A stretch of DNA of 36,035 bases from Flavobacteriales bacterium (lineage in GTDB: Bacteria > Bacteroidota > Bacteroidia > DT-38), in NCBI GenBank assembly GCA_013214205.1, contig JABSPQ010000331.1, positions 1 through 36,035 on the forward strand, given 5' to 3'. The position numbers and the translations under genes are program-made. The first letter of the stretch is position 1; each line of letters begins with the position of its first letter. Positions 1 through 36,035 of this stretch are shown piece after piece. The notes beneath the pieces are model-generated. The model had not been told where the DNA came from and ran no database searches. It worked only from the letters and a program-made list of their open reading frames with translations.

Positions 1-671
1 ATTAGGTCGTGATGGCTTCTTTAGGCTAATGAAATTACACGGTATGGAAATCCGGAAGCATAGAAATGTCATTAGAACCACTAATTCATATCATCATTAT
101 CGCAAATACAACAATCTAATAAGTGAACTTGAAATTACTCGTCCAAATCACGTCTGGGTATCCGATATCACATATGTTAATGTAGGAAAAGGCTTCAAAT
201 ATTTATGGCTTATTACAGATGCTTACTCTCGGAAAATCATGGGATATTATCTACCCGACACATTAGAAGCGAAACATGGTATAACGGCTCTACAGATGGC
301 ACTTAAAAGGCTAAAGCTTCCTATAGATGGCTTAATCCACCACTCTGATAGAGGAATTCCATATTGTTCACATGTATACACTAAGTTATTGAAAAGCAAT
401 GGAATCAAAATCAGCATGACTCAAAACGGAGATTCTTTGGAAAATGCAATAGCCGAAAGGATTAATTAAACATGAGTTCTTGTACCAAATTCAGAATCAA
501 TCATTATCAATTAATGAACGTCTGGATCAGGGTGTTAAAACATACAATGCGTATAGACCACATATGAGCATAAACATGTTAACACCTGAACAAGCACATG
601 AAACTTCAGGGCCTTTAAAAAGAAGATGGAAGAACTATTATAAACAACCTGTAAACTTATTACAGGAATAA
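1..671 (+). pseudogene. IS3-family transposase (OrfB), frameshifted and cut by the window edge
   Basis: The frame is open from base 2, before the first ATG at 29, and reads as the C-terminal integrase (rve) domain of an IS3-type OrfB. The catalytic triad is visible: Asp in WVSDITYV, Asp in HHSDRG and Glu in NAIAER. Right after AERIN, at about 467, the frame hits a stop, and the protein continues in another frame as HEFLYQIQ through the usual IS3 C-terminus, YNAYRPHMSINMLTPEQAH, ending at 671. Compared with the usual IS3 pattern (RINGILKHEF), roughly eight bases are missing. The gene is therefore a pseudogene unless the frame is recoded. The N-terminal helix-turn-helix OrfA and the start of OrfB would lie to the left of the window. 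Confidence 0.9.
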
Positions 672-711
672 ACTATCATTGTAAATCTAGAACAGAAATA
701 ACATATAAATC

Positions 712-731
712 TGTCAACCTATTTCAGTACA
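712..731 (-). repeat. Right terminal inverted repeat of the IS3 element
   Basis: Read on the minus strand this 20-mer starts with TGTACTG and continues AAATAGGTTGACA, a typical IS3-group terminal sequence beginning with TG. It lies 41 bases after the transposase stop, the expected place for the right end. Confidence 0.6.
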
Positions 732-741
732 ACATATTTAT

Positions 742-768
742 CCCCTCTCTCTACCCTATAGAGAGGGG
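742..768. terminator. Perfect 9-base-pair hairpin downstream of the IS end
   Basis: The arms CCCCTCTCT (742-750) and AGAGAGGGG (760-768) are exact complements around a 9-base loop. No T-run follows on the plus strand, so it may be a dispersed palindromic repeat rather than a working terminator. The rest of the stretch from 769 to 913 before pseB shows no gene and no clear consensus promoter. Confidence 0.35.
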
Positions 769-913
769 AAGGGGGGAGAGTCAACAAACCACTATTGAAA
801 ACATTTACCACTCCCTCGCCTACTCCCCTCAATAATCAATACATTTACTTTAACCTAAAAAGGCAATCAGGTTGAATTTACAGTGCTTTCAAGAGCATCA
901 ATAAGAAAATAAT

Positions 914-1918
914 ATGTTAGATAATAAAGCAATTTTAATTACCGGAGGAACAGGTTCTCTTGGCAAACAACTAACCAAAACCATTTTTAAAAAATGGCCC
1001 AACGTAAAGCGGTTAGTAATCTATTCAAGAGATGAGCAAAAGCAATTTCTCATGGCTCAAGAATATTCAAACGCAGACTACCCTGCAATCCGATACTTTA
1101 TCGGCGACGTTCGCGACAGAGACAGATTAATTAGAGCCATGGAAGGCATCGACATCGTGATTCATGCAGCTGCTATGAAACACGTTCATATTGCAGAATA
1201 CAATCCAACCGAAGCAGTAAAAACCAACGTAGATGGCGCTCAAAATGTAATAGACGCCTGTTTACAAACTGGCGTAAACGATGTAGTGGCACTTTCAACA
1301 GATAAAGCTTGTGCACCAATTAACCTTTATGGTGCGGCAAAATTAGTTTCAGATAAACTTTTCATAGCCGCCAACAACATTAAAGGAAGTAGAGATTTAA
1401 GATTTTCGGTAGTTCGTTACGGCAACGTAATGGGATCCAACGGATCGGTGATTCCATTCTTCATGAAGAAAAAATCGGAAGGCGTTTTACCGATTACAGA
1501 TAAAAGCATGACGCGTTTCAATATCTCTTTAGACGGCGGTGTCGACATGGTTTTACATGCGCTAAAACACTCCATGGGAGGCGAGATCTTCGTACCTAAA
1601 ATTCCTTCTTACAGAATTACAGATGTAGCAACCGCTGTTGATCCCGATTGTGAGCAAATAGAAGTTGGCATTCGTCCGGGCGAAAAATTACACGAGGAAA
1701 TGATTACATCATCCGACTCATTTTTCACTTACGATCTAGGCAATTATTACGCAATCCTGCCATCCGTTCCAGCCTTTAATTTAGATGAATTTATTGAGCG
1801 TTTCAACGCCAAAAAAGTGCCTCAAGGCTTTTCGTACAACAGCGGTACCAACGAGCAATGGGAAACGGTAGAAAGCATGAGAAAGCTGATTGAAGAACAC
1901 GTTGATTTAAATGGATAA
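914..1918 (+). CDS. pseB: UDP-N-acetylglucosamine 4,6-dehydratase (inverting), PseB
   Basis: This is the first step of CMP-pseudaminic acid synthesis: C4 oxidation, C6 dehydration and C5 inversion of UDP-GlcNAc. The 334-residue length is normal for the short, soluble PseB/FlaA1 group of the extended SDR family. The N-terminal Rossmann motif GGTGSLGKQL (about residues 10-19) binds NADP. STDKACAPINLYGAAK (about 128-143) holds the Asp-Lys pair and the Tyr-x3-Lys of this group. RYGNVMGSNGSVIPFF is also typical. pseC follows five bases after the stop, so the two are cotranscribed and probably act in sequence. It is the first gene of the polysaccharide cluster. No good Bacteroidota promoter is visible between the IS end and the start, so transcription may begin further upstream. 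Confidence 0.93.
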   Translation: MLDNKAILITGGTGSLGKQLTKTIFKKWPNVKRLVIYSRDEQKQFLMAQEYSNADYPAIRYFIGDVRDRDRLIRAMEGIDIVIHAAAMKHVHIAEYNPTEAVKTNVDGAQNVIDACLQTGVNDVVALSTDKACAPINLYGAAKLVSDKLFIAANNIKGSRDLRFSVVRYGNVMGSNGSVIPFFMKKKSEGVLPITDKSMTRFNISLDGGVDMVLHALKHSMGGEIFVPKIPSYRITDVATAVDPDCEQIEVGIRPGEKLHEEMITSSDSFFTYDLGNYYAILPSVPAFNLDEFIERFNAKKVPQGFSYNSGTNEQWETVESMRKLIEEHVDLNG

Positions 1919-1923
1919 CCAGT

Positions 1924-3099
1924 ATGACCGATTCATTTCATATACCGTATGGTAAGCAGCACATCACTCAAGATGATATCGATGTTGTTGTAGAAACTTT
2001 AAAAGCCGACTTTTTAACGCAAGGCCCTAGAATCGGGGAATTCGAGAAAAACTTTGCCAAATATGTAGGCGCTAAATATGCGGTGGCTGTATCAAATGGA
2101 ACTGCTGCCTTACACTTATCGTTGTTGGCATTTGGAATTGAGCCCGGCGACAGAATTATTACAACGCCAATTACTTTTGCGGCTTCGGCCAACGTTGGAA
2201 AATATATTGGCACCGAGGTGTATTTCGCCGATATCGATCCTGATACTTATACCATTTCTTTAATAGAACTTGAAAAGTTGGTAGAGGCCCGTTCAGAGGG
2301 GTTTTTCAAAGCTATTGTACCTGTAGATTTCGCAGGATTTCCAGTAAATACAGAGGAGCTTAGAGCGTTTGCAGACAAACACAATCTGAAAATTTTAGAA
2401 GATGCCTGCCATGCTCCCGGTGGTTATTTTACCGACAGTAAAGGCGAAAAACAACTGTGTGGAAATGGAAACTATGCAGATGCAACTGCGTTTTCTTTTC
2501 ATCCCGTAAAGCACATTGCGGCTGGCGAGGGCGGTATGATTACCACTAACGATGAGGAGTTATACAAAAAGTTTTTGATGCTTCGTACTCATGGAATCAC
2601 CAAGGAGAACATGAAAATCGACATGGTGGATGCAGACCAACAAGGCAGTTGGTACTACGAAATGCAAGAGTTGGGCTACAATTATAGAATCACCGATATC
2701 CAAGCCGCATTGGCTAATAGTCAGCTTACAAAAGCAGATGCTGGTATTGCACGCCGACAAGAAATTGCGAATAAGTACAGAGCTGCATTTGAGGGTGAAA
2801 AAATTAAAATGCAAAAAGTTGTTGAGGGAAACCTGAATGCACATCATCTTTTTGTGATTGAAGTGGACAACAGAAAAGGGCTTTACGATTTCTTGAGAAC
2901 TCAAAATATCTTCTGTCAAATTCATTACATCCCCATTCATTTATTGCCCTATTACAAAAAGTTCGGTTGGAAAGAAGGTGATTTTCCTAATTCAGAAAAC
3001 TACTATAAACGCTGTATCAGTTTACCGATGTTCCCAACTTTAACGGAGGAAGAGCAAGACGTTGTAATAGAAAAAGTTAAAGAATTTATTCGTGGGTAA
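1924..3099 (+). CDS. pseC: UDP-4-amino-4,6-dideoxy-N-acetyl-beta-L-altrosamine transaminase, PseC
   Basis: This PLP-dependent sugar aminotransferase (DegT/DnrJ/EryC1 family) aminates C4 of the PseB product, normally using glutamate. At 391 residues it is the usual length. FLTQGPRIGEFEKNF near the N-terminus, VAVSNGTAALHLSLLA for phosphate binding, and AFSFHPVKHIAAGEGG with the Schiff-base lysine (about residue 191) are all visible. RTHGITKE and ELGYNYRITDIQAAL are characteristic of PseC. It is five bases downstream of pseB and overlaps pseF by eight bases, which supports translational coupling. Confidence 0.93.
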   Translation: MTDSFHIPYGKQHITQDDIDVVVETLKADFLTQGPRIGEFEKNFAKYVGAKYAVAVSNGTAALHLSLLAFGIEPGDRIITTPITFAASANVGKYIGTEVYFADIDPDTYTISLIELEKLVEARSEGFFKAIVPVDFAGFPVNTEELRAFADKHNLKILEDACHAPGGYFTDSKGEKQLCGNGNYADATAFSFHPVKHIAAGEGGMITTNDEELYKKFLMLRTHGITKENMKIDMVDADQQGSWYYEMQELGYNYRITDIQAALANSQLTKADAGIARRQEIANKYRAAFEGEKIKMQKVVEGNLNAHHLFVIEVDNRKGLYDFLRTQNIFCQIHYIPIHLLPYYKKFGWKEGDFPNSENYYKRCISLPMFPTLTEEEQDVVIEKVKEFIRG

Positions 3100-3772
3100 C
3101 CTAGCCATCATACCAGCACGAGGCGGAAGTAAACGAATTCCGAGAAAAAATATCAAATCATTTTTAGGCAAACCAATCATTGCGTATTCTATTGAAAATG
3201 CAATCAATTCAAATTTATTTGATGAAGTAATGGTGTCTACCGATGACCAAGAAATTGCCGAAATAGCCAAAAGCTTTGGAGCCAAAGTGCCTTTTTTAAG
3301 AAGCGAAAGAAATGCAAATGACGAAGCAACCACCTTCGAAGTTTTAAACGAGGTGATTGCCGAATACGCAAAGCAAGGCAAGTACTTCGATTACACATGC
3401 TGTTTATATGCCACTGCTCCTTTTACATCTGCAAATCGATTAAATCAAGCGTTTTCTAAAATTACGGGGAACAAGTTAAAGTCGATTTTTCCGGTTGTAG
3501 AGTTCTCTTTTCCTATTCAACGTGCGCTTAAAATTGACAACGGAATAGTTAATTTCGTGAACCCAGAAGAGAAGAATAGTCGTTCTCAAGATTTAGAAAA
3601 ACGTTACCACGACGCAGGTCAGTTTTACTTTATGAAAACCAGCGTGATTACTGAAGGAGAAGAAATTGTAGGCAATTCAGCTGGGACAATTGTTATATCC
3701 GAATTGGAAGCTCAAGATATAGACTCCGAAACAGATTGGTCACTAGCAGAATTAAAATTTCGCCTCAAATAA
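3092..3772 (+). CDS. pseF: Pseudaminic acid cytidylyltransferase, PseF
   Basis: It activates pseudaminic acid with CTP to give CMP-Pse, the donor for glycosyltransferases. The N-terminal nucleotide-binding signature IIPARGGSKRIPRKNIKSF is diagnostic for CMP-nonulosonate synthetases (NeuA/PseF family), and the 226-residue length fits. The GTG start at 3092 lies inside the end of pseC, an eight-base overlap. The neighbouring pseB, pseC and pseI make the pseudaminate assignment more likely than sialate or legionaminate. Confidence 0.9.
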   Translation: MGNLAIIPARGGSKRIPRKNIKSFLGKPIIAYSIENAINSNLFDEVMVSTDDQEIAEIAKSFGAKVPFLRSERNANDEATTFEVLNEVIAEYAKQGKYFDYTCCLYATAPFTSANRLNQAFSKITGNKLKSIFPVVEFSFPIQRALKIDNGIVNFVNPEEKNSRSQDLEKRYHDAGQFYFMKTSVITEGEEIVGNSAGTIVISELEAQDIDSETDWSLAELKFRLK

Positions 3773-4332
3773 TGATTTTTCCATCGAAATACATGTGCCT
3801 AGAACAGAGTGTTTTTAGTGATAAAGAATTTTTTATCACTCCTATTCGGTATCAGGATAAAGAACCAATAAGGCAATGGAGAAATGATCAAATTGATGTG
3901 CTACGACAAGGTCATTTGTTAAGTGAAGACGAACAGACAACCTATTTTTCCACAACAGTTCAGTCGCTTTTTAATGAAGAACAACCCGATCAAATATTAA
4001 CAAGTTTTTTTAAAAACGAAGAACTAATAGGGTATGGAGGCTTAGTTCATATAGATTGGAAGAGCAAGCATGCTGAAATTTCGTTTTTACTAAAAACGAA
4101 ATTTAATTCAGAAGAGAGCTATTTAGAAAAGTTCGAAATATATTTAGGATTGATAGAAAAGATGGCACTCGAAGCTGGTTTACATAAAATACATACTTAC
4201 GGATATAATCTGGCCGATTATCGTTTTGAACCAATTAAGAAGCAAGGTTTTGAGTTGGAAGCACGCTTAGTTAAGCACAAAATGGTAGATAATAAGCTGG
4301 TAGATGTATTGATTTATGGCAAGCTATTATGA
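3772..4332 (+). CDS. GNAT-family N-acetyltransferase, possible PseH or sugar-modifying enzyme
   Basis: The protein has about 186 residues. PIRYQDKEPIRQWRND resembles the start of RimJ/RimL-type GNAT domains, followed by a strand reading LIGYGGLVHIDWKSKHAEISFLL. The C-terminal half is less typical, and I do not see the classic Q/R-x-x-G-x-G/A acetyl-CoA loop. I prefer the ATG at 3772, which overlaps the pseF stop (TAATG); the frame is open upstream to 3736. It overlaps the next GNAT gene by four bases (ATGA). The pathway needs one N-acetyltransferase (PseH). With two adjacent GNATs, one may add a different acyl group to the nonulosonic acid. Confidence 0.75.
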   Translation: MIFPSKYMCLEQSVFSDKEFFITPIRYQDKEPIRQWRNDQIDVLRQGHLLSEDEQTTYFSTTVQSLFNEEQPDQILTSFFKNEELIGYGGLVHIDWKSKHAEISFLLKTKFNSEESYLEKFEIYLGLIEKMALEAGLHKIHTYGYNLADYRFEPIKKQGFELEARLVKHKMVDNKLVDVLIYGKLL

Positions 4333-4847
4333 ATATTGAGTTAAGAGATATAGCCTTGGCCGATGCAAATAGAATTGCTGAATGGAAGTCTGATGCTGAA
4401 TTATCGGAACAAATTATGAGTAATTTTCAACTAACCAGCGTTACAATGGCTACCGAATGGATTAAAATAAATACAGCCCATACGGGTCAATTATTGAAGG
4501 GAATCTACGCTGAATTACAGGATGGCTTTAAGCTAATTGGCGTGAGCAGGCTAATGTTTATTGATGTTGAAAGTAGGAACGCTGAATTGGGAATTTATAT
4601 TGGAGATAACAAATATCAAGGAAAAGGCATAGGAGAGAAAGCGCTTGGAGCAACTTTAGAAATGGGATTTAAAGAATTAGAATTGCTAAAAATATACCTG
4701 AAAGTTGCCTCCAAAGAAACCAGAGCAATTGGTTTGTATTCAAAGCTTAACTTCAAAATAGAAGGATGTTTGAAAGATCATTATTACAGTAATGGAGTTT
4801 TTCAAAAAATTATTTTTATGGCATTATTTAGAGAAGATTATTTATGA
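4329..4847 (+). CDS. GNAT-family N-acetyltransferase, best candidate for PseH
   Basis: This 172-residue RimJ/RimL-like acetyltransferase has a well-formed acetyl-CoA site: ELGIYIGDNKYQGKGIGEKAL (about residues 86-106) carries the Q-G-K-G-I-G loop. It ends with the usual ALGLYSKLNFKIEG-like segment (here AIGLYSKLNFKIEGCLKD). In pseudaminate synthesis PseH N-acetylates C4 of the UDP-sugar made by PseC, and this is the better conserved of the two GNATs in the locus. It overlaps both neighbours by four bases. The assignment to that substrate rests on context; other amino-sugar acetylation is possible. Confidence 0.8.
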   Translation: MNIELRDIALADANRIAEWKSDAELSEQIMSNFQLTSVTMATEWIKINTAHTGQLLKGIYAELQDGFKLIGVSRLMFIDVESRNAELGIYIGDNKYQGKGIGEKALGATLEMGFKELELLKIYLKVASKETRAIGLYSKLNFKIEGCLKDHYYSNGVFQKIIFMALFREDYL

Positions 4848-5503
4848 GTACTTGTGTAATAATGCAACCTACTTATCTTCCGTGGTTGGGCTATTTTGAC
4901 TTAATCAACTCGGCCGATGTTTTTGTTTTTTTAGACCATGCCCAATATTCGAAACAATCGTGGCACCAGCGAAATAAAATTAGAGATAAAAATGGCGAAC
5001 AGATGCTAACAATAGCGGTAACAAAGGAGTCTTCGAAAGAAAAGCCAATTAACAATGTGTTAATAGACTTGAACAAAAAGCCCTTAGTAAAGCATTTTAA
5101 ATCCATTCAAGCTAATTATGCAAAATCAAAAAACTATACTGAGGTTTATCCAGAGTTAGAGAAAATATACTCAAAGAAGCATACAAAACTGGTAGATTTG
5201 AATATCGACTTGATAAAATATGGATGCCAAAAAATGGAAATTAAAACCGAATTGGTTTTATCGTCATCACTCAACCTTCACCAGCCTAAGGTAGAAGGAA
5301 TAATAGAAATTTGTAAACATTTGGAATGCGATCATTACTTGTCGCCAGTGGGTTCAAAGAGTTACATAGAGGAAAACGATATTTTTTGCAAAAACAACAT
5401 TGGTTTGTCCTATCAAAATTATGAGCACATTAGCTATCAGCAAATAAACTACCCCGATTTTATTAGTCATTTATCATTTATAGATTATCTGTTTAACAAA
5501 TAA
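4844..5503 (+). CDS. WbqC-like family protein
   Basis: The N-terminus reads MQPTYLPWLGYFDLINSADV followed by FVFLDHAQYSKQSWHQRNKI, the signature of the WbqC-like family. Its members are about 220 residues long, as here (219), and are common in O-antigen and polysaccharide loci of Bacteroidota and Proteobacteria. The molecular activity of the family is not firmly established, so I give none. The start overlaps the upstream GNAT gene by four bases (ATGA), and six bases separate it from the PhyH gene. Its place between pseF and pseI points to modification of the pseudaminic acid or of its partner sugars. Confidence 0.85.
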   Translation: MSTCVIMQPTYLPWLGYFDLINSADVFVFLDHAQYSKQSWHQRNKIRDKNGEQMLTIAVTKESSKEKPINNVLIDLNKKPLVKHFKSIQANYAKSKNYTEVYPELEKIYSKKHTKLVDLNIDLIKYGCQKMEIKTELVLSSSLNLHQPKVEGIIEICKHLECDHYLSPVGSKSYIEENDIFCKNNIGLSYQNYEHISYQQINYPDFISHLSFIDYLFNK

Positions 5504-5509
5504 TAATAT

Positions 5510-6328
5510 ATGGAAGCAAAACAACAAGTAGACGAGTTAGGATATACCATACTTCACGAATTAATTTCTCCTGAAGAATGCGAAAAATATAAAGCCTTAC
5601 TAGAAAAAGATTACTTAAAATATGCATCCAGCTATGCTAGTAATGGTGCTTCAACTGCCCATGGTCTAGATAATAAATCCCTTGAAAAAGTGGTGTATAA
5701 CCTGCATAATAAAGACATATCATGGTACAAACTTTTTCAACATCCAGAAGTCTTAGAAATCCTAGACTACATGCTTCTAACGGGTTCATACAACGACTCT
5801 GAGCCTTATTATTTATACAATAACTCTGCAAGATGTCCACTTAAAGGCAACCCTGGACAGCAACTACACAGTGATAGTAGATTACCTGGAATTAACTATT
5901 GCATTATAACCAACGTTCTTTGGGCATTAGATGATTTTACCTTCGATAATGGGTCTACCAGAATTGTTCCAGGAAGTCATACCACCATGGAATTCACAGA
6001 GAATGGAAAAGTTTATGACGATGAAATTAGAGTAAATGTTAAAAAGGGAAGCGCCATAATATTTAATGCCAATTTATGGCATGGTGGAGGTGCCAATGTT
6101 AACGGGGAGAGCCGTTGGGCTTTAGCCCTGGGTTATGCGCGCTGGTTTATAAAGCCCTCGTTCGACTACATGCAAAATACCCCGTTAGAAATTTATAATG
6201 AGTTAACAGATGCTCAAAAAGCATTAATGGGCTTTAATGCAATTGCACCAAAAGATGAATTTACCAGAGTTAGAAGACGCTCTGAAACTCCAGAGGTACC
6301 AGCAGCCTATAATTTACCCAACAGCTAG
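5510..6328 (+). CDS. Phytanoyl-CoA dioxygenase (PhyH)-family Fe(II)/2-oxoglutarate oxygenase
   Basis: The 272-residue cytoplasmic protein has the jelly-roll oxygenase pattern: QLHSDSR supplies the first His and Asp of the iron triad, DNGSTRIVPGSHT is the conserved PhyH strand pair, and LWHGGGANVNGESRWAL supplies the distal His and the 2-oxoglutarate-binding Arg. Members hydroxylate small molecules or modified sugars. Lying between the WbqC-like and methyltransferase genes and upstream of pseI, it may oxidise a sugar, an acyl substituent or a lipid precursor of this locus. The substrate is unknown. Confidence 0.85.
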   Translation: MEAKQQVDELGYTILHELISPEECEKYKALLEKDYLKYASSYASNGASTAHGLDNKSLEKVVYNLHNKDISWYKLFQHPEVLEILDYMLLTGSYNDSEPYYLYNNSARCPLKGNPGQQLHSDSRLPGINYCIITNVLWALDDFTFDNGSTRIVPGSHTTMEFTENGKVYDDEIRVNVKKGSAIIFNANLWHGGGANVNGESRWALALGYARWFIKPSFDYMQNTPLEIYNELTDAQKALMGFNAIAPKDEFTRVRRRSETPEVPAAYNLPNS

Positions 6329-6339
6329 TTTATTAAAAT

Positions 6340-7218
6340 ATGAAAGCGAATGTAATTGTAGACCCTGAGGATGGTTTTAAACGAGTGGATCCTATCCCAA
6401 CTCAGGAGGAGGTTGAAAAGTTTTACGCGAAAGAATTTTACGACGCCAACGCACAGTATTTTAACAACTCATCCTTGCTATTACAGCAAGAGCAATCAGC
6501 TTTTTTTAATTCTAGATGGCAAGCCATATACGAACAGGCAAGTACTTTCTTTGATGGAAGGATTGATGATAAGACCGTTTTTGATATAGGATTTGGCTTT
6601 GCACAGGCACTCATTTATTTAAAAAATAAAGGGATGTCGGTTTCAGGTTTAGAACCATCTATTGAGGGCGTAGAATATGCCAGGGAGAATGGAATTAATG
6701 CAATTCATACGGGCATTGAAAACTTTGATGTAGTAGAAAATAAATCGGATTTGGTGCTGTTAATGAATGTATTGGAACATCTAAGAGAGCCACGTAAAAC
6801 GTTATTAAACATTAAGGAGTTTCTCTTAACAGACAATGGGCTTTTGGTAATAGATGTGCCAAACGACTTCAATGATTTTCAAACAGCGGCCAATGCCGAA
6901 TACAATCTTGATGAGTGGTGGGTATACCCTCCTAATCACATCAATTATTTCTCTCACAAATCCTTACAGAATCTGTTAAAGGCTTGTGGATATAAAATTG
7001 TAAACTGCACTGCTTCATTTCCGTTAGATATATTCTTGTTATTCGGAGATCAATATGTTGGTAACCCTACCATTGGTAGAGAATGTCACAACAAAAGAGT
7101 ACACTTTGAAGAAATGATGACTAAGCATGGAAAAGGAGAAAAGTTAAAAGCCTTTTATGAATCGCTAGCTGATTTAAATTTAGGCCGTTCGGTTTCTGTT
7201 TATGCAACACCAATTTAA
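6340..7218 (+). CDS. Class I SAM-dependent methyltransferase
   Basis: The 292-residue protein has the class I fold. VFDIGFGFAQALIYLKNKG (about residues 80-98) is motif I for SAM binding, GLEPSIEGVEYA is the strand-2 acidic motif, and LVLLMNVLEHLREPRKTL is the motif typical of Methyltransf_23/Methyltransf_11 proteins. NHINYFSHKSLQNLLKACGY is usual in the sugar and small-molecule methyltransferases of polysaccharide clusters. It ends four bases before pseI. Likely role: O- or N-methylation of a sugar or acyl group in the locus. The acceptor cannot be read from the sequence. Confidence 0.85.
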   Translation: MKANVIVDPEDGFKRVDPIPTQEEVEKFYAKEFYDANAQYFNNSSLLLQQEQSAFFNSRWQAIYEQASTFFDGRIDDKTVFDIGFGFAQALIYLKNKGMSVSGLEPSIEGVEYARENGINAIHTGIENFDVVENKSDLVLLMNVLEHLREPRKTLLNIKEFLLTDNGLLVIDVPNDFNDFQTAANAEYNLDEWWVYPPNHINYFSHKSLQNLLKACGYKIVNCTASFPLDIFLLFGDQYVGNPTIGRECHNKRVHFEEMMTKHGKGEKLKAFYESLADLNLGRSVSVYATPI

Positions 7219-7221
7219 TTA

Positions 7222-8241
7222 ATGAGCGAAAAAACTTTTATAATAGCTGAGTTATCTGCCAATCATGGGGGAGATTTGAACATTGCCATTGAAACCATTA
7301 GAGCAGCGAAAAGAACAGGTGCTGATGCCATTAAATTGCAAACTTATACTGCCGATACCATTACACTAGAGTGTTATAAGGAGCACTTTAAAATTACCCA
7401 AGGAACTTTTTGGGATGGACAATATCTTTACGATTTATACAAAGAGGCTTCTTTACCTTGGGAGTGGCACGCAAAGCTTTTTGAAGTGGCGAAAGAAGAA
7501 GGTTTGGTTTGTTTTTCTTCTCCTTTTGATAAAACAGCAGTTGATTTCTTAGAAAACTTAAATTGTCCGATATATAAAGTTGCCTCTTTAGAAATTACTG
7601 ATATACCTTTAATCCGATACATGGCCTCAAAAGGTAAACCGATTATAATGTCTACAGGAATTGCCAATATTGAAGACATAGAATTGGCTTTAAAAACCTG
7701 TAGAGATGCGGGAAATATTCAAATTACATTACTAAAATGTACCACTGCCTACCCAGCTGAACCCCAAGATGCCAACCTTTTAACGATTGCCGATCTTAAA
7801 GAAAAATTTGGAGTAAAAGCAGGCTTGTCAGACCACACCTTGGGAATTGAAGCACCTATTGTTGCTGTTGCACTTGGCGCAGAAGTAATTGAGAAACACT
7901 TTATTTTAAACAAAGATGTAGGAGGACCGGATGCGCATTTTTCTTTAGATGAAAAAGAGTTTACCGAAATGGTTAACGGTGTTAGAAAAGCAGAAAAATT
8001 AATTGGGAAGGTTGACTATAAGATGACTGAAAAGAATAAGCGGAGCAGAGAATTTTCTAGGTCGCTGTTTGTTGCCGAAAACGTAAAAAAAGATGATATA
8101 ATTACCGAGGAAAATATTCGTTCTGTGAGACCGGCTTACGGAATGCATCCTAAATTTTATGATGAGGTAATTGGAAAAAAGTTCAATAAGGACGTTGAAA
8201 AAGGGATACCATTAAGTTGGGATCTTATTAATAAAGTTTAA
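7222..8241 (+). CDS. pseI: Pseudaminic acid synthase, PseI
   Basis: It condenses 2,4-diacetamido-2,4,6-trideoxy-L-altrose with phosphoenolpyruvate to give pseudaminic acid. The NeuB-family TIM barrel is plain: FIIAELSANHGGDLNIA at the start, DAIKLQTYTADTIT, CFSSPFDKTAVDFLE, YKVASLEITDIPLI, KCTTAYPAEPQDANL and GLSDHTLG. It is followed by a C-terminal SAF (antifreeze-like) domain, about residues 283-339 (SRSLFVAENVKKDDIITEEN onward). The 339-residue length is standard. The ESxLxxxxF details and the PseB/PseC neighbours favour PseI over sialic acid synthase NeuB. It closes the biosynthetic part of the locus. Confidence 0.92.
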   Translation: MSEKTFIIAELSANHGGDLNIAIETIRAAKRTGADAIKLQTYTADTITLECYKEHFKITQGTFWDGQYLYDLYKEASLPWEWHAKLFEVAKEEGLVCFSSPFDKTAVDFLENLNCPIYKVASLEITDIPLIRYMASKGKPIIMSTGIANIEDIELALKTCRDAGNIQITLLKCTTAYPAEPQDANLLTIADLKEKFGVKAGLSDHTLGIEAPIVAVALGAEVIEKHFILNKDVGGPDAHFSLDEKEFTEMVNGVRKAEKLIGKVDYKMTEKNKRSREFSRSLFVAENVKKDDIITEENIRSVRPAYGMHPKFYDEVIGKKFNKDVEKGIPLSWDLINKV

Positions 8242-8257
8242 CCATTACAAGAGGATT

Positions 8258-9487
8258 TTGATTAAACAAAAAGTATTTAACCTAGCCTTCAGAGTTTTCT
8301 CTATAGCAGGCCGTTTTCTACTTATATTTTATATAGGTGCAAACTTCTCGGTAGAACTCCTTGGCGATTATGGCATCTTCTTTACCACTGTTACTCTTTC
8401 TGTTCTAATAGTAGGGTATGATTTTTATGCACACACCAACAGAGAGCTGTTAAAAGTAAACGAAGAAGATCAAGGCAACTTGTTGTTTAATCAACTCATC
8501 GCACATGCAATTGTTTACCTAATCACGTTACCCTTTTTTTACCTTCTGTTTTATTTCGAATATATCAGCTCCGATTTATTAATCCTGTTCTACCTACTCC
8601 TCGCTCTAGAACATATTGGATTAGAAATATTCCGAATTCTTATTGTGCTCGAGCAATCCATTTTAGCAAATATTCTGTTTTTTATAAGAACAGGACTATG
8701 GATTTTTCTACTCTTACCATATTGGTATATGCAGAAAATCATTCAAACTGATTTATCTGCCATCATGCTCCCATGGGTATATGCAGGAATACTATCTAAT
8801 GGGATAGGAATTATTTATTTAATAAGACGATACAAAGGCACACAAATTAAGATCAATCAAGAATGGATTAAAGAGGGTTTTGTTGTGGCAACAAAGTTTT
8901 TAATAGGAACGGCTTCTTATAAAATTATAGAGTTCTCAGATAGATACATGGTAGATTACGCCATGGGCAGAGAGATTGTGGGGGTATATACTTTTTACAC
9001 CCAATTGAGTAATATGCTAAGTACCGTTTTATTTACGTTGGTAATAACCCTTCTCTACCCTAAGTTACTTAAGGCCATTTACAACAATAATAAAACGCTT
9101 TTTAAGGAGATTAAACGCAGTATGTTAAAAGAGATTTTAATCTTTTCTGGCATTGCAATAATTGGGGCCTTTTTCTTGTTTGATCCAGTTCTAACGCTAA
9201 TGGGAAAAGAAATATTTACAAAAGACAAAGATGTTTTTTACCTGCTTTTATTTGCAACCATTCTGTTTAACCTCTCTTACGTTTACCATTTTATCTTAAT
9301 CGGATATCACCGAGATAATGAAATACTGTACATCTCAATCTTTATAGCCGCATTTAATATTATCCTAAATATTTTATTAATTAGCTCTTGGGGTTTATAT
9401 GGAGCAGGTATCTCCAAATTAGTAAGTTTTGGACTAATCTATATATTAAAATATAGATTTGCACAAAGAGCACAGGTATTCGTTTAG
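8258..9487 (+). CDS. Polysaccharide flippase, Wzx-like membrane protein
   Basis: The 409-residue hydrophobic protein has about 12 membrane segments and a charged loop around residues 190-215, the profile of MOP-superfamily polysaccharide exporters. It would flip the undecaprenyl-linked repeat unit across the inner membrane. Start: a TTG at 8258 preceded by AAGAGG with short spacing; no ATG fits better near the N-terminus (IKQKVFNLAFRVFSIAGR). Following pseI by 16 bases, it begins the assembly half of the cluster. Sequence in this family diverges widely, so the assignment rests on topology and context. Confidence 0.8.
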   Translation: MIKQKVFNLAFRVFSIAGRFLLIFYIGANFSVELLGDYGIFFTTVTLSVLIVGYDFYAHTNRELLKVNEEDQGNLLFNQLIAHAIVYLITLPFFYLLFYFEYISSDLLILFYLLLALEHIGLEIFRILIVLEQSILANILFFIRTGLWIFLLLPYWYMQKIIQTDLSAIMLPWVYAGILSNGIGIIYLIRRYKGTQIKINQEWIKEGFVVATKFLIGTASYKIIEFSDRYMVDYAMGREIVGVYTFYTQLSNMLSTVLFTLVITLLYPKLLKAIYNNNKTLFKEIKRSMLKEILIFSGIAIIGAFFLFDPVLTLMGKEIFTKDKDVFYLLLFATILFNLSYVYHFILIGYHRDNEILYISIFIAAFNIILNILLISSWGLYGAGISKLVSFGLIYILKYRFAQRAQVFV

Positions 9488-9506
9488 CCTAAACTTTAGT
9501 TGTTTA

Positions 9507-10481
9507 ATGAAGATCTTTATTTGTTTTACACCCTTTCAGTTATACTACGCTGAATGTATTATTCTTAATTTTTTTGATAAGAAGGATGAGAATATTTTGC
9601 TGATCTATTCTCAAGGAAATTTAAGAGGATATAACTTCAAATGCGAAGTAGAAACTTTAAAATTGAGAAGCGTTGGCAATTTTTCATTCCTAATTAATCA
9701 TTCTAAAGCCAAAAAAAAAATTTTAAACTTAGTTGAACATAAAAACCACCTAGAGATCTTTGTAAGTCACACAGGTAGTTTACTAACGAATTTTATCTTC
9801 CATAATAAATTGATAAACAGAAATGCCAAGATTAATTTATTTTATGAAGGATTGCTCTCATTGAACGACTACAGCGAAAAATTTAACTCACAACATTTAA
9901 AAAGAATCGTTGGAGGGTTAATGGTGGGTATACTTTATAAGTACAATAAAACCATATATCCTTATAAAAATGATAGGATTCATAAAATCTATACGCCACT
10001 GCCAGAGCTTACATTAGGTGAAAGAAGTAAGAAAATAAGCTGCGCTATTAGGTTGAAAGAACACCAAAATAATAAAACCAATAGATGTTTAATTTTAGGA
10101 GGGCCGATTGAAAATATCTTAGAATATTACAAAGTTTTCCTTAAAGAAATAGCCGAAAAATCTTTTAGTGAGATTGTTTACAAAGGTCATCCCGCTTTTA
10201 ACACCTACCGTAAAGATGAAAAGCACACATTTCGCAATTTGGCAGCACAACATAATGTAGATTTTGTGGAAATACACGAGGACGAAATTATTGAAGATGT
10301 AATTAGCAAATACCCTTCTAAGGTTATCTACTCCTACCCTTCTTCGGCTTTAATCAACCTCAAGTTAATCATTGATGATAGTTGTGAAATTAAATGTTAC
10401 CTTCATAAAGACCTTGTATTAGATCAGAATTTACATCGTATTTATAAAACAATAAATATTAAAATCAATCCGATTTATTAG
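9507..10481 (+). CDS. Sialyltransferase-like glycosyltransferase, candidate pseudaminyltransferase
   Basis: The protein has about 324 residues from the ATG at 9507; the frame stays open to 9459, inside the flippase gene, but that would create an unneeded 29-base overlap. MKIFICFTPFQLYYAEC resembles the first strand of bacterial GT52/GT38-type sialyltransferases. The three short bacterial sialyltransferase motifs can be placed: an acidic-Gly pair in LFYEGLLSL (about 113-115), His-Pro in YKGHPAF (228-229) and a Ser-Ser in YSYPSSALINLKL (279-280). In a pseudaminate cluster, transfer of Pse from CMP-Pse is the natural role. A run of ten A bases at 9711-9720 lies in the coding sequence. Overall similarity is low, so the family call is moderate. 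Confidence 0.65.
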   Translation: MKIFICFTPFQLYYAECIILNFFDKKDENILLIYSQGNLRGYNFKCEVETLKLRSVGNFSFLINHSKAKKKILNLVEHKNHLEIFVSHTGSLLTNFIFHNKLINRNAKINLFYEGLLSLNDYSEKFNSQHLKRIVGGLMVGILYKYNKTIYPYKNDRIHKIYTPLPELTLGERSKKISCAIRLKEHQNNKTNRCLILGGPIENILEYYKVFLKEIAEKSFSEIVYKGHPAFNTYRKDEKHTFRNLAAQHNVDFVEIHEDEIIEDVISKYPSKVIYSYPSSALINLKLIIDDSCEIKCYLHKDLVLDQNLHRIYKTINIKINPIY

Positions 10482-10486
10482 GGATA

Positions 10487-11938
10487 ATGCAGGGAAGTCT
10501 AAATATTAAAACAATTAGAATAACTTATTTATCAATCTGTTTCTTGTTGATAGTTCCCCTTTTTGTTGCAATAATTATTGGCTCTAATAGCGACAATCTC
10601 ATTTTTAGAGATTTAAATAATATAGGATTAATATCATTAGCACTCTTCATTTTGCTTACCTGCATGTCGGTTGTAAAAGAAAAGTATTTCTATATAATCC
10701 TACCGTTCATGTTGTTGGCTTTTCCATCAATTATAAATCGGTTTTTTCCTGGGGTTTTCTTCGGATTTCAAGGTGAGGAAATCATTCCTAGTCCTATTTT
10801 TACATGGTTAGATGTTTATTTATTTTCCATCATCAGTTACTATATTTTTATAAAAAAGAAAAGGTTTAAAGCGACCTTAATGGACAATAAAATTGTTTTC
10901 GTTGTATTCGTATTAATCAGTATTTCATACGTAATCAATCTGCTTTTCTCAAAGTCAATCAACGATTTTTTAATCTCTGTTTCCTTCTCTTTTCAACTCC
11001 GTTATTTAGCATGGATTTTTCTGTTGTTTTCAATTTTTGATTTTAGAAAACATCAAAAAGAAATTTTAATAGGCTTAACAATTAGTGTCGTTTTTTTATT
11101 GTTAGAGTCGTCGGTAAACACATATACCAAAAACCTTTATAGACTTACAAGCGGCTCGTTGCAATTAAATTCCTTCGGAAATATTATTGCTTCTATAAGT
11201 GGCTTTTTCTATTTAGTGCTCACCAATAATAAATTTAAAAGGCCGCTCCAAATACTTTTGATTATAGGAGTAATTGTGGGAGTAGGAATCGTAATAGCAA
11301 CTGCCAATAGGTCGTCAAATATCGTTTCGTTGGTAGGGTTTATTCTGTTAAATTTAATTCTCTTAAAAAAGATTAAATACGTTATTCCGAACATTACGGG
11401 CGCAGTTGCTTTAATAGTTTTTAAGTTTTTATTTATGTTTGGTATAATCAGTTTTGGACTCGGATTTGGTGGTGAGGAAGATGCCATTGTTAAAGGCCAA
11501 AGCTCAATAAAAACAAGATTTGAGTTATGGGAAGCTTCATCAAAAATGATAGAAGACAATCCCGTTTTTGGCTTGGGACCCGGAAGATTTAATTCATATA
11601 AAAATGAATATGGTGTAGTTTATAAAGTTTTATTAAATCAACACAATGGCTTTTTATCCTTAATTAATGCCCATGGAATTTCGGGTATTGCGCTTTATTT
11701 GTTCATCTACCTCTACCCTATTTATCTGTTTTTCAGGTCGAAGAAGAACGAGGATTATCTCGTGCTTTTATTCAGTATAAATTTTATAATGATATTTTGT
11801 GATCTAACAAGCTCTGGAATAGAGAAACAAAGTATTTTTTCTCTGCTTGCGTTTAATGCTTTTTATGTAATATCTACTTATTATTATGCTTCGTTAGATG
11901 ATAAAAAGCTCGATCCTTCAATCATAAAAAGTAACTAA
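10487..11938 (+). CDS. O-antigen polymerase/ligase-family membrane protein (Wzy/WaaL type) 1
   Basis: The 483-residue protein has about 11-12 membrane segments and a large loop in its second half containing IEDNPVFGLGPGRFNSYKNEYG and LLNQHNGFLSLINAHGISGI. This is the Wzy_C/O-antigen ligase pattern, in which a G-x-G-x-x-x-F stretch is followed by an HN pair in the periplasmic loop. It would join polyprenyl-linked repeat units or transfer the polymer to an acceptor. The stop is immediately followed by the ATG of the next gene. A second protein of this class lies at 13015, so one may be polymerase and the other ligase; the sequence does not say which. Confidence 0.8.
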   Translation: MQGSLNIKTIRITYLSICFLLIVPLFVAIIIGSNSDNLIFRDLNNIGLISLALFILLTCMSVVKEKYFYIILPFMLLAFPSIINRFFPGVFFGFQGEEIIPSPIFTWLDVYLFSIISYYIFIKKKRFKATLMDNKIVFVVFVLISISYVINLLFSKSINDFLISVSFSFQLRYLAWIFLLFSIFDFRKHQKEILIGLTISVVFLLLESSVNTYTKNLYRLTSGSLQLNSFGNIIASISGFFYLVLTNNKFKRPLQILLIIGVIVGVGIVIATANRSSNIVSLVGFILLNLILLKKIKYVIPNITGAVALIVFKFLFMFGIISFGLGFGGEEDAIVKGQSSIKTRFELWEASSKMIEDNPVFGLGPGRFNSYKNEYGVVYKVLLNQHNGFLSLINAHGISGIALYLFIYLYPIYLFFRSKKNEDYLVLLFSINFIMIFCDLTSSGIEKQSIFSLLAFNAFYVISTYYYASLDDKKLDPSIIKSN

Positions 11939-13027
11939 ATGCGCATTGCCATATTGGGAACACGTGGAATCCCTAACAATTACGGAGGATTCGAACAATT
12001 TGCAGAATTTCTATCTCAGCATTTAGTTGAGGAGCATCACGAAGTTTACGTTTACAATTCCTCTGAGCATCCATATAAAGAAGAAACTTGGAAGGGGGTA
12101 AATCTAATAGCTAAAAATGATCCCGAGCATAAAATGGGTACCGTAGGGCAGTTTATTTACGACCTAAACTGCATCCTAGACGCTCGCAATAGAAATTTTG
12201 ATATCATTCTACAATTAGGGTATACAAGTAGCTCTATATGGCATTGGTTAATGCCTAAAAAAAGTATTGTGATTACCAACATGGATGGATTGGAATGGAA
12301 AAGATCAAAGTTTTCTAAGCCTGTACAACGGTTTTTAAAATATGCCGAAAAATTAGCGGTAAACAATAGCGATTTTCTGATCTCAGATTCTATCGGAATT
12401 CAAGAAAGCTTGTACGAACGCTACAAAAAGCAATCAAAATACATCCCTTATGGTGCGTCTATTCCTCAAAGCATCAACGAGCAGTACCTTGAAAAGTACA
12501 AGTTGGTTAAGTACCAATATAATATGTTGATTGCCCGAATAGAGCCCGAAAATAGCATTGAAACCATATTAGATGGGGTATTATTGTCTAAAAGCCCAGA
12601 GCAATTTATCGTAATAGGAAAAACAAATAATACCTTTGGCCAGTATCTTGTAAACAAGTTTAAAGAAGTAGATAAAATTGTTTTTCTTGATGGGATATAT
12701 GATATGGAGGCGCTAAATTGCTTGAGGTTTTATTCTAATCTATATTTTCATGGTCATTCCGTTGGCGGAACAAACCCATCGCTGTTAGAAGCAATGTCTT
12801 CTTCTTCATTAATAATTGCACACAATAACAATTTTAACAAATACATTTTAGAACAGGATGGTTACTATTTTTCAGATGTTGCGGAGGTAACAAGTTATCT
12901 TGACGGATTAAACAAAGAAGATCATCCAGATAAAGTTGAAAATAGTCTCTCTAAAATTAAAACCAAGTACAGTTGGAACAGCATAAATTCGGAATACACA
13001 AACTACTTTATTGAATGTTTAGATTAA
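11939..13027 (+). CDS. DUF1972-type glycosyltransferase (GT4 family)
   Basis: MRIAILGTRGIPNNYGGFEQ is the hallmark N-terminus of the DUF1972 glycosyltransferases, many annotated as rhamnosyl- or other deoxysugar transferases. YNSSEHPYKEETWKGVNLI and IVITNMDGLEWKRSKFSKP are further family motifs. The C-terminal half is the GT4 nucleotide-binding domain, with the acidic motif region GHSVGGTNPSLLEAM. At 362 residues it is normal length. It starts directly at the stop of the upstream polymerase gene and overlaps the next by 13 bases. It adds one sugar of the repeat unit; donor and acceptor are unknown. Confidence 0.87.
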   Translation: MRIAILGTRGIPNNYGGFEQFAEFLSQHLVEEHHEVYVYNSSEHPYKEETWKGVNLIAKNDPEHKMGTVGQFIYDLNCILDARNRNFDIILQLGYTSSSIWHWLMPKKSIVITNMDGLEWKRSKFSKPVQRFLKYAEKLAVNNSDFLISDSIGIQESLYERYKKQSKYIPYGASIPQSINEQYLEKYKLVKYQYNMLIARIEPENSIETILDGVLLSKSPEQFIVIGKTNNTFGQYLVNKFKEVDKIVFLDGIYDMEALNCLRFYSNLYFHGHSVGGTNPSLLEAMSSSSLIIAHNNNFNKYILEQDGYYFSDVAEVTSYLDGLNKEDHPDKVENSLSKIKTKYSWNSINSEYTNYFIECLD

Positions 13028-14283
13028 TAAACAAATTTGGTTTAAACACATACGATGGGCGGCTATTTTTACTGTTCAACTTATTTTTAATCACCTTCCC
13101 ATTACATAAAGGGTTAAATACAATGTCGTTAGAGTTAATAGGTATTAACTTCCTAATTAGCATGTTTTTTCAAAAACAGAAAACTCTAATTAGGATTCAT
13201 TATGAAAAGACCAAAGTTATTATTGGTTTCCTACTGTTTTACGCGGTTATGGCCATCCCAACCTTGCTTAATTATTCCGACAGTGGCATTCAAAAAATGG
13301 GATATTTTGCGGCATTAATTATTATGCCTGTTTTTATTCTTACCTCCAGCTATAATTTAAATGAAGAAAGATTTAAGAAGCACGTTATTGTTTTCTGTGT
13401 AGCGGCCACAGTCGCATCTTTATATCTTTTAATTACTGCAATCTTCAGGGGTTATTTGTTGGTAGAAAGTTTCAATTATTGGTATTTCAGTTATAGTTTA
13501 TTTGCTGAGCCGTTAAGATTTCAACCGATCTATTTATCATTGATTTTGAGCATTTCTTTCTTCCTTTCTTTATTCTATTTAATAAAATTTAATGAATTAA
13601 GTAGAAAGTTAAAAGTGTGGGTTTTGTGCGGATTAGCTGTACAGTTAATGGTTATTTTCTTTTTATCTGCCCGAACTTCAATTGTGATTACCGTTTTAAT
13701 GATCTTCTATTATTTACTGGTCAGTATCAAATTAAAACGAAATAAATTACTTTCCATAAGTGCTGTTTTTCTAGTAATGGTTACGCTCGTTTTTAGCAAT
13801 AAAATATTGTATCAAAGATTAGTAGAAGTAATAGATTATAAGTCTGTTAAATACGGAGGGGTATTATTAAGATTGGAAAAATGGGACTATTCGCTAGAAA
13901 CGATAAATCGCTCAATATTATTTGGCCATGGATTAGGAACCGCTCATAAAGAGCTGATGAAAACCTATAAAGAACACGATTTTAAACTAGGTTTAGAACA
14001 CGGATACAATGCCCATAACCTCTACCTTCAAATTTTGTTGTACTCAGGTATAATTGGGCTTATCTGCTTTTTGGGGTTAATTTATTTTTTATTGGGATTC
14101 AATATAGATTCGAAATTCAATATATTAATGGTTGTATTTTTAGTGCTATTTCTGTTTAATGGAATAACAGAATCCTTACTTGAAAGACAATATGGCCTAT
14201 TTACCTTTTCTTTTTTCGGGTCATTTTTATACCTCTTTATATTTTCCTGTTCAACTAATCAAAACAAAGGCTTGTATAAGTAA
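13015..14283 (+). CDS. O-antigen polymerase/ligase-family membrane protein (Wzy/WaaL type) 2
   Basis: The 422-residue protein has about 11 membrane segments and the family loop LFGHGLGTAHKELMKTYKEH then LEHGYNAHNLYLQILLYSGIIGL, with the typical H-x-x-G-A/NAHN arrangement of O-antigen ligases. The ATG at 13015 gives a 13-base overlap with the DUF1972 gene. The NAHNLYLQ motif is closer to ligases than the loop of the 10487 protein, so this may be the ligase of the pair. That is inference from motif style only. Confidence 0.78.
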   Translation: MFRLINKFGLNTYDGRLFLLFNLFLITFPLHKGLNTMSLELIGINFLISMFFQKQKTLIRIHYEKTKVIIGFLLFYAVMAIPTLLNYSDSGIQKMGYFAALIIMPVFILTSSYNLNEERFKKHVIVFCVAATVASLYLLITAIFRGYLLVESFNYWYFSYSLFAEPLRFQPIYLSLILSISFFLSLFYLIKFNELSRKLKVWVLCGLAVQLMVIFFLSARTSIVITVLMIFYYLLVSIKLKRNKLLSISAVFLVMVTLVFSNKILYQRLVEVIDYKSVKYGGVLLRLEKWDYSLETINRSILFGHGLGTAHKELMKTYKEHDFKLGLEHGYNAHNLYLQILLYSGIIGLICFLGLIYFLLGFNIDSKFNILMVVFLVLFLFNGITESLLERQYGLFTFSFFGSFLYLFIFSCSTNQNKGLYK

Positions 14284-14367
14284 TTAGGGTTATTTGTTAA
14301 ATTTACACGACAAATGGCTTAGGTATTCAAAATTGCACGCAATACCAAGTCCATACAAAGCCAAAAA

Positions 14368-15726
14368 GTGATAAGAAGTCACAAGTATTTTCTGGGAATT
14401 TATTATCGCTTTAACGATATAATAGCGTTAAACGTAGCGTTTTTTATTGCCACCTCCATTAGGTTTAAAAATGAAGTATCCTATGGTTTTTTAGAAGACA
14501 ATTACCTTGCGCTTTTAATCTTCATCAACCTATCGTGGATTCTTTTATCTCAATCCCAAAAAATATACGGGTCCCTGCTATTCTATGGTCGTAAACGATA
14601 TTTTTTAAGAGTAGCGCTTGTTATTTTATTTCATTTGTTGGTTACCATTGCCTTTAACGGATTAGTTAAAACATTCTATTCTAGGCTGGTGCTCATGTAC
14701 ACGTTTATTGGTTTCGGAGGATTGATGTTTGTAGCTCGTGCAATAATCAACATGATTTACAAGAGTTATTTATCTAGACAAAACGAGAAAAACCTTATTT
14801 TGATAGTTGGCGATGGATTTTCAATTCAGGATGTTGAAACATTTTTAACTGAAAATTCAATTGATGAAGGCTGTCAAAAAATTATAAAAATAGAAGATGC
14901 CGATAATTTAGTGGCAGATTTAGAAAGGTTAAAAGAGGATTCTCCAATTTCAGAAGTCTACATTAAAATTTCGTTGATAAACGATGAATTGATGGATGAA
15001 TTAACCAATTATTGCGATAACAATTTCATTCGGTTAAGGCTGGTTTTAGATTGGCAAAGACTCAGTTCTAAAATGATAGAATCTCGAAACCTGAGCCATA
15101 CCACAGTCATTAGTATTCCTTTAACACCTTTAGATGACCCCTATAATACACTGCTTAAAAGGAGTTTCGATATCCTGTTTTCAGTTTTTATAATCGCCAC
15201 CGTTTTCTCTTGGCTGTTTCCTATAATGGCTCTTATCATTAAGCTTACTTCAAAAGGGCCTGTATTTTTTAAGCAGAAAAGAACGGGTGTAGACAACAAG
15301 GAGTTTAATTGCTGGAAGTTTAGGAGTATGAGATTAAATGAGGATTCGGATAGAATTCAAGCAACTAAAAACGATGATAGAATAACATCGTTTGGGAAGT
15401 TTATTAGAAGCACGAGTTTAGATGAGTTCCCACAATTTCTTAATGTTTTCAGAGGAGATATGAGCGTTGTAGGTCCTAGGCCACACATGTTAAAGCACAC
15501 GGAGGAATACAGCCAATTAATTGGAAACTTTATGAACCGACATGCTATTAAACCTGGCATTACGGGTTTAGCTCAAATTAAGGGTTATAGAGGCGAAATA
15601 GATGATTCGCATATGCTTACGAATCGAGTTCGTTTAGATCGGTTTTATGTAAACAATTGGTCGTTATACCTTGATTTAAAGATTGTATTTTTCACCATAT
15701 TTGGCGTGTTTCAAGATCATAAATAA
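14368..15726 (+). CDS. Polyprenyl-phosphate sugar-1-phosphate transferase (WcaJ/WbaP type)
   Basis: It starts repeat-unit synthesis by moving a sugar-1-phosphate onto undecaprenyl phosphate in the inner membrane. The N-terminal half (1-130) has four membrane segments, followed by a CoA-binding-like Rossmann region (LILIVGDGFSIQDVE, about 144). The C-terminal bacterial sugar transferase domain begins LLKRSFDILFSVF, with KGPVFFKQKRTG, CWKFRSMR, TSLDEFPQFLNVFRGDMSVVG-PRP and KPGITGLAQIKGYRG. The 452-residue length is usual for this group. The GTG at 14368 is the likely start; the 84 bases upstream contain nothing I recognise. The sugar (glucose, galactose or HexNAc) cannot be told from sequence alone. 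Confidence 0.9.
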   Translation: MIRSHKYFLGIYYRFNDIIALNVAFFIATSIRFKNEVSYGFLEDNYLALLIFINLSWILLSQSQKIYGSLLFYGRKRYFLRVALVILFHLLVTIAFNGLVKTFYSRLVLMYTFIGFGGLMFVARAIINMIYKSYLSRQNEKNLILIVGDGFSIQDVETFLTENSIDEGCQKIIKIEDADNLVADLERLKEDSPISEVYIKISLINDELMDELTNYCDNNFIRLRLVLDWQRLSSKMIESRNLSHTTVISIPLTPLDDPYNTLLKRSFDILFSVFIIATVFSWLFPIMALIIKLTSKGPVFFKQKRTGVDNKEFNCWKFRSMRLNEDSDRIQATKNDDRITSFGKFIRSTSLDEFPQFLNVFRGDMSVVGPRPHMLKHTEEYSQLIGNFMNRHAIKPGITGLAQIKGYRGEIDDSHMLTNRVRLDRFYVNNWSLYLDLKIVFFTIFGVFQDHK

Positions 15727-15732
15727 CATTAG

Positions 15733-16770
15733 TTGAAAGCAGTTTTTTTATATTCAGAATTAGCGGGTTACACCTTAGCTTGTTTTAAAAAGTTTTGCGA
15801 ACAAGGCAATCAATTGTTGGTTTATCGCTGGCCAATTAACCAAGAGGCTCCTTTTGTTTTCGATCCCATAGAAAATTGCGAGATCATAGATAGAACGGAT
15901 AAAACACCCCAATTAATAAAGCAGTCTATTGATGATTTTGGCGCCGAGGTTATTGTTACCAGCGGCTGGATGGACAAAGGATATTTAGAAGTAGTAAAGC
16001 AGTACAAAGGCAAAATTCCAACGGCGGTAGCAATAGATAATCATTGGGATGGAAGTATAAAGCAGAAAATTGCCGCTTTGATATCGCCATTTTATTTGAA
16101 GAGAATATTTTCTCATGCATGGGTACCGGGTTTGCCTCAGAGAAAATTTGCAGAAAAATTGGGTATTGGCACTATAGAAGAAGGTTTTTATAGTGCAGAT
16201 GTGGAGCTGTTCAATTCTATAGGAGATAGAAGTAGGGAGGCAAAAAAAGAAAATTATCCGAAGAGAATCTTATATATCGGGAGGTACACACAACATAAAG
16301 GCATTTTTGAATTATGGAAAGCATTCAAAGAGTTGTCAAACGATTTTCCTGATTGGGAATTGTGGTGTGTCGGTACAGGAGATGCCTATGATCAGCGAGA
16401 TGAACATCCTAAAATAAAGCATTTCGGTTTTAAGCAACCTAATGAATTACCTGAAATAATTGATCAAGTTGGTGCATTTATTCAGCCAAGTCATTTTGAG
16501 CCATGGGGCGTTGTGGCACATGAAATGGTGGCTGCAAGTATGCCAATATTGTGCTCTAAAAACGTAGGATCTTCAACAGCGTTTTTAGATGATAAAGAGA
16601 ATGGATACTTGTTTAATTCCAACCAACATACTGAGATTGTTGACGCTTTGCAGCGTTTGATGTCTAAAACTAGCAGTGAATTATTTGAGATGGGGCAAAA
16701 GAGCTATGAATCAGCTAAAAAAATATCTCCCAAAAAATGGAGTAAAACACTTCAATCCATGAAGATATAA
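15733..16770 (+). CDS. GT4-family glycosyltransferase
   Basis: This 345-residue GT-B enzyme has a C-terminal GT4 domain: ILYIGRYTQHKGIFELWKAF, LWCVGTGDAYDQ, and the E-x7-E type motif in QPSHFEPWGVVAHEMVAASMPI. The N-terminal acceptor domain begins MKAVFLYSELAGYTLACFKKF. The TTG at 15733 is the likely start, since no ATG lies near the conserved N-terminus. It is six bases after the sugar transferase stop and is the last gene of the polysaccharide operon. Its donor sugar is unknown. Confidence 0.85.
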   Translation: MKAVFLYSELAGYTLACFKKFCEQGNQLLVYRWPINQEAPFVFDPIENCEIIDRTDKTPQLIKQSIDDFGAEVIVTSGWMDKGYLEVVKQYKGKIPTAVAIDNHWDGSIKQKIAALISPFYLKRIFSHAWVPGLPQRKFAEKLGIGTIEEGFYSADVELFNSIGDRSREAKKENYPKRILYIGRYTQHKGIFELWKAFKELSNDFPDWELWCVGTGDAYDQRDEHPKIKHFGFKQPNELPEIIDQVGAFIQPSHFEPWGVVAHEMVAASMPILCSKNVGSSTAFLDDKENGYLFNSNQHTEIVDALQRLMSKTSSELFEMGQKSYESAKKISPKKWSKTLQSMKI

Positions 16771-16859
16771 GTTATTAATTAGGTATAAATGTAACTTAAT
16801 CGGTAAATTAATGTACAAGGATGTAAAACTTGTAGTCAAAAAAATATTTGACAAAAAAG

Positions 16860-16891
16860 TTGCATTAGACAAGCTAAAATGCTTAGATTTA
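16860..16891 (+). promoter_or_regulatory. Possible Bacteroidota-type promoter before the lipoprotein gene
   Basis: TTG at 16860-16862 and TAGATTTA at 16884-16891 (seven of eight matches to TAnnTTTG) are spaced by 21 bases and lie about 50 bases before the ATG at 16941. The rest of the 170-base gap from 16771 shows no gene. A single mismatch and AT-rich background make this a weak call. Confidence 0.3.
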
Positions 16892-16940
16892 ACCAGTTAA
16901 TATAGCATTCCAATTTTTTGTATCAGCAAAATGTGAAATT

Positions 16941-17633
16941 ATGAAAAGGATCAATTTTTATTTCGTCGGATTAATATTGGGTATTAGTACCCTTTTAGGT
17001 AGTTGTGGAGGAGAATCAAGAGGTGGCGAGGCTACTATTGACGAAGCCAAAAAGGCAACTTCAGTTGATCATTTTCATGCTGCCAGAACCAAGGCCTCAA
17101 AGCTAGTAGATGAGTTTACTTATAACGATTTTGTTAAAAGTTTAACTACAAGTTCTGATTTTGTACTGGACGAAACACATAATATTTCGGTTGGAGGCAA
17201 AAATTTAATTATCACCGCCAAACACATAAAAGGCTGGGAGGATCCAGGTGATTTCTTAAGATTTGAGTTATCGAATAAGGAGGGAGATGTGTTTATTGAT
17301 GAGATAAATGTAGATGGATGGGTAAACTTTGGCGATAACTATCCTGTTCCTCAAGAACTGCTTAGCCAGAATAAATTAAAGTCTAATAAGTTCCTTTGGA
17401 TTAAAATGAACAATAAAAATTACCTTTTCTTGGTAGGTTGGATGTATTCGGGAGCACCTGGTACAATGACCGTTGTTGACTTAGACGTACAGAAAATTTG
17501 CGTTAATAAGAAATTCAAAATCACGGGTATCAAAGATCATACGAAAGATAATGTGTTGGATTTGCTAGGAAAAGTTTCTTTGGTAGATGAAGCCGTAATT
17601 GATATTAACGGAGAGGACATCATTAATCTTTAG
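16941..17633 (+). CDS. Small lipoprotein of unknown function
   Basis: The 230-residue protein has a lipoprotein signal peptide: a basic start (MKRINFYF), a hydrophobic core and the lipobox LLGSC with Cys22, followed by a Gly/Ser/Glu-rich stretch (GGESRGGEA). That acidic tether may favour outer-membrane export, as described for Bacteroidota surface lipoproteins. I do not recognise the mature domain; it is predicted beta-rich (ISVGGKNLIITAKHIKGWED onward). It is the first of three consecutive surface lipoproteins after the polysaccharide locus, separated from the next by about 120 bases. Confidence 0.8.
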   Translation: MKRINFYFVGLILGISTLLGSCGGESRGGEATIDEAKKATSVDHFHAARTKASKLVDEFTYNDFVKSLTTSSDFVLDETHNISVGGKNLIITAKHIKGWEDPGDFLRFELSNKEGDVFIDEINVDGWVNFGDNYPVPQELLSQNKLKSNKFLWIKMNNKNYLFLVGWMYSGAPGTMTVVDLDVQKICVNKKFKITGIKDHTKDNVLDLLGKVSLVDEAVIDINGEDIINL

Positions 17634-17769
17634 TATTTCATAAAACATATCTATTCAGGCATTAAGCCGCTTGATTGTTTATAACCTATTTCGGAAGAAA
17701 ATAAATTAGAAAAAAAGGTTTTATCTTTATCCTTTATTAAAACCAATCTTCCAAATGAGGTCTTGCATA

Positions 17770-20664
17770 ATGATGTACAGAAATTTGAGCATTTTAGTAA
17801 TTCTCTATTGCTTTGTTTCTTGTAATACATCAACAAATCAGTCAAGTAATTTACCCGAATTACCAGATAAGTACCAAGGTCTTATATCTGAAACACCTTT
17901 GCACAAAGATATTTTTGATGTTCATCTAATTACAGATGGTCGAATTCAAAAACTCATCTACATAACAGAAGGACTACTTACAGACACAATGAAAGGGAGC
18001 AAAACATTTGTTCACCTCTTTCCAAAGGATAAAAAGAATCTTATTAAAGACGGTAAAACGAGATCTTTTGTCAATAGAGACTTTCAAGCCAATGTTATTT
18101 CTTATTCATATAAAGGCAAAACATACCACATCGATTTTACTGTAGTTCCTAATTTAGATTACGTTAAAATAGAAACTGGACAAAGGTTTAAAGGTGCTAA
18201 AATAAGAGCTTGGTCTAAAGTAATTACAGTAGCTGAAGGAATAGATCATTTTGAACCTATAGTATGTATTAGTGGAGATCAAGAAGTCAGCGTAGTTCGA
18301 ATAGAAATTTCGATTGACGATTACAATAAGTTAAAAGCAAAGCGAGATAAGGCTTTAAAAGCTGGTATTTTAATTGGCGAAGCAGATGATTATGTTCCAG
18401 TAAAGGTAAAAGCGGGCAATGATGCCCAAATGAAGGGCTCCATGAGGCTTAAAGGAGATTGGACAGACCATTTGAAGGATGAGGAGAAATGGTCGTTTAG
18501 AGTGAAGTTAAAGGGAGATAATACCGTAATGGGCATGAGAAAATTTTCTCTTCAACATCCAAAAACAAGGGGTTATGCTGGCGAATATATTGCTCACGAA
18601 GTATGTCGTAAAGAAGATCTAATCGCGTTACAATACAAATTTGTACATGTGTATGTAGACAAGGTAGACGGTGATAATGTGACTACGCTTGATTTTGGAC
18701 TATTCGCAATGGAAGAGGCTTTTGATAAGAAGATTTTACAAAACAGCAATAGGTCGGGCGATTTGATTCTGAAATTTAATGAGGACATGCTTTGGCAAGA
18801 AAGACTTTACTCAAGGCAAGCTGGTAAATGGTGGCTGCTTTTTGATAGGGATCAGTATCGTATTGGTTGTGCTACCTTCTTTTCTGAAGAGAAGAATTTA
18901 AAGGATCCTGACAAAAGAGTAGACATGGAAATGGCTAAAAACCTTATAGAAGGATATAGCGAAGGAAATTTACCTGCCGAAGAGGTATTCGACATTGAAG
19001 AGGTTGCAAAGTTTACAGCAATTTGCAATTTACTGGGTAGTACACATGCCCTTATTTGGCACAACCTCCGATTTTATTACAACCCGAATACCTCTCGATT
19101 AGAGCCAATTGGATTCGATTATGAAATAGGAGAAAAGTTTGTAAAAGTGCATGAGTTTTTTGAATCTCAGCATCAAGTAGCATATAGTAAGGCGTTTGCT
19201 AGTGCATTGCAAAAATACTCTAGCCCGGAGTATGTGGAGGAATTGGATAAATTTTACAAAGATAAATTAGCATCAGTTGTAAATATTGTAGAAGCTTATT
19301 ATTCCGAGGGAAAATATGATCCGGAGTTTATTAAGCACAATGCGCGGATAATGCAAAAACACCTGAAAAGTAACGGGAATTTCATGGTTACTTTCGAATA
19401 TGCCAATGATGATGAAATTGCTTTAAGGATAACTAATTATTCTCATTTGGCTCAAGAAATGTTGGGTTTAAAAGGGAAAGGTAAAGGTATTCTTGCGCTC
19501 CCTAACGACACTTGTAAATATATTGGAAGAGGACAGTCTAAGCTCGTAATATTTGAGCTTAGCAGTAAGTTTAAAAGTTATTTTGAAGGAAGGAGAAAAA
19601 AGGGATTTGATATCTCGAAAGATTACAGTTTGCTAAAAGTGGTAGGAACAATAGCCGGAATAAATAATGAGGTGCTAAAACCGATAATTCCCTTTAATGA
19701 TATCGAGCGGAAGGAATTGTCTAGCAGTGTTATTCGACAGCCTTCCAACATCAAGTTATTCGATTTTCTTTATATTGATGAAACGGATAAAACAATCACA
19801 TTTCAATCTGGTGATAGAGTATTGGATAAAAACATGATTATTCCGGCAGGCTATACCGTAATTGCAAGAGAAGGCCTTCGATTAGATTTCCAGAAAAAGG
19901 CTCAAATAATCTCTTATTCTCCTCTTAAATTTAAAGGAACCAAAGAAAGGCCTGTGGTGCTGTTGTCATCTGACAATACAGGGAAAGGACTTGCAGTTTT
20001 ACAAGCAGCGGAAAAATCGGAATTGAGTTGGGTGCGTGTCGAGAATTTATCTTCCCCATCTCATAAGGGCTGGAGCACATTTGGAGGAATCACCTTTTTT
20101 GAATCGCCTTTAAAAATAGAAAGCGTAATAATTTCTAACAGCAGAGGGGCAAATGCAATAAGCATAGCTAGAACCGATGTGGAGATTAAGGGATTAACAA
20201 TATCTGATACCAAAAGAAATGGATTTAGAGGGGACTTTATAAAAGGAGCTATTTCTGAATTAAAAATTGTAGATATTGGAATTAATGGCATCCATTTACA
20301 TAATTGTGAAGTACAAATTACCGATGTTTCAATTCGTAATATTGGAGAAAAAGGATTGTATGTATTAAGGGAAAGCATTGTGGTAATAGATGCGCTTAAA
20401 ATAGAAAAGTCCGATGTTTCAATATATGCTAATAACGGTTCTCTGGTTAAGGTGATTAAAGCAACAATAGAAAATGCTCGAATTGGTATAGGAGCCTTAA
20501 GAACTCATTCTCAGTTTAAAGAAACTCGAATTGAACTAGGTGATATTGAGTTTAAGAGCGTAGAGACTAATTCAGTAAATGACTCTAATTCTGAAATTAT
20601 CCGTAACAACAAAATAAATCAGCCTTCTCTTAATGCAAGTAAATTAATTGGTTTGAAAAAGTGA
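17770..20664 (+). CDS. CotH-kinase-like lipoprotein with C-terminal parallel beta-helix
   Basis: The protein has about 964 residues. A short lipoprotein signal ends at the lipobox CFVSC; the ATGs at 17770 and 17773 suit this better than 17755. The middle region (about 220-480) matches the CotH spore-coat kinase fold: RLKGDWTDHL, KWSFRVKLKG with GMRKFSLQHP, FVHVYVDKVDGDN, GLFAMEEAFDKKIL, and LEPIGFDYEIGEKF in the place of the conserved Pro-x-Asp-x-Asp metal motif. After about 700, repeating strands with ISNSRGANAISI and IVDIGINGIHLHNC form a right-handed beta-helix. CotH proteins phosphorylate proteins or are found at surfaces; the target here is unknown. It lies between two other lipoproteins. 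Confidence 0.75.
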   Translation: MMYRNLSILVILYCFVSCNTSTNQSSNLPELPDKYQGLISETPLHKDIFDVHLITDGRIQKLIYITEGLLTDTMKGSKTFVHLFPKDKKNLIKDGKTRSFVNRDFQANVISYSYKGKTYHIDFTVVPNLDYVKIETGQRFKGAKIRAWSKVITVAEGIDHFEPIVCISGDQEVSVVRIEISIDDYNKLKAKRDKALKAGILIGEADDYVPVKVKAGNDAQMKGSMRLKGDWTDHLKDEEKWSFRVKLKGDNTVMGMRKFSLQHPKTRGYAGEYIAHEVCRKEDLIALQYKFVHVYVDKVDGDNVTTLDFGLFAMEEAFDKKILQNSNRSGDLILKFNEDMLWQERLYSRQAGKWWLLFDRDQYRIGCATFFSEEKNLKDPDKRVDMEMAKNLIEGYSEGNLPAEEVFDIEEVAKFTAICNLLGSTHALIWHNLRFYYNPNTSRLEPIGFDYEIGEKFVKVHEFFESQHQVAYSKAFASALQKYSSPEYVEELDKFYKDKLASVVNIVEAYYSEGKYDPEFIKHNARIMQKHLKSNGNFMVTFEYANDDEIALRITNYSHLAQEMLGLKGKGKGILALPNDTCKYIGRGQSKLVIFELSSKFKSYFEGRRKKGFDISKDYSLLKVVGTIAGINNEVLKPIIPFNDIERKELSSSVIRQPSNIKLFDFLYIDETDKTITFQSGDRVLDKNMIIPAGYTVIAREGLRLDFQKKAQIISYSPLKFKGTKERPVVLLSSDNTGKGLAVLQAAEKSELSWVRVENLSSPSHKGWSTFGGITFFESPLKIESVIISNSRGANAISIARTDVEIKGLTISDTKRNGFRGDFIKGAISELKIVDIGINGIHLHNCEVQITDVSIRNIGEKGLYVLRESIVVIDALKIEKSDVSIYANNGSLVKVIKATIENARIGIGALRTHSQFKETRIELGDIEFKSVETNSVNDSNSEIIRNNKINQPSLNASKLIGLKK

Positions 20665-20743
20665 TTGATTTAAATGATCTGTTAAACGACAAAAGAAAAT
20701 GAAACTCTTGGTAATGATAAGTAGCAAACTAAAGGATGATGTG

Positions 20744-21664
20744 ATGAAAATTAGTCAGCGTTTAGTTAACCGCGCATTAGGGTTTATAAAAGTTGGAAGT
20801 TTAGTTTTAGCTATTTTCTCGTTAAATATTCTTGGAATTTTGGTTGTTACTACCGTAGGATGTAGTAGTTCGATTGCGCAAATTGAAAAAGCTGATTTGA
20901 GTTCTTTTGTTGTTATAGGCCATTGTTATCCGCTGTTAACAGAAGGAAACCCAGACCAAGTAAAAAGGTTTATTGAAAAAATAGAAGAGCTTAAACCGCA
21001 AGCCATCATCTTTACAGGCGATGCTATTATGGGGTTATATGGGGATAAGGTTCCAACAGACTCAGTGTCGAGCGTTCTTCAAAGTCAGTTTTCTAAATTA
21101 ATTTTACAGTTTTCAAAATTGAATGTCCCAATTTGGATGGCGCCAGGCAATCACGAATTAGTATCGCCACAAAGGGGATACGAAGTAATTGAAAAGGAGT
21201 ATTTAAATCGATTTGAGAGCCTCTATCATACCAAAACGTTAAATGGCAATTCGTTTATTATGCTGAATACCATCAACGTGAGGGCTGATTACAAAAAGTA
21301 TAAATATACAATTGATGAGGAGCAAGCTGATTGGTTGGAAAAGGAGCTAAGCGACATAGCCACCGAAAATAATTTTATTTTCTTACATCATCCGCTTTGG
21401 TACTCTGGAGGTTCGGTAAATCCTTCAAATGGTAAAATGCCAGAATATCCTTGGTTCAACAAAATTCACCCTTTGCTCAAAGGCAAAGTAAACTATGTGT
21501 TTGCAGGCGATGGAGGATTTTATGGCAACTTGCTTTTTTACGAAAAGGTTGATAATGTTCACTATTACATATCTGGATCGGATAAAAGAAGAGCAAGTTT
21601 TTTAGAGGTTGTCGTTTCCGACTCGGATGTTGATGTGAGGCCTCATTTTATTCCTATGGAGTAA
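20744..21664 (+). CDS. Metallophosphoesterase-fold lipoprotein with degenerate metal motifs
   Basis: The calcineurin-like fold is clear: FTGDAIMG (motif II), APGNHE (III) and LHHPLWYS (IV) are intact. Motif I reads VVIGHCYP instead of the usual Asp-x-His, and motif V reads FAGDGGFYG instead of Gly-His-x-His. A signal peptide ends at the lipobox VTTVGC. I choose the ATG at 20744 because AAAGGATG precedes it and it gives a normal signal length; the frame is open from 20699. The loss of metal ligands in motifs I and V suggests altered or lost phosphatase activity. It follows the CotH-like lipoprotein by about 80 bases and is probably cotranscribed. Confidence 0.72.
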   Translation: MKISQRLVNRALGFIKVGSLVLAIFSLNILGILVVTTVGCSSSIAQIEKADLSSFVVIGHCYPLLTEGNPDQVKRFIEKIEELKPQAIIFTGDAIMGLYGDKVPTDSVSSVLQSQFSKLILQFSKLNVPIWMAPGNHELVSPQRGYEVIEKEYLNRFESLYHTKTLNGNSFIMLNTINVRADYKKYKYTIDEEQADWLEKELSDIATENNFIFLHHPLWYSGGSVNPSNGKMPEYPWFNKIHPLLKGKVNYVFAGDGGFYGNLLFYEKVDNVHYYISGSDKRRASFLEVVVSDSDVDVRPHFIPME

Positions 21665-21666
21665 GC

Positions 21667-21698
21667 CTTACTTGCGATATGAGGTAAGTACATTTTTG
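21667..21698 (+). terminator. Weak hairpin with T-run between convergent genes
   Basis: CTTACTT (21667-21673) can pair with AGGTAAG (21682-21688), including one G-T wobble, and is followed by CATTTTTGG. It lies between the stop of the plus-strand lipoprotein gene and the stop of the minus-strand beta-helix gene, the expected place for a terminator. Confidence 0.35.
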
Positions 21699-21709
21699 GG
21701 TATCTAAGA

Positions 21710-22888
21710 TTATTTTTTGTGATGACCTGTGCCTATTGCACCAATATCTATTGTATTTTCTTCTGGATCAAACTCACTTCCTGTTAATGCTTTAGATCTA
21801 CAAGGAGACCCCGTTTCTAAAGAGAAATTTCGCGACTTATAATCTACAAAAAGAGGTTTGCCAACTAAATTATTATCACCGTTAAGTATTTTCTGATTGG
21901 TTATAGAATAGCTGCTAATTGCCTTAGAATATTCGTCGATAAATAGATCTTTTGAATTTTTGTAAAAAATGGAATTGATAATTTCAACATTGCTACCAGA
22001 TTCGGCAGTGTCTGATCTGATAACAGAAAGCGCAGTTTTGTTTTTAACCAGTGTATTATTTATCAAAACGCTTTTAGAGCCATCCTTAACGCATATTCCA
22101 ACTTTACTGCTGTAAACTATGTTGCGATACACAGTGATGTCTGAGCAGCTCCCTTGCTTATCAGAACCTATTTCTATTCCACGGTCTTTCGACTTTGAAA
22201 TAACATTATAGCTAATCAATACATTGTGACAATCATTGAGATCTATCCCATCATCTTTATTGTCTTTTATGGTACAACCAGTTATGTAACTTGATTTGCA
22301 TTTAGAGAATTCTACCGCGTCGGGAACATTAATAAAATTACAATTGTAAACAGCTACATTATTGCATCTAAAAATATAAAGCCCCTCCCCTGTTTGATTA
22401 CTTTTAAACTGGCTATCAAAAATAGTAACCTCAGAGTCATCCATTCTGATAAGTACATCATTCCATTCCAAAGTAGCTGTGTTTTTTATACTTACATTTT
22501 GAATATGGGCATATATATTTTTGCCAAAAATTTTGCCTTCCTCTATTTGAAGGTGGTTGATTAGAACAGAATCTTTTTTTGAATGAACCTTTATTAAGCC
22601 CCAATTATATTTTGAATTTGGGAGCATTTGGATAGGTTTATCTGCTGTGCCTATGGCTTTAAAATCTCCTTTAACAATAACGTTTACACCCGAATCTAAA
22701 AAAATTGTTACTCCAGGTTTAAGGATTAAATCAATATTATTTTCTAGAATTAGATCTTCTTTAAGATAATAGGGTGAACCTGCTGTTGTGAAAGTTATTT
22801 CACCTTTGCTAATTACTTGAGCATCTGCAGAGTTGGTTATTGTAATATGGACGAAAATAACAATGTATAATATTGATATTTTGAGCAT
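21710..22888 (-). CDS. Secreted right-handed parallel beta-helix protein
   Basis: The 392-residue protein has a Sec signal peptide (hydrophobic residues 3-18, likely cleavage after SADAQ near 24). The mature part is a series of short strand repeats with regularly spaced Asn and Ile, such as NVAVYNCNFINVPDAVEFSK, ITGCTIKDNKDDGIDLNDC and LISYNVISKSKDRGIEIGSD. This is the NosD/pectate-lyase-like beta-helix pattern. It starts with LKPGVTIFLDSGVNVIVKG, common in Bacteroidota surface beta-helix proteins. It resembles the C-terminal part of the CotH-like lipoprotein on the opposite strand. No T9SS sorting domain is visible. It begins 20 bases after tag on the minus strand. Confidence 0.78.
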   Translation of the reverse strand: MLKISILYIVIFVHITITNSADAQVISKGEITFTTAGSPYYLKEDLILENNIDLILKPGVTIFLDSGVNVIVKGDFKAIGTADKPIQMLPNSKYNWGLIKVHSKKDSVLINHLQIEEGKIFGKNIYAHIQNVSIKNTATLEWNDVLIRMDDSEVTIFDSQFKSNQTGEGLYIFRCNNVAVYNCNFINVPDAVEFSKCKSSYITGCTIKDNKDDGIDLNDCHNVLISYNVISKSKDRGIEIGSDKQGSCSDITVYRNIVYSSKVGICVKDGSKSVLINNTLVKNKTALSVIRSDTAESGSNVEIINSIFYKNSKDLFIDEYSKAISSYSITNQKILNGDNNLVGKPLFVDYKSRNFSLETGSPCRSKALTGSEFDPEENTIDIGAIGTGHHKK

Positions 22889-22908
22889 AATTATTTGGGT
22901 GCTGGAGT

Positions 22909-23466
22909 TTATTTTGTTTTCTTAAAACATAGATTCAAATGATCGTCTACAAGTCCTGTAGCTTGCATAAAGGCATAACAGATAGTTGTTCCTACAAATT
23001 TAAATCCACGCTTTTTTAAATCTTTGCTCATTGCGTCAGACTCAGGGGTATTTGCAACAAAATCGCTCATGGAATTTAAGCTATTTACAATGGTTTTTCC
23101 ATTAACGAATCCCCAAATGTATTTATCGAAAGAGCCAAATTCTTCTTGAATTTCCATGAACAAAATAGCATTCTTAATAGTGGTTCTAATCTTAAGCTTA
23201 TTTCGGATAATTCCAGCATCGAATAGCAGTTCCTGAATTTTATCTTCTCCGTATTTTGCTATTTTTTTGTAATCGAAATCGTCGAAAGCAGCACGAAAGT
23301 TTTCACGTTTTTTCAGAATAGTTTTCCAACTCAATCCAGCCTGAAATGACTCTAGTAGAAGGAATTCGAAAAACTTTCCATCATCGTGTAAAGGTGTTCC
23401 CCATTCCTCATCATGATACTTGATCATGAGTTCATTGTTGGGCCAATCGCAGCGGGTAGTTGCCAA
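22909..23466 (-). CDS. tag: DNA-3-methyladenine glycosylase I (Tag)
   Basis: It removes 3-methyladenine from alkylated DNA in base excision repair. The HhH-GPD family protein shows TTRCDWPNNELMIKYHDEEWG at its N-terminus, FFEFLLLESFQAGLSWKTIL with the family Glu and Trp, and FVGTTICYAFMQATGLVDDH near the C-terminus. Cys in TRCDW and the C-terminal residues DHLNLCF match the zinc-binding layout of Tag. The frame is open to 23532, which would overlap the permease gene by 46 bases. A TTG at 23466 gives the standard length (185 residues, E. coli Tag 187) and is my preferred start. Confidence 0.9.
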   Translation of the reverse strand: MATTRCDWPNNELMIKYHDEEWGTPLHDDGKFFEFLLLESFQAGLSWKTILKKRENFRAAFDDFDYKKIAKYGEDKIQELLFDAGIIRNKLKIRTTIKNAILFMEIQEEFGSFDKYIWGFVNGKTIVNSLNSMSDFVANTPESDAMSKDLKKRGFKFVGTTICYAFMQATGLVDDHLNLCFKKTK

Positions 23467-23486
23467 AATTATTGATTTTGTAAGGT

Positions 23487-25097
23487 TTAATTTAAAGGCT
23501 CGGTTCCTGTATTTACAAACCATTCTTGCCATGTGTTACTGTTAAATTCAATAAGTAATTCATTGTGTGTTTTAATAATTGTTTGGAGTTTTGTTTTCTC
23601 CTCCTCAACATTCGTGTTTTCTTTCGGCTCGGCAATTAATTCGGTTGTTGCTTCGTAATCTTTTTGTAAACCTGATAATTGACTATCCACGCTCCAATTA
23701 ATTCCAATTGGAACTAAAAATATGATAAAGGCAACGACATAAATCGCTATTGTTTTCATCTCTGTCTTTTTCATAATTAGGTAAGGGATGTAAGCAATTA
23801 GGAGAACTTCAGCAAAAATGAAAAATAAATCCTTGTTGAAGATAATTAGTGCTACCATGCAAATAGATGAAACGATTAAAGCCATAGCTGGAAAAATTGG
23901 GTAGAAAGGCACTTTAAAAGGACGCTCTAAGTTAGGCTCGTTTTTTCTGAGTGCGAAAAAAGAGAACATCGAAATAATGTAAAGTCCTAATGCGCCAAAG
24001 CAGGAAATAGTAAGTATTTCACCTGTTTTACCAGTTGATAAAGCAATAAACCCAATTACCATATTAATCATTAAAGCGTTGGCTGGTGTTCTAAATTTCG
24101 TATTAACCTTGCCAAAAATTTTTGGAATGTTACCAGATCTTCCGAATTCGAAAACAGATCGTCCTGCAGCCAAAATTATTCCGTTAAAAGAAGCTATTAA
24201 ACCAAACATGCTAAAGCCAATTATTACTTTAAATAAAGTACTGCTCGGGTCCATTACCTGTTGTAATACCAAAGGAATTGGGGCATCTGATTGTGTTGTA
24301 GTTCCTGGCTCAAAAACGGCTCCTTCCCAACCCGAAACACCAACAGATGCAAAGAAGGTAAGTATGCAAAGGGCTACTAATGTTACTAAAGCCCAACCGA
24401 ATCCTTTTAATATATTTTTTCCAGGATCAATGGTTTCTTCAGCCACATTGGCTACTCCTTCAATAGCTAAGAAAAACCAGATGGCAAAAGGCAAACATTG
24501 AAAAGCTCCTTTCCATCCGTTAGGCAACGAGTTTTTTGTCAAATTTTCTACTTTAAATTCGGGTAAAGTGTAACTAGCAAATACTAATAGAACAGCAATT
24601 GCGATAAGTGTAACTACCATCTCTACAGATGCAGCAGCTTCTACGCCAGAAATATTAATAGCGGTAAAAATTACAAAGGATACTACGGCTATTACCATCG
24701 TGTATTCTTCTAAGCTAGGAACCAACATACTAACACTTGCACCAATGGCCAACGCAACAGCTGGTGGAGCAAATACAAATTCGATGTTTTGGCACATGCC
24801 TGCTAAAAAGCCTAATTTTTTTCCTAGTCCCCTGTCAGCATAGTCAAAAGCGCCACCTGCTTTGGGAATTGCGCAAGCCATTTCTGTATAACTAAACACA
24901 AAAGTGACGTACATTATGATGACGAATATCGTAGCAACTGCCATTCCTAGTGTACCTCCAATTGGGAGACCTAAGTTCCAGCCAAAAAACATCCCTGCAA
25001 TTACATAGCCTACTCCTAATCCCCAAAGCATTATTGGCCCAAGGGTTCGCTTTAATTCCGTTGATTCTCCTGAAGATTTCTCTACTTGGTCAGACAT
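23487..25097 (-). CDS. APC-superfamily amino acid/amine permease, ethanolamine-permease type
   Basis: The protein has 536 residues with about 12 membrane segments in the first 465. The N-terminus LGPIMLWGLGVGYVIAGMFF, FVFSYTEMACAIPKAGGAF and GFLAGMCQNIEFVFAPPAVA closely resemble the ethanolamine permease (Eat) group of APC transporters. IWFFLAIEGVANVAEETIDP is the usual central motif. The last 70 residues form a hydrophilic, charged and probably helical tail that I do not know from the family. The substrate could be ethanolamine, another amine or an amino acid. The gene faces away from the lysine operon, with the AAA ATPase gene between. Confidence 0.82.
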   Translation of the reverse strand: MSDQVEKSSGESTELKRTLGPIMLWGLGVGYVIAGMFFGWNLGLPIGGTLGMAVATIFVIIMYVTFVFSYTEMACAIPKAGGAFDYADRGLGKKLGFLAGMCQNIEFVFAPPAVALAIGASVSMLVPSLEEYTMVIAVVSFVIFTAINISGVEAAASVEMVVTLIAIAVLLVFASYTLPEFKVENLTKNSLPNGWKGAFQCLPFAIWFFLAIEGVANVAEETIDPGKNILKGFGWALVTLVALCILTFFASVGVSGWEGAVFEPGTTTQSDAPIPLVLQQVMDPSSTLFKVIIGFSMFGLIASFNGIILAAGRSVFEFGRSGNIPKIFGKVNTKFRTPANALMINMVIGFIALSTGKTGEILTISCFGALGLYIISMFSFFALRKNEPNLERPFKVPFYPIFPAMALIVSSICMVALIIFNKDLFFIFAEVLLIAYIPYLIMKKTEMKTIAIYVVAFIIFLVPIGINWSVDSQLSGLQKDYEATTELIAEPKENTNVEEEKTKLQTIIKTHNELLIEFNSNTWQEWFVNTGTEPLN

Positions 25098-25138
25098 ATT
25101 CTATGTTGTTTGTTAGATGAGATTGTTTGCTTGTTAGA

Positions 25139-25146
25139 CAAAAATA
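25139..25146 (-). promoter_or_regulatory. Possible -7 promoter element for the permease gene
   Basis: On the minus strand this reads TATTTTTG, an exact match to the Bacteroidota -7 box TAnnTTTG, 41 bases upstream of the permease ATG. I see no TTTG at the -33 position, so the call is weak. Confidence 0.3.
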
Positions 25147-25153
25147 ATTTTAT

Positions 25154-26533
25154 TTATGTAACGGTCTCTTTTCCCTGTTGATAATTACTGACAAAGTACT
25201 CGATGTACTCTGGTATTTTGGTGCCGAGGTAATAGGGCAGATTCATTAATAAATAAGGAGTTCCGCCTGGTGTTGTGTGTTCTTCAATCGCAAATTCTCC
25301 TGCGTACATACGCACTGCGTATGGATGGTTGCACCGTTCTACATATTGATGCAAGGATTTCAACTTACCTATTTTGCCTGATTTAATTTCAATAGGAATA
25401 ATTAGGGAGCCATGTTGAACCACTAAATCTACTTCTGATGATGCTTGTGATTTTTCTCTCACCCAAAAGTTTGGTTTATCATTTCGTTCAACAGATAATG
25501 AGATTAATTCTTGGGTGATGATATGTGGAATAAGAGCGCCTTTATAGGATGAGCTTAAATCGTCGAATCCCAGTAGATCTGCTTGTATGTTTAAAGTATG
25601 ATTGATGATTCCTGTATCTAAAAATTGCAGTCTAGGAGATTTTCTAATATTGGGCCTGATAGGAAATTCTGTGGAACTAGTAGGGTAAATTAAACGGATA
25701 ACTTTCGCCATATCTAAGTCGGTCATGGCCTGAGACACTTCCCGTGACTTAAAACTCGAATTTCCGAAATTTTGAAATTTAATTCGTTTATCTAATTCGC
25801 CTGGCCCTGTTTCCATAATATGGCGAAGTACTTTTTTCTCAGTTTCGTTACGAGCATACTTTTCTACATCTTCTTTATAAGCAGTCCATATTCCGCCATA
25901 TATTGTTATCAGATCAGAAAGGCTATTTGTTTTCCTGTATTGAGCCAATACTTCTGGCATTCCTCCAACTATTACATACTTGTTAAAGTACCTAAGAAGG
26001 GTTGAGTGAGCTGCTTTTCTAACAGGAATTATGTGCAATTCTTCCAGTAAAATTTCGTGTTCCATTACATTTATAAACTCTTCGAAGTTTAAGGGGTGCA
26101 TGTAGAGGTATTGAATTCTTCCTACTGGGAATCCTTTTACCTGCGACAAGGCAAATTCTAAGAGAGAACCTGCTGTAATAACATGTAATTCTGGAAGGTC
26201 TTCATAAAAATAACGCAATAGATGAATTGCCTTTGTAGATTCTTGTATTTCGTCGATGAATAGAAGGGTTGATTCCATTTCGTTCGAAGGAATTCCATTT
26301 GCGAGTAATATGTGGTCAATTATCGTTTTAACATCATCATATTTTTCAAAGTATTCTAAATCTCTTTTTCGTTCTAGGTTAAGATGAATGAAGTTTTTAT
26401 ATGATTTTGAAAAAGTAATTACAACGGTTGTTTTGCCAACTTGTCTGGCTCCCCTTATAATTAAGGGTTTTCTAGTGTCAGATTGCTTCCACTCTTCTAG
26501 TTTTATCGCTATTTTTCTTGTGAATTCTTTCAT
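25154..26533 (-). CDS. AAA ATPase with DUF4143 domain
   Basis: The 459-residue protein starts MKEFTRKIAIKLEEW, then LIIRGARQVGKTT (Walker A, about 24-36), STLLFIDEIQES (Walker B, about 90) and HVITAGSLLEFAL (sensor region). The C-terminal half is DUF4143: GGMPEVLAQY, REVSQAMTDLDMAKVIRLIY, LQFLDTGIINHTL, and SSEVDLVV then IPIEIKSGK, which has the shape of a PD-(D/E)xK nuclease-like core. The family is abundant in Bacteroidota and archaea and has no established function; suggestions include defence or mobile-element roles. Its start faces a 33-base tandem repeat array. Confidence 0.88.
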   Translation of the reverse strand: MKEFTRKIAIKLEEWKQSDTRKPLIIRGARQVGKTTVVITFSKSYKNFIHLNLERKRDLEYFEKYDDVKTIIDHILLANGIPSNEMESTLLFIDEIQESTKAIHLLRYFYEDLPELHVITAGSLLEFALSQVKGFPVGRIQYLYMHPLNFEEFINVMEHEILLEELHIIPVRKAAHSTLLRYFNKYVIVGGMPEVLAQYRKTNSLSDLITIYGGIWTAYKEDVEKYARNETEKKVLRHIMETGPGELDKRIKFQNFGNSSFKSREVSQAMTDLDMAKVIRLIYPTSSTEFPIRPNIRKSPRLQFLDTGIINHTLNIQADLLGFDDLSSSYKGALIPHIITQELISLSVERNDKPNFWVREKSQASSEVDLVVQHGSLIIPIEIKSGKIGKLKSLHQYVERCNHPYAVRMYAGEFAIEEHTTPGGTPYLLMNLPYYLGTKIPEYIEYFVSNYQQGKETVT

Positions 26534-26554
26534 TATGAATCATTCTTCTTAATT

Positions 26555-26562
26555 CAAATGTA
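26555..26562 (-). promoter_or_regulatory. Possible -7 promoter element for the DUF4143 ATPase gene
   Basis: On the minus strand it reads TACATTTG, matching TAnnTTTG, 22 bases before the ATPase ATG. It overlaps the first unit of the tandem repeat array. No TTTG sits at the ideal -33 spacing. Confidence 0.3.
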
Positions 26563-26756
26563 ACAAAACAAACCCAGTTATTTGTATTGCGTGTCACAAA
26601 GCAAGGGTGATTATATTTAGCTTGCGTCACAGAACAAGGGTAAATATTTACATTATTTGTATCAAAACAAAGGTGATATATTGTATTGTTTGTAACAAAA
26701 CAAACCTAAATATATCTGTTGTGTGTCATAAAACAAGGGTGATTTATAATTTTATA
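26559..26756. repeat. Six imperfect tandem repeats with an exact 33-base period
   Basis: Units begin at 26559, 26592, 26625, 26658, 26691 and 26724. Each holds a core of the form T-[AC]-A/T-[CT]-A-[AG]-A-[AG]-C-A-A-[AG] followed by GGG, AGG, ACC or CCC, for example TCACAAAGCAAGGG, TAACAAAACAAACC and TCATAAAACAAGGG. The remaining bases of each unit are A/T-rich and diverge more. Several cores are near-palindromes such as TTTGTAACAAA. A seventh, decayed unit may start at 26757. In one plus-strand frame each unit reads as an 11-residue motif C-x-K-T-x-V-I, open to a stop at 26789, but without an ATG. The array fills the space upstream of the ATPase gene. Confidence 0.85.
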
Positions 26757-26789
26757 TCTAGAAAGGCCATTATCTCAATAAAGAAATAG

Positions 26790-26932
26790 GAGTTTTTGTT
26801 AAAGGAAAATTTACGTTATTAGGCATCAGGTGATTGGGCTAATATTTTTGAAGGTATTTCCTATATATAAGAAATGTATCCCATGTACCAAAAAATAATT
26901 CAACAGCTGTAATGCTTGTATAGCGCGATTCT
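26790..26932. other. Intergenic stretch with no recognised feature
   Basis: These 143 bases lie between the repeat array and the promoter of the lysine operon. I see no open reading frame of note, no tRNA-like fold and no copy of the 33-base unit. It may hold regulator sites that cannot be recognised without comparison to relatives. Confidence 0.4.
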
Positions 26933-26964
26933 TTTGGATTTGGCAGAACAATATTCTATTTTTG
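26933..26964 (+). promoter_or_regulatory. Bacteroidota consensus promoter of the lysine-degradation operon
   Basis: TTTG at 26933-26936 and TATTTTTG at 26957-26964 are spaced by 20 bases, a full match to the TTTG-N17-23-TAnnTTTG pattern of the Bacteroidota primary sigma factor. Transcription would start near 26971, leaving an untranslated leader of about 190 bases before kce. This length fits the attenuator described below. Confidence 0.6.
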
Positions 26965-27094
26965 GCATACAATTCTTCTGAAATAGATAGAAAATAGCGA
27001 ATGCGATTATCGAGAAAAATAAAAGTTGAGGTGCATGATACAGCCGATTTAAATATCGGAAAGGTTGAAGCATTGCGTTGGATTTAAATAAATT

Positions 27095-27112
27095 ATGAAG
27101 AGTAAAAGATGA
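27095..27112 (+). other. Possible leader peptide MKSKR in the attenuator
   Basis: ATG AAG AGT AAA AGA TGA encodes five residues, two of them lysine, and its stop codon overlaps the first base of the terminator's 5' arm. A ribosome terminating here would cover that arm. There is no Shine-Dalgarno site, only A/T-rich sequence, which is common in this phylum. Frames this short occur by chance. Confidence 0.2.
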
Positions 27113-27139
27113 ACCTTTCCGGATACGGGAGGGTTTTTT
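27112..27139 (+). terminator. Intrinsic terminator 24 bases before kce
   Basis: A 10-base-pair stem (27112-27121 with 27126-27135, two G-T wobbles) closes a GATA loop. The T-run (27134-27139) begins with the last two bases of the 3' arm. The nearest upstream gene is divergent, so there is no upstream plus-strand gene to terminate. This points to a regulatory, conditional terminator. Confidence 0.8.
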
Positions 27140-27163
27140 AGTTTAAAGAAATAATGAATTGAC

Positions 27164-27985
27164 ATGAAAAAAATGGTAATAACATGTGCGATAACTGGTG
27201 CTGAGACCACCAGAGAGCACAATCCAAACTTGCCTATTTCTCCACAGGAAATAGCAGATGGAACTTATGACGCGTACAAAGCAGGTGCTTCCATTGTACA
27301 CATTCATGTTAGAAATCCTGATGGAACGCCTACACAAGACGTCGAAATTTTTAGAGAGACAATTAAGTTAATCAGAGAAAAATGCGACATCGTTATTGAA
27401 ACCACTACTGGTGGCGCGGTTGGTATGAGCCCTGAGGAAAGATTACAGCCCATACAGCTCTCACCAGATATGGCTTCACTAGATTGTGGAACGGTAAATT
27501 TTGGCGATGAATACATTGAGAATACATGGCCTATGATGCAACAATTTGCTGAGGAGATGAAAAAACATGGTGTTAAGCCAACCTTAGAATGTTTCGATCT
27601 AGGGCATGTTTATCTTGCTAATAAACTAATTGAAACTGGATTACTCGAAGCTCCTTACCATTTCGGGATGGTGTTAAACGTTCCAGGGGCTTTGCCATAC
27701 ACACAAGATAATTTAAAATACATGCTCAAAGTAATGCCAGAAAACAGCGAATGGACTGTTGTAGGCATTGGTGGTAAAGGTGCTATGATGGGTGTTGCAG
27801 ACGCAATTGAACTAGGCGGATTTATGCGTCAGGGTTTTGAAGACAACATTTATTTTGAGAAAGGAGTTTTGGCAGATAGCAACGCACAATTAATAGAAAG
27901 AGCCGCAAACATGGCAAAAGACGCAGGTTACGAAATAGCGACACCTGCTGATGTTAGAGAAATATTCAATTTAAAAAGCAAATAA
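27164..27985 (+). CDS. kce: 3-keto-5-aminohexanoate cleavage enzyme
   Basis: This BKACE (DUF849)-family enzyme converts (S)-5-amino-3-oxohexanoate plus acetyl-CoA to acetoacetate and (S)-3-aminobutyryl-CoA. The 273 residues show the zinc ligands His46 and His48 in VHIHVRNPDG. Glu14 in TGAETTRE and the R-x3-E-D set at Arg222, Glu226 and Asp227 (MRQGFEDN) stand where characterised Kce has its third zinc ligand and catalytic residues. MVITCAITGAETTREHNP is the usual start for the group acting on lysine-derived substrates. It is the first gene of a seven-gene operon preceded by the attenuator, and kdd starts one base after its stop. Confidence 0.93.
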   Translation: MKKMVITCAITGAETTREHNPNLPISPQEIADGTYDAYKAGASIVHIHVRNPDGTPTQDVEIFRETIKLIREKCDIVIETTTGGAVGMSPEERLQPIQLSPDMASLDCGTVNFGDEYIENTWPMMQQFAEEMKKHGVKPTLECFDLGHVYLANKLIETGLLEAPYHFGMVLNVPGALPYTQDNLKYMLKVMPENSEWTVVGIGGKGAMMGVADAIELGGFMRQGFEDNIYFEKGVLADSNAQLIERAANMAKDAGYEIATPADVREIFNLKSK

Positions 27986-27986
27986 A

Positions 27987-29036
27987 ATGGAACAGAGAAC
28001 AAACGGAAATCCATTTGGAGTACACAGAGTAATTTCGCCAGAGGGTGTATTGCCACAACCAGCGGATAAGTTGGACAACGACATGTCGTACATCTACAGC
28101 AACGAGATTTTAGTAGACGTTGAAATTTTAAACATCGATTCTGCAAGTTTTACTCAGATTAAAACAGAAGCTGGTGGAGACGAGGAAGAAATCAAGGCTA
28201 AAATCATGGAGATTGTCAATACGCAGGGCAAGATGAGAAACCCGGTTACGCTTTCTGGTGGAATGTTTATAGGCGTTGTAGAAAAAATTGGTGATGATCT
28301 CAAAAGTAAAATAGATATTAAGGAAGGTGATAAAATCTCGTCGTTAGTTTCATTGAGCCTCACCCCTCTTTACATTGAAGAAATCACAGATATTAAATCA
28401 AGTATCGATCAAGTTTTTATTAAAGGTAAAGCCATCCTTTTCGAGAGTGGATTGTATGCAAAACTGCCAGAGGATATTCCTGCTGCATTGGCGCTTTCTA
28501 CTTTAGATGTTGCAGGTGCTCCGGCTCAAACTAAGCGTTATGTAAAGTCTGGCGATACTGTGGTAATTATTGGCGCAAGCGGTAAGTCGGGGATGCTTTG
28601 TGCATATGAAGCTCAAAAAGCTGCTGGAGAAAATGGTTTGGTTATCGGTATAGATTACAGTGACGCGACGGTTAACATCCTAAAGCAATTTACTTTTTGC
28701 AATCATGCCATTAAACTGGATGCTCGAAACGCATTGGAATGTTATGAAGCTGTTGCAAAGTTAACTGATGGAAAAATGGCTGATATCGTAATCAATTGCG
28801 TGAACATCAACGACACCGAAATGGCTTGTATCCTAATGACCAAGCAAAGAGGGATCATTTACTTCTTTAGCATGGCAACATCGTTTACAAAGGCTGCTTT
28901 AGGCGCTGAGGGTGTTGGAAAAGACATTGAAATGATTGTTGGGAATGGCTATGCCGAAGGACATGCAGAGATAGCACTAGACATCTTAAGAGAGTCGCCA
29001 GAACTGAGAAAATACTACGAATCGGTTTATGCTTAA
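27987..29036 (+). CDS. kdd: L-erythro-3,5-diaminohexanoate dehydrogenase
   Basis: It oxidises and deaminates L-erythro-3,5-diaminohexanoate to 5-amino-3-oxohexanoate with NAD(P)+. The 349-residue protein starts NPFGVHRVISPEGVLPQPADKL, the characteristic Kdd N-terminus. It has a medium-chain-dehydrogenase-like Rossmann domain with VVIIGASGKSGMLCAYEAQK (about 191-210) and GIDYSD ending strand 2. CNHAIKLDARN and MADIVINCVN follow as in family members. It lies between kce and kamB, overlapping the latter by eight bases. Its substrate is the product of KamDE encoded downstream. Confidence 0.93.
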   Translation: MEQRTNGNPFGVHRVISPEGVLPQPADKLDNDMSYIYSNEILVDVEILNIDSASFTQIKTEAGGDEEEIKAKIMEIVNTQGKMRNPVTLSGGMFIGVVEKIGDDLKSKIDIKEGDKISSLVSLSLTPLYIEEITDIKSSIDQVFIKGKAILFESGLYAKLPEDIPAALALSTLDVAGAPAQTKRYVKSGDTVVIIGASGKSGMLCAYEAQKAAGENGLVIGIDYSDATVNILKQFTFCNHAIKLDARNALECYEAVAKLTDGKMADIVINCVNINDTEMACILMTKQRGIIYFFSMATSFTKAALGAEGVGKDIEMIVGNGYAEGHAEIALDILRESPELRKYYESVYA

Positions 29037-29898
29037 TATCGACAACATAGTAGATAAAACCACCTTTATCATAGGCCACGATAAGAATGTAGGCAAAACC
29101 ACCTACTTCAAATATTTGGTCAATCAGGTAAGGGATAAAAGCGCGCCAACCTATTTAACCATAGGTGTAGATGGCGAATCGGCCGATTTAATTGCTGGTA
29201 CGAGCAAGCCTCAAATCTTTGCTCAAAAAGGCGATTTTGTCGTTACCACCGAGGCCATGTTGGCCAATACGGATGTTTCATACAAAGTGCACGAAGTTTA
29301 TCGTGTTAAAACCGCCATGGGCTTTTTAATGCTCATCGAAGTTTTGCGAGGAGGAGCAATAGAATTAATAGGGCCAGAGCACAATGTTCAGCTTCAAAAT
29401 GTGCTAAAGCACCTCGGCACATTGGGTTTAAATACAATTATTGTAGATGGCGCAATAGACAGAGTTACCCAAGTTTCTGCTTCTAAAACTGCCGGGTTTA
29501 TCTATGTTTTAAAAATTGACGCAACCGAATTACACTTGGCAATCGACAAGATGAAAATAATTCATTTACTCAAAAATATTTTGATGATTTCGGAGGAAGA
29601 CATGAAGGATGACAGTGTATTTTATATGTCGGGAGCCTTTACCAAATCTAAATTACAATTAGTTCCAGACGGCACAACAACCATTGTTGTAGATGACTTT
29701 ACCAAGTTGTTTTTGCAGCTGAGAGATCTAAGAATGGTTTTGAAGAAATATGAAATCAGGTTTAAATATAAATTTGAATTTTTGCACTACATCGTTAACC
29801 TTTACAACTTTGAGAAAGCCGAGTTTATAAAGCAGTTGAACAACAAAGAAATTGAGGATTTTGTGATTTACAATCCTTTTAAAACCGACGTAAATTAA
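29029..29898 (+). CDS. kamB: KamB, P-loop subunit of the putative lysine 5,6-aminomutase reactivase
   Basis: The 289-residue protein has a nucleotide-binding loop at its start: FIIGHDKNVGKTTYFKYL (about 13-30). Spacing is that of dethiobiotin synthetase-like P-loops (G-x-D-x-x-V-G-K-T), not the plain Walker A. TYLTIGVDGESADLIAGTSKP resembles the switch region of that fold, and TIIVDGAIDRVTQVSASKTAG suits a second strand-loop. The order kamB-kamC-kamD-kamE is conserved in lysine-fermentation clusters, and database names for this family describe a reactivase subunit for the B12 enzyme. I know of no detailed biochemistry. It overlaps kdd by eight bases and is one base from kamC. Confidence 0.82.
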   Translation: MLNIDNIVDKTTFIIGHDKNVGKTTYFKYLVNQVRDKSAPTYLTIGVDGESADLIAGTSKPQIFAQKGDFVVTTEAMLANTDVSYKVHEVYRVKTAMGFLMLIEVLRGGAIELIGPEHNVQLQNVLKHLGTLGLNTIIVDGAIDRVTQVSASKTAGFIYVLKIDATELHLAIDKMKIIHLLKNILMISEEDMKDDSVFYMSGAFTKSKLQLVPDGTTTIVVDDFTKLFLQLRDLRMVLKKYEIRFKYKFEFLHYIVNLYNFEKAEFIKQLNNKEIEDFVIYNPFKTDVN

Positions 29899-29899
29899 G

Positions 29900-31489
29900 A
29901 TGAGAAGCCAGTTTTGGATATTTGCCGAAATGGATTCATTTTACGATGAATTTCAACCTTTAAGCGCATACAGCATGTCGCTTAGAGATGGCTTTGTATT
30001 TACTGATAGAGCCGAATTAGAAGGGCATTTCGACAAAACGGCTGTAATGCTTTCCTTTATAGAATCGAATGAAGATTTGATGAAAGACCTCAGAAATCAT
30101 ATAGGACGAATTCCGGTTCTTTCTACAATTGATTCTAGGGCGTTTGAAATTTCTGAATTGTACATCGTCAAGAAATTCTTGTTCAACTATTCAAAGGTTT
30201 TTGGCTTTTTGAACGATGAGGTTATCAAGGCTTTTGATGTGAGTTTTTCAAGCACAGAATTACATGAACTGCTCCGAAAAGATAAATCTCAACACGACAA
30301 CGAGACGTTTTATATCAGCGCTAATTATTCTGATGAACTTACTAAGGTTAGAAAAAAGATTCAGGATTTAGATCTAGAAATTAAAACATCGGCACAAGAC
30401 AGAAAGGATGTTTTGTTTACTAAAAACGGACTAAATTTCGAGCACAAAGACTTTTTGGTAATTGGTAAATCAGATTCAAAAGCGTTAGACAGCAACGATT
30501 ATTTTTTAGAGCCGTACGACGCTCAACACTTCATTGTTAAAGTGGTTAATACCGACGAGCATCTTGGGTTACTTTCTACCAGAGAAGAGCTAATTCAGCA
30601 AGAAAAAATAGCCGAGCGAGATGTTATAAAAATGTTGTCGGAAACCATCTCGAAAGAAAGCGTAAAATTGACGCAATACATTGCCACAATTAAAGATTTG
30701 GATGTGCATTTGGCTAAGGCGGCAATGTGTTTAAAGTTCAATCTTAAAAGACCTAGATTAAACGAGTACTCCTCCCCCATTGCCATTAAAAATGGCCGAC
30801 TGGTTCCTCTAGAGGCCAAGTGCAAAAAAATGAAGGTGGATTACACCCCATTAACTACCAATGTTTCAAATAGAATCAATGTAATTCATGGATCTAACAT
30901 GGGTGGAAAAACGGTTATTTTAAAGTCTGTGGCATTTCTCCAGCTGTTAACTCAAATGGGGTTCTATATTCCAGCAGACGATTACAACACGGTTATTTTC
31001 GATCACCTTTTCTATATTGGCGACGACAACGATGCCAGTGTGGATGGTTTAAGCAGTTTCGGAATGGAGATGTACAATTTTATTGAAAGCACTAAGGAAG
31101 GCACAGAAAGGTCGTTGTATTTGCTAGATGAATTTGCCAGAACAACCAATACGAAAGAAGCTGAGGCGTTAATTTCTGGTATTCTCAATTCGTTTGTAAA
31201 CTCCGAACGATATGCTTTCTTTTCTACGCATTACATGAATCTTCCTGCTTCAAATAACGTTTCATTTTACCGAATGAAAGGTTTAAACAAAACGTCGTTC
31301 GAGGAGTATTATGGGAACAGAATGAAACATGATTTTAAGGATAGAATTAAGATGATCAACGATTTTATGGAATATGAAATGGTTGAAGACGACGGATCAG
31401 AAGTAGCACAAGATGCCATTAGTGTCGCCGAATTATTAGGAATGGACAATGAAATTATTAGCAAAGCAAAAGAACATTTAAAGGGCTAG
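29900..31489 (+). CDS. kamC: KamC, MutS-like ATPase, putative lysine 5,6-aminomutase reactivase
   Basis: The 529-residue protein carries a MutS-type ABC ATPase at its C-terminus: INVIHGSNMGGKTVILKSVA (Walker A, about 329-348), SLYLLDEFARTTN (Walker B, about 408), GLSSFGMEMY (signature-like) and YAFFSTHYMNLP. The N-terminal 300 residues contain lever-like helices, but no MutS domain I with the Phe-x-Glu mismatch motif is seen. This argues against DNA repair. Operon position directly before kamDE supports a chaperone role, presumably ATP-driven release of damaged cobalamin. It ends two bases before kamD. Confidence 0.85.
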   Translation: MRSQFWIFAEMDSFYDEFQPLSAYSMSLRDGFVFTDRAELEGHFDKTAVMLSFIESNEDLMKDLRNHIGRIPVLSTIDSRAFEISELYIVKKFLFNYSKVFGFLNDEVIKAFDVSFSSTELHELLRKDKSQHDNETFYISANYSDELTKVRKKIQDLDLEIKTSAQDRKDVLFTKNGLNFEHKDFLVIGKSDSKALDSNDYFLEPYDAQHFIVKVVNTDEHLGLLSTREELIQQEKIAERDVIKMLSETISKESVKLTQYIATIKDLDVHLAKAAMCLKFNLKRPRLNEYSSPIAIKNGRLVPLEAKCKKMKVDYTPLTTNVSNRINVIHGSNMGGKTVILKSVAFLQLLTQMGFYIPADDYNTVIFDHLFYIGDDNDASVDGLSSFGMEMYNFIESTKEGTERSLYLLDEFARTTNTKEAEALISGILNSFVNSERYAFFSTHYMNLPASNNVSFYRMKGLNKTSFEEYYGNRMKHDFKDRIKMINDFMEYEMVEDDGSEVAQDAISVAELLGMDNEIISKAKEHLKG

Positions 31490-31491
31490 AT

Positions 31492-33051
31492 ATGTTAAGA
31501 AACAAGTTGAATTTATCGGATGAGAAAATTGCCAGAGCAAGAGAGCTGGCAAGCGTAATTTCTGAACCGGTTCAAGAATTTATAGATAAAAGTACCACCA
31601 CCACTGTGGAGCGGGCAACCTTAAGAATTCTTGGTGCAGATGGAGTTGATGCAGACGATCAGCCGATTGCGAATGTAGTTGTAGACAACATGGGCGACAA
31701 CCTCGCCTTTGGTGCAGCAAAGCCATACATCAATGCGTTGCTTAAAAAGGGCTTTACGCCAGATGAGTTGAATACTGCGATTGCCGAAGGGTTAGATATT
31801 CATGAATTGGAGCTTACTGATTTTACACACATTAAGGCCAAAGCAGATGAGTTGATTCAAATTTTTGCGGAGAAGGTTAAGAAGAATGTAAAGTATAGAA
31901 ACGATAAAATAAAGGAGTATAATCGACCCGAATCGAATCCGAAACTTTATATCATTGTTGCCTCAGGAAACATTTATGAGGATGTAAAGCAAGCTGAATC
32001 GGCGGCAGAATTGGGTGTAGATATCATTGCGGTAATTAGGGCCACAGCACAAAGCTTGTTGGATTTTGTTCCTTACGGACCAACCACTGAGGGTTTTGGT
32101 GGAACTTATGCCACGCAAGAGAATTTCAAAATTATGCGTGCGGCGCTGGATAAAGTTTGCGATAAACAAGGTCGATATATCAGCCTTGTAAATTACTGTT
32201 CTGGTTTATGTATGCCAGAGATTGCTGTAATGGGCGCTTTTGAAAGATTGGACATGATGCTAAATGATTCGATGTATGGAATTCTTTTCCGCGACATCAA
32301 CATGTATAGAACGTTTGTGGATCAAAAGTTTTCGAGAATGGTAAACACTTATGCAGATGTAATTATCAATACGGGCGAGGACAATTACCTTACAACTTCC
32401 GATGCATTCGAATCTGCTTATACAGTTTTGGCATCTCAATTTATCAACGAAAAGTTTGCCTATAATGCAGGGATGCCTGCTCGATTAATGGGATTGGGAC
32501 ATGCCTTTGAAATGGATCCAGAAATTAAAAATGGATTTTTATATGAGATGGCTCAAGCTCAAATGGCGAGAGAGATTTTCCCTGAAGCACCGTTAAAATA
32601 TATGCCTCCTACCAAACATATGACAGGAAATGTATTTATGGGCCACACTATGGACGCTATGTTTAACTTTGCGTCGAAGGCAACTGGGCAGTCTATTCAT
32701 TTACTAGGAATGCTAACAGAGGCGTTACATACTCCTTATATGCAAGACAGATTTTTAGCAATTGAAAGTGCTAAATATGTAATGAATAGCATGGAGGATT
32801 TTTACGACGAAGTAGAATTTAAGAAGGATGGATTGATAATGCAACGTGCAGAAAAAGTACTGAATCAAACGATCGTATTTTTGGAATCAGTTCAGAAAAA
32901 AGGAATGTTTGACTCAATAGAAGAAGGATTATTTGCAGAAATGAAACGTCCGAAAGCAAGAGGAAAAGGAGTTAAAGGAGTAATTGAAAGGGCACCAAGT
33001 TATTGGAATCCTACCGAAGAATTTTTGAAAAGAGAATTGGGTATTAATTAG
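31492..33051 (+). CDS. kamD: Lysine 5,6-aminomutase alpha subunit
   Basis: It is the large subunit of the adenosylcobalamin- and PLP-dependent mutase that moves the terminal amino group of D-lysine or L-beta-lysine to C5. The length of 519 residues is normal. Recognisable segments include FIDKSTTTTVERATLRILGADG near the N-terminus, VRNDKIKEYNRP-like VKYRNDKIKEYNRPESNPK, VPYGPTTEGFGGTYATQENF, SGLCMPEIAVMGAFERLDMM and PPTKHMTGNVFMGHTMDAMF in the barrel. The B12-binding subunit is the next gene, 13 bases downstream. The product of L-beta-lysine is the substrate of Kdd. Confidence 0.95.
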   Translation: MLRNKLNLSDEKIARARELASVISEPVQEFIDKSTTTTVERATLRILGADGVDADDQPIANVVVDNMGDNLAFGAAKPYINALLKKGFTPDELNTAIAEGLDIHELELTDFTHIKAKADELIQIFAEKVKKNVKYRNDKIKEYNRPESNPKLYIIVASGNIYEDVKQAESAAELGVDIIAVIRATAQSLLDFVPYGPTTEGFGGTYATQENFKIMRAALDKVCDKQGRYISLVNYCSGLCMPEIAVMGAFERLDMMLNDSMYGILFRDINMYRTFVDQKFSRMVNTYADVIINTGEDNYLTTSDAFESAYTVLASQFINEKFAYNAGMPARLMGLGHAFEMDPEIKNGFLYEMAQAQMAREIFPEAPLKYMPPTKHMTGNVFMGHTMDAMFNFASKATGQSIHLLGMLTEALHTPYMQDRFLAIESAKYVMNSMEDFYDEVEFKKDGLIMQRAEKVLNQTIVFLESVQKKGMFDSIEEGLFAEMKRPKARGKGVKGVIERAPSYWNPTEEFLKRELGIN

Positions 33052-33064
33052 AAAATTAAGGCTT

Positions 33065-33799
33065 ATGAATATTAAACCATATGGAGATGCATTGGACGAT
33101 GGAGCAATGCAATTGTCGTTTACGTTGCCAGTGCCACTAGATGCAAAAGCTCGAGAAGCAGCAAGAGTTTATGTAATGAAACTGGGTTTTGAAAAGGCAG
33201 AAATTGTTTATTCGAAATCGATTGCCGAGAATTTTAGTTTCTTTGTTTGCTATGGCAAAAGTGCTGTTGTTTTAGATTACGATACTGTTGTGGTGGAAGA
33301 ATTAGAACAAGAAGTAATGTCGTACGACGAGATTAATGAATTTATCAAAAGAGAAATAAAGCGTAAAGTTGTTATTGTTGGGGCATGTACAGGAACAGAT
33401 GCTCATACCGTTGGGATTGATGCCATCATGAACATGAAAGGCTACAATCACCATTGGGGGTTGGAAAGATACCCAATGATTGAAGCATATAACCTCGGTG
33501 CTCAGGTTCCAAATGAAGAATTAATAAAATTCGCTGAAGAGGTTAATGCTGATGCTGTATTGGTATCTCAGATTGTAACAGGTCAGGATTCACACATAAA
33601 AACGTTGACTGAGTTTGTCGAATTATTGGAAGCTGAAGGGCTTCGCGACAAATTTATAACGGTTGCAGGTGGGCCTAGAATTGGAAATAAACTAGCTTTA
33701 GAAATCGGTTACGACGTTGGATTTGGAAGAGCAGTATATTCGGAAGACGTAGCGACTTATGTAGTAGAAAAAATGGTAGAACGTAAATTAGCATCATAA
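33065..33799 (+). CDS. kamE: Lysine 5,6-aminomutase beta subunit, cobalamin-binding
   Basis: The 244-residue subunit has the base-off cobalamin motif D-x-H-x-x-G in CTGTDAHTVGIDAI, with the lower-axial His at 114. Lys125 (IMNMKGYN) stands 11 residues after it, exactly where the characterised enzyme has its PLP-binding lysine (His133 and Lys144 there), so both cofactors would be held by this subunit. GHYGLERY-like HHWGLERYPMIEAYNLGAQV and VLVSQIVTGQDSHI complete the Rossmann-like B12 domain. The stop codon shares one base with the start of the aminotransferase gene. Confidence 0.95.
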   Translation: MNIKPYGDALDDGAMQLSFTLPVPLDAKAREAARVYVMKLGFEKAEIVYSKSIAENFSFFVCYGKSAVVLDYDTVVVEELEQEVMSYDEINEFIKREIKRKVVIVGACTGTDAHTVGIDAIMNMKGYNHHWGLERYPMIEAYNLGAQVPNEELIKFAEEVNADAVLVSQIVTGQDSHIKTLTEFVELLEAEGLRDKFITVAGGPRIGNKLALEIGYDVGFGRAVYSEDVATYVVEKMVERKLAS

Positions 33800-35043
33800 T
33801 GGAAAAGAATAACCTAAGTAAAAGTATAGAGACATTTGAAAAAGCAAAAACCTTGGTGCCAGGTGGTGTTTTGGGCATCCGTAGACCTTACAATTTTGTA
33901 GCTGGCGAGTTTCCAATTTTTATTGATTCCGGTAAAGGCGGTAGAATAATTGACGTTGACGGAAACGAATACATTGATTATTTATGTGGCTATGGTCCTA
34001 TTATTTTGGGATACAGAGTTAAGGAAGTAGATGATGCTGTAATATATCAAATGCAGAACAAAGGATTCTGTTTTTCTTTATCGCAAACGCTTCAAAATAC
34101 ATTGGCTGAAAAGCTGAACGAATTAATTCCTTGTGCTGAAATGAGTCTGTTTGTTAAAACGGGTTCGGATGCTACCACAACGGCTATTAGAATTGCTAGA
34201 GGTTACAACGATCGTACTAAAATTATTCGTTGTGGTTACCACGGCTGGCACGACTGGTGTTGTGAAGTTAAAGGAGGAATCCCAGAGAAATTGTATGAGG
34301 ATACTTTAGAATTTGGCTACAACGATTTAGAGAGCCTAGAAACGCTTTTAAAAGAACATGGTGCAGATACTGCTGCAATAATAGTTACGCCATTTGGGCA
34401 TCCCCTAGCGGCCGATATGAAAGAACCAGCGGAAGGTTTCTTGGAAGGGATTCGTAAGCTTGCCGATGAGTACAACACCGTTTTGATTTTTGATGAAATT
34501 AGAACTGGTTTTAGAGTTAGTATTGGTGGAGCGCAAAAGTATTATGGGGTAATTCCTGATGTGGCTGTTTTCGGTAAAGCAATGGCAAATGGTTATTCAA
34601 TTGGAGCTATTTGCGGAAAAGCAGAAATTATGCAAGCGGCAGAATCAAAAGTGTTTATTTCGTCTACTTTCTTCCCAAATAGCTTGTCGTACGTGGCAGC
34701 GTTAAAAACCATTGAGATTTTAGAACGTGACAACGTGCTTGATGAGATTTGGGCAAAAGGAAGAAAATACATGGATTCAGTACAAGAAATCATGGATGAG
34801 TTCTCTGAGATTGGTGGCAAAATTAGTGGCATCCCTCCTATGTCGTTCATCACGTTTAAAAAAGATGCAGAGAAGAAATACAAAGCTCGAAGAACAAACT
34901 TCTATACACAGTTAATCAGAAGAAAAGTCTTTATGCAACCATTTCATCATGGCTACATCATGAGAGATCATACAGAAGAGGATTTGCAAGAAACTGTAGA
35001 TGCAATTAGAGCATCTTTTGAGTACCTAAGAGCTAATGATTGA
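33799..35043 (+). CDS. Class III aminotransferase, probable 3-aminobutyryl-CoA (acyl-CoA beta-) transaminase
   Basis: The 414-residue enzyme of the glutamate-1-semialdehyde aminomutase/omega-transaminase fold carries ETFEKAKTLVPGGVLGIRRP, SLFVKTGSDATTTAIRIARG, CGYHGWHDW, LIFDEIRTGFR and VFGKAMANGYSIGAICG with the PLP lysine at Lys260. Being the last gene of the kam operon, in which kal is absent, it fits the acyl-CoA beta-transaminase found in some lysine-fermenting uncultured bacteria. That enzyme converts (S)-3-aminobutyryl-CoA and 2-oxoglutarate to acetoacetyl-CoA and glutamate. A HemL role is unlikely because it sits in this operon. Specificity is inferred from context. Confidence 0.8.
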   Translation: MEKNNLSKSIETFEKAKTLVPGGVLGIRRPYNFVAGEFPIFIDSGKGGRIIDVDGNEYIDYLCGYGPIILGYRVKEVDDAVIYQMQNKGFCFSLSQTLQNTLAEKLNELIPCAEMSLFVKTGSDATTTAIRIARGYNDRTKIIRCGYHGWHDWCCEVKGGIPEKLYEDTLEFGYNDLESLETLLKEHGADTAAIIVTPFGHPLAADMKEPAEGFLEGIRKLADEYNTVLIFDEIRTGFRVSIGGAQKYYGVIPDVAVFGKAMANGYSIGAICGKAEIMQAAESKVFISSTFFPNSLSYVAALKTIEILERDNVLDEIWAKGRKYMDSVQEIMDEFSEIGGKISGIPPMSFITFKKDAEKKYKARRTNFYTQLIRRKVFMQPFHHGYIMRDHTEEDLQETVDAIRASFEYLRAND

Positions 35044-35068
35044 ATAAAACAATATAGGGAAAGCAGCT

Positions 35069-35116
35069 CCCCTTTCTCCTAGGGGATGCAGTCCAACCGT
35101 AGGTTGGACTGAGGGG
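35069..35116. terminator. Strong palindrome between convergent genes, likely bidirectional terminator or dispersed repeat
   Basis: CAGTCCAACC (35089-35098) and GGTTGGACTG (35102-35111) are perfect complements around a three-base loop. CCCCT at 35069 can pair with AGGGG at 35081 or at 35112, enclosing a second arm. It lies 45 bases after the aminotransferase stop and 45 bases before the stop of the minus-strand gene. No long T-run follows. Confidence 0.5.
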
Positions 35117-35161
35117 TTTATATAGGTTAATTATAAGAAACGTCTCTTATTGAGTATGAGA

Positions 35162-35677
35162 TCATTCGAATTGCTGAATCTTAACCTTCTGCCCATCTTC
35201 CCAAGTGGTTTCCTTAAACTTTGTTCCATTCCCATGGAAATGTTGCCAAATCCCTACCCTTTGTTCTCCAATGGCCTTAGCGGTCTTTTCGTAGTCGCCT
35301 TGTTCTGATACCTGACCTGTGTTGTGAAATGATTTATAAAGCCCTCGTTTGCCTTTAGCAGTTTTAAAATACTCTAAAACTTTATCACCGGCGCAATTAT
35401 ATTCTATTATCAATTCTGGTGTTTTAGCGCTAGGATTGTGTTTGATCAAGAGTTGCCCATTCTCGCAATATTGCTCTTCCATAATCCATGTAAATCCATT
35501 TATGTTTTCGGTAACTTCTTTAAGCATTCCATTTTGGTAATATAACTTGGTTGTGCATTTGTTGACATGACAAAAATAAATGGATCTAACAGATCCGCTT
35601 GGCCAATACAATGTATCGTTTTGAGAGAAAGATTGTTGTGAAATAATGAGAGTTAGAAAAATTAAGAGATATTTCAT
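35162..35677 (-). CDS. Secreted MORN-repeat (YwqK-like) protein
   Basis: The 171-residue protein has a Sec signal peptide (MKYLLIFLTLIISQQSFSQ, cleavage near residue 19). The mature part carries MORN-type units: TLYWPSGSVRSIYF, KLYYQNGMLKEVTE, EQYCENGQLLIKHN, GLYKSFHNTGQVSEQGDY and GIWQHFHGNGTKFKETTW, each with the Y-x-N-G-x-L-K core. Databases often call such proteins toxin-antitoxin system YwqK antitoxin, but the family is widespread as exported single genes in Bacteroidota and no toxin gene is adjacent. Function is unknown. Confidence 0.82.
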   Translation of the reverse strand: MKYLLIFLTLIISQQSFSQNDTLYWPSGSVRSIYFCHVNKCTTKLYYQNGMLKEVTENINGFTWIMEEQYCENGQLLIKHNPSAKTPELIIEYNCAGDKVLEYFKTAKGKRGLYKSFHNTGQVSEQGDYEKTAKAIGEQRVGIWQHFHGNGTKFKETTWEDGQKVKIQQFE

Positions 35678-35776
35678 ATTATAATGTCTGTTTGGAGTGT
35701 TAAAGGTAGTTAAATGTTGGCTAGAGATTTATACATTTACGTTAGTACGATTGGATGTTCGCTATATTCTAAATAG

Positions 35777-35926
35777 ATGGTGCTTAATGTAGACAGTGAT
35801 GAATGGGTGGATTATACCCAAAATGGATTCTTCATTTCTTTTGGAAAGGATGGCATTCTTCGTGTAAAGTTTGAGGAAAAGCACGTAACTACAGCGTATC
35901 AGTGCTGGGAATTGCATCTAGTATAA
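35777..35926 (+). CDS. Possible 49-residue small protein
   Basis: The frame opens with ATG at 35777 directly after an in-frame TAG and encodes a 49-residue soluble peptide with a strand-like pattern (NGFFISFGKDGILRVKFEEK). I recognise no family. The reading frame looks protein-like in composition, but no ribosome binding site or promoter supports it. Confidence 0.35.
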   Translation: MVLNVDSDEWVDYTQNGFFISFGKDGILRVKFEEKHVTTAYQCWELHLV

Positions 35927-35967
35927 GATCTTATTATTTCAGAGCTTTGCCTTTAAAGCAGAGAAAA

Positions 35968-36035
35968 ATGAGAAATAGAAAAAGCTATTGTTCGACTGAT
36001 ATTTTAAATCATCTTCAAAACCAACGCAAATCGAA
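35968..36035 (+). CDS. Possible start of a gene running off the window
   Basis: ATG at 35968 is preceded by AGAGAAAA and the frame stays open to the window edge (22 codons, MRNRKSYCSTDILNHL onward). It is too short to identify and may be chance. Confidence 0.25.
   Translation, partial: MRNRKSYCSTDILNHLQNQRKS

What the first reader, a model, noticed from the sequence alone, without database searches (positions are those of the whole stretch)
26559..26756. Six 33-base tandem repeats between divergent ATPase and lysine operons
The cores recur at exactly 33-base steps (26561, 26594, 26627, 26660, 26693, 26726), about three helical turns, so a protein bound to each would face the same side of the DNA. 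Cores contain small palindromes like TTTGTAACAAA. The array lies directly upstream of the DUF4143 ATPase start and about 180 bases before the lysine promoter. It could be an operator array, an iteron-like site or a minisatellite. The units also read as an 11-residue motif C-x-K-T-x-V-I in one frame. An open frame is expected once a unit of length divisible by three is open, so coding is weakly supported.
Basis: seen in the sequence. Interest (0 to 1): 0.55.

Follow-up and report, generated by a model that had tools for sequence, protein, structure and literature searches.

The report
Repeat array guarding a defence ATPase
The six 33-base repeats are a control element that belongs to the neighbouring candidate anti-phage ATPase gene: most relatives of that gene across many phyla carry their own version of it in the same place, and some phages carry two-copy versions at the same spacing.

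Summary
The array is real: six units at exact 33-bp steps, 26559-26756, ending 25 bp before the start codon of an AAA_14-DUF4143 ATPase (PADLOC family PDC-S01, a common but unvalidated phage-defence candidate; predicted AAA+ / winged-helix / PD-(D/E)XK nuclease). It is single-copy in its genome. It is not a local curiosity. Of 102 long-form DUF4143 genes collected by protein similarity, 85 show their best repeat lag at 32-34 bp in the 300 bp upstream, against 8 of 98 downstream stretches and 13 of 146 control genes. Unit sequence follows the ATPase, not the host. Short-form relatives lack arrays, but many have a long palindrome there instead. In 395 Bacteroidia genomes, 7 of 8 strict motif pairs sit upstream of this gene. 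Forty-four viral contigs (5 unrelated groups) carry exactly two motif copies, always 33 bp apart, with no ATPase in the DNA held; a composition-matched control pattern gave none. Best explanation: sites bound by the ATPase itself, most likely an autoregulatory operator. Phage pairs look like decoys, targets or borrowed operators. Binding, repression and any effect on phages are inferred. The coding, minisatellite and lysine-operon readings are not supported.

The parts
26559..26756 (-). Array of six 33-bp units, oriented with the DUF4143 gene
26559..26591 (-). Unit 1 (gene-proximal); gene-strand core GGGTTTGTTTTGTTACA
26592..26624 (-). Unit 2; core CCCTTGCTTTGTGACA
26625..26657 (-). Unit 3; core CCCTTGTTCTGTGACG
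26658..26690 (-). Unit 4; core CCTTTGTTTTGATACA
26691..26723 (-). Unit 5; core GGTTTGTTTTGTTACA
26724..26756 (-). Unit 6 (distal); core CCCTTGTTTTATGACA
26555..26562 (-). Candidate Bacteroidota -7 promoter box TACATTTG (consensus TAnnTTTG, recalled), overlapping the end of unit 1's core
   Evidence: sequence; box enriched near starts of arrayed genes, 25 of 72 vs 3.6 mean and 10 maximum in 200 shuffles
25154..26533 (-). AAA_14-DUF4143 ATPase / predicted PD-(D/E)XK nuclease, PADLOC PDC-S01
   Evidence: Pfam, PADLOC PDLC04788 E=8e-184, model pLDDT 94.7
25155..26946 (.). Segment (gene plus array) absent from the only congener, which has 45 bp here between the same flanking genes

Best explanation
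The array is a dedicated set of binding sites for the product of the gene next to it. PDC-S01 is an AAA+ ATPase with a winged-helix DNA-binding module and a PD-(D/E)XK nuclease-like C-terminus. I propose that it binds each ~17-bp core (consensus ACCCTNACTTTGTNACA in this clade) through the winged helix. A 33-bp step puts successive protomers or rings near the same DNA face, so they bind cooperatively. On the host chromosome three or more such sites cover the promoter and leader of its own gene, and occupancy would repress transcription and set a low protein level. Phages of several unrelated groups carry a minimal two-site version. In a replicating phage, that pair would draw protein away from the array (decoy), or be the place where PDC-S01 meets phage DNA. 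Shown: the array, its family-wide and gene-specific occurrence, fixed spacing, tracking of unit sequence with protein, and the phage pairs. Inferred: binding by PDC-S01, autorepression, and the effect of phage pairs.
For: (1) Best lag 32-34 in 85 of 102 DUF4143 upstream regions (33 exactly in 74) against 8 of 98 downstream and 13 of 146 control ORFs; strong repeats 72/102, 1/98, 1/146; Fisher p about 1e-34 and 3e-29. (2) Found in Bacteroidota (41 of 42), Spirochaetota (4 of 4), Cloacimonadota (2 of 2), SAR324, Acidobacteriota/Aminicenantes and others. (3) Unit similarity tracks protein identity (r 0.53, 0 of 2000 permutations; reverse-complement control 0.22), while nine same-genome paralogue pairs have unlike units. 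(4) In 11 arrays, core positions match between units far more often than spacer positions. (5) Gene and array lie in one segment absent from the congener. (6) In 395 Bacteroidia genomes 7 of 8 strict pairs lie directly upstream of this gene. (7) 44 viral contigs carry exactly two copies, all at 33 bp. (8) Predicted AAA+/winged-helix/nuclease architecture. (9) Precedent: RptR represses a defence island by binding three direct repeats in its promoter, two being enough (PMC12255303, passages).
Against: No binding or expression data. 17 of 102 genes show no 32-34 lag; arrays are rare in Desulfobacterota-like members (2 strong of 10) and absent from several plasmid-borne distant relatives. Similarity of the winged helix did not predict unit similarity better than other domains (partial r 0.09, 33 of 500 permutations reached it). 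A repressor seldom needs 3-15 sites. Only one other phage module looked like a further 33-bp pair, and it matched no host site.
Confidence: 0.6

Rival explanations
1. The array is an immune-recognition element rather than a transcription operator: PDC-S01 is parked on, or kept inactive by, its own multi-site array and attacks or senses DNA carrying the two-site phage form.
For: Invariant or nearly invariant Walker motifs and a D..ExK triad; C-terminal model closest to McrC nuclease; phage pairs at exactly 33 bp in 5 unrelated groups; pair gained, lost, halved and once found in the opposite orientation among related phages.
Against: A dispensable intergenic target should be lost quickly by phages; no cleavage data; the array sits where an operator would.
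Confidence: 0.2
2. A separate, widely conserved regulator binds the cores and controls PDC-S01 genes and some phage genes.
For: Phage pairs sit in intergenic DNA, one group directly upstream of a gene start.
Against: Unit sequence follows the ATPase across phyla and differs between paralogues in one genome; strict pairs are nearly confined to this gene.
Confidence: 0.1
3. Iteron-like replication or mobility site: the ATPase acts as an initiator-like protein and gene plus array move as a unit.
For: Foldseek's best hits are Orc1/Cdc6 initiators on origin DNA; gene plus array is one gained or lost 1.8-kb segment.
Against: No downstream array (8 of 98, chance level); array unique in this genome; no replicon genes were recognised among the eight window proteins scanned.
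Confidence: 0.07
4. A decaying minisatellite or coding repeat with no function.
For: Tandem arrangement; one frame is open.
Against: Conserved cores with loose spacers; same position and period in many phyla; 32-bp arrays exist; no start codon.
Confidence: 0.03

Closest known systems
RptR-controlled type I restriction / DarTG2 defence island (PMC12255303; passages read)
   Same: Defence genes preceded by three direct repeats bound by an autorepressor, overlapping the promoter; two repeats are enough for repression.
   Different: RptR is a separate 79-residue regulator with 9-bp repeats. Here no small regulator is seen, cores are ~17 bp at a fixed 33-bp step, and the only candidate binder is the defence ATPase itself.
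PADLOC PDC-S01 (PMC12988326; passages read)
   Same: The window gene is a member by profile: ATPase fused to PD-(D/E)XK.
   Different: The passages shown describe no cis-element, and 'tandem repeat' and 'promoter' occur 0 times in that text.
Plasmid iterons upstream of rep genes (recalled)
   Same: Phased direct repeats just upstream of the gene for a winged-helix DNA-binding protein.
   Different: Chromosomal single gene; no replication function shown; AAA+ nuclease product.
McrBC (fold match only)
   Same: AAA+ motor with a PD-(D/E)XK-type nuclease domain.
   Different: McrBC recognises modified DNA and is two proteins; no array (recalled).

Membership tests
PDC-S01 | PADLOC profile match | tested here: met
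   PDLC04788 E=8e-184 over residues 4-448
PDC-S01 | AAA_14 plus DUF4143 with nuclease-like motif | tested here: met
   Pfam; D369, E382, K384 invariant in 14- and 73-row alignments
PDC-S01 | protects against phage | not testable with these tools
   no assay; experimental validation of most PDCs is described as pending
Autorepressor operator array | direct repeats overlapping own promoter | tested here: inconclusive
   position fits; candidate -7 box overlaps unit 1, but TAnnTTTG boxes lie in only 25 of 72 arrayed upstreams, 12 of these overlapping the array
Autorepressor operator array | gene product binds and represses | not testable with these tools
   needs EMSA or reporter
CRISPR array | near-identical repeats with unrelated spacers of similar length, and cas genes | tested here: not met
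   units contiguous at 33 bp with degenerate cores and similar AT-rich spacers; the eight window proteins scanned show no cas family
Minisatellite | even decay along the unit | tested here: not met
   identity 0.71 core vs 0.48 spacer; same trend in 11 arrays
Iteron origin | rep-type replicon genes or replication activity | tested here: inconclusive
   Orc1/Cdc6-like fold hits only; no activity test

The most novel reading that the evidence does not exclude
PDC-S01 proteins are sequence-specific, self-addressed immune ATPase-nucleases. Each lineage has its own 33-bp-phased site code, kept in three or more copies over its own promoter. Phages carry minimal two-copy versions of the code as decoys (or are recognised through them), so host and phage share and exchange an operator language between immune genes and phage intergenic cassettes.
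Probability: 0.3. Interest if true: 0.92.

Novelty: new variant of a known kind. Interest (0 to 1): 0.8.

Why it matters
PDC-S01 is reported as the fourth most common defence candidate in prokaryotes (9986 archaeal and 29494 bacterial copies; PMC12988326), with no mechanism given in the passages I read. A lineage-specific DNA code upstream of the gene, with matching two-site elements in phages, gives the first concrete handle I know of: the DNA to bind, the promoter to assay, and phages with and without the pair to compare. It could turn a list of candidates into a testable sensing or counter-sensing system.

Tried and rejected
RNA structure: neither strand folds better than shuffles (z 0.36 and -0.88), and Rfam gave only one weak hit outside the array. 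Coding in the 11-residue frame: no start codon; 32-bp arrays exist. Lysine-operon operator: the congener keeps the BKACE leader without the array. Array scattered in the genome: no. Winged helix as specificity determinant: inconclusive. Other phage modules as operators of other clades: one pattern found nothing in 395 genomes, and the other modules matched no DUF4143 upstream region beyond chance-like hits. GGGTT variant, convergent pair and short-form palindrome in viral contigs: 0 hits each. A weaker clade motif (ATTTGNAACAAA pair) gave 17 viral hits with scattered gaps, only one at a 33-bp step. Named phage records (INPHARED): no convincing pair. One search used a similarity floor that clipped values; one search replaces it. 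The C-terminal model is of middling confidence (pLDDT 77). Paper searches found no description of the array in titles and abstracts listed or in the passages I read; the library holds only open PMC papers.

Full report
WHAT IS THERE. Six 33-bp units fill 26559-26756, in the orientation of the minus-strand gene that starts at 26533. Lag-33 self-match is 0.60; no lag in 5000 resampled sequences passed 0.483. Each unit has a conserved part of about 17-21 bp and a looser AT-rich spacer (0.71 vs 0.48 mean pairwise identity). On the gene's strand the cores read like CCCTTGTTTTGTGACA. The array is unique in its genome. Neither strand forms unusual RNA structure.

THE GENE. The adjacent protein (459 aa) has Pfam AAA_14 and DUF4143 and is PADLOC PDC-S01 (E=8e-184). 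Walker A GARQVGKT, Walker B FIDEIQ and a C-terminal D...ExK are conserved. The AlphaFold2 model is confident (pLDDT 94.7, pTM 0.92). Residues 1-315 align with archaeal AAA+ ATPases 2qen and 2fna (Z 16.7, rmsd 4.8, 274 aligned; Z 15.7, rmsd 3.7, 264 aligned), and Foldseek's best hits are Orc1/Cdc6 initiators on DNA (E 8e-7). That residues of about 230-316 form a winged helix is my reading of the model, the alignment and these matches. The C-terminal 144 residues, folded alone with moderate confidence (pLDDT 77), match McrC best (E 1.2e-4), with Can2 among the weaker matches (E 4e-3), as expected for PD-(D/E)XK. No PDB chain matched by sequence.

THE ARRAY BELONGS TO THE GENE FAMILY. Relatives were gathered by protein similarity only. 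A script found 103 genes, 102 of them distinct with at least 150 bp upstream; one is the window itself. Over lags of 20 to 60, the best self-match in the 300 bp upstream falls at 32-34 bp in 85 of 102 (33 in 74, 32 in 11), against 8 of 98 downstream stretches and 13 of 146 control genes in the same loci; 3 of 41 lags would be chance. Strong repeats (score 14 or more): 72 of 102, 1 of 98, 1 of 146. By group, best lag 32-34: Bacteroidota 41 of 42, Spirochaetota 4 of 4, Acidobacteriota/Aminicenantes 6 of 9, Desulfobacterota-like 6 of 10 (only 2 strong); Verrucomicrobia/Lentisphaerae 1 of 2, Omnitrophota 0 of 1, WOR-3 0 of 1 (groups assigned by me from record titles). Estimated core number in 72 arrays: 2 (20), 3 (36), 4 (9), 5 (4), 6 (3); the 300-bp window truncates long arrays such as the 15-copy one in L068. 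A gut phage contig and a Chlamydiota plasmid that carry the gene also carry arrays; one Parabacteroides plasmid is weak and three other plasmid relatives show none.

SPECIFICITY. Unit profiles of 72 arrays were compared over all rotations. Similarity rises with protein identity (r 0.53; 0 of 2000 permutations reached it; reverse-complement control 0.22) and nine same-genome paralogue pairs have dissimilar units. So the code goes with the ATPase, not with the host. Which domain carries specificity stays open: no domain stands out. In 11 arrays of the window's motif type, the nine core positions not fixed by the search pattern match between neighbouring units 0.86 of the time and the 16 spacer positions 0.51 (my averages).

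GAIN OR LOSS AS A UNIT. In the only congener (G001) the same permease and BKACE genes are neighbours. Homology ends at window 25154 and resumes at 26947, with 45 bp between in G001. The 1.8-kb segment holds the gene and the array.

SHORT FORM. A second DUF4143 group (GPRQSGKTT, about 385 aa) has no 33-bp array. Of 29 genes, 18 have a strong palindrome (score 12 or more) within 120 bp upstream, against 3 of 29 downstream and 0 of 29 further upstream. Two have 22-bp tandem repeats instead. Each branch of the family thus seems to keep a dedicated site before its gene.

WHERE ELSE THE MOTIF OCCURS. The strict pair CCCTNANTTTGTNACA, N12-20, same again, was sought in 395 Bacteroidia genomes: 8 matches in 5 genomes; 7 (4 genomes) directly upstream of DUF4143 genes, the eighth a two-copy element between defence-type genes (Fic, HsdR-like; my reading of the ORFs) without DUF4143. 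The window's own array departs from this strict pattern (G for A in its best cores) and is not among the hits. In 2.9 million viral contigs, with the gap allowed from 10 to 40, 44 contigs matched; all 44 have exactly 17 bases between (a 33-bp step), exactly two copies, and no DUF4143 match in the DNA held. They form 5 nucleotide clusters of 32, 5, 4, 2 and 1, so the independent number is about five, not 44. A complement-not-reversed control pattern of equal information found 0. Phage genes are present: portal, primase/helicase and exonuclease in L228, a DNA polymerase exonuclease subunit in L215.

Phage relatives collected through the neighbouring exonuclease (80 loci; 73 usable) show the pair in 31, a single copy in 11 and none in 31 (two mismatches per core allowed); one pair (L314) lies in the opposite orientation. 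The site lies in a mosaic intergenic region with other short palindromic or repeated modules. One module (L281, L327) also looks like a 33-bp pair, but its pattern was not found in 395 host genomes, and the other modules matched no DUF4143 upstream region convincingly. So the idea of a whole decoy cassette is unproven.

HOW IT PROBABLY WORKS. Position, conserved cores, helical-scale spacing, protein-linked specificity and the predicted winged helix point to binding by the ATPase itself. Lying over the promoter and leader, the array would act as an autoregulatory operator. In the window a TACATTTG box overlaps unit 1; such boxes occur at -70 to -15 in 25 of 72 arrayed genes against 3.6 expected, though only 12 of the 25 overlap the array. 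The nearest tested precedent is RptR: three direct repeats, two enough (passages). Phage pairs could titrate the protein, be its target, or borrow its repression. Their patchy gain and loss fits an arms race but does not choose among these.

LIMITS. No experiment; draft genomes; relatedness among loci inflates p-values, though many genera and phyla are involved; start codons were set by script; archaeal members were not examined.

Noticed in passing
window 27000-27140: Leader before the BKACE gene with an intrinsic terminator (27111-27136) and an upstream stretch (GGAAAGGTT) that could pair with it. The congener G001 keeps both, with GTGCATGATA. Rfam gives only a weak ncr1575 hit. Possible attenuator or riboswitch for lysine fermentation (pathway recalled).
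   Followed up: partly
L159-L188: Short-form DUF4143 genes carry ~40-bp near-perfect palindromes ending just before the start codon (18 of 29 strong); L166 and L184 have 22-bp tandem repeats instead.
   Followed up: partly
L259-L338, after the exonuclease gene: A phage intergenic region made of interchangeable short modules (33-bp pair, TACCC-GGTA palindromes, CGATTAGGTATA, TGTATA...TATACA) that differ between close relatives.
   Followed up: partly
L258 9595-9643: Two-copy 33-bp element without DUF4143 between a Fic gene and type I restriction-like genes: a possible remnant or a shared operator.
   Followed up: no
G000: The window's genome has five DUF4143 genes; three were examined, each with its own unlike 33-bp array.
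   Followed up: partly
L189, L190, L194, L196: In one phage group the pair fills nearly the whole gap between the stop codon of a portal-sized ORF (no PHROG match) and the ATG of the next gene.
   Followed up: no
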